Shown piece by piece: positions 1-64,000 of a stretch of DNA of 64,000 nt (within the stretch, counting starts at the first letter, position 1; each line of letters opens with the position of its first letter). This DNA is from an uncultured Bacteroidota bacterium (GTDB lineage Bacteria > Bacteroidota > Bacteroidia > 2-12-FULL-35-15): positions 62,001 to 126,000 of the forward strand of contig CAIYIS010000036.1 of NCBI GenBank assembly GCA_903926385.1, written 5' to 3'. A program made the position numbers and the translations under genes. Under the pieces are notes generated by a model, which was not told the DNA's origin, did not search any database, and saw only the letters and a program-made list of their open reading frames with translations.

Positions 1-2
1 TC

Positions 3-86
3 AAGTACAATGTTGATAGTACTAAAGCAAATGTGAAAGAAATAAACCGGAACTGGAAAAATAATTTTTATACAAAATACAATTAA
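3..86 (+). CDS. C-terminal tail of a gene cut by the window edge
   Basis: One frame is open from the first bases to a TAA at 84-86 and encodes about 27 lysine- and asparagine-rich residues. It stops five bases before the ATG of the efflux adaptor, the spacing expected inside an operon. RND efflux operons often begin with a TetR-type regulator, so this could be the end of one, but nothing in the 27 residues identifies a family. Confidence 0.4.
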   Translation, partial: KYNVDSTKANVKEINRNWKNNFYTKYN

Positions 87-91
87 TCGCA

Positions 92-1174
92 ATGAATAAA
101 ACAATTTCTCTGATTAGTCTTATTTCCTTAATTGGATTTACTGCCTGCAATTCAAAAGTAGAAGAAAAAAGCCAAGAAGGTATTTATACAGTTACAAGCC
201 CAATGGTAATGGATACCTCATTTACCAAAGAGTATGTTGCCCAAATTCAATCTTTACAGAATGTGGAAATACATGCAATGGTAAAAGGGTACCTCGAAAA
301 AATTAATGTTGACGAGGGACAATATGTTAGTGCAGGTCAGGTGCTATTTAATATTCGCCCGATAGAATTTCAAGCTGAGTTGCTCAAGGCGAAAGCAGAG
401 GCAAAAGCTGCAGAGTTAGAATTGAAAAATGCAAAAACACTAGCCGATAAAAATATAGTTTCACAAACAGAACTTTCGTTGGCACAAGCTAAACTTGATC
501 AGCAAAATGCTGAAGTAGAACTTGCGGAACTCAATCTTTCCTATTGCGAAATTAAAGCTCCTTTTAATGGAATAATTGACAGAACAAAATTTAAGGCAGG
601 TAGCTTGATTGATGAAGGAACGCTATTAACCTCCATTTCGAACAACAATGATGTATATGCGTATTTTAATATTTCGGAAATGGAATATCTTGATTATAAA
701 TCAAGGGCAAAAGATGATGAACAAAACATTGCAACCTTGGTTTTGGCAAACGGGCAAGAGCATAAGTATAAAGGAACGATTGAAACAATAGAAAGTGAAT
801 TTGACAACACTACTGGAAACATTGCTTTCAGGGCAAAATTCCCTAATCCCGATTTGCTTTTGAAACATGGTGAAACTGGTAGAATACGATTGAGAGTTCC
901 CATATCGAAAGGACTCATCATACCTCAAAAAGCAACATTTGAAATTCAGGATAAGGTATATGCTTACATCGTTGACCAAAACAATGTTGTAAAATCAAGA
1001 AATATAACCATTAAGCAAAGATTATCTAACCTTTACATCATCCAATCAGGACTTACTGCAAACGACAAAATATTATTGGATGGAATTCAAAATGTAAAAG
1101 ATGATGACAAGCTTAAAACAAAATTCATTCCTGCAGCTGAGGTTATTAAAAATTTACAACTCATTAAACAATAG
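92..1174 (+). CDS. RND efflux periplasmic adaptor (membrane fusion) lipoprotein
   Basis: This protein links an inner-membrane RND pump to an outer-membrane channel in tripartite export of drugs or other toxic compounds. A lipoprotein signal is visible, with lipobox FTAC and Cys19 as the expected lipidation site. A biotinyl-lipoyl-like half follows at about residues 50-85 (GQYVSAGQVLF). Next come an alanine-, lysine- and glutamate-rich coiled-coil hairpin at about 90-150, the second lipoyl half (EIKAPFNGII) and beta-barrel and membrane-proximal regions to residue 360. The length is normal for the AcrA/MexA family. It is the first full gene of a three-gene operon, with 21 bases to the pump gene. 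The substrate cannot be read from sequence. Confidence 0.93.
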   Translation: MNKTISLISLISLIGFTACNSKVEEKSQEGIYTVTSPMVMDTSFTKEYVAQIQSLQNVEIHAMVKGYLEKINVDEGQYVSAGQVLFNIRPIEFQAELLKAKAEAKAAELELKNAKTLADKNIVSQTELSLAQAKLDQQNAEVELAELNLSYCEIKAPFNGIIDRTKFKAGSLIDEGTLLTSISNNNDVYAYFNISEMEYLDYKSRAKDDEQNIATLVLANGQEHKYKGTIETIESEFDNTTGNIAFRAKFPNPDLLLKHGETGRIRLRVPISKGLIIPQKATFEIQDKVYAYIVDQNNVVKSRNITIKQRLSNLYIIQSGLTANDKILLDGIQNVKDDDKLKTKFIPAAEVIKNLQLIKQ

Positions 1175-1195
1175 TAGTTTTATAACTTAAATAAT

Positions 1196-4100
1196 ATGTT
1201 TCAGAAATTTATTCATAGGCCTGTTTTATCTATTGTTATTTCACTTATCATTTTGTTGTTAGGTGCTATTGCAATGGTGCAACTTCCCGTAACACAGTTC
1301 CCTTCCATATCTCCACCCAAAGTAAATGTTACTGCAGATTATCCGGGAGCTAATGCGGAATTATTAATAAAATCTGTTGTTATTCCTTTGGAACGAGCAA
1401 TCAATGGAGTTCCAGGTATTAAATACATTGACTCGGATGCAGGAAATGATGGGGAGTGTACTATTTCAATAATTTTCGAATTGGGCACAGATCCTAATAT
1501 TGCATCAGTAAATGTTCAAAACAGAGTGGCTAGTGTTGTTAATAAACTGCCTCCAATAGTAGTGAGAGAAGGCGTAAAGATTACAAGAGAGGAATCCAAC
1601 ATGCTAATGTATTTAAATTTATACAGCAAAGATTCTACTCTTGATGATAAGTTTCTATACAATTTTGCGGATATAAATATTCTTTCAGAATTAAAAAAAA
1701 TAGATGGTGTGGGCTTTGCCGATATTCTTGGAAATAGAGAGTATTCGATGAGAATTTGGTTGAAACCTGATAAAATGCTGGCTTATAAAATTTCGGCTGA
1801 CGAGGTACTAACCTCTTTAAACGAACAAAGTCTGGAAGCATCACCCGGCAGAACTGGTGAAAGTTCAGGAAAAAAATCACAAGCATTTGAATATGTTTTA
1901 AAATACCCTGGTAGATTTACTACCAAAGAAGGGTATGAGAATGTAATTTTAAGATCGAATGCAAATGGAGAAATACTAAGGCTAAAGGATGTGGCTGATG
2001 TGGAGTTTGGAAGTTCTTATTACGATTTGTACTCAAAGCTGAATGGAAAAACGTCAGCAGCAATTATGATTAAACAATCGTATGGTAGTAACGCAAGCCT
2101 AGTAATAAAAAACATTAAGCAAAGAATGGAAGAGATTAAAGCAGCTTCTTTTCCAAAAGGTATGGATTATGAAATAGGATATGATGTTTCAAAATTTCTG
2201 GACGCTTCCATCGAAAAAGTGCTTCATACTCTTCTCGAAGCATTCCTTTTGGTTGGTCTTGTAGTATTTATTTTCCTTGGAGATTGGCGTTCTACTCTTA
2301 TTCCTGCTATTGCTGTGCCTGTGTCGCTTGTGGGTACTTTTGCTTTTATGCAAATGTTTGGTATTACACTTAATCTGATTACCCTATTTGCATTAGTACT
2401 TGCCATTGGTATTGTGGTGGATAATGCCATTGTGGTGGTGGAAGCGGTGCATGCTAAAATGGAGGAAAAACATCTGAATGCGAAAGCAGCAACTGAATTG
2501 GCTATGTCGGAAATAAGCGGGGCGATTATCGCAATCACTCTTGTGATGGCAGCTGTATTTATTCCTGTTGCGTTTATGTCGGGGCCGGTGGGAATTTTTT
2601 ACAGGCAGTTTTCCATTACGATGGCTACATCCATTATTTTATCTGGAGTTATAGCGTTAACTTTAACACCTGCTCTCTGTGCTATTATGTTGAAAAACAC
2701 ACATGGTATTGAGAAGAAGAAAAACCTATTGAATCGTTTTTTGACCGGATTTAATAATTGGTTCAATCGTGTTAATGCTAAATATAAAGGCATTTTAGGA
2801 TTAATTGTAAACAGAAGAGTTGTAACATTTTTAACACTCATTCTTTTTTGTTTAGGTATCTGGGGTATTAACTCTAGGCTTCCTTCTGGATTTATACCCA
2901 ATGAAGACCAAGGTGTTTTTTATGCTATTATTCTTACACCTCCAGGTTCAACTTTAGAAAGAACGGATGAAATTAGTACGCAGATTCAAAAAATAGCACA
3001 AAATATTGAAGGTGTACAATCTGTTTCATCTCTAGCAGGCTTCGAGCTTTTGTCGGAAGGAAATGGATCAAACACGGGAACCTGTTTAGTGAATCTTAAA
3101 CCTTGGGACGAAAGAAAACATTCTGCCAAAGAAATTATTCAAGAATTAGAAGAAAAAACAAAAGATATTGAAGGTGCTACCATCGAGTTTTTTCCTCCTC
3201 CTGCTGTTCCTGGCTATGGTGCTGCTGGTGGTTTTGAAGGACGACTGGTAGACAGAGCAGGAAGTGGCGATTATAAAAAAATGGAAACCGTGAGTGCTGA
3301 TTTTGTGAAAGAGCTAAACAAACGACCAGAGCTATCCAGCGTTTTCTCTTTTTATAGTGCAAGTTATCCTCAATATGTTTTAAATATTGATAATGAAAAA
3401 GCGCAACAAAAAGGCGTAACCATCGACAATGCGATGAATACATTATCAATACTTGTGGGAAGTGATTATGAAACCAGTTTCATAAAATTCGATAGGCAAT
3501 ACAAAGTAATGGTACAGGCACTTCCACAATACAGAGAATTGCCTGAAGACATACTTAAACTTTATGTAAAAAACAATCGTGACGAAATGGTTCCTTACTC
3601 TGCCTTTATGAAAATGGAGAAAGTAATGGGTCTTTCGCAAATAACACGACATAACTTATTTAACTCTGCCGAAGTAAGTGGTGGACCAGCTCCGGGTTAT
3701 AGCAGTGGTGCTGCTCTTAAAGCTGTTGAAGAAGTAGCTAAGAATAAACTGCCAAAAGGGTTTGGTATTGATTGGGCTGGTATATCTATTGATGAGGCCA
3801 GACAAGGTAATCAAGCCATTTATATATTTCTTATCTGTTTGGCATTTGTGTATTTGCTGTTGGCTGCACAGTACGAAAGTTTCTTGTTGCCTTTCCCTGT
3901 TATTCTTTCGTTACCTGCCGGAATTTTCGGAGCATTTCTTTTACTTTCGGTATTAGGTTTAGAAAACAATATTTATGCTCAGGTGGCCATGGTGATGCTG
4001 ATTGGGTTGTTGGGTAAAAATGCGGTGTTGATTGTTGAGTTTGCTGTTCAAAAACACAAGGCGGGAAGCACTGTATTGCAAGCGGCTATCGAAGGTGCAT

Positions 4101-4357
4101 CTGTTCGTCTTCGACCTATATTAATGACCTCCTTCGCATTTATTGCAGGATTAATTCCTCTTGTTATTGCCTCAGGCCCTGGTGCGTTAGGCAACAGAAC
4201 GATAGGTGCTGCTGCTGCAGGCGGCATGTTGTTCGGAACGTTATTCGGGGTGCTAATTATTCCCGGTTTGTATTTCATTTTCGCTAAGATTTCTGAAAGG
4301 CATATCCTTATTGAAAATGAAGAAGAAAATCCTTTAACTGAAGATATTGAAGCATAA
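1196..4357 (+). CDS. RND multidrug efflux pump, AcrB/HAE1 family
   Basis: This is the proton-driven inner-membrane pump of the tripartite system. Its 1,053 residues match the HAE1 family, with the N-terminal membrane helix, two large periplasmic loops and two blocks of membrane helices (about 335-500 and 865-1030). The TM4 proton-relay motif reads GIVVDNAIVVVE: Asp409 is kept, but the second acidic position of AcrB (D408) is Asn410 here. The partner lysine in TM10 is present as Lys941 (GLLGKNAVLIVEF). The gene lies between the adaptor and the channel genes, with one base between its stop and the channel start. Assignment to the hydrophobic/amphiphilic export group is firm; the substrate is unknown. 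Confidence 0.95.
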   Translation: MFQKFIHRPVLSIVISLIILLLGAIAMVQLPVTQFPSISPPKVNVTADYPGANAELLIKSVVIPLERAINGVPGIKYIDSDAGNDGECTISIIFELGTDPNIASVNVQNRVASVVNKLPPIVVREGVKITREESNMLMYLNLYSKDSTLDDKFLYNFADINILSELKKIDGVGFADILGNREYSMRIWLKPDKMLAYKISADEVLTSLNEQSLEASPGRTGESSGKKSQAFEYVLKYPGRFTTKEGYENVILRSNANGEILRLKDVADVEFGSSYYDLYSKLNGKTSAAIMIKQSYGSNASLVIKNIKQRMEEIKAASFPKGMDYEIGYDVSKFLDASIEKVLHTLLEAFLLVGLVVFIFLGDWRSTLIPAIAVPVSLVGTFAFMQMFGITLNLITLFALVLAIGIVVDNAIVVVEAVHAKMEEKHLNAKAATELAMSEISGAIIAITLVMAAVFIPVAFMSGPVGIFYRQFSITMATSIILSGVIALTLTPALCAIMLKNTHGIEKKKNLLNRFLTGFNNWFNRVNAKYKGILGLIVNRRVVTFLTLILFCLGIWGINSRLPSGFIPNEDQGVFYAIILTPPGSTLERTDEISTQIQKIAQNIEGVQSVSSLAGFELLSEGNGSNTGTCLVNLKPWDERKHSAKEIIQELEEKTKDIEGATIEFFPPPAVPGYGAAGGFEGRLVDRAGSGDYKKMETVSADFVKELNKRPELSSVFSFYSASYPQYVLNIDNEKAQQKGVTIDNAMNTLSILVGSDYETSFIKFDRQYKVMVQALPQYRELPEDILKLYVKNNRDEMVPYSAFMKMEKVMGLSQITRHNLFNSAEVSGGPAPGYSSGAALKAVEEVAKNKLPKGFGIDWAGISIDEARQGNQAIYIFLICLAFVYLLLAAQYESFLLPFPVILSLPAGIFGAFLLLSVLGLENNIYAQVAMVMLIGLLGKNAVLIVEFAVQKHKAGSTVLQAAIEGASVRLRPILMTSFAFIAGLIPLVIASGPGALGNRTIGAAAAGGMLFGTLFGVLIIPGLYFIFAKISERHILIENEEENPLTEDIEA

Positions 4358-4358
4358 A

Positions 4359-5789
4359 ATGAACATATTCGGAAAATATAAAACTATAGGTGTATTGTTG
4401 ATTTGCTGTGTTTTTGCAAGTTGCAAAATGCTTACTCCTGTGCAGGATAAGGACAAGGCAATGCCTCAATCGTATGCCGATTCGAAAGACTCTGTGAACT
4501 CGGCACAAATAAAATGGAAAGATTTTTTTGGGGATAAAAACTTGGTGAGCATTATTGATACCGCTCTCAAAAATAATCTTGACTTGATGATAACCATGCA
4601 AGACATCGAAATGGCACGAAATGATGTACGATTGAGAAAAGGCATGTTATTCCCGGTGGTAAACGGTGTGGCGGGTGCTAGCATTGAAAAGGTTGGACTA
4701 TATTCTAGTCAAGGCGCAGGTGATGCATCGGCCGAAATAACGCCTGGACAGTTGGTGCCTGAAAATCTTGGTAATTTTTATCTTGGATTAAATACTACTT
4801 GGGAAATAGATGTTTGGAAAAAACTCAGAAACGGTAAAAAGGCTGCATTTACTAGATACCTCGGAAGTATTGAAGGCAGAAATTTTGTAATAACAAATTT
4901 GATTTCCGAAATTTCTAAAACCTATTACCAATTACTTTCGTTAGATAATCAGCTCGACATCATTCGAGAAACAATAAAATTGCAGAAAGATGCGTTGGAA
5001 ATTGTGAAGATTCAGAAAGAAGCATCAGTGGTTACCGAATTGGCAGTTAAAAAATTTGAAGCCGATGTATTGAATTCGCAACACATGGAGTTTGATGTGC
5101 TTCAACAAATAAAAGAAAGTGAAAACAAAATTAATTTTTTGATGGGCAGATACCCACAAGCTATTGTGCGCGACAAATCTACTTTCATGACACAATTGCC
5201 TCAACAAATAAAAAGCGGAATTCCTTCTCAATTGTTGGCCAACCGACCTGATATTAAACAAGCAAAATTCGAACTGTTTGCCACCAAATGTGATGTAAAA
5301 TCGGCACAAGCCGAATTTCTCCCATCGTTTGGCATCACTTCCGGAGTAGGGTTTCAGGCATTTAAACCATCGTTTTTATTTAATACACCACAATCGTTGA
5401 TGTATAATTTGGCTGGAGATTTAGTGGCGCCATTAATCAATAGGAGCGCCATAAAAGCTGAATTTAATAAAGCCAAAGCCCGCCAAATAGAGGCCATGTA
5501 TAATTATCAAAAAACTATTTTGAATGGCTTTGTAGAGGTATCGAACCAATTGTCGAACATAAATAATTTAGGGCAGGCATTCGATTTGAAAAGCAAGCAA
5601 GTGGATGCTTTGACACAATCGATAGATATATCGAACGAACTTTTTAAATACGGCAAAGCCGATTATTTCGAAGTGTTGATGACGCAGCGTGATGCACTTG
5701 ATGCTAAATTGGATTTAATAAAAACAAAACAAGAACAATTTAATGCTGTTACCGATATTTATCAGGCATTAGGTGGGGGGTGGAAATGA
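4359..5789 (+). CDS. Outer-membrane efflux channel lipoprotein (TolC/NodT family)
   Basis: This is the outer-membrane exit duct of the efflux system. The ATG at 4359 is preferred because it follows the pump stop codon by one base; the upstream TTG at 4347 overlaps the pump gene. A lipobox (VFASC) gives a lipidated N-terminus, as in NodT-type channels. The rest contains the two repeated helical halves of the outer-membrane efflux protein family, including the conserved LLANRPDIKQA motif near the middle and a C-terminal half with FKYGKADYFEVL. The 476-residue length is normal. A strong terminator about 110 bases downstream closes the operon. Confidence 0.92.
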   Translation: MNIFGKYKTIGVLLICCVFASCKMLTPVQDKDKAMPQSYADSKDSVNSAQIKWKDFFGDKNLVSIIDTALKNNLDLMITMQDIEMARNDVRLRKGMLFPVVNGVAGASIEKVGLYSSQGAGDASAEITPGQLVPENLGNFYLGLNTTWEIDVWKKLRNGKKAAFTRYLGSIEGRNFVITNLISEISKTYYQLLSLDNQLDIIRETIKLQKDALEIVKIQKEASVVTELAVKKFEADVLNSQHMEFDVLQQIKESENKINFLMGRYPQAIVRDKSTFMTQLPQQIKSGIPSQLLANRPDIKQAKFELFATKCDVKSAQAEFLPSFGITSGVGFQAFKPSFLFNTPQSLMYNLAGDLVAPLINRSAIKAEFNKAKARQIEAMYNYQKTILNGFVEVSNQLSNINNLGQAFDLKSKQVDALTQSIDISNELFKYGKADYFEVLMTQRDALDAKLDLIKTKQEQFNAVTDIYQALGGGWK

Positions 5790-5901
5790 TTAATAGAGAT
5801 CTAAAAAATATTTGAATTTGAACTGTTTAATTAATAATATGGGGTTTGTGAAGTCGTCATTTTTATAGTTTGTAATGTCAGCTTCATGTTAAACACCATT
5901 C

Positions 5902-5931
5902 CGTCCTGCATCTTGGTGCAGGACGTTTTTT
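5902..5931 (+). terminator. Rho-independent terminator of the efflux operon
   Basis: A perfect 9-bp stem (CGTCCTGCA / TGCAGGACG) with a 6-base loop is followed by six T residues. It lies between the channel gene and the next ORF, and it overlaps the apparent upstream start of that ORF, which argues for the ATG at 5943. Confidence 0.9.
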
Positions 5932-5942
5932 GCTTTTTATGT

Positions 5943-6659
5943 ATGATTAAAAAAAAATTAGCTCTTGTATTGTTTATCGCCTCACAATCGATTAAAATGA
6001 TTGCTCAGTCGCCTGCTTTGAATGATGCAGAAGTTTGGGAGAATATTTATCTTGAAAAAAACATTACACCCAAATTGGTTGCTCGGATCAACGAGGAAGG
6101 ACGAGTTACAGACAATATGGCGCATCCAAGTTTTATTTATGCTGATGTTGGTTTTAACTACAAACTAAATAAACATGTTCATTTAGCGCTTGCATACGTA
6201 TTAACTCAGAAACAACAAAAAAACGAAACGTGGAGTACCCGTCATCAGGCTTATTTTTCTGTAACATTAAAAAAGAAATTCAAAAACTTTGTTTTTGATG
6301 ACCGTTCTATGTTTCAATGGCAGGTACAGGATGTTTATTCATCGCCAACTGGTCGATATGCGGAGTATTATTTAAGAAATAAATTCTCTATCAAATATGA
6401 AAAGTTTTTTAAGATTCAACCTTATTTAGCTGAAGAAGTATATTATTACATAAATCAACCCTATGTTTATTGGCTTTACGATTTTAATCGTGTACGCTAT
6501 TTTGCGGGGGTGTATTATAACATCAGTTTGATTAATCAGTGGGAACTTTATTATTTGTTTGAGAATAATTTTAATCAAATTTCTACAAGTCAAACTAAAG
6601 TAGCCATAAATCCACAAAACAATTATATCCTTGGATTGGGGTATTCGCATACGTTTTAA
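5943..6659 (+). CDS. DUF2490 family outer-membrane beta-barrel protein
   Basis: The 238-residue product starts with a typical signal peptide (IKKKLALVLFIASQ) cut near the alanine-glutamine at about residue 22. Alternating, aromatic-rich strands follow to the end, which closes in a terminal phenylalanine (GYSHTF), a usual outer-membrane barrel ending. The opening DAEVWENIYLEKNI and the WELYYLFENNFN motif fit the DUF2490 family, which has no assigned function. The ATG at 5943 is chosen because a longer reading frame would begin upstream of, and run through, the terminator hairpin at 5902-5931. It is probably transcribed alone. Confidence 0.82.
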   Translation: MIKKKLALVLFIASQSIKMIAQSPALNDAEVWENIYLEKNITPKLVARINEEGRVTDNMAHPSFIYADVGFNYKLNKHVHLALAYVLTQKQQKNETWSTRHQAYFSVTLKKKFKNFVFDDRSMFQWQVQDVYSSPTGRYAEYYLRNKFSIKYEKFFKIQPYLAEEVYYYINQPYVYWLYDFNRVRYFAGVYYNISLINQWELYYLFENNFNQISTSQTKVAINPQNNYILGLGYSHTF

Positions 6660-6774
6660 TTCAATTATTGTTCTAGAATTGTGGTTCAATAAAACGGGAG
6701 TTTTCCAATGAGGGATTAAAAGTAGCTCCATCCAAAAAATCTTTTTACCTTCGTTGTGAAAAAATACTAATCCA

Positions 6775-7473
6775 ATGCTCGAAAATATAAAATTATCGGA
6801 TGTTTTGTTTCTGGATGTAGAAACCGCCCCTGTGGTTTATAAGTATGTCGATTTAGATAAGACATTAAAAGCACAATGGGACTCCAAATTTCGTTTTCAG
6901 AAAGAAGAGACACCTGAAGCAGGATATAAAAAAGCAGGGATTTATGCTGAATTTGCAAAAATCATTTGCATCTCTGTTGGTATACTGACGGATACTACAT
7001 TTCGTGTAAAATCATTTTATGGTGATGATGAAAAACAATTATTAAAGGAGTTTGCGGCATTACTTAACAAACATTACAACAGTAAAGACAAAATGTTATG
7101 TGCTCATAATGGAAAAGAATTTGACTTCCCATTTATTTGCAGACGGATGTTGATAAACGGAATTAAATTACCCAAACTGCTTAACATTGCCGGGAAAAAG
7201 CCATGGGAAATAAATCACCTCGATACGATGGAACTATGGAAATTTGGTGATTATAAGAGTTACACCTCCCTCAATTTACTCGCTACCATTTTTGATATAC
7301 CTACTCCAAAAGACGATATTGATGGTTCTGATGTCGCCAGTGTGTATTGGGAGGAGAAGAATCTCGAACGTATTGTTACCTATTGTCAGAAAGATGTTTT
7401 GACAGTAGCACAATTGTTATTGAGGTTTATGAATGAACCATTGATATCTGATAAAAATATTATAATTGCATAA
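6775..7473 (+). CDS. PolB-like 3'-5' exonuclease, DEDDy type
   Basis: This is a stand-alone exonuclease domain of the RNase H-like fold. All three exonuclease motifs are visible: Exo I FLDVETAP (Asp14, Glu16), Exo II NGKEFDFPF, and Exo III YCQKDV, which supplies the YxxxD of the DEDDy class. The family is annotated as predicted 3'-5' exonuclease related to the proofreading domain of B-family polymerases. It trims DNA or RNA 3' ends with two metal ions; its cellular role is not established. The 232-residue length is normal. A TAccTTcG box lies at 6746-6753, about 20 bases upstream of the ATG. Confidence 0.88.
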   Translation: MLENIKLSDVLFLDVETAPVVYKYVDLDKTLKAQWDSKFRFQKEETPEAGYKKAGIYAEFAKIICISVGILTDTTFRVKSFYGDDEKQLLKEFAALLNKHYNSKDKMLCAHNGKEFDFPFICRRMLINGIKLPKLLNIAGKKPWEINHLDTMELWKFGDYKSYTSLNLLATIFDIPTPKDDIDGSDVASVYWEEKNLERIVTYCQKDVLTVAQLLLRFMNEPLISDKNIIIA

Positions 7474-7517
7474 TCGCGGTTTCATTTCTTTCTACCTTTA
7501 CCCATAAATTTTTTGAA

Positions 7518-8066
7518 ATGAAATATTTCTTATTAAAACAAAAACCTGAGTTCACATTATTATTTCTCTTGATTCTATTGGTTTATTCATGTACTTCTCC
7601 TACTTCTAAAATGGCTAAATACGGCCATGTTTTCGAAAGTGTGATGCGTTCTGAAACACGTGTTTTTAGAGGGCTCAGCTTAGGAGATAAATACGATTCG
7701 GTGCAGTTGAAGGAAACGATTAAACCCATAGAAACGGATAGCGATTACCTATATTATGAACTAAAACTCGACACTACCGGAAGTTTTAACATTACCTATA
7801 GTTTTGATGAAAGTGGACTGGATGAGATACAATCTGATATTTTAATTAACAATGCATCAAGTGCAGATGAAGTATTCTCCAAATTCAAATTGTATTTTGA
7901 TGAACATTATGGCGAAAGCCAGAACAATCAGGGATATATTGTTTGGACAGTAAAAAGTGAAAAATATGGATTGGTTAGAATAAACCTGAGTAACGAAAGT
8001 GCTAATTTTGCTGCGGAGAAAGCACCTGGGAAAATTTCTCTCTGGATATACCCTGACAAAGATTAA
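7518..8066 (+). CDS. Hypothetical lipoprotein
   Basis: No family was recognised. The 182-residue product has a lipoprotein signal with lipobox VYSC at about residues 22-25, so it is expected to be membrane-anchored and to face the periplasm or surface. The mature part is acidic and contains alternating strand-like segments with no cysteines or repeats. A candidate promoter box TACCTTTA lies at 7493-7500. The stop is six bases before the ATG of the ABC protein gene, so the two are probably co-transcribed; a functional link is not shown. Confidence 0.75.
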   Translation: MKYFLLKQKPEFTLLFLLILLVYSCTSPTSKMAKYGHVFESVMRSETRVFRGLSLGDKYDSVQLKETIKPIETDSDYLYYELKLDTTGSFNITYSFDESGLDEIQSDILINNASSADEVFSKFKLYFDEHYGESQNNQGYIVWTVKSEKYGLVRINLSNESANFAAEKAPGKISLWIYPDKD

Positions 8067-8072
8067 GGACTG

Positions 8073-9875
8073 ATGACAAAAGAAATTTTGTTGGAAATAA
8101 AAAATCTGGTTACTGAGTTTCGTAGTGATGATGATATTGTAAAAGCGGTGAACGATGTTTCGTTTTCGCTTTCCAAAGGTGAAACCATAGGAATAGTAGG
8201 CGAATCGGGTTCCGGCAAATCGGTTACTTCACTTTCTATAATGCGCTTAATTCCGAATCCTCCAGGAAAAATAACTGGAGGCGAGATTATTTTTCATTCA
8301 ACCACAAATGGTAAAGTAGATATTACTAAGATATCGGAAACAGAAATGCGCACGTTGCGCGGCAATGAGATAGCCATGATTTTTCAGGAGCCCATGACTT
8401 CTCTTAATCCTGTGTTTACATGCGGCAATCAAGTAATGGAAGCTATTCTGCTGCATCAGCATGTTTCGAAACAGGAGGCAAAAGCGAAAACAATTGCCCT
8501 GTTTATAAAGGTTCAATTACCCCGACCTGAAATAATATTCGACAGCTATCCGCATCAACTATCAGGCGGGCAAAAACAACGGGTGATGATTGCCATGGCC
8601 ATGAGCTGTTCTCCGAATATATTGATTGCTGATGAACCAACCACTGCTCTTGATGTTACTGTACAGGCCACCATCATCGAACTGATGCAGGAACTGCAGC
8701 GGGAGAATGATATGGGAATTGTATTCATAACACATGATTTGGGTGTGATTGCCGAGTTGGCAGATAAAGTGGTGGTGATGTATAAGGGTAAAATAGTGGA
8801 GCAGGGTAACGTGCTCGATATTTTTTCTAATCCTCAGCATCCTTATACCAAAGGTCTTTTGGCTTGCCGGCCGCCTCTGGACAAACGACTGAAATGGCTG
8901 CCTACGGTTTCCGATTTTATGACGGTGAATGCTTCCGGTGAAATTTCGGAAAACAAACAATCGGTAAACGACATTACCCAAAAGCTGGTTGTAACTGCCG
9001 AAGAACGTGCCCTGGAACATCAAGCAATGTATGCCCAACAGCCGGTTCTTCAATTGAAAAATCTGAAGACGTCATTTCCGGTAAATAAAGGAATGTTTGG
9101 AAAACCAACCGCATTTGTAAACGCTGTGGATGATATCACCTTTGATGTGTATCCGGGCGAAACATTAGGACTGGTGGGCGAATCGGGCTGCGGTAAAACT
9201 ACTTTGGGAAGAACCATCCTCCGGTTGATTGAACCTACATCGGGTTCCATTATTTTAAACGGACAAGATATAACGCATATCTCCTCCCGCGAAATGATGG
9301 CGCTGCGAAAAGATATTCAGATTATTTTTCAAGACCCGTATTCTTCTCTCAATCCCCGCATCACCATCGGAAATGCCATTATGGAGCCTATGCAGGTTCA
9401 TGGAATATTGAAGAATGATGCAGCACGAAAAAAGAGAGTGATTGAATTACTGGAACGCGTAAACATGAACGAAGCCCAGTTTAACAGATATCCTCATGAG
9501 TTTTCGGGAGGGCAACGGCAACGGGTTTGTATTGCACGAGCCATAGCACTTCATCCTAAATTCATCATTTGTGACGAATCGGTTTCAGCACTGGACGTGT
9601 CGGTGCAGGCACAGGTATTAAATTTATTGAACGAATTGAAGCGCGAATTCAATTTTACCTATATCTTTATCTCCCACGATTTGTCGGTGGTTAAATTTAT
9701 GAGCGACCGAATGGTGGTGATGAATAAAGGAAGGATAGAGGAAATGGGGGATGCAGACAGTATCTACAATAACCCGAAAACAGAGTACACGAAAAAACTT
9801 ATTCATGCTATTCCGAAAGGACTGCTGAATGACATCAAAGAATCAATTGAAAAGAAAAAACAAATACTAATTTAA
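8073..9875 (+). CDS. Double-ATPase ABC transporter protein, oligopeptide (Dpp/Opp) type
   Basis: Two complete ABC ATPase modules sit in one chain. Module 1 has Walker A GESGSGKS at residues 43-50 and signature LSGGQKQRV. Module 2 has Walker A GESGCGKT at 369-376 and signature FSGGQRQRV. Each is followed by the short C-terminal segment with a PHPYTKGLL-like (QHPYTKGLLACRPP) or TEYTKKLIHAIP motif typical of peptide and nickel importer ATPases. The layout matches fused DppD-DppF or YejF/GsiA-type proteins. No permease or binding protein lies nearby, so this ATPase must serve permeases encoded elsewhere. Import of peptides is inferred from the family. Confidence 0.92.
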   Translation: MTKEILLEIKNLVTEFRSDDDIVKAVNDVSFSLSKGETIGIVGESGSGKSVTSLSIMRLIPNPPGKITGGEIIFHSTTNGKVDITKISETEMRTLRGNEIAMIFQEPMTSLNPVFTCGNQVMEAILLHQHVSKQEAKAKTIALFIKVQLPRPEIIFDSYPHQLSGGQKQRVMIAMAMSCSPNILIADEPTTALDVTVQATIIELMQELQRENDMGIVFITHDLGVIAELADKVVVMYKGKIVEQGNVLDIFSNPQHPYTKGLLACRPPLDKRLKWLPTVSDFMTVNASGEISENKQSVNDITQKLVVTAEERALEHQAMYAQQPVLQLKNLKTSFPVNKGMFGKPTAFVNAVDDITFDVYPGETLGLVGESGCGKTTLGRTILRLIEPTSGSIILNGQDITHISSREMMALRKDIQIIFQDPYSSLNPRITIGNAIMEPMQVHGILKNDAARKKRVIELLERVNMNEAQFNRYPHEFSGGQRQRVCIARAIALHPKFIICDESVSALDVSVQAQVLNLLNELKREFNFTYIFISHDLSVVKFMSDRMVVMNKGRIEEMGDADSIYNNPKTEYTKKLIHAIPKGLLNDIKESIEKKKQILI

Positions 9876-9884
9876 CTATAAACG

Positions 9885-10409
9885 ATGCGTACATTTATCT
9901 TACTTTCTTCTTCATTATTAATTTTTGCAAGTTGTTCTAAAAACGAACCGCAAACCAAAACCCCTGTGGCAACTTCCTACAATGGCGCTGAAGGCGATGA
10001 ATGGGCAGGTACATATTTGATTAAAATTTCAGAAAATGCACATTCCGGAAAAGCAGTAGCTTTTATTAATTCTAGTGATGTTTTTAGTTTGCAATATTTG
10101 AAGTCATTGGAAAATATAAGCAAAACAAAAATTGATTCCGTTGTCTTTTCCTATTGGATGTTTTTTAGGAATGAAAAGGCAAGTGCTAAAACTGTTATTA
10201 GTATTGATAAACCAGACAACACAAAAAATTTACTTTGGGTAGGAAACCCAGTTGAACAAAAAGTGAAGGAATACAACAAATGGATTTATATTTCAGAAAC
10301 GTTTAAAGTGCCTTCGGGATTAGATCCGAAAAGTATAGTGAAACTTTATGTTTTAAACACTTCTAAAGAAGAAATTCTATTGGATGATATGAAAGTGAAT
10401 TTTTACTAG
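9885..10409 (+). CDS. Lipoprotein with one beta-sandwich-like domain shared with the next gene
   Basis: The product (174 residues) has a lipoprotein signal (lipobox FASC, Cys17). The mature part is one domain of about 135 residues that ends in EILLDDMKVNFY. The same pattern occurs twice in the next protein: a cue such as AHSGKA, a central strand with FSYWMFF, then NLLWVGNP and a closing -LDDM- strand. Such a layout (SGK near the start, D-D-hydrophobic at the end) resembles carbohydrate-binding jelly-roll modules, but that is an inference. The gene lies ten bases after the ABC gene and 38 bases before its relative. Confidence 0.75.
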   Translation: MRTFILLSSSLLIFASCSKNEPQTKTPVATSYNGAEGDEWAGTYLIKISENAHSGKAVAFINSSDVFSLQYLKSLENISKTKIDSVVFSYWMFFRNEKASAKTVISIDKPDNTKNLLWVGNPVEQKVKEYNKWIYISETFKVPSGLDPKSIVKLYVLNTSKEEILLDDMKVNFY

Positions 10410-10447
10410 AATAATAAAAATGCAGACTTCAACTTGTTCACTTTATA

Positions 10448-12220
10448 ATGCCACAAAATAAAATTAAGAAACAATTACTGATTTTTTCAGCCATTATGTT
10501 GGGTGGCTTTTTTGTGTCGTATGTTATTTTAAAAAAATATCATAACCCGATTGCTGCATCCGAATCTGCTGTGGTGATTAAAAAAGATTCTGTTACCGTA
10601 AATGAATTGTTTTCAGAAAAAGAAGACTTCGAAAAGGTTCCTAATGTTTGCAATGCGAAAGCCTCTTCCGGAAAAAATAGTTATAAACTCACACCTCAGA
10701 TAGAATATGGATTTGGTATAACTCGCGCCATTAAAGATATTCCCAATTATACGGATTTGAAACAGGTGGATGTAACGTTTAAATGTTGGGCTCAAAAAAA
10801 TGTGGATGCAGTATATGTTATTTCTATAGATGATAAAAAAGGTAAGAATTTATTGTGGGACAGCCGACCGCTCTTGTGCGACAAGCCCGATAACTGGTCG
10901 GAGCAACACTTTACTTTCGAAGTGAAACCGAAAGCAGTGAATGCTGAATGCAGCATTAAGATTTATCCCTGGAATAAATCGAAAGAGGAATTTTATTTAG
11001 ATGACATTACGATTCGTTACAATGCAGTGGTATCAGTTGGTGCAGCTCCTGTAGTACAAACATCAGCAACTAATTTTCTTTTCGATTTCGAAACTGCTGA
11101 AGGATTAACCGGAGGAGAAAGCATTAAGCAAACCACTGCACATTCGGGCAAGATGGCTTGCGACCTGAGCGGAGGAAAAGAATATGGCCCATTGGTGATA
11201 AAACTAATCAGCGATGTGTCGTCCACTCCGCTTACCAAAATAGGAGCAAGTGTGTGGATTTATCCGTTAACCGAAAATCCCAATGCAGTGCTTACTGCTT
11301 CTATCACCAATGCTAAAGGAGAAAATGTTTTTTGGGATGGAAGAACATCGGAAGGAAAACCCTTTCCGAAAGGCAAATGGACTAAGATGAATGCGTCCTT
11401 TTTTCTCCCTCCGGGCAAATGTACAGTGAATGATAAAATTCAGGTGAATGTGTGGAACAAAGGACGAACCGATTTGATTATTGACGATATGGAAATAGTG
11501 TATGGCGAAAGTGCCGACCGCAAAGGCGATGTTTCTACTATTGATGCCAACAGCATTTACGAAAAGAAATTTGTTGCGCCTAAAAACAAACCTCCTTTCA
11601 AAACCATTTACTGCATTCGTCAGGATGTAAACTGCACAGCACTTATGGGACTTACCCCTAATGATGATTTTATTGCAGGAGATTTTATAAAAGACAAAAA
11701 CAATCTGGATGAAGTGGCCTGTATCAGAAACGGCAAAGCCGAGCTCTATACTTATTTGCCCGATGCCAAACAGTTTCGGGCCACTGGCAGTAAATCACTT
11801 TCGGCTGATAGTTTATTAAAAACGTGTAAAGCGTTGGAAGCATTGAAAGAAAGAGCACTCTTTAAACCCACCGACCAACTCTTTTGGGGCGATTACTTAG
11901 GTGATAAAAACACAGAAATATTAGAACTCAATACCGACTGGAGATTTGATTTTAAAATAACCCAGAAAGATAAAGACGGATATCTGATTCTTGGCAATGT
12001 CGATTTTAAAGGGTATACCAACGATTACAATCCGAAATATTACGAGTACAGCAGAATAGTTTCGGGCCGATTTATCAGTGCCTCTAAATCTTCCTTACTT
12101 GTCATCAGCTGCAATTGCGCTGATGCCAAGTTTAACGGAACACATTGCAATAAATTCGAAAACATTCCGGCTTTGCCAAATAGTATTAATGTATATAGTT
12201 TTGAAAATGGAATTAAATAA
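10448..12220 (+). CDS. Membrane-anchored protein with two beta-sandwich-like domains and FG-GAP-like C-terminus
   Basis: Residues about 10-30 form a single membrane helix or uncleaved signal. Two tandem domains follow. The first covers about 58-190 (ASSGKNSYKL ... NLLWDSR ... EEFYLDDITIRY) and the second about 210-350 (AHSGKMACDL ... NVFWDGR ... DLIIDDMEIVYG). Both match the single domain of the preceding lipoprotein. The last 220 residues contain FIAGDFIKDKNN and LFWGDYLGDKNTEIL, which resemble FG-GAP/VCBS blade motifs. A surface or periplasmic carbohydrate-related role is inferred from domain layout and from the GH16-like neighbour. No catalytic motif was seen. Confidence 0.78.
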   Translation: MPQNKIKKQLLIFSAIMLGGFFVSYVILKKYHNPIAASESAVVIKKDSVTVNELFSEKEDFEKVPNVCNAKASSGKNSYKLTPQIEYGFGITRAIKDIPNYTDLKQVDVTFKCWAQKNVDAVYVISIDDKKGKNLLWDSRPLLCDKPDNWSEQHFTFEVKPKAVNAECSIKIYPWNKSKEEFYLDDITIRYNAVVSVGAAPVVQTSATNFLFDFETAEGLTGGESIKQTTAHSGKMACDLSGGKEYGPLVIKLISDVSSTPLTKIGASVWIYPLTENPNAVLTASITNAKGENVFWDGRTSEGKPFPKGKWTKMNASFFLPPGKCTVNDKIQVNVWNKGRTDLIIDDMEIVYGESADRKGDVSTIDANSIYEKKFVAPKNKPPFKTIYCIRQDVNCTALMGLTPNDDFIAGDFIKDKNNLDEVACIRNGKAELYTYLPDAKQFRATGSKSLSADSLLKTCKALEALKERALFKPTDQLFWGDYLGDKNTEILELNTDWRFDFKITQKDKDGYLILGNVDFKGYTNDYNPKYYEYSRIVSGRFISASKSSLLVISCNCADAKFNGTHCNKFENIPALPNSINVYSFENGIK

Positions 12221-12221
12221 A

Positions 12222-12269
12222 GCACCTCTCCCCTTAATCCCCTCTCCACAAGAGAGGGGGAGGCAGGTG
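12222..12269. repeat. GC-rich hairpin element at a gene border
   Basis: A C-rich tract is followed by a G-rich tract. They form a perfect 8-bp stem, CCCCTCTC (12239-12246) with GAGAGGGG (12252-12259), enclosed by the outer pair CACCT / AGGTG. It resembles other small GC-rich hairpins in this window (28.2, 28.3, 57.7 and 59.9 kb). Its right arm supplies a GA-rich stretch and the GTG proposed as start of the next gene. Confidence 0.7.
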
Positions 12270-14237
12270 AGCTTCCTGAAAAAATGCATAACTCTTCCAA
12301 TTAGGACTAACCTTTCATACAGCGTGCAGCTATTCCTGCTTCTTTTTCTTTCTGTGCTTATTACTTCGTGTGGTAATAAAACCGGCACTTCCGGCCCTGC
12401 CTTATCGTGCGAAATGTTTACGGTGCAAAATATTCATCCTATTACCAACTGGCAGCCCGACAGCGTTTCGAACAAAACAATTTTTATCGACTACGACAAT
12501 GCCAATGGTGGTTTTGTGATTCCTTCGGCAAAGCAAGTGAAAGAAGGAACCTTTACTTTCGACTTTGAAATAAAAAATAACACGGCTTCTCCTCAAAAAT
12601 TTTATTACAAACTCTATTATCAAAACGAAAGCTATAAGTTTCCGGAATACGATTCGGCAACAGGCAAAGAACATACGCTTGCGGAAGAAAATTTTTACGG
12701 CAGTTGGGAAAACACAGGAACTGCATTTAAAGAAATTACGGTGGAAGCCGACAACAGTTTTCATACCATACACGATGTTTTTCGGATGGCGGGCAATCCC
12801 CGAAACGAAGAGCGTTACATCAGCAATGGAATAAATAACCGCTGGCAACGCAATCCTCGTGTGGGGCGTTATAGTGTGTTGCTGGCTGTGGTATCGTCCA
12901 CCGATTTGACGGCTGTTCCTGTATACATCAAAGACATTCATCAAAAACAAAACGGACATTTTATTACTCCTTATTATTATTATCTGTATGGTGACGGCAG
13001 GCAATTAAAAAATTCCATTGTGCATAAATCGGCCGATGTGATTAAAGTAACAGCGCAGCCCAATCTGGGCAATGGAATTTTTGTGAATGATAATTCGTTT
13101 GGAGGAAAAGAGTTTGATAAGTCGCATTACTGCGCCACTTGCGGACAAGACAGCAATCTTTACCGCAATGCACCCTTTCAGCAGTTTATTAATTATGTGG
13201 ATGCTTCCACCAAGATGGACAATATTCCGGTGATTGCAGATGTACTGAAAGATAATTATTCGAAAATGGATTACAACTGGAACAAGAGTTTTTATACCAA
13301 AGACGAACTGATTCCAACCATTATTCAAACGGCCAAACACCCTTGCCAAACGGTGTATTCCGACCCGAAAGAGAAAAAGATAATTATTAAAAACCCCGGA
13401 ACTACCTATGGAGAGTGGAAAAAGGAAAGTGTTGGCGTTATTACCCGCCACGGACTGATGTACGGCAAATACCGTGTTAAAATTAAGATGACCGAATTAC
13501 TGAATAAGAGCAATGTGTGGAACGGGCTTACCAATGCCATCTGGCTAATTACACAAGGCGGGGGCGACTGGAACTTTCGCAGAAACTGCGTTAAAGACGG
13601 ATACATGGCCACCTACTGGGGAGGGCCGGACGATAAGCGAGTTCCTGCTGTAGACTATACCGAAATAGATTTTGAAATTCTAAAAACTCCGCCTTACTGC
13701 CCCGACAATGCTTTTCCGCCTCTTTACAAAAACACCGTGGCCGACAATAAAAATGTAAGCAACTGGAATACGGCATTGCCAGATGAAATTACCAACACCG
13801 ATGATAAGATAACTGTGGCCTGCACCAATTGGGACATGGCCTGCTCCGAACCCAAAAACTTTGGTATTGGCTGCAATTCGGTGCCATATAATGGCCAAAC
13901 CTATTACGCCCACCGTTGGGATAAAAACTATAGAGCACTTACCGAAAAGAAAGAAGAAAACGATGACGAACTGTTTGCCGGAAAATTTTATTATTTCGAA
14001 ATAGACTGGCGACCTACCGAAGTTATTTGGCGCATCGGCCCCTCGCCCGACAAGATGCGAGAAGTGGGGTACATGAACGATAAAATTACTTCTATTGCCA
14101 ATAATCAAATGCTCCTTATCATCACTCAGGAATATCACAACACCAAATGGTGGCCCGGCACTCCTTATGCTCAGGATAATATTCCGTTTCCGGCAAACGA
14201 TATTCCCGGTGAGATTTATGATTTGACGATAGAGTAG
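12267..14237 (+). CDS. GH16-like (laminarinase/glucanase fold) lipoprotein
   Basis: This is a predicted secreted polysaccharide hydrolase. The C-terminal 280 residues carry the GH16 signature as Glu466-Ile-Asp468-Phe-Glu470 (EIDFE), the nucleophile, assisting Asp and acid/base positions. It is preceded by HGLMYGKYRVKIKM and NAIWLI, the usual strands leading to that motif, and followed by FYYFEIDWRPTEVIW. A lipoprotein signal ends in lipobox LITSC. The GTG at 12267 gives a 656-residue protein with a short signal; ATG at 12207 is possible but adds residues encoded by the GC-rich repeat and overlaps the previous gene. The N-terminal 330 residues were not recognised. Neighbours support a carbohydrate role; substrate unknown. 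Confidence 0.78.
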   Translation: MSFLKKCITLPIRTNLSYSVQLFLLLFLSVLITSCGNKTGTSGPALSCEMFTVQNIHPITNWQPDSVSNKTIFIDYDNANGGFVIPSAKQVKEGTFTFDFEIKNNTASPQKFYYKLYYQNESYKFPEYDSATGKEHTLAEENFYGSWENTGTAFKEITVEADNSFHTIHDVFRMAGNPRNEERYISNGINNRWQRNPRVGRYSVLLAVVSSTDLTAVPVYIKDIHQKQNGHFITPYYYYLYGDGRQLKNSIVHKSADVIKVTAQPNLGNGIFVNDNSFGGKEFDKSHYCATCGQDSNLYRNAPFQQFINYVDASTKMDNIPVIADVLKDNYSKMDYNWNKSFYTKDELIPTIIQTAKHPCQTVYSDPKEKKIIIKNPGTTYGEWKKESVGVITRHGLMYGKYRVKIKMTELLNKSNVWNGLTNAIWLITQGGGDWNFRRNCVKDGYMATYWGGPDDKRVPAVDYTEIDFEILKTPPYCPDNAFPPLYKNTVADNKNVSNWNTALPDEITNTDDKITVACTNWDMACSEPKNFGIGCNSVPYNGQTYYAHRWDKNYRALTEKKEENDDELFAGKFYYFEIDWRPTEVIWRIGPSPDKMREVGYMNDKITSIANNQMLLIITQEYHNTKWWPGTPYAQDNIPFPANDIPGEIYDLTIE

Positions 14238-14240
14238 GAC

Positions 14241-14296
14241 AAAAGGCAAAAGGCAATAGTTAATAGGGATTAGCGAACAGGCAATAGGCAATAACC
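14241..14296. repeat. Degenerate tandem repeat with 7-bp period
   Basis: Eight consecutive 7-bp units directly follow the GH16-like stop codon: aaaaggc, aaaaggc, aatagtt, aataggg, attagcg, aacaggc, aataggc, aataacc. The period is exact although units vary. Confidence 0.75.
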
Positions 14297-14321
14297 AACC
14301 ACGATGCCTTTTTTCCTTTAA

Positions 14322-14357
14322 CTGTTTGTTGGTAAAAACACCAACAAAGGCCAAAGG
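14322..14357 (+). repeat. Left copy of an inverted repeat flanking the cytochrome c gene
   Basis: A 36-bp element is internally palindromic (TTTGTTGGT, short A-rich spacer, ACCAACAAA). The reverse complement occurs at 15348-15382 with one substitution and one single-base indel. The two copies bracket the multihaem cytochrome gene. Confidence 0.88.
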
Positions 14358-14415
14358 GAGATTACTATTCAAATTTTAAATTAATCTATGTTGAACTGAT
14401 AAATAATTTTTAATC

Positions 14416-15342
14416 ATGGAAAAGACACTGATTTTTATTGTTTCCTTACCCTTGTTTGCTGCGCTATGGATGAACGGAACAACGGATACACTGAGCGCAA
14501 CCGGTTATTCAACTACAGACACCATTGCTGTAACCACCCCCATGACCGGTGAAAACGTCTGTCTGAATTGTCACGACAAAATAGTGGGAAAGAAAAACAA
14601 ACATAAGCCCTTAGAAAATAACTTATGCGGTGATTGTCATAATACTGAAATCATTGACCACTCGGAGGCAAAAACCGGAACACTCAAAGAAGTGCCGGAG
14701 TTATGCTTTTCGTGTCATGCAGAAAGTAAAGAACTGATTTCTTCCTCCCCTTTTGTTCATAATGCCGTACAGTTAAAAAAACTGTGTGTCAACTGCCATT
14801 CACCTCATTCGTCTGATAACAAAAAGTTATTGCTGGCATCCCGAAAAGAGCTTTGTTTGAGTTGTCATAACAAGTCCATGAAGGCAGATAAAACACCAGC
14901 CATCAATTTTGAGAAATTAATGGAGAGCAGGACCCTGCATCCTCCGTTCGAAGGGTGTGAAAAAACATGTCATAATCCGCATGCAGGAACCGGCAGGCTG
15001 ATGTTTAATACTCCTTTTGCTGTAGATAATTATATGAAAGTAAGCCCCGACTCGTTTGCGCTTTGCTGGGAATGCCATGGCAGTGATATGATTGAAAAGC
15101 CAAAGTCAAAGGGGGCCACCAGTTTCCGTAACGGAGAAGATAACCTGCACTGGCTGCATGTAAGCGGAGAAAAAGGAAAAAGCTGTTTGATGTGTCACAG
15201 TCCGCATGCTACCGACAACCTGCATCTCATCAGAACTACGGTGAAATTCGGAAGCTGGAATTTTAATATGAATTATAAAGCTACCGAAACCGGAGGGTCG
15301 TGCCTTCCGAGTTGTCATACCGAAAAAACATACACCAGATAG
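14416..15342 (+). CDS. Nine-haem cytochrome c (doubled CXXCH family)
   Basis: A periplasmic or surface electron-transfer protein of 308 residues. After an N-terminal signal (about 1-25) there are seven CXXCH haem sites (CLNCH, CGDCH, CFSCH, CVNCH, CLSCH, CWECH, CLMCH) and two CXXXCH sites (CEKTCH, CLPSCH), nine in total. The HxPH-type spacing between sites (CHSPHS, CHNPHA, CHSPHA) is that of the doubled-CXXCH group. Such proteins pass electrons between quinol oxidases and terminal reductases; the partner is not encoded here. The gene stands alone between an inverted-repeat pair and a terminator. The CXXXCH sites could be non-standard haem sites or unoccupied. Confidence 0.9.
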   Translation: MEKTLIFIVSLPLFAALWMNGTTDTLSATGYSTTDTIAVTTPMTGENVCLNCHDKIVGKKNKHKPLENNLCGDCHNTEIIDHSEAKTGTLKEVPELCFSCHAESKELISSSPFVHNAVQLKKLCVNCHSPHSSDNKKLLLASRKELCLSCHNKSMKADKTPAINFEKLMESRTLHPPFEGCEKTCHNPHAGTGRLMFNTPFAVDNYMKVSPDSFALCWECHGSDMIEKPKSKGATSFRNGEDNLHWLHVSGEKGKSCLMCHSPHATDNLHLIRTTVKFGSWNFNMNYKATETGGSCLPSCHTEKTYTR

Positions 15343-15347
15343 CGTAT

Positions 15348-15382
15348 CCTTTGCCTTTGTTGGTGTTTTCACCAACAAACAG
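15348..15382 (-). repeat. Right copy of an inverted repeat flanking the cytochrome c gene
   Basis: This is the inverted partner of 14322-14357 and begins six bases after the cytochrome stop codon. Its core is TTTGTTGGTGTTTTC followed by ACCAACAAA, itself a hairpin with 9-bp arms. A half copy (TTGTTGGTGTTTTT) is seen again at 15551-15564. Confidence 0.88.
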
Positions 15383-15390
15383 AACATCTA

Positions 15391-15425
15391 AAAAAGCCCC
15401 GAATATTTCTGAACGGGGCTTTTTG
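15391..15425. terminator. Bidirectional rho-independent terminator
   Basis: A stem of AAAAAGCCCCG with CGGGGCTTTTT and a 12-base loop has a T-run on both strands. It can end the cytochrome transcript on the plus strand and the small ORF at 15427-15609 on the minus strand. Confidence 0.88.
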
Positions 15426-15426
15426 A

Positions 15427-15609
15427 TTATATCCCTTTTGGGATTACGAAATAGGACGACCTCCAAATGGGTCGCTCCAAACTCCTCCTCCCTCCGATAT
15501 TGTCGGCCGATACTTTTCCTACCATATCTCCCGCAAATACTCCAAGTCTATTGTTGGTGTTTTTTTCGCTCGAAAAGTGGTTTTTGAATAATAATCCTAA
15601 CGAAATCAT
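15427..15609 (-). CDS. Possible 60-residue small protein
   Basis: No family was recognised. The frame starts with an ATG preceded by a very AT-rich leader, reads 60 residues without cysteine, and ends two bases before the bidirectional terminator, so gene-like signals sit at both ends. It contains a basic, aromatic C-terminal part (RPIWRSSYFVIPKG). It does not overlap any other likely gene. A chance ORF of this size is quite possible; conservation in relatives would decide. Confidence 0.35.
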   Translation of the reverse strand: MISLGLLFKNHFSSEKNTNNRLGVFAGDMVGKVSADNIGGRRSLERPIWRSSYFVIPKGI

Positions 15610-15795
15610 ATTTATTTATTAAATGTTAATTCTTGTTAGTTCTTGGCTTGCAATCTGCCTATCGCAAAAGTTTCCGGTATATGGTTACCTAAAAATCGGC
15701 TTATCGCAAAAGTTTGAGATGCCATCTAAAATTGGCAGGCACACCTCCCAAAAATTTCCACACTATATAATATAGGTAGTTTGTAAGGAGTTTTT
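15610..15795. repeat. Non-coding gap with a 14-bp direct repeat spaced 42 bp
   Basis: The gap between the small ORF and the rnc stop has no convincing ORF. The 14-mer TATCGCAAAAGTTT occurs at 15660-15673 and 15702-15715, a start-to-start distance of exactly 42 bp. The sequence between does not align as a 21-bp unit, so this is only suggestive of the 21-bp arrays found elsewhere. Confidence 0.6.
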
Positions 15796-16524
15796 TTATT
15801 GCCCAATGCCCAGCTGAGTGCAGGCGGCTTCGGAGGCCAGTTGTTCGGCTCTTCGTTTGGATAAATGCTGAGCAGCACCCACCACTTCGTTGTTCACTAT
15901 TAAATGCAACAGAAACAGTTTGTCGCTTGCTCCGTTACCATCCGTAATGGTTTCGAAGCGGTATTGTTTTTTTTCTTTTTGAGCCCATTCAATAAACTTG
16001 CTTTTAAAATCTATTTCTTTTGTTTCCACTTCGTCCATGTCTATATGAACATTGATGATGCGGGTAAGCATAAATGTTTGAGCAAAAGTATATCCCTTGT
16101 CGAGGTAAATGGCCCCTATCAGGGCTTCGTAGGCATCTCCATTTATAGAACTCGAAAACGAAGAGCGGTCGTTATTGGCTTCGAGCAGTTTGTTAAGCCC
16201 CAGTTTCAGGGCTATCTGATTGTGCTGATTGCGGCTCACCATTTTCGAACGCATTTTGGTAAGAAAGCCTTCGTCCTTAAACGGAAATTTTTTGAATAAA
16301 TAATCGGCCACCACAGTGCCTATTACCGAGTCGCCCAAAAACTCGAGACGTTCGTTACTGTCTTTTATGCCGTCTTTAATAAGTGTGGCAGCAGAGCTGT
16401 GGCGAAAGGCCGATTTGTATAAAGAAATATTGCTGGGATAAAATCCTAGTATGTTTCGAAGCGATTCGTAAAGTTTTTTGTCGGGAGAAAAATAAACGCG
16501 TAAAGGTTTAGTGAAAATCGGCAA
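15796..16524 (-). CDS. rnc: Ribonuclease III
   Basis: Cleaves double-stranded RNA in rRNA maturation and mRNA turnover. The RNase III signature NERLEFLGDSV lies at about residues 57-67, and the second acidic site is in GDAYEALIGAIYLDKG. A double-stranded-RNA-binding domain occupies the C-terminal 70 residues (FKSKFIEWAQ ... AEQLASEAACTQL). The 242-residue length is normal for Bacteroidota. The only suitable start is a TTG at 16524, nine bases after the fabF stop, which gives the usual short N-terminal segment before the first helix. It is the last gene of the acpP-fabF-rnc operon, a common arrangement. Confidence 0.95.
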   Translation of the reverse strand: MPIFTKPLRVYFSPDKKLYESLRNILGFYPSNISLYKSAFRHSSAATLIKDGIKDSNERLEFLGDSVIGTVVADYLFKKFPFKDEGFLTKMRSKMVSRNQHNQIALKLGLNKLLEANNDRSSFSSSINGDAYEALIGAIYLDKGYTFAQTFMLTRIINVHIDMDEVETKEIDFKSKFIEWAQKEKKQYRFETITDGNGASDKLFLLHLIVNNEVVGAAQHLSKRRAEQLASEAACTQLGIGQ

Positions 16525-16533
16525 AAGAAAAAG

Positions 16534-17790
16534 TTAAGCGATGTATTTTTTTACAATCACAGAAGCATTGTGTCCTCCAAAACCAAATGTATTGCTTAAT
16601 GCAGCACGTACAATTCGTTTTTGAGCTGTTCCGAATGTAAAGTTCAATTTATTATCCAAAGCAGGGTCGTCAGTAAAATGATTGATGGTTGGGGGAACGA
16701 TATCATTTTTAACAGCAAGTATAGCCGCCATAGCTTCTATAGCACCTGCCGCACCGAGTAAATGCCCAGTCATTGATTTGGTTGAACTGATATTTAATTT
16801 ATAAGCGCTTTCGCCAAACACAGCCAGAATAGCTTTTGTTTCGGCCACATCACCCAGTGGAGTGGACGTACCATGAACATTTACATAATCTATTTGGTCG
16901 GGTGTCATTTCGGCATCCTGCAAAGCAATACGCATTACATTACGTGCACCTAATCCTTCGGGATGTGGAGCTGTAATGTGATTAGCATCGGCAGTCATAC
17001 CTCCGCCTACTACTTCGGCATAAATTTTAGCACCTCTTTTAATGGCGTGATCTAAATCTTCGAGAATAAGTGCACCTGCACCTTCGCCCAACACAAAACC
17101 ATCTCTGTCCAAATCGAAAGGACGGGAAGCTGTAGAAGGAGAATCGTTGCGGGTAGATAAAGCATGCATAGCATTAAATCCTCCCACTCCTGCCTGACAA
17201 ACTGCAGCCTCAGAACCACCGGCAATAATTATATCGGCTTTACCTAATTTAATATAGGTAGCAGCATCGATTAAAGAATTGGTAGAAGAAGCACATGCAG
17301 ATACGGTAGTAAAGTTAGGGCCACGCATACCAAAACGTATGGAAATGTGACCAGAACAAATATCTGCAATCATTTTAGGAATAAAGAAAGGATTAAAGCG
17401 TGGCGTACCATCACCTCTTTCGAAATTAAAACACTCGTCCTGGAAAGTTTGTAATCCACCAATTCCGGAGCCCCAGATAACACCAGCTCTGTCGGGGTCG
17501 TAAGCATTTTCGCCATCTAATCCGGCATCGGCTACCGCCTGAATGGCCGAGCACAAACCGTATTGAGAAAACGGATCGAGTTTACGAGCTTCTTTGCGGT
17601 CGAGATAATCTTCCGGATTAAACCCTTTTACCTCGCAGGCAAATTGAGTTTTGAACTTTGAAGCATCAAAACGAGTAATAGGCGCAGCTCCGCTTACACC
17701 ATTAATAAGGTTGTTCCAGTAATCTGTAACATTATTACCAATAGGTGTTATAGCACCAAGACCTGTAACTACTACTCGTCTTAACTTCAT
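16534..17790 (-). CDS. fabF: 3-oxoacyl-[acyl-carrier-protein] synthase II
   Basis: Condenses malonyl-ACP with acyl-ACP in the elongation cycle of cytoplasmic fatty-acid synthesis. The Cys-His-His catalytic set is visible: Cys in VSACASSTNS, His in VNVHGTSTPLGD and His in KSMTGHLLGAAG. The glycine-rich ending NTFGFGGHNAS is also present. Its 418 residues match FabF. It lies 18 bases after acpP and nine before rnc, so its carrier protein is made from the same transcript. Confidence 0.97.
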   Translation of the reverse strand: MKLRRVVVTGLGAITPIGNNVTDYWNNLINGVSGAAPITRFDASKFKTQFACEVKGFNPEDYLDRKEARKLDPFSQYGLCSAIQAVADAGLDGENAYDPDRAGVIWGSGIGGLQTFQDECFNFERGDGTPRFNPFFIPKMIADICSGHISIRFGMRGPNFTTVSACASSTNSLIDAATYIKLGKADIIIAGGSEAAVCQAGVGGFNAMHALSTRNDSPSTASRPFDLDRDGFVLGEGAGALILEDLDHAIKRGAKIYAEVVGGGMTADANHITAPHPEGLGARNVMRIALQDAEMTPDQIDYVNVHGTSTPLGDVAETKAILAVFGESAYKLNISSTKSMTGHLLGAAGAIEAMAAILAVKNDIVPPTINHFTDDPALDNKLNFTFGTAQKRIVRAALSNTFGFGGHNASVIVKKYIA

Positions 17791-17808
17791 TAAATAAATC
17801 TTAAGGAA

Positions 17809-18045
17809 TTATTTTGCGTTAGCTTCAATGTAAGTAATCGCGTCACCAACGGTACCAATTTTTTCAGCTTGGTCGTCTGGAATAGCAATATTAAATTCTT
17901 TTTCAAACTCCATGATCAACTCTACAGTGTCCAATGAGTCTGCACCTAAATCATTCGTAAAGCTAGCAGTAGGTGTTACTTCTTTTTCGTCAACTCCTAA
18001 TTTATCAACGATAATAGCTTTTACTTTTGTTGCAATGTCTGACAT
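17809..18045 (-). CDS. acpP: Acyl carrier protein
   Basis: A 78-residue acidic helical carrier of growing acyl chains. The phosphopantetheine site is Ser37 in [11 protein letters not shown]. It is the first gene of the acpP-fabF-rnc operon, and its promoter must lie in the 200-base divergent gap shared with purN. Confidence 0.98.
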
Positions 18046-18233
18046 TTTTTAAATGTTTAAAAGGTTAATTCGGGTGCAAAGATAGAGTTATGTGTAGAAT
18101 AACAAAAAAAATAATGATAAAATTAACGTTGGCATAAAATTTCAAGCATCTTGTGCTGCTATTTATCAGTTTTTTAGCCATGAGTTGCCCCTTTAAAATA
18201 TTTAATAATGATAGGCATTTAACTTATAAAAGT

Positions 18234-18241
18234 TAATTTTG
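18234..18241 (+). promoter_or_regulatory. TAnnTTTG -7 promoter box of purN
   Basis: TAATTTTG matches the Bacteroidota -7 consensus and lies only four bases before the purN ATG. If it is used, the transcript would be leaderless or nearly so. No clear -33 TTG was found at the right distance. Confidence 0.4.
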
Positions 18242-18245
18242 CCCC

Positions 18246-18833
18246 ATGAAAGTATATAATATTGCCATTTTTGCATCAGGCGATGGGAGTAATGCTCAGA
18301 AAATAATAGAGTACTTTAAAGGCAGTTCGACTATAAAAGTGGTGTTGGTGGTGTGTAATAAACCCACTGCAAATGTGCTGAACAGGGCTAAAAACGAAAA
18401 TATACCCAGCTTGCTCATCTCCCGGGCCGATTTTTACGAATCTAATCGAGTAACGGAACAACTGCACTCCTATAATATAGACTTTGTTATTCTGGCCGGT
18501 TTTTTATGGCTTATTCCTCAAAACCTCATTACTGCTTTCCCCGACAAGATAATTAATATTCATCCGGCTCTGTTGCCTGCCTACGGAGGTAAAGGAATGT
18601 ATGGAATGAATGTGCATGAGGCCGTAATAGCTGCTCGCGAAAAAGAAAGCGGTATTACCATACATTTGGTAAACGAAAAATATGATGAGGGTAAAATTAT
18701 TGAACAACATCGTTGCTCAATTTCCGAAACCGATACGCCCCAAACATTAGCACAAAATATTCATCAGCTGGAGCATCGTTATTTTCCGGCTGCCATCGAA
18801 AGGTTTATTCAAAACAATAGTAATGGAATTTAA
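18246..18833 (+). CDS. purN: Phosphoribosylglycinamide formyltransferase
   Basis: Transfers a formyl group from 10-formyl-tetrahydrofolate to GAR, the third step of purine synthesis. The family opening IAIFASGDGSNAQ binds phosphate. The formyl-transfer block INIHPALLPAYGGKGMYG carries the catalytic His and the preceding Asn, and YDEGKIIEQ supplies the conserved aspartate. At 195 residues the length is normal. The gene is divergent from acpP and overlaps the following marC-like gene by 11 bases, suggesting translational coupling. Confidence 0.95.
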   Translation: MKVYNIAIFASGDGSNAQKIIEYFKGSSTIKVVLVVCNKPTANVLNRAKNENIPSLLISRADFYESNRVTEQLHSYNIDFVILAGFLWLIPQNLITAFPDKIINIHPALLPAYGGKGMYGMNVHEAVIAAREKESGITIHLVNEKYDEGKIIEQHRCSISETDTPQTLAQNIHQLEHRYFPAAIERFIQNNSNGI

Positions 18834-19389
18834 TTTAAAAGAACTGTTAACTGTCACCATGATTTTGTTTGCGGTGATAGATGTTATTGGCTCGCTGCCC
18901 GTATTACTCGATTTGCAAAGCAAACACGGAAAAATTCAGGCCGGAAAAGCCACTTTGGTTTCGGGATTAATAATGATTGCCTTTATGTTTCTGGGCGAAC
19001 AAATATTAAATGTAATTGGTATTGATGTGAGTTCATTTGCCATTGCGGGCTCGTTTATCATCTTTGTGCTTGCCCTCGAAATGATATTAGGTGTAAAGTT
19101 TTATAAAGACGATTCAGCAGCTACAGCATCAGTAGTGCCCATTGCTTTTCCCCTCATAGCTGGAACAGGAACGTTAACCACTCTGCTTTCCATCCGTGCC
19201 GAATACAGGGTGGAGAGTATCATTATGGCTATTCTGATTAATCTGGTGTTTGTTTACTTAGTTCTTGGAAATACCTATCGTTTAGAAAAACTTTTCGGGC
19301 CGGGAGGAATTAATATTTTACGAAAAGTGTTTGGTGTTATTTTATTGGCCATAGCCGTAAAATTATTCAGAACCCATGCAGGTATTTAA
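18823..19389 (+). CDS. MarC family integral membrane protein
   Basis: A six-helix inner-membrane protein of the MarC/UPF0056 family. Recognisable parts are the N-terminal FAVIDVIGSLPVLLDL, the second-helix SGLIMIAFMFLGEQIL and the mid-protein PIAFPLIAGTGTLTTLL motif. The 188-residue length is normal. The family was once linked to multiple antibiotic resistance, but its transport function is unproven. It starts inside the last codons of purN, so the two are co-transcribed. Confidence 0.9.
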   Translation: MEFNLKELLTVTMILFAVIDVIGSLPVLLDLQSKHGKIQAGKATLVSGLIMIAFMFLGEQILNVIGIDVSSFAIAGSFIIFVLALEMILGVKFYKDDSAATASVVPIAFPLIAGTGTLTTLLSIRAEYRVESIIMAILINLVFVYLVLGNTYRLEKLFGPGGINILRKVFGVILLAIAVKLFRTHAGI

Positions 19390-19430
19390 GAAATGATGAT
19401 TTGTGAATTATTAATAATGAATTACCATTT

Positions 19431-19907
19431 ATGATTAAAATATATACAGACGGAGCGTGCAGGGGCAATCCAGGGCCGGGAGGATATGGGGTGGTAATGA
19501 TTTATGGTGAGTTTCGAAAAGAGATGTCGGATGGTTTCAGAGAAACTACCAACAACCGTATGGAACTACTAAGTGTTATAGTGGCACTGGAGACTCTAAA
19601 AAAGGAAGGTTCGTCTGTTACTATTTATTCGGATAGTAAATATGTGGTAGATTCGGTTGAGAAAAAATGGGTGTTTGGCTGGGAGAAGAAACAATACAAG
19701 GACAAAAAAAATAAAGATTTATGGATACGTTTTTTGTCCATCTATCGTAAACACATTGTTAAGTTTGTATGGGTAAAAGGCCATGCTTCCAACAAAGAAA
19801 ACAATCGCTGTGACGAACTGGCAGTGGCCGCAGCTACAGGCAGACATCTAAAAACAGATGACTGGTTCGAACAAATAGGCAAAAAGGAAAACGAGAAATT
19901 ATTCTGA
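19431..19907 (+). CDS. rnhA: Ribonuclease HI
   Basis: Removes the RNA strand of RNA-DNA hybrids. The catalytic DEDD set is visible: Asp in IYTDGACRGNPGPGGYG, Glu in NNRMELLSVI, Asp in IYSDSKYVVDSV, and the last Asp in NNRCDELAV. The handle region WVFGWEKKQYKDKKNKDLW is present, so this is the standard RnhA type. At 158 residues the length is normal. It follows the MarC-like gene after 41 bases. The 220 bases after it show no gene and no obvious terminator. Confidence 0.96.
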   Translation: MIKIYTDGACRGNPGPGGYGVVMIYGEFRKEMSDGFRETTNNRMELLSVIVALETLKKEGSSVTIYSDSKYVVDSVEKKWVFGWEKKQYKDKKNKDLWIRFLSIYRKHIVKFVWVKGHASNKENNRCDELAVAAATGRHLKTDDWFEQIGKKENEKLF

Positions 19908-20127
19908 TAAATATCAACTCTTACTTTTAATTGGGTTCTGATTATTGTTTTTTAGAGCATCTGTACTCTCAACGCCCTGTAAACAATGAATATTTGAATA
20001 GTGGTTTCTCAAAAGCCCCTGTTTTCGTATAATATGACAGATATCAGTTTTACCCCTGCTGACAATCTAATGACAATTGCCCCTCGTTTAAGAAAGACTT
20101 TTGTGACGTAAAAAAACAAATCTAATT

Positions 20128-21351
20128 ATGGAACGTATAAAAGTTATAGCCTTTACTCACAAAACAACCGATTTAAACAACATCGGAAAATTGCATATTG
20201 GAGATGATGAGTTGAAAAGCCGTTTGGAATATTTGAAATTACAAGCTGGTTTGGATGAACTACTTTATCTGTCCACTTGCAACCGTGTAGAATTTATGAT
20301 GGTGAACAACACACCCGTTACACCTGAATTTCTTCACACCTTTTTTACAGCATTCGATACCACATGGACAGCTTCAGATGTAGAATGGGCCATTAATAAC
20401 ACCAATGTATATGAAGGCGAAAAATCATTCCGTCACTTATTTAATGTAGCTTCTTCGTTAGACTCGTTAGTAGTTGGCGAAAGAGAAATCATCACTCAAG
20501 TGCGTAATTCATACGATAAATGTTATGCACTAGGAATTACAGGAGATTTGATTCGTTTAGCTGTAAAAAGAACCATAGAAGTTGCCAAAGACGTTTACAC
20601 CAATACCAATATTGCTAAAAACCCTGTTTCAGTGGTATCTTTAGCATACCGCGAACTGCTTGACTTAAATGTTCAGCCGGATGCTCGTTTTATTATTATC
20701 GGTTCAGGTGTTACTAATACCACCATGGCGAAATATTTGAAGAAAAATAAATTCTCCAACTTTACCGTATTTAACAGAACATTGGCTAATGCAGAAACAT
20801 TGGCAACTGAACTAAACGGAACTGCTTATCCCCTTTCTGAACTTAAAAACTACAAAAAAGGATTCGATATCATTGTTACCTGCACAGGTGCTTCAGAAAG
20901 TGTTATTACTCCTGAATTATACAAAAGCCTTGTAGGCGATGATACTTCTAAAAAAATTGTTATCGACTTAGCTATTCCAAACGATTTGGATGCTGAAATT
21001 CTTAGCCAGTTCGATGTTAAATTTATTGCCATCGAAAACCTACAAGCAGTAGCAAAAGAAAATTTACTAGCTCGCGAACAAGAATTGGAAGCTTGCCATG
21101 CTATCATCGAAAGAAACATGGATGAGTTTAAACAAATCTTAAAAACTCGTAAAGTGGAATTAGCCATGAGCGAAGTGCCTAAAAAAGTAAAAGAAATCCG
21201 TACTACCGCCAGCGAAGTTTTTGCAAAAGAACTTTCGCAATTAGATATCCAGTCGAAAGAAATATTGGATAAAATAATGGTGTATATGGAAAAGAAATTT
21301 ATCAGTGTGCCAATGAAAATGGCAAAAGAAATAATGCAGGAGAATGCCTGA
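20128..21351 (+). CDS. hemA: Glutamyl-tRNA reductase
   Basis: Reduces glutamyl-tRNA to glutamate-1-semialdehyde, the first committed step of C5-pathway haem synthesis. The catalytic cysteine is Cys51 in LSTCNRVEF. The tRNA-binding domain follows (VVGEREIITQVRNSY), then a Rossmann NADPH domain (FIIIGSGVTNTTMA) and a C-terminal dimerisation helix. At 407 residues it is close to the family norm. It leads the hemA-hemCD-hemB run. A glutamate-semialdehyde aminotransferase (hemL) is not in the window. Confidence 0.96.
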   Translation: MERIKVIAFTHKTTDLNNIGKLHIGDDELKSRLEYLKLQAGLDELLYLSTCNRVEFMMVNNTPVTPEFLHTFFTAFDTTWTASDVEWAINNTNVYEGEKSFRHLFNVASSLDSLVVGEREIITQVRNSYDKCYALGITGDLIRLAVKRTIEVAKDVYTNTNIAKNPVSVVSLAYRELLDLNVQPDARFIIIGSGVTNTTMAKYLKKNKFSNFTVFNRTLANAETLATELNGTAYPLSELKNYKKGFDIIVTCTGASESVITPELYKSLVGDDTSKKIVIDLAIPNDLDAEILSQFDVKFIAIENLQAVAKENLLAREQELEACHAIIERNMDEFKQILKTRKVELAMSEVPKKVKEIRTTASEVFAKELSQLDIQSKEILDKIMVYMEKKFISVPMKMAKEIMQENA

Positions 21352-21496
21352 TAACTGTTAATTATCTTCTGAATAAAGGCGCAAAGTTCGCTGAGAAACA
21401 TACCCGATTACCCCTTTTCGAACTTTGCACCTTCAGCAGAAAGTTGCACCCTCCTCTCTTAATAGTCTAATCTTCGTAAACCAAACAACAAGAACA

Positions 21497-23056
21497 ATGG
21501 ATAGAAAAATAATCATCGGAAGCAGAGGCAGCGATTTGGCCCTATGGCAAGCAAATCATGTAATGCGGAAAGTTCAGAAATTAGGCCTTACAGCCGAATT
21601 AAAAATTATCACCACACAGGGTGATGCCATTCAGAATTTAAGTTTCGACAAACTGGAAGGCAAAGGTTTTTTTACAAAAGAAATTGAAGAAGCTCTACTT
21701 AAAAAAGAGATTGATTTGGCAGTGCATTCACACAAAGATTTGCCTACCACATCACCTGCCGGACTTACCATAGCTGCTGTTTCCGAACGCGAAGATGCAG
21801 CAGAGTTAATTGTTATCCGTAAGGAAAGTGTTGAAGCCGGACAAAAATTCTCTTTCAAAAAAAATGCAATTGTTGGTACTTCTTCGGCCCGCAGAAAATC
21901 ACAATTACTGGCATTCCGAAGCGATATTATTATTGAAGACCTTCGTGGTAATGTGCCAACACGTATTCAAAAATTGCGTGATAAAAAATACGATGCCATC
22001 ATGCTGGCTGCTGCCGGAATCGAGCGTTTACACATCGATTTGAGCGAGTTTAAAGTAGTTCGACTAGACCCTAAAGAGTTTATTCCTTCGCCTGCTCAGG
22101 GTGTATTAGGGTTACAAATCAGAGAAGACGATTTTGAATTATACGAATACATTCGCAAACTAAGCTCCGAAAAAGTAGAAGATAACATTGGTATCGAGCG
22201 CAAGGTGCTCAACTTGTTTGACGGAGGTTGTCAGTTGCCTCTGGGTGTATATTGCATCAAAGAAGAAAACAAATTTAAAGTTTGGGCATCCAAAGCCGAT
22301 GCATGGGATGCCATGCCAAGACGCTTGTATTTCGAATCGTTTACCGATACCGGTTTTGCCGAAAAAATTGTTGCAAAACTAAATTCTATTACAGGAACAT
22401 CGGTATTGATAACACGCGATTTGAAAGAAAATTCATTCTTTCAAAATGTGCTTCAGGGTAACGGTTACACAGTGGAAGGAGTTTCGTTTATTGAAATCAA
22501 ACCGGTAGCTTTTGGTAATATACCAGCCACCGACTGGATATTTTTTGCCAGCGGAAATGCCGTAAATCACTTCTTTTCTCAAAATCCGGATATAAAACCG
22601 AAAACCAAATACGGAGTAATAAGCAAAGCCACCGAACAGGAATTAAAACGTCATGGCAAAAATGCAGCATTTGTTGGATATATCAACGATACCAAAGTGG
22701 TAGGTAAAAAGTTTGCCAAAGCCGTGGGCGAAGAAACCGTATTGTTTCCTCAGGCCAAAGGCGGATTGCACACCATTCAGCAGCAATTTACCGACCAGAG
22801 CAAATTATCCGACATCATTGTTTACGAAACTGTAAAAAAACCAAACATTGTATTGCCTCAGGCAGAAGTGGTGGTATTTACCAGTCCTTCCAATGTCGAT
22901 TCGTATTTCGAAAAAGGAACCCTTGCTCCCAATCAAAAAGTGGTGGCTATTGGCAAATCTACCGAAAAAGCATTGCTCGAAAAAGGCGTAGCCAAATGCA
23001 CCCTTCCTGCATCGTTTGACGAAGCCGGATTAGCCGAAGCTGTTTTTGGATTGTAG
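21497..23056 (+). CDS. hemC-hemD: Fused porphobilinogen deaminase and uroporphyrinogen-III synthase
   Basis: Two consecutive haem-pathway enzymes in one chain. Residues about 1-300 are porphobilinogen deaminase: IIIGSRGSDLALWQ, HSHKDLPTTSPAGL with the catalytic Asp, the arginine motif GTSSARRKSQL, and Cys245 in LFDGGCQLPLG, which holds the dipyrromethane cofactor. Residues about 310-519 match uroporphyrinogen-III synthase (TGTSVLITRDLKENSF at its start, DWIFFASGNAVNHF, VVVFTSPSNVDSYF near its end). The ATG at 21497 is preferred over an upstream frame start because it gives the standard deaminase N-terminus. Fusion would couple release of hydroxymethylbilane to ring closure. Confidence 0.93.
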   Translation: MDRKIIIGSRGSDLALWQANHVMRKVQKLGLTAELKIITTQGDAIQNLSFDKLEGKGFFTKEIEEALLKKEIDLAVHSHKDLPTTSPAGLTIAAVSEREDAAELIVIRKESVEAGQKFSFKKNAIVGTSSARRKSQLLAFRSDIIIEDLRGNVPTRIQKLRDKKYDAIMLAAAGIERLHIDLSEFKVVRLDPKEFIPSPAQGVLGLQIREDDFELYEYIRKLSSEKVEDNIGIERKVLNLFDGGCQLPLGVYCIKEENKFKVWASKADAWDAMPRRLYFESFTDTGFAEKIVAKLNSITGTSVLITRDLKENSFFQNVLQGNGYTVEGVSFIEIKPVAFGNIPATDWIFFASGNAVNHFFSQNPDIKPKTKYGVISKATEQELKRHGKNAAFVGYINDTKVVGKKFAKAVGEETVLFPQAKGGLHTIQQQFTDQSKLSDIIVYETVKKPNIVLPQAEVVVFTSPSNVDSYFEKGTLAPNQKVVAIGKSTEKALLEKGVAKCTLPASFDEAGLAEAVFGL

Positions 23057-23166
23057 GTGTTGAAAAAAACTTCATATAAAATTATTTTTTTCTCACAGAT
23101 AAATTATAATTTAGTGTCCGAAAATTTTATATCGGAACTTATTTATTAATCTAAATTCTATTTTCA

Positions 23167-24135
23167 ATGATACAAAGACCCCGCAGACTGCGCAAAAATT
23201 CAATCATTCGCGAAATGGTTGCAGAAACTCGTCTTTCTAAAGACATGTTTATTTATCCCTACTTTGTGGTAGATGGCAAAAATGTTATTCATCCCATCGA
23301 TGCCATGCCCGGCATCAACCATTATTCGGTTGACGAACTGGTAAAAGATGTCGAAAAAGGCCTGAAATTAGGCATCAACAAAATATTATTATTTGGTGTT
23401 GGCGAACAAAAAACCGAAGATGCCAGTTCATCTTACAGCAACAACTCTGTTGTGGTAAAAGCCATTGTGGCGCTTAAAGAAAAATTTGGCGACCAGCTTT
23501 ACATCATCACCGACATCTGTGTATGTGCTTACACTACCCACGGACACTGCGGTATATTGCATGGAGACTACGTACACAACGATTCTTCTGTAGAGGTGCT
23601 TTCCAAAATGGCTCTTGCACACGCTCAGGCTGGAGCCGACATGGTTGCTCCCAGCGATATGATGGATGGACGTATTGAAGGCATGCGCACCTTGCTCGAT
23701 GCTAACGGTTACGAAAACACAGCCATCATGTCGTATTCCATCAAGTATGCTTCTGCTTATTATGGCCCGTTTCGCGAAGCTGCCGACTCCGCTCCTCAAA
23801 AAGGCGACCGCAAATCCTATCAAATGGATTACCGCAATGGTAACGAATCCATGACCGAAGGTATTCTGGACGAAGCCGAAGGTGCCGATATTTTAATGGT
23901 TAAACCTGCTTTGGCTTATATGGATGTTATTTTTAACCTCCGTCAAAATACCCTTTTGCCCATCGCCTGCTACAATGTTTCGGGCGAATACTCTATGGTT
24001 AAAGCCGCTGCTGCCAAAGGATGGATTGACGAACAAAAAATAGTTATGGAAAACATGCATGCCTTTGTGCGTGCCGGTGCCACCATTATTATTACCTATC
24101 ATACCAAAGATATCTTCGAAAAAGGCTGGTTATAA
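23167..24135 (+). CDS. hemB: Delta-aminolevulinic acid dehydratase (porphobilinogen synthase)
   Basis: Joins two 5-aminolevulinate molecules to porphobilinogen. The zinc-type active site is shown by three cysteines, Cys118, Cys120 and Cys128 (DICVCAYTTHGHCG). The Schiff-base lysines lie in MSYSIKYASAYYGPF and ILMVKPALAYMD. The 322-residue length is normal. It ends the hem run and is followed by a strong terminator. Gene order places the enzyme that makes the substrate of HemC directly after HemCD. Confidence 0.97.
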   Translation: MIQRPRRLRKNSIIREMVAETRLSKDMFIYPYFVVDGKNVIHPIDAMPGINHYSVDELVKDVEKGLKLGINKILLFGVGEQKTEDASSSYSNNSVVVKAIVALKEKFGDQLYIITDICVCAYTTHGHCGILHGDYVHNDSSVEVLSKMALAHAQAGADMVAPSDMMDGRIEGMRTLLDANGYENTAIMSYSIKYASAYYGPFREAADSAPQKGDRKSYQMDYRNGNESMTEGILDEAEGADILMVKPALAYMDVIFNLRQNTLLPIACYNVSGEYSMVKAAAAKGWIDEQKIVMENMHAFVRAGATIIITYHTKDIFEKGWL

Positions 24136-24156
24136 AAAATACCTTTCTCTACTTAT

Positions 24157-24191
24157 AAAAAAAGCCCCGCAAATTTTGAGGGGCTTTTTTT
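24157..24191. terminator. Rho-independent terminator after hemB, bidirectional form
   Basis: A stem of AAAAAAAGCCCC with GGGGCTTTTTTT and a short loop, 22 bases after the hemB stop. A-run and T-run on both sides allow use on either strand. Confidence 0.9.
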
Positions 24192-24389
24192 GTTAAAGTT
24201 TCAAGCAAAGGGGGCAGAAAGGTTAGCCACAGATTCACAGAATAAATTTCAGAATGAAAAGGGCTAGATTAGCCATATATTCTGGGATTGGAATTTCAGA
24301 TTCGTATTTAATGATCACTTTAAATAGTACCTTCGCTAATCAGGGGCGGTAAGTCAACTACTCGCTCTGTTTCGAGGAGCCTATACCCA

Positions 24390-24473
24390 CTTTAAGAGAC
24401 CAAATACACGCTATAAGGAACCAAACACACGCTATTTGCAACCAAATACGCTCTATTTGCGACTGCATACAAC
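24390..24473. repeat. Tandem repeat, 4 units of 21 bp
   Basis: Units start at 24390, 24411, 24432 and 24453, each exactly 21 bp. Shared features are an initial CTAT, AACCAAA in the middle and an ATACACG-like end; the last unit is the most diverged. The unit differs from that of the larger array 170 bp downstream. Confidence 0.75.
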
Positions 24474-24641
24474 ATGTTTGCTCTTCTTGTCACTTTTCTT
24501 TAACTAATCAATTACGCTTATGGCAATATGGCTAATTGTTGCCCTATTTTTTGCCGTATTATCCCTATAAATTAACATTCGTTTTGTAAAATGCTTGAAA
24601 TATAGTATTTTAAAAAAGAAACAAAATAAAAAAGCTCGATT

Positions 24642-24934
24642 CCTACGTACAATGGGAGTGTTCCTGCGCACATAGAAAGTGTTCCAACGTGCATAGAAAG
24701 TGTTTTTATATACATAGATAGTATTTCTATGCTATAGTGTGAGCGCGTATGCACTCAGAAAGTGTTCCTACGTGCATGGAAAGTGTTCTTGTGTACACAG
24801 AAAGTGTAGTTATGCAAGCGGTGAGTCTTCCAATTTACGTAGGGTTGCTTCCACTGTACATAGGTTTGCCTCTATTGTAAGTATGTTTGCTTCTAATGTA
24901 AGTATGTTTGCTTCTGATGTACGTAGAAAGTATC
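24642..24934. repeat. Degenerate tandem repeat, 14 units of 21 bp
   Basis: Units begin at 24642 and continue in 21-bp steps; only the sixth (24747-24766) is 20 bp. Early units share ACGTGCATAGAAAGTGTT. Units 10-13 drift to a GTATGTTTGCTT ending, so the array changes gradually while the length stays fixed. The 21-bp period yields 7-residue repeats in open frames on both strands. Confidence 0.88.
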
Positions 24935-25059
24935 CCCCCTCGCCCTCGTTTGTAACGGGGGCGGTTGAGAATGGCATTTGTAACGTCACACTATTAAACT
25001 TCCCATTGCTAATTCTAAAACCCTACAAATCTAAAAATCTAAAATTCCTTCCCCTCTCC

Positions 25060-25755
25060 TTATATCCCATCCTCCAAAAGTCGTTCAACCAGGGCCGGCA
25101 AACCAACAGTAGCTTTTTGTTTTAGTATGCTTAGGTTTTTAACCCCCGCAGGGTTCATTTCGTTCGGGTCTATCAGGTATTTCGGTATATCATCAGGAGC
25201 ATAAGTTAGTATCCCGGCAGCCGGATACACCAGCAGCGAAGTACCCACCACTATCAGCACACTGGCCTGGGCAGTTACCTCATAAGCCCTTTCCATCATC
25301 GGCACTTGCTCCCCAAACCAAACTATATGAGGCCTCAGTTGCGAGCCCTTTTCGCACACATCTCCCAGGTTCAGTTCGCTCCCTTTTATAGTATATATCA
25401 ACGTTTCGTCCACCGTACTCCTGCTTTTTTTTATCTCTCCGTGCAAATGGATAACACGTGTAGAGCCGGCTCTCTCGTGCAAGTCGTCTATGTTTTGAGT
25501 AATTATCGTCACCTCATATTTTTCTTCCAGCTTTTTCAACGCCTCATGAGCCTTGTTGGGTTGGGCTTCCATAGCCTGTTTTCTCCGTTTGTTGTAAAAC
25601 TCCAACACCAGTTCCTTATTTTTATTCCATGCCATCGGAGTAGCCACTTCGTATATGTTATACTCTTCCCACAAACCATCGCTGTCGCGAAACGTTTTTA
25701 TGCCGCTTTCCGCACTAATACCCGCTCCCGTAAACACTACTATTTTTTGTTTCAT
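25060..25755 (-). CDS. cobB: NAD-dependent protein deacylase, sirtuin family (CobB/SIRT5-like)
   Basis: Removes acyl groups from lysines using NAD+. The NAD site is seen in VVFTGAGISAESGIKTFR, TQNIDDLHERAG and the catalytic His in IHLHGEI; VVGTSLLVYPAAG closes the Rossmann fold. Tyr54 and Arg57 form the YxxR pair that favours succinyl or malonyl groups in class III sirtuins. The zinc-binding Cys pairs are absent: only one cysteine lies between the catalytic His and RPHIVWFGE. ATG at 25755 is chosen over a TTG two codons upstream. At 231 residues the length is normal. Confidence 0.93.
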   Translation of the reverse strand: MKQKIVVFTGAGISAESGIKTFRDSDGLWEEYNIYEVATPMAWNKNKELVLEFYNKRRKQAMEAQPNKAHEALKKLEEKYEVTIITQNIDDLHERAGSTRVIHLHGEIKKSRSTVDETLIYTIKGSELNLGDVCEKGSQLRPHIVWFGEQVPMMERAYEVTAQASVLIVVGTSLLVYPAAGILTYAPDDIPKYLIDPNEMNPAGVKNLSILKQKATVGLPALVERLLEDGI

Positions 25756-25758
25756 TTT

Positions 25759-25798
25759 CAAATTAGCAAATTGCCTAATTAGCTAATCAGCTAATTAC
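25759..25798. repeat. Tandem repeat with 8-bp period
   Basis: Five 8-bp units: caaattag, caaattgc, ctaattag, ctaatcag, ctaattac. The array begins four bases upstream of the sirtuin ATG, within the divergent gap to the malic enzyme gene, and would form part of the sirtuin leader. Confidence 0.75.
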
Positions 25799-25921
25799 TT
25801 TTTCATCGTTTGCTAAAATAGAAATATTATTTCATACCGTTTTTTAAAAAACATCAAAATGTATTAATCAACTTGTGATAATTGATTAATTACTATATTC
25901 GCAACTCTAAATTTTAAAAAT

Positions 25922-28192
25922 ATGGCTAAATTAAGAAAACAAGACGCGTTGGATTATCATTCAATGGGTCGTCCGGGCAAGATAGAAGTAATACCAACCA
26001 AGCCTCACAGCACTCAGCGTGACCTTTCATTGGCATACTCACCGGGGGTTGCAGAGCCTTGTCTCGAAATAGAAAAAAATCCCGAAGACGTTTATAAATA
26101 CACTGCCAAAGGAAATTTGGTAGCTGTAATTTCTAACGGAACAGCAGTTCTTGGTTTGGGAAACATAGGTGCTCTTGCCTCCAAACCGGTGATGGAAGGA
26201 AAAGGTTTGTTATTTAAAATATTTGCCGACATCGATGTATTCGATATCGAAGTGGATGCTTCCGATATCGACACCTTTGTGCAAACCGTTAAAGCTATTT
26301 CTCCCACCTTTGGTGGAATTAATCTCGAAGACATCAAAGCTCCCGAGTGTTTTGAAATAGAAAGAAGATTAAAAGAAGAACTCAATATTCCGCTTATGCA
26401 CGATGACCAGCACGGAACAGCCATCATTTCGTCTGCAGCCATGCTCAATGCCTGCGAAGTGGCGAATAAAAAAATTGAGAAAGTAAAGATTGTTATCAAT
26501 GGTGCCGGTGCTGCTGCTATTTCCTGCGCTCGCCTCTATATGGCTGTTGGTGCCAAAAAAGACAACATCATTATGCTCGACAGCAAAGGGGTGCTGAGTG
26601 TGTATCGCGAAGACCTCGATGAGCAGAAAAAACAATTTGCTACCACCAACAAAACCATTAAAACATTGGCAGAAGCCATGAAAGATGCGGATGTGTTTGT
26701 AGGTCTTTCCAAAGGAAATATTGTAGACGAAAAAATGATTCAGTCCATGGCAAAACGCCCTATCGTATTTGCTTTGGCTAATCCCGACCCCGAAATACCT
26801 TACGACCTGGCTATGGCTGCTCGTAAAGATATCATCATGGCTACAGGCCGCAGCGATAATCCTAATCAGGTTAACAATGTACTTGGGTTTCCGTTTATTT
26901 TCCGCGGAGCACTGGATGTACGCGCCACTCAGATTAACGAAGCCATGAAACTGGCCGCTGTATATGCCATAGCCAATCTGGCCAAAGAACCTGTTCCCGA
27001 AACAGTAAATTTGGCTTACAACAGCAAGAACATTACCTTCGGTCCGGAGTATATTATTCCTAAACCTATCGACCCTCGCCTTATCTTTACTGTTGCTCCG
27101 GCTGTGGCCAAAGCAGCGATGGAGTCGGGTGTGGCTCAACGCAACATTACCAACTGGGAAGCCTATACTCAGGAACTCATTAATCGCTTGGGCTTGGATA
27201 ATAAACTTATCCGCGACCTTGCCAACAAAGCCAAACAAAACCCAAAACGAGTAGTGTTTGCCGAAGCCGATCATTATAAAATTCTGAAAGCCGCTCAGCA
27301 GGTAGCTGACGAAGGTATTGCCAAACCAATACTTTTGGGTGATGAAGAAAAAATCAGAAAACTGATTGCCGATAATAACCTCGATTTAGGCGATATTCCT
27401 ATTATCGATACCCGCAGTCCTCAGGAAGAAGACCGCAGAAATTCCTTTGGCGATTTGTTTTTCCAAAAAAGAAAACGCAGAGGATTTACTCTTTTCGAAG
27501 CACGAAAAATTATGCGTGAGCGTAATCATTTTGGAGCAATGATGGTAGAAACAGGTGCTGCCGATGCTATGATTTCCGGATTGACCCGTAAATATTCCGA
27601 CCCTATTAAACCTGCTTTGCAGATAATAGGAGTGCAGGAAGGAAGCAAACGTGTGGCCGGTATGTATATCATCAATACCAAACAAGGGCCGTTTTTCTTT
27701 GCCGACTGTACCATGAATGTTAACCCTACTGCTCAGGAAATAGTGGATATTGCTGTGCTTACAGCCAACAGTGTAAAACAGTTTAACATCATTCCTCGTA
27801 TTGCATTGTTGTCTTATTCCAACTTTGGTTCAGCCGAAGGCGATATTCCGCACAAAATGCGCGAAGCTACCGATATGCTTCATACCAATTATCCGGGAAT
27901 GATTGTAGACGGTGAGATGCAGGCCAATTTTGCATTAAACAATGATTTATTAAAAGAACAATTTCCGTTCTCTGATTTGGTGGACAAAAAAGTGAATACA
28001 CTTATTTTCCCTACTCTTGCTGCCGGAAACATTGCTTATAAATTGATACAGGAAATGGGCGGTGCCGAAGCCATAGGGCCTATTTTGATAGGAATGAAAA
28101 AACCGGTACACATTGTACAGCTTGGAAGTTCCGTTCGCGAAATTGTAAACATGGTAACCATTGCGGTTATTGATGCACAGGCGAGGAAGTAA
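25922..28192 (+). CDS. maeB: NADP-dependent malic enzyme with phosphotransacetylase-like domain
   Basis: Decarboxylates malate to pyruvate, giving NADPH. The N-terminal 430 residues are the malic enzyme part (SLAYSPGVAEPCLEI, VLGLGNIGALASKPVMEGK, MHDDQHGTAIISSAA and a Rossmann IVINGAGAAAISCA). From about 435 a phosphate acetyl/butyryl-transferase-like domain follows (RVVFAEADHYKILKAA to the end), which in MaeB proteins is regulatory rather than catalytic. The 756-residue length matches MaeB. It sits upstream of ruvA and sprA. Confidence 0.96.
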   Translation: MAKLRKQDALDYHSMGRPGKIEVIPTKPHSTQRDLSLAYSPGVAEPCLEIEKNPEDVYKYTAKGNLVAVISNGTAVLGLGNIGALASKPVMEGKGLLFKIFADIDVFDIEVDASDIDTFVQTVKAISPTFGGINLEDIKAPECFEIERRLKEELNIPLMHDDQHGTAIISSAAMLNACEVANKKIEKVKIVINGAGAAAISCARLYMAVGAKKDNIIMLDSKGVLSVYREDLDEQKKQFATTNKTIKTLAEAMKDADVFVGLSKGNIVDEKMIQSMAKRPIVFALANPDPEIPYDLAMAARKDIIMATGRSDNPNQVNNVLGFPFIFRGALDVRATQINEAMKLAAVYAIANLAKEPVPETVNLAYNSKNITFGPEYIIPKPIDPRLIFTVAPAVAKAAMESGVAQRNITNWEAYTQELINRLGLDNKLIRDLANKAKQNPKRVVFAEADHYKILKAAQQVADEGIAKPILLGDEEKIRKLIADNNLDLGDIPIIDTRSPQEEDRRNSFGDLFFQKRKRRGFTLFEARKIMRERNHFGAMMVETGAADAMISGLTRKYSDPIKPALQIIGVQEGSKRVAGMYIINTKQGPFFFADCTMNVNPTAQEIVDIAVLTANSVKQFNIIPRIALLSYSNFGSAEGDIPHKMREATDMLHTNYPGMIVDGEMQANFALNNDLLKEQFPFSDLVDKKVNTLIFPTLAAGNIAYKLIQEMGGAEAIGPILIGMKKPVHIVQLGSSVREIVNMVTIAVIDAQARK

Positions 28193-28193
28193 A

Positions 28194-28235
28194 ATGCCCC
28201 TCCCAGCCTCCCCGAAAGGGAGGAGGTGAAAGGCG
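28194..28235. repeat. GC-rich hairpin element after maeB
   Basis: C-rich and G-rich halves form CCTCCC (28207-28212) with GGGAGG (28218-28223) around a short loop, directly after the maeB stop. It has the same design as the elements at 12.2, 28.3, 57.7 and 59.9 kb. No T-run follows, so it is not a typical terminator. Confidence 0.65.
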
Positions 28236-28289
28236 AGAAAAGTAGAATATAAAACGAATTAAAAAACAACAATACTAACATTACACAGA

Positions 28290-28320
28290 CTCTCTCCCCT
28301 TTGGGTAGAGTCGGAGAGAG
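28290..28320. repeat. GC-rich hairpin element in the ruvA leader
   Basis: CTCTCTCC (28290-28297) pairs with GGAGAGAG (28313-28320) around CCCTTTGGG-type sequence. It ends five bases before the ruvA ATG, so in the mRNA it would place a GA-rich strand in the ribosome-binding position inside a stem. Confidence 0.7.
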
Positions 28321-28324
28321 GCCT

Positions 28325-28912
28325 ATGATATATCACATCGAAGGGAAATTGGTAGAAAAAAATCCTACTTACGCAGTAATAGATGCTGGAGGGGTTGGGT
28401 ATATTATGCAAATTTCGTTGAATACATTTACTAAAATTGGCAACAGCGAACACTGCAAATTATTTACCGAACAACTTTATATCCGCGATGATATGCCTCG
28501 CTTTTTCGGATTTGCCGATATAGCCGAACGCGATTTATTCCGCCAGCTGGTATCGGTTTCGGGTGTGGGCGGAACGAGTGCATTGCTTATGCTTTCGTCA
28601 CTCAGCGCTGCCGAAATTCAGAGCGCCATTGTTACAGGCAATGTGGCTTTACTGAAAAGTGTGAAAGGTATTGGCGAAAAAACAGCTCAACGAATTATTG
28701 TTGATTTGAAAGGTAAAATGGGTAAGGAAGAACTTTCTTCTGAGTTTTTTGTGGGCGGAGGAAGTAAAGTAAAAGAAGAAGCTTTATCTGCTTTGGTTAT
28801 GTTAGGGTTCAATAAATTGGCAGCTGAAAAAGTGCTGGATAAGATATTGAAAACAGAAGGAACAGGTCAAACGGTGGAGCAAATGATTAAATCGGCTTTA
28901 AAAAATCTTTAG
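28325..28912 (+). CDS. ruvA: Holliday junction DNA helicase subunit RuvA
   Basis: Binds four-way junctions and loads RuvB for branch migration. The N-terminal OB fold opens with MIYHIEGKLVEKNPTYAVID. The two helix-hairpin-helix motifs are LLMLSSLSAAEIQSAIV and SVKGIGEKTAQRIIVDLKGK, and the C-terminal RuvB-contacting helices fill the last 50 residues. ATG at 28325 gives 195 residues and the standard start; an eight-residue upstream extension would be encoded by the hairpin repeat. It precedes sprA, an order common in the phylum. Confidence 0.96.
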   Translation: MIYHIEGKLVEKNPTYAVIDAGGVGYIMQISLNTFTKIGNSEHCKLFTEQLYIRDDMPRFFGFADIAERDLFRQLVSVSGVGGTSALLMLSSLSAAEIQSAIVTGNVALLKSVKGIGEKTAQRIIVDLKGKMGKEELSSEFFVGGGSKVKEEALSALVMLGFNKLAAEKVLDKILKTEGTGQTVEQMIKSALKNL

Positions 28913-28924
28913 TTTAGAGCAATA

Positions 28925-28959
28925 TTTTTGTTGTTTTGTTGTTTATTAAGTTAGTTTTG
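28925..28959 (+). promoter_or_regulatory. Candidate promoter of sprA
   Basis: TTTTTG (ends 28930) and TAGTTTTG (28952-28959) are separated by 21 bases, close to the Bacteroidota -33/-7 layout. The resulting leader of about 130 bases contains a small hairpin, GGTTAT (29028-29033) with ATAACC (29040-29045). Confidence 0.45.
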
Positions 28960-29095
28960 TTGGCTTATTTAAACATGCGAGGGCTGAAATAAGTTTAAAG
29001 TAAAGGAAAATCAATAAACAAGGGACAGGTTATTAAACGATAACCGCATGGCCCCATGGGAAATAAAAATTTAAAAAAGAATAAGAGTTTACATT

Positions 29096-32000
29096 TTGAC
29101 TAAATCAATAGCCAAATACATAGTTGCAGGATTAGCTTCGTTCGGATTGCTTACATTTATTGTAAGTTCTGATGCCAAAGTAAGCCCTTATAATCATGCT
29201 GAGAATCTGGATACGTACGACCCAATAGTGGTTGTGGATACTCCGATAACACCAATCACCCTGCATTACAATTTTCAGGATCAGAGTAACAACGACCCGC
29301 TAACATACCCTAACGGGGGAGGATTGATGCTTAATAATCCATCTAATATTCACACCTCTGTGGATTACGACCCTGTATCGGGAAATTACATCATGAATCA
29401 AACCATGGGAGGACTTAATTACCGTCCGCCAACATACATGGAAAGCGAAGAATACCAGGATTACATGTTTAAAAAACAAGTAAAAGGTTATTGGGAATCG
29501 AAGGTTCATGCCGATTCGAAAAACGCTGCCAATGCCACCAAGATTCCGAAATTACAAGTGGGAGGAGAATTATTCGACCGTATCTTTGGTGGTAATACCG
29601 TTGATATTCGTCCTAATGGTTCGGCCGAATTGATATTTGCGTATAATGCTACTAAAACCGACAACCCGGCTTTACCTGTTAAGCAACGTAAGATTCACAC
29701 ATTCGATTTTAATGAGAAAATACAATTAAACGTTATTGGTAAAATAGGGGATAAATTAAAATTAACCACCAGCTACAACACAGAGTCCACTTTTGATTAC
29801 GAAAATCAAATGAAACTGGAGTATACCGGTTACGAAGATGAAATTATTAAAAAGATAGAAGCCGGAAATGTTAGCATGCCTTTATCGGGTTCGTTGATTA
29901 CCGGAAGTCAGACTTTATTTGGTATCAAAACTCAATTGCAGTTTGGGCGATTAACGGTTACCAGTATTTTGTCTCAGCAGAAAGGAAAGAAATCGGAAGT
30001 GGAATCGGCAGGGGGTGCTCAGGTAACCAAGTACGAAATAGCAGGCGACAACTACGAAGCCAACAAACACTTTTTCCTTGCTCAGTATTTCCGAGATAAT
30101 TACAACTCTGCGTTAGCAGGTTTGCCTTTTATCAATTCACAAATTAATATTACTAAAATAGAAGTTTGGGTATCCAACACTAATAATGTTACACAAGATA
30201 TCAGAAGTGTTGTAGGTTTTTCGGAGTTAGGCGAATCGAGCCCTCATATACCTGCATCACAGCTCACGGTTGGAAGCAATCATGGTATTACACCGATTAG
30301 TACAACTGCACCATTTTTACCGGAAAATGGTGCTAACTCTTTGTATGAAGATTTAACACATAGTGGGTATTATCCAAGTAATGGTAGTAAAGACTCTATG
30401 TTTCGTATGACGAACTATACGGTGTCTGGAATTAATTCAAAGTTTCATGGTAAAATGCAGCAAACAGCACAATTTGAAATGCTGAATGCAAAAAAACTAC
30501 AGGCTTCGGAATATACTTTTAATCCAAAATTGGGTTTTATATCCCTTAATCAGCAGTTAAATCCTGATCAAGTGTTGTGTGTGGCTTATCAGTATACATA
30601 TAACGGAAAGGTTTATATGGTAGGAGATTTCTCTGAAAGTGAAGCCGCTCCAAAAGCCTTATTTGTAAAATTGCTGAAGAGCTCTTCTGCAAACACACAT
30701 TTGCCTCTATGGAAACTAATGATGAAAAACGTTTACTCTATTGGTTCGTACCAAATAAATTCGGCTGATTTTAAATTGGATGTTTTTTATAATAATTCTA
30801 AAACAGGTACAGATATTAACTACCTTCCTGTATCGCAATGCCAGACTAATATTCAAGGCAAACCATTGATTCAAGTGTTAAGTTTTGATAAACTAAATTC
30901 GCAAAACGACCAGACCCCCGATGGGCAATACGACTTTATTGATGGAGTAACTATTAATGCCAATACTGGCCGAATTATTTTGCCGGTAGTGGAGCCGTTT
31001 GGAAGTTATCTGGCATCCAAATTTTCTGCAGGTTGCGATCCGTTTGAATCTGGGAAATATGCTTTCCCTCAGTTATATGATTCTACACGTGTGCAGGCAC
31101 AGCAATTGCCCAACCTGAACAGGTTTAAGATAAAGGGTTCTTACAAATCAACAGGAGGTTCGGAGTTAAACTTGGGTTCTCCTAATGTGCCACAAGGTTC
31201 GGTAACTGTTACTGCAGGGGGAGTGAAGCTAACCGAAAATGTGGACTATACGGTGGATTACACTTTGGGAAGAGTGAAGATTATTAACGAAGGTATTTTA
31301 AATTCGGGGACACCTATTAAAGCCTCTTTGGAAAGTAACGCTATGTTTGCTGTTCAGCAAAAAACTTTGATGGGTACTCACCTTGACTTTAAAATTAATA
31401 AAGATTTTAATGTGGGCGCCACCATTATGAATTTGAAAGAACGGCCACTTACTAAGAAAGTGAATATAGGTGATGAGCCTATTAACAATACGATTTGGGG
31501 GCTAGACGGAAATTACCGAACAGATGCCGCCTGGTTAACTCGTTTGATTGATAAACTACCTCTTATTGCTACAAAGGAGATGAGTACTATTACTACATCT
31601 GCCGAGTACGCTTATTTAATACCTGGCCATAATAAGGCGATTGGTAAAAACGGAAATGCCTACATTGACGATTTTGAAGGAAGTACATCTACCATTGATT
31701 TACGTTCGCAGGGATCATGGAATTTGGCTAGTACTCCGCAAGGGCAGCCTCAGTTGTTTCCCGAAACAGCCAACTTGGACACATCATTACGCTCTGGGTT
31801 CAACCGTGCAAAGTTAGCATGGTATGTAATTGATCCATTGTTTTTGCGTCATGATAATGCCTCCACCCCAAGTAACATTGATAATAATGCTATGTCAGAC
31901 AATTTTGTTAGAGAAGTACCCGAAACAGAGGTATTCCCAAACAAACAATCGGCAACCGGAATACCTGTTAATATTGCAACACTTGATATGGCTTATTATC

Positions 32001-35000
32001 CAAGAGAAAGAGGGCCATACAATTATTGCCCTCCCGGAGGCGTGCAAGGTATTGCGAGAGGACTAACCTCGGATGGTTTTTTGGATCATCCAGAAACTAG
32101 ATGGGGAGGAGCTATGCGGGCTATTTCTTCTAACGATTTTGAGGCTGCTAACATAGAATACATTCAAATGTGGGTGATGGATCCTTTTAATGCTGACAAC
32201 GTATCACCAAACAGTACGGGTAATTTGTATTTTGATTTAGGAAATGTATCAGAAGATATTTTGCATGATAATTACAGAAGTGCCGAAAATGGATTGCCTG
32301 CCCCAAGTACTGCAAGTAGTAACAATGGTCAGAATGTTCCGGTAATAACTACCGCGTGGGGAGTTGTTCCACAAAATCAACCTTTGGTAAATGCTTTTAA
32401 TTCTGATCCGGGTGACCGTACCTCTCAGGATGTTGGTTTGGATGGATTATCCGATGCTGCTGAAGCAAATTTTTTTAGTTCCTATCTTAGTTCATTATCT
32501 CCTTCACAATATGCCAAAATATCTCAAGATCCTTCTGGAGATGATTATCATTATTTCAGAGGCAGTGATTATGATAATCTTCTTACTCGTGAACGATATA
32601 AAAAGTTTAATGGAATGGAAGGTAACTCGCCAGTTTCCTCTGGTACATACCCAACCTCATCGTCCACCCTGCCGAATGTAGAGGATATCAACCATGATAA
32701 TAACTTATCTACTGTTGAAAGTTATTTTCAGTATCATATTAGTTTAAAGCCAAGCGATTTTGCAGCAGGCGTTGGACATAATTACATAACCGATGTTTAT
32801 AATACTACCGGGCAAAATATTAAGAACGGACAAACAAAACCTATTACCTGGTATCAATTCAAAATTCCAATCAAATCGCCCGAATTAAAAGTGGGCTCAA
32901 TTGAAAATTTTCAATCCATCCGCTTTATTCGTATGTTCTTTCAGGGAGTTGACGATTCTGTATTATTACGTTTCGCTCGTTTAGAGTTGGTAAGAGATGA
33001 ATGGAGAAAATACGGTTTTGATTTGTTGCAACCGGGGCTATATATTCCGAATGATGACGATTTGACAACTTTCAACGTTGGTGCAGTTAATATAGAAGAG
33101 AATGGAGCTCAACAACCTGTAAACTATGTAATGCCTCCGGGAATAGACCGTGAAACAAATGTGGCCTCTGCCAATTTGAGTAAACTTAACGAACAGTCGT
33201 TATTACTTTCGGTATGTAATCTTGCAGATGGAAAGGCCCGGGCAGCATATAAAAATACAGATCTGGATGTTCGTAATTACAAAACCATGAAAATGTACAT
33301 ACATGGTGAAGCTTTTCCGAATGCCTCAATGCCATTAAATAATGACGATTTGGATGTGTTTATTCGTTTGGGAACAGATTATACTGATAACTACTACGAA
33401 TATTCAATTCCTTTGGAGGTGACCGCCCCGGGCAGTTATAATGGGACATCTGAGGCAAGTCAGTATTTAGTTTGGCCTTCAGGAAACGAAATGGTGCTTG
33501 AATTGGACAAGTTACTTTCGGTGAAAGAAAACAGAAATAAGAACATTAATGGAAGTAATGTTACATTAAGTACCGAATATTCGGAAGCAGATGGTACACG
33601 AACGATTACTGTAAAAGGAAATCCAACCATAAGTGCGATAAGAACCATTATGATTGGTATTCGAAATCCAAAGAAATTGGCCCCGGGCGGTGGAGATGAC
33701 GGATTGGCAAAATGTGGTAACATTTGGGTAAACGAGTTACGATTAACTGATTTTGATCAGAAGGGCGGATGGGCAGCAAATGCAAGAGTTACTGCAAAAC
33801 TCGCAGATTTGGGAACATTGTCATTGTCGGGAAGTATGTACACTCCTGGATTTGGAAGCTTGGAAAACAAAGTAGACCAGCGTAAAAAAGAAACCATGAA
33901 ACAGTATGACGTTTCTTCCAGTCTGGAATTAGGTAAATTATTGCCAAAAGATTTAGGTGTACACGTTCCGATGTATATAGGCCGTTCAGAAACTTTCATT
34001 ACCCCAAAGTACGATCCGTTAGATCCGGATGTATTGTTAATGCCTGAGCTGAAAGCAATGGACAAGCAGGAGAGAAAAGATTATAAAGAAATCGTTCAGG
34101 ATTACACAAAACGAAACAGTATAAACTTTACCAATGTTAAAAAAGATAAGGGGAAAAATCAGAAGAAGGCACATATTTATGATGTCTCCAATTGGTCGGC
34201 TTCTTATTCCTACACAAATATTTTTAAACGTAACGTAAATGTAGAATACAATGATGTGAAGAGTTATCGCGGAGGTGTTATTTACAGTTATTCTCCTCAA
34301 CCTAAAAACATAAAGCCGTTGGCTAAAGTGCCATTCTTGCAATCGAATTATTTATCCCTGATTCGAGATATTAACTTTTATCTAAAACCTGCACAGCTTG
34401 GATTTAGTACTGATTTAATTCGCTCATTTGCAACCGCAAAAGATAGAAATATTACCGGAGACGATATTATCATTCTGCCTACCTATAATAAGCAGTTTAA
34501 TATGAACAGAGGATACACATTTAAGTATGATATTACAAAAGCTTTGAAACTCGATTTTTCGGCTAATAATCAAGCAAGAATTTTTGAGCCTGCAGGTGAA
34601 ATTGATGATAAATATAAAAAGGATACCATTCGCCAAAATTTAATGAACCTAGGTAAAACAACAAATTACAATCATCAGGTTAATTTGAATTATACAATAC
34701 CTATTAATAAGGTTCCTTATCTTGATTTTACATCTGCTTCGGTCAAATACACTGGAACATACACTTGGCAGCATTCACCATTGTATGATACAAAATATGT
34801 AAAAGATGAACATGGAAATCAAATACCTGTGCATGTCGACACGTTAGGTAATACCATTCAGAATTCGAGAAACATTCAGTGGAATGGACAGTTGAACATG
34901 ATTACTTTATACAATCGCATTCCCTATTTTAAAAAGGTAAATTCGAAAGCAGGAGCAAGTAAAGGGCAGACTGATCCAAAAGCCGGAGGAAAGGCTCAGG

Positions 35001-36448
35001 ACTTAAATCCGAATGACACGACCAAACATAAAAAGAGCGAACCTCACGGGGCTATGCTTTATACCGCACGTTTGTTAATGAGTTTAAAAACGGTGACTGT
35101 TACTTACGCAATGATAGACGGAATTATGCTAAACGGATATAACCAGGGAACTCAAATGATGGGAATGGATGCGCATTTTAAAGGACCTACTACAGGATTT
35201 ATATTTGGAAGTCAGCGCGACATTCGTCAATTAGCAATTGATAATTCCTTGCACGACTCCGAACATAGAAATGATGACTGGTTGGTGCATACACAATCGC
35301 TAAACACACCTTACACTACCACATCGAGCCGAAACCTAAGTGTGAAAGCCAACTTGGAACCTATGCCTGATTTGAAAGTTGAATTAAGTGCTACACGCGC
35401 TCAGTCTAAAGGAACGAGCGAGTTTTTTAAGTGGGGAGGAACAAGCGATCCTGAATTTGTACATCAATCACCTACTGAATCGGGTAACTTTAGTATGTCT
35501 TATTCAGCTTATCGTACTTCGTTTATGAAAGGGGATGCCGTGTTTGGAAATTTCCTAGACTCTCGTCAGGCTGTTTCCGAAAAATTAGGTGAAAACAATC
35601 CTTATTCACATGGAAGCATTGACGGATATAAGGAAGGTTATAATTCCGTTTCTCAGGAAGTGCTGATTCCGGCATTTTTGGCAGCTTATTCAGGTAAGAT
35701 TGGCGGTCCTACATCTACAAGCTCGTTTCCAAAGGTTCCGAAGCCTAACTGGAGAATAACTTACGATGGTTTATCGAAATTGAAAAAGGTGAAAAAATAT
35801 TTCAAGACTGTTACCTTAAGCCACGCGTATCGTTCTACATATAGTGTAGGTGGGTACACATCAAATCTCTTGTTTCACGATGCAGGAGGAGGTTATACAC
35901 CAAACAAGGATACTGTTTCCACCGACCCAAATCCAAATTTCTATTCTGATAAGTTAATAAGCGGTGTTACCATTATGGAGCAATGGAGTCCGTTAATAAA
36001 AGTGGAAGTAGTTCTTCTTAATAACGTATCATTGAATTTTGAATTTAAACGAGATCGAAATATTTCGCTCGGATTAACAAGTAAAACAATTACCGAAGTT
36101 GCCGGACGTGAAATTATCGTAGGAGCTGGATATCGAATTCCGGGTATCACCATGCCGCCAGTTTTCAATATCAAAGGCAAGCCGATAAAAAGTGACTTAA
36201 ACCTGAAAGCAGACTTGTCGTTCCGAAAAAACATTACAACCATAAGGCGAATTGTGGAAAATGTTAGTCAGCCAACAGGTGGGACCAATATAATTTCTAT
36301 AAAAGTATCGGCTGACTATGCAATCAACACCACATTAAGTATTCGATTATTCTATGATAGGATAATTAATAAACCGGTTATTTCATCTTCGTTTCCTACA
36401 ACAAATACTAATGCAGGTATTAGTTTAAGACTTACACTTTCTAACTAA
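29096..36448 (+). CDS. sprA: T9SS translocon protein SprA
   Basis: The giant outer-membrane beta-barrel through which type IX secretion cargo leaves the cell; it is also needed for gliding in gliding members of the phylum. At 2,450 residues it has the expected size. An N-terminal signal (about 1-28) is followed by the SprA N-terminal region (LQVGGELFDRIFGGNTVDIRP and the TSYNTESTFDYENQMKLEY block) and long barrel segments to the last strand. No ATG is in frame near the start; a TTG at 29096 is the only fitting start, and nearby ATGs (29048, 29056) stop early or are out of frame. Position after ruvA supports the call. It would export the sorting-domain proteins at 41.4-45 and 50.9 kb. Confidence 0.95.
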   Translation: MTKSIAKYIVAGLASFGLLTFIVSSDAKVSPYNHAENLDTYDPIVVVDTPITPITLHYNFQDQSNNDPLTYPNGGGLMLNNPSNIHTSVDYDPVSGNYIMNQTMGGLNYRPPTYMESEEYQDYMFKKQVKGYWESKVHADSKNAANATKIPKLQVGGELFDRIFGGNTVDIRPNGSAELIFAYNATKTDNPALPVKQRKIHTFDFNEKIQLNVIGKIGDKLKLTTSYNTESTFDYENQMKLEYTGYEDEIIKKIEAGNVSMPLSGSLITGSQTLFGIKTQLQFGRLTVTSILSQQKGKKSEVESAGGAQVTKYEIAGDNYEANKHFFLAQYFRDNYNSALAGLPFINSQINITKIEVWVSNTNNVTQDIRSVVGFSELGESSPHIPASQLTVGSNHGITPISTTAPFLPENGANSLYEDLTHSGYYPSNGSKDSMFRMTNYTVSGINSKFHGKMQQTAQFEMLNAKKLQASEYTFNPKLGFISLNQQLNPDQVLCVAYQYTYNGKVYMVGDFSESEAAPKALFVKLLKSSSANTHLPLWKLMMKNVYSIGSYQINSADFKLDVFYNNSKTGTDINYLPVSQCQTNIQGKPLIQVLSFDKLNSQNDQTPDGQYDFIDGVTINANTGRIILPVVEPFGSYLASKFSAGCDPFESGKYAFPQLYDSTRVQAQQLPNLNRFKIKGSYKSTGGSELNLGSPNVPQGSVTVTAGGVKLTENVDYTVDYTLGRVKIINEGILNSGTPIKASLESNAMFAVQQKTLMGTHLDFKINKDFNVGATIMNLKERPLTKKVNIGDEPINNTIWGLDGNYRTDAAWLTRLIDKLPLIATKEMSTITTSAEYAYLIPGHNKAIGKNGNAYIDDFEGSTSTIDLRSQGSWNLASTPQGQPQLFPETANLDTSLRSGFNRAKLAWYVIDPLFLRHDNASTPSNIDNNAMSDNFVREVPETEVFPNKQSATGIPVNIATLDMAYYPRERGPYNYCPPGGVQGIARGLTSDGFLDHPETRWGGAMRAISSNDFEAANIEYIQMWVMDPFNADNVSPNSTGNLYFDLGNVSEDILHDNYRSAENGLPAPSTASSNNGQNVPVITTAWGVVPQNQPLVNAFNSDPGDRTSQDVGLDGLSDAAEANFFSSYLSSLSPSQYAKISQDPSGDDYHYFRGSDYDNLLTRERYKKFNGMEGNSPVSSGTYPTSSSTLPNVEDINHDNNLSTVESYFQYHISLKPSDFAAGVGHNYITDVYNTTGQNIKNGQTKPITWYQFKIPIKSPELKVGSIENFQSIRFIRMFFQGVDDSVLLRFARLELVRDEWRKYGFDLLQPGLYIPNDDDLTTFNVGAVNIEENGAQQPVNYVMPPGIDRETNVASANLSKLNEQSLLLSVCNLADGKARAAYKNTDLDVRNYKTMKMYIHGEAFPNASMPLNNDDLDVFIRLGTDYTDNYYEYSIPLEVTAPGSYNGTSEASQYLVWPSGNEMVLELDKLLSVKENRNKNINGSNVTLSTEYSEADGTRTITVKGNPTISAIRTIMIGIRNPKKLAPGGGDDGLAKCGNIWVNELRLTDFDQKGGWAANARVTAKLADLGTLSLSGSMYTPGFGSLENKVDQRKKETMKQYDVSSSLELGKLLPKDLGVHVPMYIGRSETFITPKYDPLDPDVLLMPELKAMDKQERKDYKEIVQDYTKRNSINFTNVKKDKGKNQKKAHIYDVSNWSASYSYTNIFKRNVNVEYNDVKSYRGGVIYSYSPQPKNIKPLAKVPFLQSNYLSLIRDINFYLKPAQLGFSTDLIRSFATAKDRNITGDDIIILPTYNKQFNMNRGYTFKYDITKALKLDFSANNQARIFEPAGEIDDKYKKDTIRQNLMNLGKTTNYNHQVNLNYTIPINKVPYLDFTSASVKYTGTYTWQHSPLYDTKYVKDEHGNQIPVHVDTLGNTIQNSRNIQWNGQLNMITLYNRIPYFKKVNSKAGASKGQTDPKAGGKAQDLNPNDTTKHKKSEPHGAMLYTARLLMSLKTVTVTYAMIDGIMLNGYNQGTQMMGMDAHFKGPTTGFIFGSQRDIRQLAIDNSLHDSEHRNDDWLVHTQSLNTPYTTTSSRNLSVKANLEPMPDLKVELSATRAQSKGTSEFFKWGGTSDPEFVHQSPTESGNFSMSYSAYRTSFMKGDAVFGNFLDSRQAVSEKLGENNPYSHGSIDGYKEGYNSVSQEVLIPAFLAAYSGKIGGPTSTSSFPKVPKPNWRITYDGLSKLKKVKKYFKTVTLSHAYRSTYSVGGYTSNLLFHDAGGGYTPNKDTVSTDPNPNFYSDKLISGVTIMEQWSPLIKVEVVLLNNVSLNFEFKRDRNISLGLTSKTITEVAGREIIVGAGYRIPGITMPPVFNIKGKPIKSDLNLKADLSFRKNITTIRRIVENVSQPTGGTNIISIKVSADYAINTTLSIRLFYDRIINKPVISSSFPTTNTNAGISLRLTLSN

Positions 36449-36627
36449 ATTTCATTTTCTGAATTAAATTAAAGAATGATTTTACATAAGGAGAGCCTTT
36501 TTTACTTGGATTAATAATAATTAGAAAGGGAATCCTTTTTATGAAATAAGATTAGTTGAAAAACGAAGAAAAAGGGAAATTTTAGACACAAAAAATTGAA
36601 CCTATTAAATTGTAATTTTGGAAACCT

Positions 36628-37509
36628 TTAATAAAATAATGATGATAGAATAAGCATCATCCCCTGCAAAATCATCATTCCGTCTATTCCTGCTACAAAA
36701 AAATATTCGCTCCTTTTACTGTTGCTGAGCATAATAAAAACCAAAGTTATAACCATGTTGATTAATAACACCACAAGTGTTTTGAGGGAGGTAATACGGA
36801 ATATGTATTCTGAAATAAGAAGCATACCATATATTATAGTAACAGATAATGCTAAATTACGTGAACGTTTTTCTCCGAATTTTTGGGGCAATGTAATAAT
36901 GTTTTCCTCCGCATCCAGTTTCATGTCGCGAAGGTCGAAAGGGATACAAATGGCTAACATAAAACAAAAGCGAGTGGAGATATGCAGAACAATTCGAAAG
37001 TAATTCTCAGGATAATAATTCCAGATCAACTCAGCCAGATGCATATTCATGTTTTTTTTTAGCAATATTGGAACCAGAGCGGTGGTCAGTGTCCAAACTA
37101 AAGCAAGAGTAAAAAGTTTAACCCAAGCATTGTTACGAAGTTTCACCAATGGGAAGAAATAAGCAATAGACAGGACAAAAAGAGGTGAAAGGAAAACCAG
37201 AATTCGAATATCGTTGAAAAAGAAAAGAATTGTCATGCCTGCAAAACCAATAACAGTTAGTATTTTTATAAGGTTCTGATTCCTGAAGATCCATATTCTA
37301 CGAATAGATTGGTGGCTTTTGTTTTCCGTTTTCTTGTAAAATATCCTTTGTAAATTATAAATAAAGACTGTGGCAAAAAACACAAAAGCAGAGTAATAAA
37401 AAAGTGGGGATGAAAGGTTAAACTGCACAACAGTGCTTTGAATGAGGAAAACTGCACCTAAGGCAACATAAATGTTCCCAAAAAGAATAAAGTCGAAAAA
37501 ACGTTTCAT
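36628..37509 (-). CDS. UbiA-like prenyltransferase family membrane protein
   Basis: An integral membrane protein of 293 residues with about eight hydrophobic helices. The segment IPFDLRDMKLDAEENIITLPQKFG resembles the second aspartate-rich motif of UbiA enzymes (D-x-x-D-x-x-x-D before T-L-P-x-x-x-G). The first NDxxD-type motif is degenerate (YNLQRIFYKK), so catalytic activity is uncertain. Bacteroidota carry a UbiA-like group of this kind with no assigned substrate. It stands alone, convergent with sprA and divided from it by 179 bases that hold no gene or clear terminator. Confidence 0.75.
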   Translation of the reverse strand: MKRFFDFILFGNIYVALGAVFLIQSTVVQFNLSSPLFYYSAFVFFATVFIYNLQRIFYKKTENKSHQSIRRIWIFRNQNLIKILTVIGFAGMTILFFFNDIRILVFLSPLFVLSIAYFFPLVKLRNNAWVKLFTLALVWTLTTALVPILLKKNMNMHLAELIWNYYPENYFRIVLHISTRFCFMLAICIPFDLRDMKLDAEENIITLPQKFGEKRSRNLALSVTIIYGMLLISEYIFRITSLKTLVVLLINMVITLVFIMLSNSKRSEYFFVAGIDGMMILQGMMLILSSLFY

Positions 37510-37590
37510 TTTTACGATTTACGAAATAGAAATAAAAAAATGAATCCGTTCTGTTCTATTAAAGAAAGTAGTGGACTTTAAAATATAAAG

Positions 37591-38229
37591 TTAATTTTTA
37601 ATGAGAGAGTTGCCTGTGTTTTTAAGAATGATCGCTGCTCCCAATCCTCCAACTAAACCGATACCTCCTCCAATTAATGACCTTGTCTTTCGTTTACCTC
37701 TGGCAATATGCTCGTATCCTAAAATATAAGTGTCATGTTTTAGATATTCCAGATTTGAAACAGTTGAATGTTTTATTTTTACTTTTGTCAAACCTGAAAG
37801 TGCAGTAAATGCGAAAGGCGGAATTGGGCAAAAGAAAGATCCAGTGGCTCCCGAAGCTAGTCCTATTCCAATATTAGCCCAAAATGCTCCATGAGGTTTA
37901 AAGCCTTCTCTGGCGTCTTGCTGTCCTTTTATATAATAGCGCATTTCTTCTATAGTAAGATCGTTTTCACCTGCTGTATCCTGAACATATTTTATCATTT
38001 CTCCTTTGCTGTTTCGAATTGAAAATACGTCTGAAGTTTCTACTGTGATTGGGTCTCCATCAGGTTTTGGGTTTTTATATGTAATATTTCCGAAGGAAGT
38101 ATCATATACCATCGAAATCACTTCCTGCCCGCTCATCATTAATATGGTGTCGTTGCTGCTTTGCGCAGTGGCGGTTTGTGAAGTGATGATGATTAAAGCT
38201 GTTAAAACAATTGAGAATATTTTGTACAT
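37591..38229 (-). CDS. Hypothetical secreted or membrane protein with glycine-rich helices
   Basis: No family was named with confidence. The 212-residue product begins with a signal peptide (KIFSIVLTALIIITSQ, cut near QTATAQ). Residues about 25-90 have the strand pattern of small Bacteroidota periplasmic domains (DTILMMSGQEVISMVYDTS, ITYKNPKPDGDP, FSIRNSKGEMIKYV). Two glycine-rich hydrophobic stretches follow, WANIGIGLASGATGSFF and SLIGGGIGLVGGLGAAIIL, likely membrane or membrane-inserting helices. ATG at 38229 is chosen because upstream codons add an unrelated tail before the signal. Confidence 0.7.
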   Translation of the reverse strand: MYKIFSIVLTALIIITSQTATAQSSNDTILMMSGQEVISMVYDTSFGNITYKNPKPDGDPITVETSDVFSIRNSKGEMIKYVQDTAGENDLTIEEMRYYIKGQQDAREGFKPHGAFWANIGIGLASGATGSFFCPIPPFAFTALSGLTKVKIKHSTVSNLEYLKHDTYILGYEHIARGKRKTRSLIGGGIGLVGGLGAAIILKNTGNSLIKN

Positions 38230-38401
38230 AATGACTATTAAAAATTTCTCAAATATAACTATTATCAAACACTCAGAGGTACATGAGTCCAATTTTTTAA
38301 TCTTGTTCAAGTAGTACCACATTTAATTTGGCTCAAGCGTAATTCTGATATTTGTCATGTTTTGATTTTTTTATTTTTTATTCCTTATCCCCAATTCTAA
38401 T

Positions 38402-38409
38402 TATATTTG
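38402..38409 (+). promoter_or_regulatory. TAnnTTTG box before gcvP
   Basis: TATATTTG matches the Bacteroidota -7 consensus and lies 24 bases before the gcvP ATG at 38434. No convincing -33 element was found. Confidence 0.45.
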
Positions 38410-38433
38410 CCTTCTTTTAAAAAAATACTACAG

Positions 38434-41319
38434 ATGATATTAACAGACAAATTTGTGAACCGTCATAACGGTCCTCGCGAAAGCGATGTAGCAGTAATGC
38501 TTAAAAAAATCGGAGCTTCCTCCTTAGATGAATTAATTGCACAAACTATTCCTGCTGGAATAAGGTTGAAAAAGCCACTAAACTTACCGGTTGGTATGTC
38601 AGAATATGCATATCATAAGCATCTACGCGGAATAGCTGCAAAAAACAAAGTGTTCAAAACATATATCGGGTTAGGTTATTTTGATACCATAGTACCTCCG
38701 GTTATTCAACGTAACATTTTGGAGAATCCGGGCTGGTATACAGCTTACACTCCTTATCAAGCTGAGATAGCTCAAGGACGTTTGGAGGCTTTATTGAATT
38801 TTCAAACCATGATTATGGATTTAACGGGAATGGAAATTGCAAACGCATCACTATTGGACGAGGCAACTGCTGCCGCTGAAGCCATGACAATGCTTTTCAG
38901 CAACCGTAATCGTGATCAAGTGAAAAATGGTGTAAACAAATTCTTTGTTTCTGATGAATGTTATCCTCAAACTATAGATTTATTAAAAACACGTTCAACT
39001 CCAATCGGGATTGAATTAGTAATTGGTGATTATAACACGATGCCAACGGATAATACCATATTTGGTGTATTGGTTCAATATCCTACTAAAGCTGGAAAAA
39101 TAAACGACTATTCTGAATTTGTAAAGAAAGCGAAAGCTAATGGAACTTCTGTTGCTGTTGCTGCTGACGTTATGAGTCTTGTACTATTAACTCCTCCTGG
39201 AGAATGGGGTGCTGATGTGGTTGTTGGAAATACACAACGATTTGGTGTGCCAATGGGATTTGGTGGTCCACATGCTGCTTTTTTTGCATGTAGGGAAGAA
39301 TTCAAAAGAATTATTCCTGGTCGTATAATTGGTGTTTCTGTAGATGCTCAAGGTAATCAGGCCTTACGTATGGCGCTTCAAACACGTGAACAACATATTC
39401 GCAGGGATAAAGCTACTTCAAATATTTGTACAGCTCAAGCTTTATTAGCTATTATGGCAAGTATGTATGCGGTTTATCACGGACCAGAAGGAATAAAAGG
39501 TATTGCACAGCAAATACATTTATCTGCTCTTGCCATATCAAATGAACTAAAGAAATTAGGATATGCTATTGAGCATAGTTCTTTCTTCGATACAATTCAG
39601 GTTAAATTACCTTCTGGAATGAGCGTTGATGCTATTTGCAAATTAGCTCTGGATAGTTCGGTTAATTTCCGTTATACGGGCAAGGATTGTGTTTTCATTT
39701 CGACAGACCAAACAACTGACGTAGCAGACATTAATTGTGTTATTAATATTTTCGCAAAAGCTGCAAACAAGCCAACATCGACAATTACAGAAGAACAGTT
39801 GTTCGGAATGCAATCAGCAATTTCTGTTCGTAAATCAGCAATTTTGACTCATCCTGTATTTAATTCGTATCACTCCGAATCAGAAATGATGCGTTATGTA
39901 AAACGTCTTGAAAATAAAGATTTGTCTTTAACACATTCCATGATTTCGTTGGGGTCTTGCACCATGAAATTAAATGCAGCTTCCGAATTGATGCCAATTA
40001 CTTGGCCTGAATTTGCAAATATTCATCCATTTGTTCCTGCTGATCAGTCAGCAGGTTTCCTTGAAATGATTAATGAACTGGATAAAGCCTTATGTGAGAT
40101 TACCGGTTTTTCTAAGATGAGTTTTCAGCCGAACAGTGGAGCGCAGGGAGAATACACCGGCTTACTGGTTATACAGGCATACCATCAATCAAGAGGCGAT
40201 TCGCATCGTAATATTGCTTTAATTCCAACTTCCGCTCACGGTACCAATCCGGCTTCGGCAGCAATGTGTGGAATGAAAATAGTATTGGTAAAATGTGACG
40301 ATCATGGAAATATTGATGTGAACGACATGAGAGAAAAAGCCGTTTTACACAAAGATAATTTATCTTGTTTAATGGTTACTTACCCAAGTACACATGGAGT
40401 TTACGAAGAAAGTATAACTGAAATCACTGATATTATTCATCAAAACGGTGGTCAGGTATATATGGATGGTGCAAACATGAATGCACAGGTAGGGTTAACA
40501 AGTCCCGGAAATATTGGTGCTGATGTTTGCCATTTGAATTTACATAAAACATTTGCTATCCCTCATGGAGGAGGAGGTCCGGGAGTTGGTCCTATCGGAG
40601 TAGCTAAACAATTGGTTCCATTCTTACCATCTCACTCAGTAGTGAAAACAAGCGGAGAGCAGGGAATACATGCCGTATCTGCTGCCCCATATGGAAGTGC
40701 TTTAATATTATTAGTTTCTTATGGGTATATAAAAATGCTTGGAGGGACAGGCTTAGCCGAAGCAACTCGTTATGCAATACTAAATGCTAACTATATTAAG
40801 GAAACCTTAAACGGATATTACCCTACATTATATACAGGTAAAAACGGACGTTGTGCACACGAAATGATTTTAGACTGTGTAGCATTTAAACGCGAAGGAG
40901 GAGTGGAAGTTGGTGACATAGCAAAACGATTGATGGATTATGGTTATCATGCTCCAACTGTTTCTTTCCCTGTTCACGATACCTTAATGATTGAACCAAC
41001 CGAAAGTGAGTCGAAAGAAGAATTGGATAAATTCTGTTCGGCTTTGATTTCAATTAAAAAAGAAATAGATGAAATTATTTCGGGCAAAGCAGACAGAGAA
41101 GATAATGTTCTGAAAAATTCACCTCATACGGCTAAATCTGTCATTTCAGATGATTGGAAACATTCGTATTCACGTGAAAAGGCTGTTTATCCATTAAAAT
41201 GGGTAAAAGATTCGAAGTTCTGGCCTTCAGTAGCAAGAGTTGATAATGCTCATGGAGACAGAAATCTAATCTGTGCTTGTCCACCAATTGAAAGTTATGC
41301 AGAGGCTGAGTTGGCTTAA
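38434..41319 (+). CDS. gcvP: Glycine dehydrogenase (decarboxylating), single-chain P protein
   Basis: The PLP enzyme of the glycine cleavage system; it decarboxylates glycine and passes the aminomethyl group to the lipoyl H protein. The PLP lysine is Lys705 in [16 protein letters not shown]. The N-terminal half ([37 protein letters not shown]) and the C-terminal half are joined in one 961-residue chain, as in the E. coli and human type. ATG at 38434 is preferred over a TTG nine codons upstream, which lies in the promoter box. The T and H genes are not nearby. Confidence 0.96.
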
Positions 41320-41380
41320 ATTATAAACCGATTTGCGAATAATTAGATATTCTGTTTTTAGACAAAAAAAGCAATTAGAT

Positions 41381-41412
41381 TTTTGTTGTTAATTAATAAA
41401 TTTATACTTTTA
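41381..41412 (+). promoter_or_regulatory. Promoter of the first T9SS cargo gene
   Basis: TTTTG (41381-41385), a 19-base spacer and TACTTTTA (41405-41412) fit the Bacteroidota -33/-7 layout. The same TACTTTTA box precedes the next two cargo genes, which suggests shared regulation. Confidence 0.6.
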
Positions 41413-41453
41413 CCGCATTATTAAACAAATTTACTAATCATAAAAAAATAACT

Positions 41454-42542
41454 ATGAAAAAAATTTACACATTAATCGCAGTTGCTGCTCTTACAACTTC
41501 TGCAATCGCACAAAACAGAGCGATGCTACCTGTAGCAAATACAGTTCATAGCCATGCTGTAGCTATTCAAAAACATGAATTAATTAATGCAAACCGTGCA
41601 AACGGAGATACATTAATGTGGTTACCATTGCTAGGTGTATACGTTGCAGATAGCACAAACAACTTTAATTTCAGAATCTCTATTGAAGATGTTGATGGTT
41701 TGACGCCTAATAATGCTGGAGCGGATCCTGACTTTGGAATTTATTACAGTACCGACACTTCAGGAATGGCAGTAGGTCATCCTTGGGGAAGCAATTATTA
41801 TCATCCGTATGAAAATCCTGTTGCGACAGGAGGTACAGATTCAACTTGGTTTTGGCATGCAACTTCTTGGTTTTCTTCTCCAGGAACAGCTAACAACTGG
41901 TTAAATTTTGGTCCTATTACAGTGCCTGCAGGGGGAGCAAGCATCAAATGGTATGACAAAACAAACCCTGCGTATAAAGATGGATATAAAGTTTATGTAA
42001 CGTCAACAACCAATTCACCTGATTCGGCTTCATGGACTGACTTTAACGATCCTGCAATATTTACAATGGCTGATGGCCCTCAGCCTCCAGCTGTTTCTTC
42101 TACTGCTCTATATGATACAACTTGGGTGATGCATTCTGCAACTTTACCAGCTATGTACACTGGTCAAACTGTTTGGTTTGGATTTAATCATAATGCAGTT
42201 GACATGGATGTTTTGTATCTTGATGATTTTACAGTAATTGCTGGTCCTTTAGGAATTGCTGAAAATGATTTTGTGAATGGAGTTAAACTTGGTCAAAATA
42301 GCCCAAATCCATTCAACACTTTCTCAACTATTAATTATGAGTTAGCAAGCAAATCAGAAGTTGCTTTATCGGTTTACGATGTAACCGGCAAAAAAGTTGC
42401 TGAACAAGCAGAAGGCAATCAAACTGTAGGAGCGCATACTATAAAAGTAAATGCTACCTACCTTTCTGCAGGAGTTTATTATTACTCTCTTCAAGTAGGA
42501 GGTAATACATCTTCTGCTAAGAAAATGGTTATTGTGAAATAA
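41454..42542 (+). CDS. Secreted protein with T9SS type A sorting domain
   Basis: A 362-residue exported protein. Residues 1-20 are a Sec signal (KKIYTLIAVAALTTSAIAQ). The last 80 residues are a type A sorting domain: LGQNSPNPFNTFSTINYEL, a middle ALSVYDVTGKKV and the end YYYSLQVGGNTSSAKKMVIVK cut after export through SprA. The middle has strands and DMDVLYLDDFTV, reminiscent of choice-of-anchor or MAM-like sandwich domains, but no enzyme motif. It has its own promoter and terminator. Function unknown. Confidence 0.88.
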   Translation: MKKIYTLIAVAALTTSAIAQNRAMLPVANTVHSHAVAIQKHELINANRANGDTLMWLPLLGVYVADSTNNFNFRISIEDVDGLTPNNAGADPDFGIYYSTDTSGMAVGHPWGSNYYHPYENPVATGGTDSTWFWHATSWFSSPGTANNWLNFGPITVPAGGASIKWYDKTNPAYKDGYKVYVTSTTNSPDSASWTDFNDPAIFTMADGPQPPAVSSTALYDTTWVMHSATLPAMYTGQTVWFGFNHNAVDMDVLYLDDFTVIAGPLGIAENDFVNGVKLGQNSPNPFNTFSTINYELASKSEVALSVYDVTGKKVAEQAEGNQTVGAHTIKVNATYLSAGVYYYSLQVGGNTSSAKKMVIVK

Positions 42543-42562
42543 GAATTATCAACTCTAAAAAG

Positions 42563-42592
42563 AAGCCGTACGTCTCGTACGGCTTTTTTTTT
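42563..42592 (+). terminator. Rho-independent terminator
   Basis: A perfect 10-bp stem AAGCCGTACG / CGTACGGCTT with a 3-base loop and a run of nine T, 20 bases after the stop of the first cargo gene. Confidence 0.93.
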
Positions 42593-42602
42593 ATCAAAAA
42601 TA

Positions 42603-42634
42603 TTTTTTTGTTCTAAAATATTAATCTACTTTTA
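42603..42634 (+). promoter_or_regulatory. Promoter of the second T9SS cargo gene
   Basis: TTTTTTTG (42603-42610), a 16-base spacer and TACTTTTA (42627-42634). The spacer is shorter than in the neighbouring promoters. Confidence 0.5.
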
Positions 42635-42676
42635 CCATTAATTAATTATTAACTATCATTTCAAAAAAAAATTATT

Positions 42677-43777
42677 ATGAAAAAAATTTACACAATTCTT
42701 GCTTTATCAGCATTGGCAGTTAGCGCAAATGCGCAAACTGTGGAAGGTTCACAACCTTTCGTTCACAAAACATTACCTTTTCAGAACTCAGTAGGAGGCG
42801 TTCGTACTATCACAAGTCCTGATACAACAGGTATTGTAAATGTTACTGACTTTTTGCCTGCCTTCAATTTTACTACAGGTCATCCTACATTTTATTCTTA
42901 CGGATCATCTACATTAACCACTGGTTACTTATTTGGTAATAATGGAAGTACATCTGGCTTTAAACAAGTTGCTCAAGGTTACTTAAATGTTAATGGTAGT
43001 GACATTGGGATAATTGGTGTTTTATGTTGGTTTGGTGGAAAACAAAGTGATTTAGGTAGCTCTATTACCTCTAAAGTTGTTGTTAAGGCTTATGACATGC
43101 AACCAAACAAGGCATATAACGTTGCCGGAGGAGCTGTTAATACCACCACTCTTAACTGGGAAGGGCCAAGTACGTTAAAAGCATCAGGAGATATTTTATA
43201 TGCTGATATCGACACTGTGAATTTTAATTATGTTGCATTCGGGTCGGTGGCTTATATGTCTGGTGCATCTAACTCTGGTAGTTTTGCAATTTCTTGCGAC
43301 TTTTCTACATTAGCTCCTGGCGATACTGCAGGGTTGGTATCGGATGCAATGAACGATGCATTGAATATTGATTATGCATTTCATCAAACCGCAAGCGGAA
43401 AATGGTATGTGACTGATGAAATATTCAGCGGGGCTACTGCAACTGGTGGACTTGATAACGATATCGCTTTATGGGCAGTGGTAACTCCGGGAACTGGTGT
43501 TAACGAATTTTACAATGGTATGAAATTAACTACTTACCCTAACCCTTCTGTTGATAATGCTGTTATTGAATATTCTTTGGAAAAAAATTCGAAAAATGTT
43601 GCTTTACTTATTATCGATCCTTCAGGTAAAAAAATTATTGAAAATCAATACGGAAACCAACCATCAGGAAAGTATTCTGTAAATATCGAGACTACTAATT
43701 TGGCTGCTGGAACTTATTTTTATCAATTGAGATCTAACGGACAAGTTTTCACAAAACAATTTGTTGTTACTAAATAA
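42677..43777 (+). CDS. Secreted T9SS sorting-domain protein, paralogue of the next gene
   Basis: A 366-residue exported protein with a signal peptide (KKIYTILALSALAVSANAQ) and a type A sorting domain at the end (LTTYPNPSVDNAVIEYSLEK, LLIIDPSGKKIIE, YFYQLRSNGQVFTKQFVVTK). It aligns along its whole length with the next gene, which has the same length: both contain a GVLCWFG.KQSDLGSS segment and a FSGATA..G.LDNDIALWAV segment. This is a tandem gene duplication. No known domain was recognised in the middle 250 residues. It has its own promoter and terminator, so it is a single-gene unit. Confidence 0.88.
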   Translation: MKKIYTILALSALAVSANAQTVEGSQPFVHKTLPFQNSVGGVRTITSPDTTGIVNVTDFLPAFNFTTGHPTFYSYGSSTLTTGYLFGNNGSTSGFKQVAQGYLNVNGSDIGIIGVLCWFGGKQSDLGSSITSKVVVKAYDMQPNKAYNVAGGAVNTTTLNWEGPSTLKASGDILYADIDTVNFNYVAFGSVAYMSGASNSGSFAISCDFSTLAPGDTAGLVSDAMNDALNIDYAFHQTASGKWYVTDEIFSGATATGGLDNDIALWAVVTPGTGVNEFYNGMKLTTYPNPSVDNAVIEYSLEKNSKNVALLIIDPSGKKIIENQYGNQPSGKYSVNIETTNLAAGTYFYQLRSNGQVFTKQFVVTK

Positions 43778-43802
43778 AATTATACAGTATTTATTTGAAT
43801 AA

Positions 43803-43832
43803 AAAATGTCCCGCAATTTGCGGGACATTTTT
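43803..43832 (+). terminator. Rho-independent terminator
   Basis: Stem TGTCCCGCA (43807-43815) / TGCGGGACA (43819-43827) with a 3-base loop, flanked by A and T runs, after the second cargo gene. Confidence 0.92.
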
Positions 43833-43860
43833 GTTTGTATAAAATAATAACCTACTTTTA
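43829..43860 (+). promoter_or_regulatory. Promoter of the third T9SS cargo gene
   Basis: TTTTG ending at 43833, a 19-base spacer and TACTTTTA (43853-43860). The -33 element overlaps the T-run of the preceding terminator. Confidence 0.55.
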
Positions 43861-43894
43861 CATTGAAAATTTTAAGTATTCAATTATTTAAGCT

Positions 43895-44995
43895 ATGAAA
43901 AAAGTATTCGCTTTGATGAGTTTTTTAGTAATGTTGTTAGGGGTTTCGGCTCAGTCGTTCGAATCTCCTCAACAGTTCATTTCAGTAACTTCGCCTTGGG
44001 GCCATACAGCAAACTCGGTGCGTGCCATCGGAATGGTAGATACTACAGGAATAGGGGTGGATACTTCCTTTAATTTTTTTCCGGTATTTAATTTGTTGCC
44101 TGGGCATCCTTGTTTGTATACGTTTGGATTGGGAACTTCGCTTACCGGATATTTGTATGGAAACAACGGGAGCTTGAATAACTTTACTGAGGTGGCTCAG
44201 GGATATAAAAACGCGAATCATTACGATATTTGTATTTCGGGTGTGTTGTGCTGGTTTGGTGCTAAACAAAGCGATTTGGGTAGTTCGCCTACTTCAAAAG
44301 TGGTGTTGAAAGTTTATGATATGGATACGACTGTAGCATATAATGTTGTTGCAGGAGCTTTTAATGCAACACTAAAAAACTGGCCAGGGCCAAGCATTTT
44401 AAAGGATTCTACAGATTTATTGTTTTCTAATATTTCAGATTCTATTAACTATTCTTACGCTTCCTTTGCCACTCCTCCTTGGATTTGGTCGGTTTCCGAT
44501 TTTGCAATCGGATGCGATTTTACACACTTGGCTGCGGGCGATACCGTGGGGCTGATGTCGGACAAAAAGAATGATGCATTTAATTTAGATTATGCATTTC
44601 ACAAAGCCGGTAACGGAAAATGGTTGGTTTCTGACGAAACCTTTAGCGGGGCTACAGCCAATGGCGAACTGGATAATGATATTGCTTTGTGGGCTGTGCT
44701 TTCGCCAGGAACAGGTGTTCAGGAATATTATAATGGAATGAAATTATCTACCTATCCTAATCCATCGGTAGACCAGGTAACCATTGAATATTCGTTAGAG
44801 AAAAATTCGAAGAATGTTTCGTTATGGGTTATCGACCCAACGGGTAAAAAATTAATGGAACAAAATTATGGCGAACAATCATCGGGTGTTTATTCTGTAA
44901 ATATTCAAACCAATCAATTATCAGCAGGTAATTATTTTTATCAATTAAGAGCCAACGGGCAAATTTTTACAAAACAATTTATTGTTTCGAAATAG
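43895..44995 (+). CDS. Secreted T9SS sorting-domain protein, tandem paralogue
   Basis: The second copy of the duplicated pair, also 366 residues, with a signal peptide (KKVFALMSFLVMLLGVSAQ) and a type A sorting domain (LSTYPNPSVDQVTIEYSLEK to FTKQFIVSK). The sorting domain and the FSGATANGELDNDIALWAV segment are the most alike between copies; the N-terminal third has diverged more. Its synonymous codon choice is visibly richer in G and C than that of its partner, which suggests that the copies have evolved under different expression levels. Function unknown. The 21-bp array at 45.1 kb follows. Confidence 0.87.
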   Translation: MKKVFALMSFLVMLLGVSAQSFESPQQFISVTSPWGHTANSVRAIGMVDTTGIGVDTSFNFFPVFNLLPGHPCLYTFGLGTSLTGYLYGNNGSLNNFTEVAQGYKNANHYDICISGVLCWFGAKQSDLGSSPTSKVVLKVYDMDTTVAYNVVAGAFNATLKNWPGPSILKDSTDLLFSNISDSINYSYASFATPPWIWSVSDFAIGCDFTHLAAGDTVGLMSDKKNDAFNLDYAFHKAGNGKWLVSDETFSGATANGELDNDIALWAVLSPGTGVQEYYNGMKLSTYPNPSVDQVTIEYSLEKNSKNVSLWVIDPTGKKLMEQNYGEQSSGVYSVNIQTNQLSAGNYFYQLRANGQIFTKQFIVSK

Positions 44996-45107
44996 ATAAA
45001 TTGTTTTTCTAATTATTCCATTTGTTTAGACATCTATTCAACCCGAATAGCCAAATGGAATACTCCAAAAGCTAAAAGATGGGCTAATAGTGGCTTTCCT
45101 TTGTCCA

Positions 45108-45146
45108 AAAATCGGTAGTAATTTTTAAAAAATTACTACCGATTTT
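45108..45146. terminator. Long perfect hairpin formed by the first two units of the 45.1-kb array
   Basis: AAAATCGGTAGTAATTTTT (45108-45126) and its exact reverse complement (45128-45146) form a 19-bp arm pair with a single base between. The T-rich ends on both strands could make it a bidirectional terminator for the two converging transcripts. Confidence 0.5.
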
Positions 45147-45380
45147 TCTAAAAGGGCTGGCAATTTTTCTAAAATCGCTAGTAATTTTTTTAAAAGGCTA
45201 GTAGTTTTCAAAAAATCGGTTACCTTTTTCCGAAAAAGGTTACCCTTTTTTCAATAAAGGGTTGCCTTTTTTCAATAATCGGTTACCTTTTTCCGAAAAA
45301 GGCTTGCCTTTTTCGGAAAATTGCCAGTGATTTTTTTAAAATTACTACCGATTTTCAGAAATTTACTAGTTATTTTTGGG
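45108..45380. repeat. Degenerate tandem repeat, 13 units of 21 bp, with phased A and T tracts
   Basis: Thirteen consecutive 21-bp units run from 45108 to 45380 without a length change. Nearly every unit starts with an A-rich tract (AAAA or TAAA), has a 9-10 base GC-containing core and ends in a T-rich tract. Core sequences differ and some are reverse complements of others (CGGTAGTAA against TTACTACCG). No frame is open through it, so it is not coding. It fills most of the 508-base convergent gap between a plus-strand cargo gene and the minus-strand ABC pair; the rest of the gap shows no gene. Confidence 0.9.
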
Positions 45381-45503
45381 CTTTATAAAGGGGTAAATCA
45401 AGAAAGGTAAGCAGGTAATTGTTATTAAATCAGGGTGTTGTGGTGGTTTTCGTAAAATCCTGCCTTTGGGCTGTTCTATTTGCAACTTTCGAACCATAGG
45501 AAA

Positions 45504-46256
45504 TCAAAACTTGTTTCTAAGTTCTCTCATAAATTTGGTGGCGTATACAAAATCGTGCACTTCTTTGTTTTCGGTTTTTAGTATTTCCAGTTTATTGCCT
45601 TCCCACCATTTTTCTCCTTTATAAATAAAGATGATATTGTCGCCTATTTCGATAACCGAATTCATATCGTGAGTAATAACCACGGTTGTAATTTTATACT
45701 CATCGGTAATTTCTTTTATCAGGTTATCAATCACAATGGATGTTTTGGGGTCTAATCCCGAATTGGGTTCATCACAAAAAAGATATTTGGGTTGAACAGC
45801 AATGGCTCTGGCAATGGCTACGCGCTTTTTCATCCCTCCGCTTAATTCGGAAGGATACAGATTATTTGCATTATCCAGATTAACGCGCTGCAGGCAAAAA
45901 TTGGCCCTGTCTCTTTTTTCGCTTACGCTTAAATCGGTAAACATAGAAATAGGGAACACCACATTTTCTTCAACCGTTTTAGAATCGAACAATGCTCCGC
46001 CTTGAAACAGCATCCCAATTTCTTTTCTGATTTCTTTCTTGCCTTTAAAATCGAGGGTATAAAAATCTCGTCCGTCAAACAGCACTTCGCCCGAATCTAT
46101 TTCGTTTAATCCAACCATACATTTCAGCAAAGTGGTTTTACCCGAGCCGCTTTCGCCAATAATCATATTGGTTTTGCCGGCTTCGAAAGTAAACGAAATA
46201 TTTTTCAATACCTCTCTGCCCGAAAAAGATTTAGATATGTTGTTAATTTGTATCAA
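45504..46256 (-). CDS. mlaF: ABC transporter ATP-binding protein, MlaF-like
   Basis: The ATPase of an MCE-type lipid transport system. Walker A is GESGSGKTT (residues 34-42), the signature LSGGMKKRVAIARAI, and Walker B YLFCDEPNSGLDP; the GM after the serine-glycine and the NSGLDP ending are typical of MlaF. 250 residues. The start is a TTG at 46256 that overlaps the TGA stop of the upstream permease gene, so translation is coupled. Such pairs move phospholipids between the two membranes. The MCE substrate-binding (MlaD) gene is not next to it. Confidence 0.9.
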   Translation of the reverse strand: MIQINNISKSFSGREVLKNISFTFEAGKTNMIIGESGSGKTTLLKCMVGLNEIDSGEVLFDGRDFYTLDFKGKKEIRKEIGMLFQGGALFDSKTVEENVVFPISMFTDLSVSEKRDRANFCLQRVNLDNANNLYPSELSGGMKKRVAIARAIAVQPKYLFCDEPNSGLDPKTSIVIDNLIKEITDEYKITTVVITHDMNSVIEIGDNIIFIYKGEKWWEGNKLEILKTENKEVHDFVYATKFMRELRNKF

Positions 46257-47005
46257 GCCAATAAAAGTTGAGTTAAAATTAAATCGAAAGCAAGAATAAG
46301 CACACTGCTATATACCACTCCTTTTGTACTCGAACGGCCTACTTCCAGCGCTCCACCTTTGGTAAAATAACCATGATAAGCCGGCACCGAAGCAATAATA
46401 AAAGCAAATACTCCCGATTTGATTAATGCATAAAACACATTAAACGGGCGGAAATCGTAGGTAATTCCGTAAACATACTGATGAGGACTAACCACACCCG
46501 CCAGCGCTCCAAAGAAATATCCACCTGCAATGCCCAGAAACATGGAGAAAACAATGAGTATTGGATTAAATAAAACCGAAGCAATTATTTTTGGAAAAAT
46601 AAGATACCCTGCCGAATTAATTCCCATTATTTCGAGTGCATCTATTTGCTCTGTTACACGCATAGTGCCTATTTCGGAAGCAATGCTACTACCTACTTTG
46701 CCGGCAAGTATAAGACTAACGATGGCTGGAGAAAACTCCAGAATCATAGAGTCGCGAACTGCCACACCAATGGCATAGTAAGGAATTAAAGGGCTTTCGA
46801 AATTAAAGGCAGACTGAAGGGTGATAACCGCTCCCATAAAAACAGAGATGATAGCCACTATACCTAATGAACCAACTCCAAGAATATATATTTCTTCGAA
46901 TATACGGTCTATGTAAATAGAAACCTTCTCCGGCTTGGCAAAAGCCCGCCTGATGAGAATGAAATACCGACCGAAATTAAAAAACAGTTTCACTGAATTG
47001 ATCAA
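46253..47005 (-). CDS. mlaE: MlaE family ABC permease
   Basis: The inner-membrane permease partner of the overlapping ATPase. Family marks are the segment IISVFMGAVITLQSAF, then MILEFSPAIVSLILAGKVGSSIASEIGTMRVTEQIDALEIMG, in which the E-x-G-T-M-R-V-T-E-Q-I-D-A-L run is diagnostic, and five to six membrane helices. The product has 250 residues. The first start is a TTG at 47005; a GTG at 46993 (giving KLFFNFGRYF after the start) is equally possible. Confidence 0.92.
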   Translation of the reverse strand: MINSVKLFFNFGRYFILIRRAFAKPEKVSIYIDRIFEEIYILGVGSLGIVAIISVFMGAVITLQSAFNFESPLIPYYAIGVAVRDSMILEFSPAIVSLILAGKVGSSIASEIGTMRVTEQIDALEIMGINSAGYLIFPKIIASVLFNPILIVFSMFLGIAGGYFFGALAGVVSPHQYVYGITYDFRPFNVFYALIKSGVFAFIIASVPAYHGYFTKGGALEVGRSSTKGVVYSSVLILAFDLILTQLLLA

Positions 47006-47060
47006 AAAATTTTGTTAAAAATAAGAATAAATGGCAATATCAAAGTCGTTTTGTTTTGCA

Positions 47061-47068
47061 TATATTTG
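47061..47068 (+). promoter_or_regulatory. TAnnTTTG box before a small lipoprotein gene
   Basis: TATATTTG matches the Bacteroidota -7 consensus, 19 bases before the ATG at 47088. It lies in the divergent gap between mlaE and the feo group. Confidence 0.45.
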
Positions 47069-47087
47069 TGCCTCCTAAATTAGAACT

Positions 47088-47243
47088 ATGAAATTTGATT
47101 TGAAAAACATCAAAAATTTGCTCATTGCAGTTAGTGTGTTTGCCCTCATTGCAGGATGTGCCGGACATAAAAAGAAACATTGCAACGATTGCCCTAAATG
47201 GAGCAAGGCGAGCCATCATTCATCATCACAAAACATCGGATAA
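47088..47243 (+). CDS. Small lipoprotein with a C-x-x-C-P-K-W motif
   Basis: A 51-residue product with a lipoprotein signal (LLIAVSVFALIAGC, Cys24) and a very short mature part of 28 residues, rich in Lys, His and Ser. It contains HCNDCPKW, a cysteine pair next to histidines that could bind metal or iron-sulfur species. Short lipoproteins with a similar CPK-aromatic motif occur in Bacteroidota, without known function. It lies 114 bases before feoA, facing the same way, so a link to iron uptake is possible but unproven. Confidence 0.7.
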   Translation: MKFDLKNIKNLLIAVSVFALIAGCAGHKKKHCNDCPKWSKASHHSSSQNIG

Positions 47244-47340
47244 AAGATTATTGCAACCAATCAGTAATTGTATTTCCTCGCTTTTCTGAAAATACTTGCC
47301 AGGGCCGCAAGTATTTTTATGTAAAAGAAGAAAATAGAAC

Positions 47341-47348
47341 TACTTTTG
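47341..47348 (+). promoter_or_regulatory. TAnnTTTG box directly before feoA
   Basis: TACTTTTG fits the consensus exactly and ends nine bases before the feoA ATG at 47358, so the mRNA would have almost no leader. Confidence 0.45.
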
Positions 47349-47357
47349 CCAACCAAA

Positions 47358-47609
47358 ATGAAAAACAAAAAGGTTTTGAAAAATTTAGCGCAGTTAAAAA
47401 TAGGGGAGAGCGGAGTTATCGATTCGTTTACTGACAAAGATATGGCCCTAAAACTGCTCGAAATGGGATGCACACCTGGCGAAACAGTTACCCTCGACAG
47501 AATTGCTCCCATGGGCGACCCCATAGCCATTATGGTGGCCGGATATTTATTAAGTTTGAGAAAAGAAGAAGCATCTACCGTTCTTGTATCAATGATTAAT
47601 CCTAACTAA
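47358..47609 (+). CDS. feoA: FeoA-domain protein
   Basis: A small cytoplasmic SH3-like protein that supports the FeoB ferrous iron channel. Typical elements are LAQLKIGESGVIDSF, ALKLLEMGCTPGETVTLDRIAPMGDPIAIMV and GYLLSLRKEEASTVLV, which cover the whole domain. The ATG at 47358 gives 83 residues; a TTG four codons upstream lies in the promoter box. It precedes feoB by 15 bases. Confidence 0.93.
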   Translation: MKNKKVLKNLAQLKIGESGVIDSFTDKDMALKLLEMGCTPGETVTLDRIAPMGDPIAIMVAGYLLSLRKEEASTVLVSMINPN

Positions 47610-47624
47610 AACGTATTTCCTGTT

Positions 47625-49772
47625 GTGGAATTAAATAGCGCTTTTGTAAATTTCTCAGAAAAATCTTCTTTAAAAATAGCTCTGGTTGGTAACCCCAACA
47701 GTGGGAAATCTACTTTATTTAATGCCCTTACCGGTTTACATCAAAAAACAGGAAACTTTCCGGGTGTAACCGTTGATAAAAAAACTGGCTTCACAAAATT
47801 AAGTGCTCAACTTACAGCCGAAATAGTTGACTTGCCCGGAACATACAGTCTCTATCCTAAATCGCTTGACGAGAGTGTTACGTTCGAAGTACTTTGTAAT
47901 CCCGAAAATCATAATCATCCCGACATCACTATAGTGGTGGCCGATGCGAGTAATTTGAAACGAAACTTATTTCTGGTTTCTCAAATTATCGATTTAAAAA
48001 TACCGGTTATTCTTGCCCTCAACATGATTGACCTGGTGGAGAAAGACGGAATTATAATAGATACCGTGCGTCTTTCCGAAAGATTGGGAGTAAAAGTAGT
48101 TGCCATCAGTGCTCGTAAAAAAGACGGAATAGAAGAGTTGCGTTCTGCGCTTTTGCAGCCGCTGCCGGTTCCTCAGCTTGATTTTATTGATGTAAACAAA
48201 ATAGCAGGCGAAGTGATAGCCAAAATAAAATCGGTGATAAAACTCAACAGCGATTTTGTGGCCTTTCAAACCATCAGTAATTTTTCTCAGATTCATTATC
48301 TGGATAATCATGCTAACAAGCGAGAGAAAATAGGCGAGATAATTAAGAACTCCGGTGCAGATGTAAACAAACTGCAAACTCTGGAAAGTGTAGAACGATA
48401 CAAGGTAATTAACCGTATGGTGGCCGAATGTGTAACACATAAATCGGCTGTGCAGGACGAAACATTTACTCACAAACTGGACGGAATACTAACTCATAAA
48501 ATATTTGGCTTCGCTATATTTTTAATTATTCTTTTCTTTCTTTTTCAAACCATCTTTTTTCTTGCAGCCATTCCTATGGGATGGATTGAGAACTTTTTTG
48601 TTTTTATCAGCGAGTTTGCCAGCCGAACATTACCTCCGGGCGAATTAACCAATTTGCTTGTAAACGGAATTCTGGCCGGACTGAGTGGTGTGGTGGTATT
48701 TGTTCCGCAAATAGCGCTTCTGTTTGCTTTTATTGCTGTGCTCGAAGACACCGGTTACATGGCTCGTGTTAGTTTTATAATGGATAAACTCATGCGCAGG
48801 TTTGGACTCAACGGTCGTTCGGTTATTCCGTTGGTAAGCGGTGTGGCTTGTGCTGTGCCTGCTATTATGAGTACACGTACCATCAGCAGTTGGAAAGAAC
48901 GAATCATCACCATTATGGTTACTCCTCTTATGAGTTGTTCGGCTCGCCTTCCGGTTTACACACTTATTATCTCACTCGTTGTTCCTAAAGAAAAAACACT
49001 TGGCTTTTTTAATTATCAGGGATTAATTTTAATGTGCCTTTATCTGGTAGGATTTATAGCCGCCATGGGCGCTGCTTATGTTTTTAAAGTAATATTAAGA
49101 GCCAAGGAGAAAAGTTATTTTATTATGGAATTGCCTGTGTACCGCTCTCCGCAATGGAAAACAGTGAGCATAGCCATTACCGATAAGGTAAAAGTATTTT
49201 TGTTCGATGCCGGAAAAATTATAGTTGCCATTTCAGTAATTCTTTGGTTTCTGTCATCGCATGCGCCCGGCAACAGAATAGAAACGATAGAGAAAAAATA
49301 CGCCACCACCGAGATGGTTTCGAAATATAACGCCACCGAATTAAAAGCTAAAATCTCTTCCGAAAAATTAGAATCGTCTTATGCCGGAGTGATAGGCAAA
49401 TGGATTGAACCTGCTATTGCTCCTTTGGGTTTCGATTGGAAAATAGGTATTGCCTTGGTTACTTCTTTTGCAGCCCGCGAAGTGTTTGTAGGAACCATGG
49501 CTACTATTTACAGTGCCGGAAATACCGATAACTCCACAACCATCAGAGATAAGATGCATTCAAAAGTAAACGAAACTACGGGTATGCCTTCGTTTTCTAT
49601 GGCTGTTTGTTTTTCCTTGCTTATTTTTTATGCTTTTGCGATGCAATGTGTAAGCACCATGGCTGTGGTGTATAGAGAAACCAAGAGCTGGAAATGGCCT
49701 TTGTTTCAATTCCTTTATATGGGCACATTGGCTTATCTGGCTAGTTTCATGGTTTACCATTTTCTTAAATAA
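47625..49772 (+). CDS. feoB: Ferrous iron transport protein B
   Basis: Inner-membrane Fe2+ transporter with an N-terminal GTPase. G-protein motifs are GNPNSGKSTLFNALTG (G1), DLPGTYSLYP (G3) and LALNMIDLVEKDG (G4). A linker of about 90 residues follows, and then the membrane part with two Gate regions (LLFAFIAVLEDTGYMARVSF and the SCSARLPVYTLI segment) and a C-terminal helix set. 715 residues is normal. The start is GTG at 47625, since no ATG is in frame near it. It overlaps the next gene by one base. Confidence 0.95.
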   Translation: MELNSAFVNFSEKSSLKIALVGNPNSGKSTLFNALTGLHQKTGNFPGVTVDKKTGFTKLSAQLTAEIVDLPGTYSLYPKSLDESVTFEVLCNPENHNHPDITIVVADASNLKRNLFLVSQIIDLKIPVILALNMIDLVEKDGIIIDTVRLSERLGVKVVAISARKKDGIEELRSALLQPLPVPQLDFIDVNKIAGEVIAKIKSVIKLNSDFVAFQTISNFSQIHYLDNHANKREKIGEIIKNSGADVNKLQTLESVERYKVINRMVAECVTHKSAVQDETFTHKLDGILTHKIFGFAIFLIILFFLFQTIFFLAAIPMGWIENFFVFISEFASRTLPPGELTNLLVNGILAGLSGVVVFVPQIALLFAFIAVLEDTGYMARVSFIMDKLMRRFGLNGRSVIPLVSGVACAVPAIMSTRTISSWKERIITIMVTPLMSCSARLPVYTLIISLVVPKEKTLGFFNYQGLILMCLYLVGFIAAMGAAYVFKVILRAKEKSYFIMELPVYRSPQWKTVSIAITDKVKVFLFDAGKIIVAISVILWFLSSHAPGNRIETIEKKYATTEMVSKYNATELKAKISSEKLESSYAGVIGKWIEPAIAPLGFDWKIGIALVTSFAAREVFVGTMATIYSAGNTDNSTTIRDKMHSKVNETTGMPSFSMAVCFSLLIFYAFAMQCVSTMAVVYRETKSWKWPLFQFLYMGTLAYLASFMVYHFLK

Positions 49773-50392
49773 TGAGTCAGCTTGAAAGAAACCAATCCAT
49801 ACTAAGAAAATACATTCCCGAAAATGCAGTGGTAACCATTGCCGAATGGATATATGTGTATGATTTTAAATTGAAGGTTAAAAAAAGCCGTTCTACTAAA
49901 CTTGGCGATTATCGCGCTCCTCATAGCGGAAAGAACCACGAAATTACCATTAATTTTAACCTCAATCAATATGCATTCTTGATTACGTTGGTTCACGAAA
50001 TAGCTCATCTCACCACCTGGAACAAACATAAAAACAAAGTAAAACCTCACGGAGAGGAATGGAAAATGCATTTTAAATTGCTGATGAATCGGTTTTTGAT
50101 TCCCGAGGTGTTTCCTGACGATATTATTTATTATTTACGGAAACACATGAACAATCCGGCTGCTGCCAGTTGTTCCGACATTGGGTTGTTGCGTATTCTG
50201 AAAAAGTATGATGAAAAAGACGGAACAGTGCTTCTGGAAGACTTGCCCGTAGGAACTTTATTTTCGTATAACGACACCCGTCATTTTATTAAAGGCGAAA
50301 CCAACCGCAAACGAATAAAATGTGTGGAAGCACATAGCAAACGAGTGTATCTCTTCAACCCTATTGCCGAAGTAAAAGTATTGGAAGAGTAA
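49772..50392 (+). CDS. SprT-like zinc metalloprotease-domain protein
   Basis: A 206-residue protein whose centre holds the zinc site HEIAH (LVHEIAHLTTWNKHK), flanked by ITINFNLNQYAFLITL and HGEEWKMHFKLLMNRF, as in the SprT/Spartan protease fold. The C-terminal 60 residues (LPVGTLFSYNDTRHFIKGE ... RIKCVEAHSKRVYLFNP) form a small beta domain seen in Bacteroidota homologues. SprT relatives act on DNA-protein crosslinks; whether this one does is not known. The ATG overlaps the TAA of feoB, so the two are translated together. No signal peptide, so it is cytoplasmic. Confidence 0.85.
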   Translation: MSQLERNQSILRKYIPENAVVTIAEWIYVYDFKLKVKKSRSTKLGDYRAPHSGKNHEITINFNLNQYAFLITLVHEIAHLTTWNKHKNKVKPHGEEWKMHFKLLMNRFLIPEVFPDDIIYYLRKHMNNPAAASCSDIGLLRILKKYDEKDGTVLLEDLPVGTLFSYNDTRHFIKGETNRKRIKCVEAHSKRVYLFNPIAEVKVLEE

Positions 50393-50404
50393 ATTACAAT
50401 CCTC

Positions 50405-50644
50405 TTATTCTATTATTATTTTCTTTCTCCTTACCCCTTTCTCTGTGCTCACTTCTGCAAAATACATCCCCCTTGCCCATTCGCTCACTTCTATATTTAT
50501 TTCGGATTTCGGAATTTTTATTTCGGATTGATAAACTTGCCCTCCCATGCTATTATAAATTATCACTTCCGTCATCCTGAGCTTGTCGAAGCATGTTATT
50601 TTTATTTCGCTGTTGGCAGTCAATAAAAAAACGACTTCAAGCAA
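50405..50644 (-). pseudogene. Orphan T9SS sorting-domain remnant interrupted by a dispersed repeat
   Basis: The 79-residue frame reads as the last part of a type A sorting domain: EVIIYNSMGGQVYQSEI, ARGMYFAEVSTEKGVRRKKIIIE. It lacks a signal peptide and any cargo portion. The segment TCFDKLRMTE just before the conserved YNSMGG block is encoded by the dispersed repeat at 50571-50597, so an element has been incorporated into the frame. It is most likely the leftover 3' end of a lost secreted-protein gene. Confidence 0.65.
50571..50597 (-). repeat. Dispersed CTTCGACAAGCTCAGG-type repeat
   Basis: On the minus strand the sequence reads GCTTCGACAAGCTCAGGATG with short flanks, a semi-palindromic block (GCTTcgacAAGC). 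I recognise this as a repeat that occurs in many copies in various bacterial genomes; only one copy was noticed in this window. Confidence 0.6.
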
Positions 50645-50876
50645 AATAAAAGCGTAATATCAATAAGTTATAGAATTAAAGTCAATTGTTAACTCGTAGA
50701 AAACAAAAAAATAATGATAAGGAAGGCAAAACTCTGAAGCATTTTAAATGATTTGTCTGAAAGCAAACAAAGGAAATACCCACCTATAAAATCATTCATT
50801 TCATCATTTTAATGGTTCTCAAATTTCAACCTTCAAATATTAATCTTACATTCGCGGTTCAAAAAAATTTATTTAT
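50645..50876. other. Divergent gap without a gene
   Basis: About 230 AT-rich bases lie between the sorting-domain remnant and the PKD protein gene. A TACATTCG box at 50847-50854, about 22 bases before the ATG at 50877, is the only promoter-like element noted. Confidence 0.4.
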
Positions 50877-53696
50877 ATGAAAAAAGCTACAGTAGTTGTT
50901 TCCCTTCTGTTTTCAATGAGCAGTTTGTTTGCACAGGGCACAAAGAAAAACACAGATGAAACAGGATTTATAACATGTTCTCAGTTTGGAATAACCAAAC
51001 CATTGAGCGAAATGTTTCCGGTAAATGCACCTGAAAAGAAGAAAAGACACAGAGATAAAGAAGTGGAAGATCATGAGAATAATATTCCTCAGAAATTCCC
51101 AAAAACAGTCGAAAAAGATGGTCCTGCTTATGGAAATGATGATGCGGCTACTCAAAAAGAACCCGGAACAATACCCAACAAAGCACCTATACAAAACTTT
51201 ACCGGGCAATCAGGAGCAAATATATATCCATTAGACCCTACAGGGGCTGTAGGACCTAATCATTATGTACAAATGATCAATTCTACAACATTCAGAATTT
51301 ATTCCAAAACAGGAACAACTTTGCTTAGCGGAACCCTTGGTAACTTATGGGCTACTGCTACTCCTAACGATGGTGACCCTATTGTGCTTTATGATAAAGC
51401 AGCTGACCGTTGGTTTATGGCTCAATTTGGTACAACTGGGAATAAAATTTATATCGCAATTTCTCAAACACCTAACCCTACCGGAAGTTGGTACACTTAT
51501 ACATTTACATCACCAGCGTTTCCTGATTATTTGAAGTTTTCTGTTTGGCAGGATGGTTATTATATGACATCCAATCAGGCTCAGAAAGTGTTTGCTTTCG
51601 AAAGAACTCAAATGCTTTTAGGTAATGCTGCATCCAGAGCTGTTTACCATACCTTTTCTCCTCCTGCATCAGGTTTCTTTGTACCATTGCCAGGCGATTC
51701 GGGTGATGGAACCTTAGCTCCTGCAGGAACTCCATGTCCTATTTTCTCTTATTCTGACAATGGTTGGGGTGGTAGTAATGTGGATGCAGTAAATGTTTTT
51801 AAATGTACCACCAATTGGGTGCCTACCACTCCTACTATGACCATTGCATCTGGCGGTAGTGTGTCATGTGCTGCTTTCGATGCCTCCTACAGTTCTTCAT
51901 GGGATGATATCTCTCAACCTGGAACCACTCAGAAATTAGATGGTATTGGAGGTGTGTGTATGTTTCGTGCTCAATGGAAACCATGGAATACTGCAGGATA
52001 TAATTCGGTTGTATTAAATTGGGGAGTAAAAATAAGCACCGCACAAAGAAGTATTCGTTGGTGCGAATTACGCGAAGATCAAACAACTCATGTATGGAGC
52101 ATGTATCAGCAAGGAACCTACACTCCTGATGCAGATACTCGTTGGCTAGGAAGCATTGCAATGGACGATTACGGTTCAATCGGATTGTGTTATATGAAAT
52201 CAAACGCTACCAGTATTTATCCTGGATTGTATTATACCGGTCGAAGAATATGTGACCCTTTGGGGACTTTACCATTAACTGAACAGGTAGCTCATGCCGG
52301 AACAGCTTCGCAAACAGTGAACATTAACAGAGATGGTGACTATTCAGAAACAACATTAGATCCAGATGGTGCTACATTTTGGCACACGGGAATGTATATG
52401 GGAGCTGGAGGTGCTCAAAAAACTCAGATTTATTCGTTTCAAATCACACCTTGCATCATAACTAATCCTCCTGTTGCAGCTTTTACTACTGTTAGTACTA
52501 CTGTTTGCAGCAACAGAGCAGTTACTTTTAATGATCAAAGTACCAATTTCCCTACATCTTGGTCATGGTCTATTCCAGGTGCTGTACCTTCTACTTCTAC
52601 TACTCAAAATCCGACTTTTTCATTTCCTTCTGCAGGTACATATAGTGTAACACTAACTGCTACTAATGGAAACGGAAGTAATACGCTTACACAAACAAAT
52701 TATATAACTGTTAATGCCACTCCGGCTACACCTTCTGTAACTTGCAATACACCTATATGCTCTGGTACTGCTAATACAATTACATTTAGTACTGCCACAG
52801 TTGCCGGTGCAACCTGTAGCTGGACAGGCCCTGTTTCATTTACATCTTCGTTACAAAATCCAACTAGACCTGCCACTTCATTATCATTTGCAGGTAATTA
52901 TATACTTACGGTTACTTCCGGAGGATGTACATCAAATCCCGACACAACAGTGGTAGTAATTAATGCAACACCAAGTACTCCTGTAATTACAGCTAACACT
53001 CCTGTTTGTCTAGGAAGTACATTAACAATGACTATTCCTGCAGTTACAGGAGCTACGTATAGCTGGTCGGGTCCCAATTCATTTGCATCAACAACCCAAA
53101 ATCAGTCCAGACCAAATGCTACATTAGCCATGGCAGGGACTTATTCGGTTACCACTACTTCTCCCGCAGGTTGTGTTTCGGCTGTAGGTACAAAAGTTGT
53201 TGTGGTAAATGCAGTGCCGGCTACACCTACCATTACCCAAAGTTTTGCTGTACTTACAGCTAGTGCAGCTTCAGGTTATCAATGGTATCTTAATGGAACT
53301 TTGATTACAGGGGCTACTTCACAAACATACACAATGACTCAAAACGGTTCGTATACGGTAGTTGTTACCAATGCTGCCGGATGTGCATCTCTTGCATCAA
53401 GTGCTTTAAATGTAACTAATCTTGGAATAAATGAACTAAGCGAAGGCAATTCGCTTACGCTTTATCCTAATCCTAATGATGGACAGTTTACCGTTTCGTT
53501 TAACGCCCCGGTGAAGAAAAACTATAAGCTTAAACTTGTGAATGCTCTAGGTCAACTTGTATTCGAAAAATCATTAACTAATGTTTCCGGAAGTGTTTCT
53601 CAAACAATAGACATCAGCACTTACGGTAAAGGTGAATATATGTTGATATTATCGGACGATAAAGATCAAACTGTAAAACAGGTATTGGTTCACTAA
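50877..53696 (+). CDS. Large secreted protein with PKD/Ig-like domains and T9SS sorting domain
   Basis: A 939-residue exported protein. Signal peptide 1-20 (KKATVVVSLLFSMSSLFAQ). Residues about 100-520 form one large aromatic-rich domain (PLDPTGAVGPNHYVQMIN, DPIVLYDKAADRWFMAQF, DYLKFSVWQDGYYMTSNQ), which resembles repeated-blade surface proteins, but its family was not recognised. A PKD domain follows at about 530-612 (AGTYSVTLTATNGNG), then two similar Ig-like modules (FAGNYILTVTSGGC, MAGTYSVTTTSPAGC) and a third divergent one. The last 80 residues are a type A sorting domain (LTLYPNPNDGQFTVSF to KQVLVH). It probably leaves through SprA and is bound to the surface. Confidence 0.88.
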   Translation: MKKATVVVSLLFSMSSLFAQGTKKNTDETGFITCSQFGITKPLSEMFPVNAPEKKKRHRDKEVEDHENNIPQKFPKTVEKDGPAYGNDDAATQKEPGTIPNKAPIQNFTGQSGANIYPLDPTGAVGPNHYVQMINSTTFRIYSKTGTTLLSGTLGNLWATATPNDGDPIVLYDKAADRWFMAQFGTTGNKIYIAISQTPNPTGSWYTYTFTSPAFPDYLKFSVWQDGYYMTSNQAQKVFAFERTQMLLGNAASRAVYHTFSPPASGFFVPLPGDSGDGTLAPAGTPCPIFSYSDNGWGGSNVDAVNVFKCTTNWVPTTPTMTIASGGSVSCAAFDASYSSSWDDISQPGTTQKLDGIGGVCMFRAQWKPWNTAGYNSVVLNWGVKISTAQRSIRWCELREDQTTHVWSMYQQGTYTPDADTRWLGSIAMDDYGSIGLCYMKSNATSIYPGLYYTGRRICDPLGTLPLTEQVAHAGTASQTVNINRDGDYSETTLDPDGATFWHTGMYMGAGGAQKTQIYSFQITPCIITNPPVAAFTTVSTTVCSNRAVTFNDQSTNFPTSWSWSIPGAVPSTSTTQNPTFSFPSAGTYSVTLTATNGNGSNTLTQTNYITVNATPATPSVTCNTPICSGTANTITFSTATVAGATCSWTGPVSFTSSLQNPTRPATSLSFAGNYILTVTSGGCTSNPDTTVVVINATPSTPVITANTPVCLGSTLTMTIPAVTGATYSWSGPNSFASTTQNQSRPNATLAMAGTYSVTTTSPAGCVSAVGTKVVVVNAVPATPTITQSFAVLTASAASGYQWYLNGTLITGATSQTYTMTQNGSYTVVVTNAAGCASLASSALNVTNLGINELSEGNSLTLYPNPNDGQFTVSFNAPVKKNYKLKLVNALGQLVFEKSLTNVSGSVSQTIDISTYGKGEYMLILSDDKDQTVKQVLVH

Positions 53697-53715
53697 TAAA
53701 ATTCCTATTGAAATA

Positions 53716-53750
53716 AAAAATCCTTTTCCGATATTCGGAGAAGGATTTTT
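53716..53750. terminator. Rho-independent terminator
   Basis: Stem AAAAATCCTTTTCCG / CGGAGAAGGATTTTT with one G-T pair and a 5-base loop, symmetric enough for both strands. It closes the PKD protein gene and may serve the convergent SDR gene. Confidence 0.88.
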
Positions 53751-53861
53751 TATTTTATGAAAGTTTAATTTGTAAAAGCAGGAGTGAAATTTAACCTATT
53801 CTATAATATTGCTGGCTATATTCTGTATAATGTTGAAAGATGATTCAAGCATGCTAAAACA

Positions 53862-54650
53862 CTACAAACACCCTGTTCTTCCTCCATCCACCGGAATATT
53901 TATTCCTGTAATGTAAGCTGCAGCCGGAGAAGCCAGAAATGCAACAGCATTTGCCACTTCATGTGCTTCGGCAAAACGCCCCATTGGAATTTCGTGTATC
54001 ATTTCGGTTTGCACTTCATCCACAGTTTTGCTGTTTTTCTTCGAATTGTTTTCGATGATGTTTTGCAAACGTCCTGTTAGTGTTCCTCCCGGAAGTACAT
54101 TGTTTACTGTTATTCCAAAAGGGGCCACTTCTGTGGCAAGTGTTTTACTCCAGTTGGCCACCGCTGCACGAATGGTATTAGATACACCTAAATTCTTCAA
54201 TGGCATTTTAACAGAAGTGCTGATGATATTAATAATACGGCCAAACTGAGTTTTTTTCATTCCCGGAGTTACAGCCTGCATTAAAATATGATTACAGATT
54301 AAATGATTATTAAATGCCGAAAGAAATTCGGTAGTGTTGGCATTTTGTATTAAGCCACCGGCAGGGCCTCCGGTATTATTTATCAATATATGTATCGTTC
54401 CGTTTTTTGTAATAAACGATTCTACTTTTTCTTTTAATACTTCCTGCATCTGATAGTCGGCACAGATATAACCGTGTTTTTGTCCGGCCGAAACATCGAG
54501 GTCTTTCAAACTTTCCTGAAGCGATGCTTCATTTCGGGCCAGTAATATTACGTTTGCTCCAAGCAATGCTAATTCGATAGCTGATGCTTTACCTATTCCT
54601 TGTGTGCTGCCGCAAACAAGCGCTGTTTTTCCTGTTAAGTTTAAATTCAT
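53862..54650 (-). CDS. Short-chain dehydrogenase/reductase family protein lacking the usual Tyr-Lys pair
   Basis: A 262-residue Rossmann-fold protein. The cofactor motif is ALVCGSTQGIGKASAIEL, a variant of TGxxxGIG, followed by ILINNTGGPAGG for NNAG. The serine block IINIISTSVKMP is present, but at the place of the catalytic YxxxK the sequence reads VSNTIRAAVANWSKTLA, without Tyr and with Arg for Lys. I recall an SDR subgroup related to 3-oxoacyl-ACP reductases that lacks the standard tetrad in this way. The ending YITGINIPVDGGRTGCL is standard. Substrate unknown. Confidence 0.85.
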   Translation of the reverse strand: MNLNLTGKTALVCGSTQGIGKASAIELALLGANVILLARNEASLQESLKDLDVSAGQKHGYICADYQMQEVLKEKVESFITKNGTIHILINNTGGPAGGLIQNANTTEFLSAFNNHLICNHILMQAVTPGMKKTQFGRIINIISTSVKMPLKNLGVSNTIRAAVANWSKTLATEVAPFGITVNNVLPGGTLTGRLQNIIENNSKKNSKTVDEVQTEMIHEIPMGRFAEAHEVANAVAFLASPAAAYITGINIPVDGGRTGCL

Positions 54651-54709
54651 GGCGCAAAGATAAAGTTAATTGTTTAACCGTTGAGGTGTTCTGCTAATCG
54701 AAGCAGAGG

Positions 54710-55696
54710 TTAATTATAAAAGTTGTAACCAAACTTTACAATTCCTATGGAAGCATTCTGATGGTCGCGGTTGGCTTCCGACTGAGGTAAATTAAAGGCA
54801 GGGTCGTACAGTATATTTATTTCATCGGTTACTACATCTTGTTTTATTTTTTTTTCTCCGATCAATGCACCGTTTGGACTGTATTCATAATACGATTCGG
54901 TTTTTACTATGCCGTTAGCATTGCTGGTAAATGTTTTTTCTATCAAACGATTTTTGTCGTCATATTTATAACTCGATTCTTCCCTCATCCAGCTAACAAT
55001 AAATTCATAATTTTCAGAAAGCTTATTACCTCTGTCATCATAATTAATAATGGCTTTTTTGTACACACGCCCTTCGTCATTGAGGCATGATTTCTTAATT
55101 TGTGTTGGTGTTTGCACAGCATATTCAAATGTTTCGGACGAAAGTACATTCTGAACACCTAACTTAAATTCTTTTTTATTTTCACTTACATTGGTTTCTT
55201 TACAATGCAGTTCTTTCGAAAGGCGTCCGTCTGCATTGTACTCGTAATAATAAGTATCATAATAATCGCCCGACTGAATCCGTTTTGAAATAATTCTGTT
55301 TTGATGGTCGTGAAAAAGGTTTACAAAAATGGTATCGTTAACATATCGGGTTACCGTTCGTGTGCCGGCAGGACGAATAACTCTGCCATGACGCACCAAA
55401 GCAGGTACTTCTTTTTCTTCGGTTTGGGCCAGACTGAAAATGGTGTAATAATAACGGGTAACATTTCCCAGTGTATCGAATTCGTAACCCTGTGTATTGC
55501 CTTTGTCTACTATCACTTCTCCATCGGGCTTATCCACTATCACCATTAAAATACTTTTGATTTTGTTTTGTTTAATCAGTGTAGGATTAAAGGTAAGCTG
55601 ACCTGCAGAAATATCTTTTGGTTTATTAACGATGAGTTGAGCAGAGCACAGGGTGCTGAACAAAACGGAAAGTAGGAGTAATACAAAAGTCCTCAC
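54710..55696 (-). CDS. Secreted protein with YD/RHS-like beta-hairpin repeats
   Basis: Starts with a GTG at 55696, one base after the stop of the preceding gene; this gives a clear signal peptide (RTFVLLLLSVLFSTLCSAQ). The longer frame from 55768 overlaps that gene by 71 bases and has no signal at its start. The 328-residue product contains repeated short segments of the form YYEYNADGRLSKE, YDDRGNKLSENYE, YKYDDKNRLIEKTF and YYEYSPNGALIGEK, which resemble YD repeats of RHS and related wall proteins. No core, toxin or sorting domain is attached. Function unknown; co-transcribed with the upstream gene. Confidence 0.75.
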   Translation of the reverse strand: MRTFVLLLLSVLFSTLCSAQLIVNKPKDISAGQLTFNPTLIKQNKIKSILMVIVDKPDGEVIVDKGNTQGYEFDTLGNVTRYYYTIFSLAQTEEKEVPALVRHGRVIRPAGTRTVTRYVNDTIFVNLFHDHQNRIISKRIQSGDYYDTYYYEYNADGRLSKELHCKETNVSENKKEFKLGVQNVLSSETFEYAVQTPTQIKKSCLNDEGRVYKKAIINYDDRGNKLSENYEFIVSWMREESSYKYDDKNRLIEKTFTSNANGIVKTESYYEYSPNGALIGEKKIKQDVVTDEINILYDPAFNLPQSEANRDHQNASIGIVKFGYNFYN

Positions 55697-55697
55697 G

Positions 55698-57779
55698 TTA
55701 GATAATTTGTTTAATCGCTTGTTCGGTTTCACTAACGGGTTGATGACATGTTTTTCCGGTACACACATATATTAACGTGTTGTTTTCGGTAAAACGATGG
55801 GTGAGTAATGGTAAAGAACTTTCGCTTGTGCTTCCTGCAAACAGTGTGTTCGGGAGAAAATGCGTATGAAATGTTTTTCGTTTCTCTGTGGCAGATTTTC
55901 CGGCAATAACTATTTCGTGATACGGTTGAGTAAAGTGTTGCAACAGCATCAGCCAGTTGCTGTATCCTTCGGGATAAGCTGCAATATGGGGAAGTACATT
56001 GTTCAACATGTGTCGGCAGGTGTCCATGTAGGCTTCGTTTTCGAAATGATGCGACAGAAGAAACAATGATTTTGCAATACTCGAATTAGAAGCAGGAATC
56101 ACATTGTCCGATAACTCTGTTTTACGACTGATAAGTGCTTTGTCGGTATCGGAAGTAAAATAAAACATCTTGGAATTGGTATCCTGAAAATGAAGAAGAC
56201 AATATTTCATCAGTTCGTTTGCCTGCTGAAGATAATGTTCATCGAAGGTGCAGCTGTATAAAGCAAGTAAAGCTTCTGTCAGAAAGGAATAATCTTCTAA
56301 AAAGCCACTGCTGTTTTTCCCTGCCACATGCGACAGGGATTTATCTTTGTTTACAGCATTTTCAAAAAGATAATCCACATTCTTAATAGCTATCTCAAGA
56401 AAATGAGGTTCGTTAAAAACAGTGTAGGCATCTGCACATGCTTTTGTCATCAGGGCATTCCACGAAGTGAGAATTTTATTATCCAATCCGGGACGGATAC
56501 GTTTTTCTCTTACTTCTAACAGTTGTGTTTTGAATGCAGCGATAATCGTATTTAATTCTGCTATGGTAATTCTATGCTTATTAGCCACCTCTTCATCGCT
56601 GTCGTTTCGCAGCAGAATATAATTATCATGTTCCCACAAACCAAGATGATTTACATTGTAATAATCTGCTATGATATTGAATTTGTCTTTTGCTATTTGC
56701 TGCAATTCTTCTTTATTCCAAACATAATATTTTCCTTCCACACCTTCTGAATCTGCATCGAGAGCTGAATAAAAACCACCCTGAGCAGAGGTTAATTCCC
56801 GTTCAACAAAAGCAATGGTATCGTACACCACTTGTTTGTACAACGGATTACGAGTAGCCTGAAAAGCCTCCGAATAAAGCGTTACAAGCTGTGCATTGTC
56901 GTAAAGCATTTTTTCGAAATGCGGAACTTTCCAATATCGGTCTACCGAATAGCGAGAAAAACCACCGCCTATCTGGTCGTAAATGCCACCGTAAGCCATT
57001 TTTGTAAGCGTAAGTTCTATGTGTTCGTTCAACGCTTCGCGCTCCGGGGAAGTAAGAGCAGAAGAATAACCCAGACGAAGCAGAAACTGATAATTATTGG
57101 GCAATGGAAACTTAGGTGCTCTGTCGGGGCCGCCTTCTCTGTTGTCGAATCGTTTTTTCCATTCACGATAGCTGGTAAGCAATGCATCTGTGCTCAATTC
57201 ACCTGGCTCTGGATTTACCTTTACTAATTCGGCCAACTTAACACCTTCGGTTAATTGAGTGGCATATTCCATCGCCTTTTCTCTTTCGTTTTCGAAAAGC
57301 TCGGCTATGCTCGATAAAATTTGCATCCATCTTTGTTTAGGAAAATAAGTTCCTCCATACAGAGGTCGCCCATCGGGCAAAGCAAAACAATTAAGAGGCC
57401 AGCCTCCTTGTCCGGTCATGAGTTGCACAGCTGTCATGTATATCTGGTCTACATCGGGGCGCTCTTCGCGGTCCACTTTGATGCAGATAAAATGTTGGTT
57501 CATCAACTCGGCTACCTCGTTGTCTTCAAAACTTTCGTGTTCCATTACATGACACCAATGGCAAGCCGAATAACCAATGCTGATTAAAATAGGTTTATCC
57601 TCCTGACGTGCTTTTTCCAGTATCTCATCGCTCCATGCATACCACTTTACGGGGTTATAGGCATGTTGCAGAAGGTAAGGACTGGTTTCGTTTATCAGAG
57701 CATTAGTGGCTCTTTTCTTTTCTTCCCCGGAGGGGAAAGACGAAGGTTGTGAAGTGTTTTCGGGTTGGTTGGTATTCAT
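55698..57779 (-). CDS. DUF255 thioredoxin-fold protein (YyaL/SPATA20 type)
   Basis: A 693-residue cytoplasmic protein. Residues about 25-180 form the DUF255 thioredoxin-like domain: [18 protein letters not shown], the CxxC site Cys73-His-Trp-Cys76 in [14 protein letters not shown], and [28 protein letters not shown]. The remainder is an alpha/alpha-barrel resembling six-hairpin glycosidases ([30 protein letters not shown]). The family is widespread and its reaction is unknown. The first 22 residues ([13 protein letters not shown] part) are encoded by a GC-rich hairpin repeat, so this N-terminus is probably recent and dispensable. It is followed by a gene starting one base after its stop. Confidence 0.88.
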
Positions 57780-57816
57780 TACATCTTTTGGTGTTGCTCA
57801 TTTCCCGAAGGGGAAA
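57723..57816. repeat. Two GC-rich hairpins at the start of the DUF255 gene
   Basis: TTCCCC (57723-57728) pairs with GGGGAA (57732-57737) inside the first codons, and TTTCCC (57801-57806) with GGGAAA (57811-57816) in the leader. Both share the C-run/G-run design of the elements at 12.2, 28.2, 28.3 and 59.9 kb. Confidence 0.6.
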
Positions 57817-57835
57817 AAGCAAACAAGTTGGGTTG

Positions 57836-58303
57836 TTATTTAATTAAATTTAAGGGTACACTCTTGGTTATGTCGATAGGGAAACTGTGCTTAATAAAAA
57901 GCTTTCCTGCTTTTAAATTTCCTTTTAGTTCTATCTTCACAGTCTTGCTCATAGCCATGGCAATGATTTTAGGAATATCAGTAATACTCAGGTTACCGAA
58001 ATCTGATTTAATCTTAAACTTATAGGTGTCTTCGGAGTTTCTTTTAATCCTTACATTCTTTTCGAGATGAGCTTTGCCCACATTCATGCCGTTAATGGTT
58101 ACATCCATTTCGGAGTGATAAATGGTAAAACCCTTGTTGTTCGGATTATTTATTTTTGCTGTAAGTTCTGCTTCCACCCCGTTTTGCGATAGCTTCAGTA
58201 GTTTCATGTTTTCTATTCCGCTAAAAGTTACCTGCTGATAAGGGCCACACGAAGCCAGCAGCAGTGTGCATAGCGAAAGAAAGGTGATGTATAGTTTTGT
58301 CAT
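57836..58303 (-). CDS. LEA14-like lipoprotein
   Basis: A 155-residue lipoprotein with lipobox LLASC at about residues 15-19. The mature part is one LEA type 2 / WHy-like beta-sandwich (VEAELTAKINNPNNKGFTIYHSEMDVTINGMNVGKAHLEKNVRIK). The NPN motif after two strands is the family mark. Such proteins are known from desiccation-related sets and in Bacteroidota as lipoproteins of unknown role. It lies 56 bases upstream of the DUF255 gene on the same strand and is probably co-transcribed. Confidence 0.85.
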   Translation of the reverse strand: MTKLYITFLSLCTLLLASCGPYQQVTFSGIENMKLLKLSQNGVEAELTAKINNPNNKGFTIYHSEMDVTINGMNVGKAHLEKNVRIKRNSEDTYKFKIKSDFGNLSITDIPKIIAMAMSKTVKIELKGNLKAGKLFIKHSFPIDITKSVPLNLIK

Positions 58304-58454
58304 TATCTGTTTTTATTGAAAGCCGTCAAAACTACAAAATAATAGAACACCGAAAAGAAGAGATATCTTTAACTCTACCCTTTGCTTGTTCGTGTATGGC
58401 TGTATTAACAATGTTATGTTATTATTACTTGTATTAAATTTGTTTTTAAGCCGC

Positions 58455-58481
58455 TTGGTTATGAAAAAAGAATTAATTTTG
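58455..58481 (+). promoter_or_regulatory. Candidate promoter of the MgtE-domain/Nramp operon
   Basis: TTG (58455-58457), a 16-base spacer and TAATTTTG (58474-58481). A second TAnnTTTG box, TAAATTTG, lies at 58435-58442. The leader to the ATG at 58622 would be about 135-175 bases. A 30-residue ORF at 58461-58553 overlaps this region and has no other support. The rest of the 318-base gap holds only the hairpin at 58587-58617. Confidence 0.35.
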
Positions 58482-58586
58482 CGCGATTTATTTTTTCAGC
58501 AATCAATAATGGACGAAGGCCCGAGTAGTAGATATTTAAACAACCTAAAGTAAATAGGGCGGCAATCTGAATTCTTTTCAGTAATT

Positions 58587-58617
58587 GCTTCCTTCTTTAC
58601 TACATAAGAAAGGAAGC
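58587..58617 (+). promoter_or_regulatory. Hairpin that could mask the ribosome-binding site
   Basis: GCTTCCTT (58587-58594) pairs with AAGGAAGC (58610-58617), extended inward after one mismatch. The right arm holds the AAGGAAG Shine-Dalgarno-like sequence six bases before the ATG. Such a sequence is rare in this window, so the pairing may control translation. Confidence 0.5.
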
Positions 58618-58621
58618 GATT

Positions 58622-59896
58622 ATGACTTCACAAATTACATTTTATTTAAGCAGGCTCATTGGTTCGCGATGCGTGGATGCCAATGGAAAAGTGGTGGGCG
58701 TTTTGAAAGATTTGATTATCGAAAATCAAACACATACGGAGGACGACAGCGAACCCATTCGCCCCAGAGTGCTTGCTTTTCAGATAAAACACAAGAGCCA
58801 TATTACTTACCTCAATGCTGAGTTTATCCATATCGAAAAGAAAAAAGATAATTATAAAATAATCTGCGATAAAGTGGAGCATGCTCATGCCGATGTTATT
58901 CATCATGCCCTGTTTTTGGTGGATAATGTGCTCGACAAACAAATAGTAGACATTAACGGACGAAAGCTGGTTAGGGTAAACGATGTGAGGCTGGTGGCTG
59001 TGCCTTCGGGTATTTATGCATTGGCTGTGGATGTGGGAGTAGAAGGTTTGCTCCGCAGAATTGGCATTGCCAAACAAATAAGCACTGTGCTCAAACCTTT
59101 CAGTGCTTCCATTCCTTCTAAGTTTTTTCTTTGGGACGATATAGCGGCTGTAGATTATGGCCATTCGGGCATTAAGCTTTCCAAAACCGTGGCTAAGTTA
59201 GAAACCCTGCATCCATCGGATGTGGCCGATATTATTGAAGATTTTGGTAAGCACGAAGGTTCGCGGGTGTTCGAAGCATTGGACGAAGAACATGCAGCCG
59301 ATGTGTTGGAAGAGCTCGAACCACATGCTCAGGTTCAGATTATCGAAAGTCTTTCGGTAGAAAAGGCGGCTGATGTACTCGAAAAGATGCCGGCAGACGA
59401 AGTGGCCGACTTGCTCGAAGAGTTAGGCGAAGAAAAAGCCGAACAGCTATTGATGGAAATGGACAGAGAATCGTCTGACGAGGTGCGCGAACTACTCGAG
59501 TATCCCGGCCATTCGGTGGGAAGTATTATGAGTACCGATTATTTTGTGTTTCACGAAAACACGGTGATTAATGATGTGCTCATTAAACTGAGAGAACAAA
59601 AACCCGAAGCCAATACCATTTATGCTTTATTTGTTATTGATAAATCGGATAAATTTTTGTCGGTGGTTACGCTTCGCGATTTGGTGGTGGCTCCTCCCGA
59701 CAAACGGATGAAAGATATTATGAAAAAGAAACCCATTTCTGTGTTTGATGATGACGACATTGATGTGTTGGGCGACCTGGTGTCGAAATACAATTTGCTG
59801 GCTGTGCCGGTTATCAACAAACAAAGGCAACTGGAAGGTATGGTGGTGATTGATGATATTGTGGAAGATTTATTAAATAAAGGGAAGACGAAATAA
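58622..59896 (+). CDS. PRC-barrel / MgtE N-domain / CBS-pair protein without membrane domain
   Basis: A 424-residue cytoplasmic protein. Residues about 1-75 and 100-170 look like PRC-barrel modules (LIGSRCVDANGKVVGVLKDL, VLDKQIVDINGRKLVRVNDV). From about 195 to 295 is an MgtE N-terminal superhelix (LHPSDVADIIEDFGKHEGS, DEVADLLEELGEEKAEQLLMEM). A CBS pair follows at about 298-420 (VGSIMSTDYFVF, MVVIDDIVEDLL). This is the Mg2+-sensing cytoplasmic part of MgtE channels, but the transmembrane domain is missing. The next gene is an Nramp homologue, which suggests that this protein gates or regulates that transporter according to Mg2+ level. Confidence 0.88.
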   Translation: MTSQITFYLSRLIGSRCVDANGKVVGVLKDLIIENQTHTEDDSEPIRPRVLAFQIKHKSHITYLNAEFIHIEKKKDNYKIICDKVEHAHADVIHHALFLVDNVLDKQIVDINGRKLVRVNDVRLVAVPSGIYALAVDVGVEGLLRRIGIAKQISTVLKPFSASIPSKFFLWDDIAAVDYGHSGIKLSKTVAKLETLHPSDVADIIEDFGKHEGSRVFEALDEEHAADVLEELEPHAQVQIIESLSVEKAADVLEKMPADEVADLLEELGEEKAEQLLMEMDRESSDEVRELLEYPGHSVGSIMSTDYFVFHENTVINDVLIKLREQKPEANTIYALFVIDKSDKFLSVVTLRDLVVAPPDKRMKDIMKKKPISVFDDDDIDVLGDLVSKYNLLAVPVINKQRQLEGMVVIDDIVEDLLNKGKTK

Positions 59897-59902
59897 GAAA
59901 GG

Positions 59903-59926
59903 GCCTCGCCCCTGTTAGGGAGAGGC
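59903..59926. repeat. GC-rich hairpin between the MgtE-domain and Nramp genes
   Basis: GCCTC (59903-59907) with GAGGC (59922-59926), and an inner CCCT / AGGG pair. It lies six bases after the stop codon and belongs to the GC-rich hairpin set of this window. Confidence 0.55.
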
Positions 59927-59981
59927 GATGATAAAGTAATTTATCGATGGACTTATTCAACAAAAGAAACAAATACGCTGT

Positions 59982-61232
59982 ATGGCTTTATTAAAAATGA
60001 AACGAAAAAAGTTCTGGGCTCAGCTGGCCATATTTGCTGCTGTGCTCGGGCCGGGCATTATTACAGGTAGTGTGGACAATGATGCCGGAGGTATTACCAC
60101 TTACTCTGTGGCAGGAGCCATGTATGGTTATCAGCTGGTGTGGACTCTTATTCCTTCGTTTATTGTTTTAATTATTATTCAGGAAATGAATGCCCGCATG
60201 GGTATAGTTACCGGAAAAGGACTGGCCGACCTTATTCGCGAAAATGCAGGCGTTAAAGTTACTTTCTTTATTTTCCTGGGTTTGCTGGTGGCCGACATAG
60301 GCAATACCACCACAGAGTTTGCCGGTGTGGCAGGCAGTATGGAGGTGTTTGGCGTGAGCAAATATATAGCGGTGCCTCTGGTGGCTTTTTCCATCTGGAT
60401 ACTGGTGGTAAAAGGTACTTATCAAAGTGCCGAAAAGATTTTCCTCGTGTTTAGCGTTTGTTTGCTTACGTATATTGTATCGGCCATTATGGGAAAACCC
60501 CACTGGGCCGAAATAGGACATTCCATTGCTCACCCTTCGTTAGACATGAATTCGCAAAGCATTGCTCTCGTTATTGGTTTGGTAGGAACCACCATTGCTC
60601 CCTGGATGCAGTTTTACATGCAGTCGTCTGTTATCGAAAAAGGATTGAAAATGAAAAACTATAAATATGTACTCATCGACATATTGATAGGTTGCATAGC
60701 CACAGTGGTGGTTGCTTTTTTTATCATCATTGCCTGCGCATCCACACTTCACGAAAACGGTATAGTAATAAACGAAGCCAAAGATGCCGCCATGGCTCTC
60801 AAACCTCTGGCAGGCGCACTGGCAGGTTATGTTTACGCCTTCGGACTCTTTATTGCCTCCATCTTTTCGGCCACCATATTGCCTCTTGCCACAGCTTTTT
60901 ATGTATGCGAAGCCTTTGGTTTCGAAGCCGGAATAGACAAGAAATGGAAAGAAGCTCCCGAGTTTTATACCCTTTACACCGGCATCATTGCCATTTCTGC
61001 CTTAATTATCCTTATCCCTAATGCACCTCTTATCAGCATCAGTTTATGGTCGCAGGTGCTCAACGGTATGTTGCTCCCTGTGGTGTTGGTTTGTATGATT
61101 TTGCTCGTAAACGACAAACGCATTATGGGCAAATATGTAAACAAAACAGTAAACAATGTAATAGGTTGGACTGCCGTAGCCGTGCTTGTAGCCCTTTCGG
61201 GTATCTTATTGCTAATGCCGTTTTTTAAATAG
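59982..61232 (+). CDS. Nramp (SLC11) family transporter, probable Mg2+ type
   Basis: A 416-residue inner-membrane protein with about eleven helices of the LeuT-like fold. In helix 1 the usual DPGN is replaced by D34-A-G-G within GSVDNDAGGITTYS. In helix 6 the usual MPH is replaced by A206-P-W (GTTIAPWMQFYMQ). The methionine that gives classical Nramp proteins preference for Mn2+ and Fe2+ is therefore absent, as known for Nramp-related magnesium transporters. The upstream gene encodes the MgtE sensory domains, which supports Mg2+ as substrate. Other divalent or trivalent ions are not excluded. Confidence 0.9.
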   Translation: MALLKMKRKKFWAQLAIFAAVLGPGIITGSVDNDAGGITTYSVAGAMYGYQLVWTLIPSFIVLIIIQEMNARMGIVTGKGLADLIRENAGVKVTFFIFLGLLVADIGNTTTEFAGVAGSMEVFGVSKYIAVPLVAFSIWILVVKGTYQSAEKIFLVFSVCLLTYIVSAIMGKPHWAEIGHSIAHPSLDMNSQSIALVIGLVGTTIAPWMQFYMQSSVIEKGLKMKNYKYVLIDILIGCIATVVVAFFIIIACASTLHENGIVINEAKDAAMALKPLAGALAGYVYAFGLFIASIFSATILPLATAFYVCEAFGFEAGIDKKWKEAPEFYTLYTGIIAISALIILIPNAPLISISLWSQVLNGMLLPVVLVCMILLVNDKRIMGKYVNKTVNNVIGWTAVAVLVALSGILLLMPFFK

Positions 61233-61233
61233 T

Positions 61234-61265
61234 CAATTGGGCAATTTGTCAATTGTTCAATTTGG
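61234..61265. repeat. CAATT repeats at exact 8-bp spacing
   Basis: CAATT begins at 61234, 61242, 61250 and 61258, directly after the Nramp stop codon. Confidence 0.6.
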
Positions 61266-61275
61266 CAGTAGGCAA

Positions 61276-61338
61276 TCTCATATCTCATATCCCAATACTC
61301 AAATCTCAATACTCACATCTCACATCTCACATCTAAAT
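61276..61338. repeat. Tandem repeat with 7-bp period, 9 units
   Basis: Nine consecutive 7-bp units (tctcata, tctcata, tcccaat, actcaaa, tctcaat, actcaca, tctcaca, tctcaca, tctaaat). The array lies 49 bases before the 21-bp array; 21 is three times 7. Confidence 0.85.
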
Positions 61339-61353
61339 AGTAGGAGTGAGGTG

Positions 61354-61656
61354 TTAATTACCGTTTTCTTTTATCAAACTATCAAGTTCTGGAAGTAAAA
61401 AGCAAGTTTCTTTTCGAAAAATGTCATCTTCTTTTCGAAACATGCAATCTTCTAAACGAAACTTATCATCTTCTAAACGAAACATGCAATCTTCTTTTTG
61501 AAACATGCAATCTTCTAAACGAAACTTATCATCTTCTAAACGAAACACGCAATCTTCTTTTTGAAACATGCAATCTTCGTTCAGAAACATGCAATTTTCG
61601 ATTTTCAGTAAGCAATCTTCTCCCGGCAACTTATCAGATTTCAAAAAAAACCTCAT
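61354..61656 (-). other. 100-residue ORF made of heptapeptide repeats, coding status doubtful
   Basis: The minus strand of the 21-bp array is open for 100 residues from an ATG at 61656. It reads as heptads of the type EDCMFRK, EDDKFRL and EDCMFQK with strict 7-residue spacing, rich in Asp, Glu, Cys, Phe and Lys. Openness could be a by-product of a 21-bp unit without a stop in this frame. No promoter box or signal peptide was seen. The related arrays at 24.6 and 45.1 kb do not support a coding role. Confidence 0.3.
61387..61638. repeat. Tandem repeat, 12 units of 21 bp with a 63-bp higher-order copy
   Basis: Twelve 21-bp units from 61387 to 61638, all the same length. Most begin TTCT, carry CGAAAC or TGAAAC in the middle and end ATGCAATC or TTATCATC. 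Units at 61450, 61471 and 61492 recur in the same order at 61513, 61534 and 61555 with one base changed in 63, showing a recent three-unit duplication. The array fills most of the 506-base gap between the Nramp gene and 61739. Confidence 0.93.
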
Positions 61657-61722
61657 TTTTTACCCTATACTTATTATATATGTATATTTTTTGATGATTT
61701 CTCATCACAACAAATTCCCACC

Positions 61723-61730
61723 TATCTTTG
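61723..61730 (+). promoter_or_regulatory. TAnnTTTG box eight bases before an ATG
   Basis: TATCTTTG matches the Bacteroidota -7 consensus and is followed by CACCCTAA and the ATG at 61739. The transcript would be nearly leaderless. Confidence 0.5.
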
Positions 61731-61738
61731 CACCCTAA

Positions 61739-62041
61739 ATGATTTATTTAAAAAAATATTTGCGTGTAAAACTTCTGCTCGAAAATGTATGTACATACGA
61801 GTTAAAGGGCGTTTATCGCCCACAGGCATATATAAAGGAAGCTAAAAGCTACTGCACCGAATGTCAGATGGAGCTATACAAAAAGCCACTTATGCCAACC
61901 GAAAGCAGAGTAATAGATGCAGTGCTTTATGCCCCTCACGGATATGGCGAGTTTTTACAACAAGGAAGTTTGTTAACTTTGCGCAATGGTTTGGATATAG
62001 AAGCCAAAGCAATCGTGTTAGAAATTACAGGATACAAGTAG
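61739..62041 (+). CDS. Small protein resembling EF-Tu domain III
   Basis: A 100-residue cytoplasmic protein. The order GVYRPQAYIKE, then PLMPTESRVIDAVLY, then FLQQGSLLTLRNGLDIEAKAIVLEI parallels EF-Tu domain III (GYRPQFY, then MVMPGDNV, then GLRFAIREGGRTVGAGVV). No GTPase domain is attached. A CTEC pair lies in the central loop. The role is unknown; a binding beta-barrel acting on its own is the simplest reading. The call rests on reading by eye. It starts close behind a promoter box and is followed by the TPR gene after nine bases. Confidence 0.72.
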   Translation: MIYLKKYLRVKLLLENVCTYELKGVYRPQAYIKEAKSYCTECQMELYKKPLMPTESRVIDAVLYAPHGYGEFLQQGSLLTLRNGLDIEAKAIVLEITGYK

Positions 62042-62050
62042 CAATTATAG

Positions 62051-63895
62051 ATGATGAATTATAAATTAAGAATGAGAAGTGTTACAAAGTTTGCAGCTTT
62101 GTGTACATTTCTATTAATGCCTGTTCTCATCACGGCTCAGCCGGGCACAGATGAGCAACTGGCTCAACAGTATTTTCAAAACAGAGAGTTTGATAAGGCG
62201 CTGGATTATTACGAAAAACTATATAACAAAGTATCGCCTCAGCAATATTACACCCCCTATTTTAACTGTATGATTGAAACCAAAGATTTCAAGAAAGCAG
62301 AGAAAATAGTGAAGAAACAAATAAAACAGAATCCTGATAACTTAATTTTTAATGTCGATTTGGGAACTGTTTACGAACGTTCGGAACAAAGCGATAAAGC
62401 AAAAACTACTTGGGAACAAGCCATCAAATCTGTCAAAGCAGACGAGCAGGTATTTGCTTTGGCCAATGCCTTTGTGGCCATTCGTCAATACGATTATGCT
62501 GTGGGAACATATCTGAAAGGACGAAAAATATCGTTGAACGGTTATCCGTATAACTTCGAGTTGGCCGGTGTTTACCGCGAAAAAGGAGATAAAGCAGCCA
62601 TGATAGGTGAGTATTTGAATGCCCTCGAAATAAACGATTCGTATATTCAATCGGTTCAAAACTCGCTGCAAACAAGCTTTGCAAGCGATGCCGACCAGCA
62701 GCAGAATGAATTATTGAAAAACGAATTGCTCAAACGTATTCAGAAAAGTCCGGATAAAACCATCCTTTCAGAGTTTTTAATCTGGATTCAAATTCAGCAA
62801 CGCGATTGGGACGGTGCATTTATTCAGGGCAAAGCACTCGACAAGCGTAAAAAGGAAGAAGGCGCCAGAGTAATGGGCCTTGCTCAATTGTTTGCTCAAA
62901 ACGAAAATTATGATTTGGCTGCAAAAGCTTATCAATATGTTATTTCCAAAGGCAAGGATAATCCTTATTACATGAGCGCTCGTATGGAGTTGCTCAATGT
63001 TTCGTTTGCAAAAGTGGTTACCAAAGGAAATTATACTTCCGCAGATTTAACCGAGATGGAAAGTAATTTCAACATAACCATTTCCGATTTGGGTAAGTCT
63101 GCAGGCACCGAACCTATACTAAAAAACCTCGCTCACCTTCAAGCTTTTTATTTGCATAAATCCGAAGATGCAATTGCATTGCTCGAAGAAACAATTGCTC
63201 TGCCTCAACTAACTCCTCAGGCACAAGCCGACTGCAAGCTGGAGTTGGCCGACATTCTGCTCATGACAGGTGATATTTGGGAAGCTTCGTTGCGTTATTC
63301 TCAGGTGGAGAAATCGTTTAAACATGATGAGATAGGACAGGAAGCCAAATTCAGAAATGCTAAAATATCGTATTACACCGGAGATTTTAAATGGGCACAA
63401 GCTCAGCTGGATGTTTTGAAAGGGGCTACTGCCAAGTTAATTGCCAACGATGCTATGGATTTATCCATGCGCATTAGTGATGCATTGGCTGTAGATACCA
63501 ACGAGGCTCCTCTGCTTATGTTTGCCCGTGCCGATTTGCTGGCGTTTCAAAACAAAGACGAACAAGCTGTCGTTACATTTGATTCGATAAACAAGCTTTT
63601 TCCGAATCATGCATTGGCCGATGATATACTTTATAAAAAGGCTCAGATAGCGCTTAAACATGCCGATTATACCAAAGCCGCTGCTTATTACGACACCATC
63701 ACCAAAAATTATGGAGAAGATATTTTGGCCGATGATGCTTTATTTAATCTGGCCGACATCACCGAAAATCAATTTAAAATGCCTGAAAAAGCAAAAGATT
63801 TATATCAGCATTTGTTAGAAAAATATCCGGCAAGTCTGTTTGTGGTCGAAGCTCGAAAACGATTCAGAAAGTTGAGAGGAGATATGATTAATTAA
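62051..63895 (+). CDS. Tetratricopeptide-repeat protein, secreted
   Basis: A 614-residue protein with a signal peptide (KFAALCTFLLMPVLITAQ) and many TPR-like helical pairs: AQQYFQNREFDKALDYYEKLY near the start, LAAKAYQYVISKGKDNPYY in the middle, and a C-terminal run (ADDILYKKAQIALKHADYTKAAAYYDTI, LFNLADITENQFKMPEKAKDLYQHLLEKYP) that resembles outer-membrane assembly TPR proteins. Start codons at 62051, 62054 and 62072 are possible; all keep the signal. It is probably periplasmic or outer-membrane associated and acts as a scaffold. It follows the EF-Tu-domain-III-like gene by nine bases. Confidence 0.88.
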   Translation: MMNYKLRMRSVTKFAALCTFLLMPVLITAQPGTDEQLAQQYFQNREFDKALDYYEKLYNKVSPQQYYTPYFNCMIETKDFKKAEKIVKKQIKQNPDNLIFNVDLGTVYERSEQSDKAKTTWEQAIKSVKADEQVFALANAFVAIRQYDYAVGTYLKGRKISLNGYPYNFELAGVYREKGDKAAMIGEYLNALEINDSYIQSVQNSLQTSFASDADQQQNELLKNELLKRIQKSPDKTILSEFLIWIQIQQRDWDGAFIQGKALDKRKKEEGARVMGLAQLFAQNENYDLAAKAYQYVISKGKDNPYYMSARMELLNVSFAKVVTKGNYTSADLTEMESNFNITISDLGKSAGTEPILKNLAHLQAFYLHKSEDAIALLEETIALPQLTPQAQADCKLELADILLMTGDIWEASLRYSQVEKSFKHDEIGQEAKFRNAKISYYTGDFKWAQAQLDVLKGATAKLIANDAMDLSMRISDALAVDTNEAPLLMFARADLLAFQNKDEQAVVTFDSINKLFPNHALADDILYKKAQIALKHADYTKAAAYYDTITKNYGEDILADDALFNLADITENQFKMPEKAKDLYQHLLEKYPASLFVVEARKRFRKLRGDMIN

Positions 63896-63948
63896 AGTCC
63901 TTATTTCTTTCGAAGGATAAATAAGTAGGTTAAATACAAAATAAAGAA

Positions 63949-64000
63949 ATGGAACAACACAGTGGCGATAGCAAAAAGCAAAAAGGTGCTATAATATATA
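63949..64000 (+). CDS. Start of a gene cut by the window edge
   Basis: An ATG at 63949 opens a frame of 17 residues (MEQHSGDSKKQKGAIIY) to the window end, 54 bases after the TPR gene. The sequence is too short to identify. Confidence 0.4.
   Translation, partial: MEQHSGDSKKQKGAIIY

Follow-up and report, generated by a model that had tools for sequence, protein, structure and literature searches.

The window, by which we mean the whole stretch of 64,000 nucleotides analysed here, covers C36:62001-126000 of the 4.27-Mb genome of an uncultured Bacteroidota bacterium (G000, 85 contigs). In it a gene for a multihaem c-type cytochrome lies between two inverted copies of a short palindrome, with the following features.

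14303..14324, + strand: GATGCC...CTG stretch before the left hairpin, delimited by a by-eye comparison with five doublets
14325..14348, - strand: left hairpin, a probable REP of the hpB subtype; TTTGTTGGTAAAAACACCAACAAA on the + strand, 9-bp stem, 6-nt loop
14349..14351, - strand: GCC foot of the left REP (GGC on the + strand)
14416..15342, + strand: multihaem c-type cytochrome, 308 aa, seven CXXCH and two CX3CH sites; displaced paralogue, doubtful as cargo
15353..15355, + strand: GCC foot of the right REP
15356..15379, + strand: right hairpin, a probable REP of the hpB subtype; GCC-TTTGTTGGTGTTTTCACCAACAAA-CAG, 10-bp stem, 4-nt loop
15391..15424, + strand: terminator-like inverted repeat AAAAAGCCCCG-12 nt-CGGGGCTTTTT, directly past the right REP
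15551..15563, + strand: half copy TTGTTGGTGTTTT, the third place in the window that matches exactly (0.42 expected with up to one mismatch)

The two feet and the terminator-like repeat were read directly from the sequence; the latter is missing from the terminator scan because its 12-nt loop exceeds the limit of that scan.

The initial annotation had described a near-perfect inverted repeat around a nine-haem cytochrome gene, and this description holds. Positions 14322-14357 (36 nt) and 15348-15382 (35 nt) are reverse complements apart from one substitution and one 1-nt indel, each copy is itself a hairpin, with stems of 9 bp and 10 bp, the 308-aa ORF is the sole plausible gene between them, and the half copy placed near 15551, possibly a decayed REP (repetitive extragenic palindrome), is indeed there. 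The nine haem sites can also be counted, although two of them are of the unusual CX3CH form and only the remaining seven are CXXCH. The 24-nt palindromes are inverted relative to each other and lie 1,031 bp apart, start to start, flanked by CTG...GGC on the left and GCC...CAG on the right, so that on the - strand the left hairpin reads GCC-TTTGTTGGTGTTTTTACCAACAAA-CAG. Extended as ungapped arms (14308-14354 and 15350-15396) they are 83% complementary, and the palindrome TTTGTTGGT-N0-25-ACCAACAAA has two matches in the window as opposed to none in 100 dinucleotide shuffles. Folded as DNA, the right hairpin reaches -9.6 kcal/mol (z -4.4). The left hairpin is situated 67 nt ahead of the cytochrome start codon and the right one 13 nt past the stop codon. 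Farther downstream, the intergenic region between the cytochrome gene and rnc contains a 22-nt direct repeat (91%) at 15652-15673 and 15694-15715.

The window copies belong to a genome-wide family. A dyad with a fixed core and free middle pairs, TTTGNNGGTG-N2-14-CACCNNCAAA, occurs at 26 sites in the genome, the reversed control pattern at none; the commonest type, hpA, is TTTGCAGGTG...CACCTGCAAA, and the type found in the window, hpB (TTTGTTGGTG...CACCAACAAA), is rarer. A covariance model built from 18 copies, both window copies included, recovers at least 47 copies with E no higher than 0.1, the scoring having covered 150 of the 3,664 candidates. The window copies, being among its training sequences, match it at C36:76319-76355 (left, 49.1 bits, E 1.5e-9) and C36:77349-77385 (right, 55.9 bits). 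Nearly all of the copies inspected (28 of 30) lie outside ORFs of at least 120 aa. Among the 18 chosen copies, which came from a stem-biased search, stem pairing is 97.8% compared with 92.0% after shuffling, and covariation is 0.187 compared with 0.082, with none of 500 shuffles as high and two pairs changed on both sides; as most copies were found with eight of the ten stem pairs fixed, the two free pairs carry this test. Loop length varies from 4 to 7 nt across the family, and together with the compensatory stem changes this indicates that what is constrained is a hairpin and not an operator in double-stranded form. Most copies, once oriented, read GCC-hairpin-C, the foot often being (GAT)GCC; the canonical 5' GTAG/GGAG tetranucleotide is not found in the family, which has GCC or (GAT)GCC in its place. 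As expected of REPs, these are many interspersed, mostly extragenic palindromes whose hairpin pairing is conserved, the latter judged on the 18 selected copies. Rfam searches with 18 loci returned no relevant family, the matches being one true tRNA and scores under the gathering thresholds of their families.

Some copies are joined as doublets. In three pairs the spacing is 61-62 bp, and in all three the GCC feet point outward; C20 carries two further doublets (L220, 365/426 and 1956/2018) with a 280-aa ORF between them. Compared by eye, the five consist of a first hairpin, usually hpA, a linker of ~35 nt that ends in CTG in four of the five, and a second hairpin followed by GGC in most. The C1 doublet folds strongly as single-stranded DNA (z -5.2). 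Two inverted REPs with a short spacer make up a REPIN, and this is the arrangement of the doublets. The window pair is not itself one REPIN, as its members are 1,031 bp apart and face the opposite way: their GCC feet point inward, to the cytochrome, whereas those of the doublets and of the inverted RAYT loci point outward. Each window copy resembles hairpin 2 of a doublet without its partner. GATGCC stands at 14303-14308, ahead of the left hairpin, and the stretch 14303..14324 may be what is left of a doublet's outer half and linker after deletion of its first hairpin.

A candidate partner for these hairpins is encoded elsewhere in the genome, which contains Y1_Tnp genes. In relatives from the same genus, a protein of 177 aa that has the motifs NHIH and YIHNNP, referred to here as the RAYT (REP-associated tyrosine transposase), is bracketed by or adjoins hairpins. 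At G023:C165 the gene lies between hairpins at 21206 and 21863, and RAYT genes with hairpins are also found at G020:C189, G020:C33, G004:C433, G005:C23 and G006:C46 and at C34 and C1 of the genome studied. In six of the seven genomes with positions inspected (G000, G004, G005, G006, G020 and G023), hairpins lie within 100 bp of the RAYT; the exception is G019, where the listed dyad is ~2.5 kb away, and the count leaves out G032 and G034. The gene is flanked by its REPs, as expected of a RAYT or TnpA-REP. Three of the proteins match NCBIfam NF047646 (REP_Tyr_transpos) with E of 3.6e-22, 2e-22 and 6.5e-23 and 78.8, 79.6 and 81.2 bits, so that one of the three passes the cut-off of 80; all three fall below the Pfam Y1_Tnp cut-off, and the NCBIfam IS200 model gives 15-17 bits against a cut-off of 55. 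NHIH and YIH-NP are invariant across seven proteins. When one RAYT was compared with PDB sequences, the sole match was E. coli TnpA-REP (4ER8, E 0.18). The 30 best Foldseek matches to an AlphaFold model are all Y1/IS200-type transposases, 4ER8 included, and count as supporting evidence only because the model is poor (pLDDT 50.7).

The initial annotation had stated that no transposase is present. This is correct for the window as scanned for the Y1_Tnp and RAYT families, yet bases 1-132 of the same contig, ~76 kb away, are the 3' end of a RAYT gene. The hpA-linked RAYT gene appears in pieces at contig ends (C1:1-411, C34:35437-35847, C5:1-132 and C36:1-132, the last being the contig of the window), which suggests that the assembly broke at two or more nearly identical copies. 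A second Y1_Tnp gene (C81) lies between 47-nt inverted repeats (L018:157-203 and 828-874, 89% complementary) with a canonical GTAG start, and is predicted to form a separate GTAG-type REP/RAYT locus. Near the C1 RAYT locus (L019, ~570-900) there is an array of short alternating repeats on ATAACCAACGTTCCATTGC / ATAACCATGGTTCCATTGC. A long low-complexity repeat ORF of the MKTFQFD type stands right beside the RAYT locus of G020:C33 (L070 / L130), and a different repeat ORF was seen near a hairpin in L102.

Close RAYT homologues (E<1e-60, a line drawn after seeing the matches, in a visible gap of the list) occur in nine of the 36 genus genomes. Dyads were found in all nine of these (26, 13, 10, 2, 1, 17, 25, 32 and 23 sites) and in five of the 27 others (2, 1, 7, 3 and 1), a co-occurrence with a Fisher p of 2.1e-5, uncorrected for shared descent. 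G025 and G031, in which the RAYT is more distant or broken, have zero dyads. Order-level sampling gave the same 36 genomes. When a class-wide sample of 198 genomes was searched with a stricter pattern, seven matched, three of them among the 191 outside the genus; the free positions of one of these matches (G090) do not pair, and in G202, from another family of the class, the order hairpin-RAYT-hairpin is seen again.

The whole resembles the REP/REPIN and TnpA-REP (RAYT) systems of E. coli and Pseudomonas in its short intergenic multi-copy palindromes, its inverted doublets and the palindromes that bracket a Y1 HUH transposase gene, and differs from them in its foot (GCC, not GTAG/GGAG), in a copy number in the tens and in AT-rich loops. 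IS200/IS605 elements likewise combine a Y1 transposase with recognition of subterminal hairpins, a recognition that is predicted here, but no whole IS unit is present. The label MITE-like, given to the pair in the initial annotation, survives in the sense that the repeats are small, non-autonomous and linked to a transposase gene located elsewhere, and fails for a cassette around the cytochrome; the terminal inverted repeats of a DDE element, as in MITEs, were not seen. To our knowledge, target-site duplications are not expected for REPs. In the same phylum, TnpA-REP subclass 2.6 (RAYT group 5) shares the NHIH and YIHNNP motifs, and the accessible text of PMC6006769 describes these Bacteroidetes genes as flanked by atypical structures without GT[AG]G that have copies elsewhere in the genome, as is the case here. 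The missing foot therefore excludes canonical GTAG REPs only. Differences from the tabulated subclass, as far as that text gives them, are WE in place of WQ in the W motif and a HUH-to-Y spacing of ~74 compared with a median of 82 (PMC6006769). Compared by description only, the window hairpin family fits the accessible account of subclass 2.6 (PMC6006769). On Bacteroidetes REPs, the accessible portions of the open-access literature yielded relevant text only in PMC6006769 and in one line of PMC3733652.

We conclude that the window palindromes are very probably solo REPs of a family tied to a RAYT/TnpA-REP with a Y1 HUH fold, the gene for which lies elsewhere in the genome. The family is a new member of the known REP/RAYT kind of repeat, and this domesticated transposase appears to have spread it. 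By analogy with E. coli TnpA-REP, as portrayed in the accessible text of PMC6006769, the RAYT would bind the GCC-footed hairpin in single-stranded DNA and would copy the doublet, or move it, to places between genes. On this view each window copy would be an insertion of its own, partly deleted, and the two would flank a solo gene. We think that they are selfish or domesticated REP insertions, with a possible passive effect on the ends of the cytochrome mRNA.

Other copies of the family carry what looks like a promoter. The motif CAAANNTA (TAnnTTTG on the opposite strand, the Bacteroidota -7 element) lies within 70 nt on the tail side of 22 of 47 copies, compared with 3.2 expected from mononucleotide shuffles, and on the GCC side of two of the 47. 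With genes taken as simple ORF calls and repeated copies sharing descent, 33 of 45 genes on the GCC side have their start towards the repeat (p 0.0025), and no bias is seen on the tail side (18 of 37); this orientation is more frequent at copies with the motif (17 of 21) than at those without it (16 of 24), a difference that is not significant (Fisher p 0.33). A tail like CCGAACCCGCTTAAATTC...ACAAATATA was noticed on many copies, its promoter-like motif pointing across the hairpin to the start of a gene, examples in the genome studied being C41:15683, C52:27078, C59:143949 and C60:14466 (loci L189-L218 and L237-L253). By eye, many genes downstream of such copies have signal-peptide-like N-termini. 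The conserved promoter-like tail is absent from both window copies. It is conceivable, if doubtful, that the RAYT spreads a mobile promoter (TAnnTTTG) which, together with its leader hairpin, rewires genes; in that case the window pair would be promoterless members and the displaced cytochrome one gene touched.

Selection on the hairpins as RNA, for stability or attenuation of the cytochrome transcript through its leader and 3' end, is an unlikely alternative to solo REPs. The position of the right hairpin just past the stop codon would suit it, as would the bias of family copies to precede gene starts on their GCC side and, in the one accessible line, the hypothesis that REPs stabilize mRNA (PMC3733652). 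However, neither hairpin is followed by a T-run, a separate terminator-like repeat lies past the right hairpin, and no cytochrome homologue has kept the hairpins.

The cytochrome itself has homologues in eight of the 36 genus genomes, counting the genome studied, which has two copies; the second (C74:6130-7053) is 62% identical to the window protein. All seven homologues with upstream sequence, C74 included, directly follow a long ORF that is absent at the window locus. This ORF resembles an outer-membrane barrel; since Pfam gave no family for the two upstream long ORFs tested, "barrel" is our own reading. None of the eight other cytochrome loci has a full hairpin beside the gene when two substitutions are allowed, and a weak match in L122 does not pair. 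Judged by this context, the window gene is a displaced paralogue of an operon gene, out of its operon, and could conceivably have moved as shared cargo. Among 14 rnc loci, it adjoins rnc in this genome alone. The outcome that our predecessors would have taken as refuting their reading, a common genome-wide hairpin, randomly placed, in a segment fixed in all relatives, is seen for the hairpin, which is genome-wide (at least 47 sites), and not for the segment, which the 13 other rnc loci lack. No empty insertion site was found in those 13 loci or by blastn against 29 rnc loci, where similarity outside the rnc coding region is limited to 29-39 bp stretches around 14380-14418.

These observations bear on the mobilised cassette first suggested, in which the inverted pair would be the ends of a composite unit that brought the cytochrome, with the RAYT acting in trans. 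The displaced gene, parted from the barrel-like ORF that precedes the seven homologues, and the rnc neighbourhood peculiar to this genome speak for it, as does the proximity of two rare hpB copies: two of seven within ~1 kb has P ~0.011 under random placement, for a subset picked after seeing the data. For the family as a whole, two of 41 independent sites (counted after merging doublets and clusters) fall within 1,040 bp in 33% of random placements (P ~0.33), and a similar inward-facing pair surrounds another ORF at G023:C54. The pair is inside-out relative to the doublets and RAYT loci, and a RAYT-mobilised cytochrome cassette is therefore not supported. With at least 47 sites in the genome, no full copy beside the eight other cytochrome genes, no empty site in a relative among the rnc loci searched, and a paralogue divergence of 38% that suggests a different age from the near-perfect hairpins unless the window copy came from elsewhere, the cassette is quite improbable, and the placement of hairpins around this one cytochrome looks largely coincidental. 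That one DNA-binding regulator controls the cytochrome from both palindromes as paired operators, also proposed at first, is scarcely credible despite their dyad symmetry and their positions before the start codon and after the stop, given the compensatory stem changes, the variable arm spacing with loops of 4-7 nt, and the copies beside RAYT genes and many unrelated genes.

With the two palindromes read as solo REPs, what looked like a gene cassette becomes part of a REP/RAYT system from an uncultured genus of Bacteroidota, one whose feet are non-canonical and whose transposase partner is defined. Such a family offers a way to test how hairpins are read by atypical RAYTs, and its promoter-bearing copies, if real, would be REPs that act as movable regulatory parts.

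Follow-up and report, generated by a model that had tools for sequence, protein, structure and literature searches.

Introduction

The closest described relatives of the locus reported here are the NrmT operons of Shin et al. (2014). In the sections of that report drawn on here (PMC4072509), NrmT was named, most of its members were found to adjoin a gene for an MgtE N-terminal domain, and M-boxes were seen on some NrmT genes, with speculation on feedback regulation; both the NRMT-sensor pairing and the feedback idea are thus already published. According to the same sections, C. acetobutylicum NrmT works without an MgtE-type partner. With the NrmT of Acidobacterium capsulatum, rescue of a Mn2+ defect was obtained, and co-expression of the MgtE fragment from the same species neither improved rescue nor had a visible effect. 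Two enterobacterial leaders provide a further point of comparison. In Salmonella, the mgtQ leader combines Asp and Glu codons near its start with the stem-loops 2:3 and 3:4 and a concealed ribosome-binding site of mgtB (PMC8092293), and in E. coli MgtL, according to the part of PMC11282234 used here, the ribosome is lost at the EPDP stretch when Mg2+ is low, switching mgtA on.

The window, i.e., the whole stretch of DNA analysed, comprises 64,000 nucleotides from an uncultured Bacteroidota bacterium. A first-pass annotation had proposed that MgtE sensory domains without a channel are paired in it with an Nramp homologue of the NRMT type. This claim about the gene pair stands, the accompanying interpretation, in which the sensor appears to have been reassigned to another transporter fold, is supported in part, and a leader ORF upstream of the pair (58509-58553) is an addition beyond that annotation.

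Results

Domain structure of the gene pair

The first gene, located on the plus strand at 58622..59896, encodes a protein of 424 aa with a PRC-PRC-MgtE_N-CBS-CBS architecture. Pfam matches comprise PRC (residues 6-37), MgtE_N (residues 196-295, E 3.5e-28) and two CBS domains, confirming the earlier description of a protein that lacks the MgtE membrane domain: the MgtE_N and CBS parts of an MgtE channel are present, whereas PF01769 and the plug helix are not. An AlphaFold2 model (pLDDT 87) shows PRC-like domains at about residues 5-85 and 95-176, followed by the MgtE_N helices and the CBS pair, the second PRC-like domain being defined from this model alone. On the plus strand, the two PRC-like beta domains (residues about 5-176) occupy 58634..59149, the MgtE_N domain 59207..59506, and the CBS pair (residues 299-420) 59516..59881. 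When the model was submitted to Foldseek, MgtE cytosolic domains were the top matches (E about 1e-20).

The adjoining gene (59982..61232, plus strand) encodes a 416-aa member of the SLC11/Nramp superfamily (Pfam Nramp, residues 38-388, E 4.3e-96), a putative Mg2+ importer. As the first-pass annotation had read, DAGG (60081..60092, plus strand) stands in the place of DPGN and APW in that of MPH: aligned TM1 reads DNDAGG where MntH has DPGN, and TM6 reads TTIAPW (60588..60605, plus strand) where MntH has ATVMPH. The protein therefore carries the DxxG (TM1) and TxxA/T (TM6) signature of the NRMT class. Among solved structures, EleNRMT 7qia is its closest match (E 1.6e-115, against 2e-24 for MntH), and in a phylogenetic tree that contains long branches the NRMTs are separated from both MntH and the majority of the other Nramp classes (SH-aLRT 97-100%), with the window protein in a clade of 48 NRMTs (SH-aLRT 100). 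Signature, structure and tree together support the class assignment.

Several variants were observed around this signature. The sensor-paired NRMTs of L138 and L142 have DAAG and TTISPW, and TM6 reads TTICPW in L109 and TTVTPW in L143. An Nramp homologue of genome G164 (L035), with no adjoining sensor gene, combines an NRMT-like TM1 (DAGS) with a TM6 that retains the methionine (AVIMPW), and lies on a very long branch near a group of 40%-identical NRMTs.

Regarding the substrate, close members of the same supported clade lie in Bacillota operons under M-box riboswitches, which counts for Mg2+ transport, and the window NRMT is probably a Mg2+ transporter. The motifs DAGG and TTIAPW are not proof of Mg2+, since an Acidobacteriaceae relative (L150) has both, and neither can the substrate be read from the partner gene, since the NrmT of A. 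capsulatum, which has such a partner too, relieved a manganese defect.

Co-occurrence of NRMT and sensor genes

The gene pair recurs in dozens of genomes and is therefore not a chance arrangement. In the phylum of the window, all 36 loci with the NRMT motifs adjoin a sensor gene, compared with 0/35 loci of other Nramp classes. A genome survey for co-occurrence had been set beforehand as a test of the proposed link, and its possible outcome of no co-occurrence is excluded, because the NRMT search and an independent search with a PRC-bearing sensor profile, to which ordinary MgtE proteins align largely beyond about residue 181 and with at most 192 bits, marked the same 38 of 292 genomes.

Across many phyla, 81 NRMT genes were collected in 80 loci; after removal of the 4 that begin at a contig end, the sensor gene was found beside the NRMT gene in 73 of the remaining 77, mostly upstream but also downstream (L126, L134) or convergent (L131, L147). 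Among the four exceptions, one belongs to a genome with another complete pair, and three to genomes with a full-length sensor gene elsewhere, away from any Nramp gene. The exclusive link between NRMT and the channel-less sensor, like the NRMT assignment, is thus supported by two-way co-occurrence, by adjacency that persists through changes of gene order, and by M-boxes on related operons. No natural sensor-NRMT fusion was seen among the surveyed loci, and a model of the two proteins as one fused chain, obtained by reading through the stop codon, reached a pTM of 0.61.

In its own genome, this sensor is the only protein with an MgtE_N domain, accompanied by one CorA and one MntH-type Nramp, and the MgtE channel (PF01769) is absent from this genome and from the five NRMT genomes that are nearest to it in the phylum sample. 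MgtE is absent from 16 of the 38 genomes with NRMT and from 20 of the 254 others (p 4e-7, a value that treats related genomes as independent); within one genus, it is missing in 9/26 genomes with NRMT and in 1/20 without (p 0.03).

The 40%-identical NRMT group (L010-L033, from genus g49 and its kin) has the gene order NRMT then sensor. Two sensor genes, G048:C45 and G047:C157, match the profile with one internal stop codon (TGA, TAA).

Mg2+ ligand positions of the sensor

Using the TtMgtE ligand numbering of PMC5882242, D227 of the window sensor corresponds to E59 (Mg7), D263 to D95 (Mg6), and D259 and D412 to the Mg4 ligands D91 and D247, while N391 replaces D226, the plug-bridging ligand of Mg5. 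The same pattern was found across 106 sensors, in which the E59 position is acidic in 94, D91 is Asp in 68, D95 in 88 and D247 in 95, whereas D226 is Asp in only 12, as against 19 of 20 MgtEs from the phylum. All 106 sensors end 6-30 residues past the D247 position. D226, the ligand that is lost, joins the CBS domain of MgtE to its plug helix, and the sensor has no such helix; the pattern fits a detached Mg2+ sensor that would act on a partner other than MgtE. The retained N/CBS Mg2+ sites together with the lost plug contact predict sites for mutation. Counting against our preferred explanation, the sensors of the L010-L033 group have Ala at the Mg4 ligand position Asp91.

A conserved leader ORF upstream of the operon

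The consensus of the Bacteroidota -7 promoter element is TAnnTTTG. By direct reading, such an element, TAATTTTG, lies at 58474..58481 on the plus strand, the claim being limited to the -7 element and including no -33 element; a similar one occurs at the equivalent place in most aligned Bacteroidota relatives. It is followed on the same strand by the leader ORF MDEGPSSRYLNNLK (58509..58553), a candidate Mg2+-sensing leader peptide with the codons ATG GAC GAA GGC CCG AGT AGT AGA TAT TTA AAC AAC CTA AAG TAA. As in leaders of the MgtL/mgtQ type, a short ORF with early Asp/Glu and Pro codons is thus present upstream of a putative Mg2+ transporter gene. Having one Asp, one Glu and one Pro, it is weaker than the EPDP of MgtL and less acidic than most of the leaders found here.

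Leaders were found in 30 of the 45 loci with upstream DNA of the clade of 48 NRMTs that includes the window (Bacteroidota, Bacillota and Kapabacteria), a count that takes in L080, L093 and L192; most leader loci come from metagenome assemblies. Relatives have, among others, MDDDPANILILTLIREDNR, MDDYPANII, MDEGPASTFINNLI, MDDDPAIRNLVRIIPVQ and MDPYPARNNSVIIP. The Clostridium-type leaders (MDGDPYDKQNS..., MDSDPYSQ...) and that of Desulfosporosinus (MDTDPDGR...) are each preceded by their own Shine-Dalgarno sequence. All of 25 loci use GAC or GAT as the second codon and CCN as the fifth, with variation at these codons confined to the third position. An M[DE]x0-3P frame occurs within 300 nt upstream in 29 of 88 sensor-first loci, compared with 2.7% of random positions, and a strict MDxxP frame at 90-200 nt occurs at 0.34% of random positions. 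A background estimated from other genes (24/638) was discarded because it probably included duplicate copies of leader loci. Outside the clade, L116 and L118 contain loose leader frames, probably by chance; all other leader loci lie within it. The leader is missing in several Ignavibacteriota and Omnitrophota members of the clade and in L074, the sister locus of the window in the tree, which counts against our preferred explanation.

Alternative hairpins between the leader and the sensor gene

Two mutually exclusive hairpins are predicted on the plus strand between the leader and the sensor gene, and may control it. Hairpin 2:3, a putative anti-sequestor (58551..58599, -15.3 kcal/mol, z -4.4), starts with the stop codon of the leader and ties up the anti-SD arm by pairing. 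Hairpin 3:4, a putative sequestor (58582..58622, -21.9 kcal/mol, z -5.2), shares arm 3 with it and hides the Shine-Dalgarno sequence of the sensor gene, AAGGAAG (58610-58616). In an alignment of 12 leaders, 7 of the 15 pairs of hairpin 3:4 show changes on both sides, and its covariation score of 0.370 exceeds that of shuffled (0.231; 0/500) and slid (at most 0.122) alignments. Hairpin 2:3 was assessed by swapping arms between loci instead of by column-wise covariation, because arm 2 is out of register between lineages. In 18 Bacteroidota loci, pairing was -16.9 for matched and -12.4 for swapped arms of 3:4, and -11.2 and -8.8, respectively, for 2:3; none of 2000 permutations, in which kinship is ignored, reached the matched value for either hairpin, and controls showed no difference.

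A covariance model of the 12 leaders (R1) recovered loci left out of its construction, including L080 (103.5 bits) and L093 (76.4 bits), and in 30 genomes with NRMT operons of the clade it matched strongly solely at the operon. Across 292 genomes of the phylum it found only the window's own operon, on which ground a general Mg2+ leader for the whole phylum was rejected, plus one match in G047 that lies inside an elongation-factor-G-like frame and was judged to be chance.

M-box riboswitches and corA genes

The window gave no hit to the M-box (RF00380), nor any other Rfam leader on the operon, even at permissive thresholds, and the tested Bacteroidota loci contain no M-box; seven loci from Bacillota, by contrast, have one situated above the leader. 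The NRMT operon of L091, from a Mariniphaga MAG, faces a divergent corA gene (L223:1503). This corA is preceded by a leader of its own, MDDHPAEIKNLN (MDDHPAE), and has, like the operon opposite, a hairpin-prone Shine-Dalgarno region, which counts in favour of our preferred explanation. The same leader on corA genes generally was rejected, being accepted in only 1 of 57 corA upstream regions, and the corA of the window's own genome is without such a leader; both points weigh against our preferred explanation.

Elsewhere in the window, 61723-61766 matches the Flavobacteria S15 ribosomal leader below threshold (34.6 bits against a cut-off of 46.5), and imperfect 21-base tandem repeats (7-codon phase), different in sequence from place to place, occupy intergenic stretches at 24399-24926, 45107-45376 and 61397-61599.

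Discussion

We consider it reasonably probable that the locus is a two-gene Mg2+ uptake operon under two layers of control, exerted by the leader and by the detached sensor acting on NRMT. The gene pair, its motif class and co-occurrence, the ligand pattern, the conservation of the leader and the covarying alternative hairpins are features read from the sequences; from here on we infer how they may work together, including sensor docking, Mg2+ as the signal and the polarity of the switch. The DxxG/TxxA signature would open up the Nramp site for the passage of hydrated Mg2+. The protein encoded upstream would be the cytosolic sensor of MgtE as a separate subunit. High Mg2+ would compact it by binding where the N and CBS domains meet, and it would dock on NRMT through the PRC domains or through new surfaces, slowing transport. 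At the level of translation, the first product would be a leader peptide that begins with M-D-x-x-P and spans about 9-33 codons. With sufficient Mg2+, the ribosome would arrive at the stop codon of the leader, where hairpin 2:3 has its foot, and would cover arm 2 and leave hairpin 3:4 to hide the Shine-Dalgarno sequence of the sensor gene; with low Mg2+, drop-off at the acidic and proline codons would allow 2:3 to form and the operon to be translated. This mechanism is suggested by analogy, the parts of mgtQ/MgtL being present here in the same order.

An alternative that we regard as unlikely is that NRMT moves Mn2+ or several divalent ions and that the MgtE-type protein senses something besides Mg2+. 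The A. capsulatum pair did behave as a Mn2+ transporter, and its family relative L150 shares the window motifs, but the M-boxes on Bacillota operons of the same supported clade, the separate MntH-type Nramp of the window's genome, the correlation of MgtE loss with NRMT presence and the resemblance of the leader to Mg2+-responsive leaders all argue against it. To a role of the sensor as a chaperone, assembly factor or membrane scaffold for NRMT, instead of a Mg2+-dependent brake, we give the same low probability: the two PRC-like domains added relative to MgtE, the loss of the plug helix and Asp226, and the activity of C. acetobutylicum NrmT without a sensor are in its favour, while the N/CBS Mg2+ ligand positions kept in most family members point to the brake.

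The leader admits rival readings of its own. Somewhat less improbable than the two preceding alternatives is that it responds to translation rate, charged tRNA-Pro or the state of EttA instead of Mg2+, or that the hairpins act alone, e.g., as a thermosensor, without the peptide. Salmonella mgtP reads tRNA-Pro (PMC8092293), acidic leaders are EttA-sensitive (PMC11282234), and the sequestor is very stable by itself. Against these readings stand the coding pattern conserved at codons 2 and 5, the start of the alternative hairpin at the leader stop codon, and the position of the leader on a probable Mg2+ transporter operon, joined by an M-box in seven Bacillota loci. Very improbable, finally, is that the leader ORF is a chance frame within a conserved RNA that is not translated. 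Bacteroidota leaders indeed have no obvious Shine-Dalgarno sequence of their own and are conserved only in their N-terminal part, but the invariant Asp and Pro codons vary at the third position across phyla, the Bacillota leaders follow their own Shine-Dalgarno sequences, lengths change in frame, and strict MDxxP frames at such a distance are rare at random positions.

No published description of this leader was found in the open-access literature searched, and the sections of PMC4072509 drawn on here make no mention of a leader peptide; we regard the leader ahead of the NRMT-sensor operon as a new element, with a putative function. Whether it is an M-D-x-x-P nascent-peptide Mg2+ sensor and translational attenuator outside Enterobacteria, accompanying the NRMT-sensor operon across Bacteroidota, Bacillota and Kapabacteria and lying beneath an M-box in Clostridium-type operons, we judge to be evenly balanced. 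If the leader works as read here, Mg2+ sensing through ribosome stability would be no peculiarity of enterobacteria: it would be found in several phyla with a transporter of unrelated type, either by itself or in combination with an M-box, and a Clostridium-type operon would read Mg2+ in three ways, by riboswitch, ribosome stability and detached protein sensor. The survey also sharpens the 2014 question on the role of the MgtE fragment, its association with NRMT being nearly free of exceptions.

Compared with the NrmT operons of Shin et al., as described in the sections of PMC4072509 considered here, the locus shares the transporter class, the partner gene and the feedback proposal, and differs in its Bacteroidota lineage and in the absence of an M-box from the tested loci; two-way counts, unlinked cases, MgtE loss and the ligand pattern are added here. 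EleNRMT (7qia; Ramanadane et al. 2022, PMC8806188) has the same DxxG-TxxA site and is similar over the whole length, and the text of PMC8806188, with no mention of CBS, operon or PRC, does not treat a sensor partner. The cytosolic domain of TtMgtE (2yvy) has in common with the sensor the N domain, the CBS pair and most Mg4, Mg6 and Mg7 ligand positions; unlike it, the sensor has no channel or plug helix, has D226 replaced and has gained two N-terminal PRC-like domains. The M. tuberculosis M-box with the uORF rv1805A (PMC12810186) likewise combines an M-box, a small ORF and a translational platform, but there regulation acts on the uORF itself, which has a conserved Pro7 and is restricted to mycobacteria, whereas the window has no M-box. 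Closest to the window leader are mgtQ and MgtL, which also have a short ORF, early acidic and proline codons, alternative hairpins and a downstream Mg2+ transporter gene, and, in the case of mgtQ, a hidden ribosome-binding site. Unlike them, leaders of the window type occur in unrelated phyla, serve another transporter family, precede the first gene of an operon, carry the MDxxP motif and, in some Bacillota, are stacked below an M-box.
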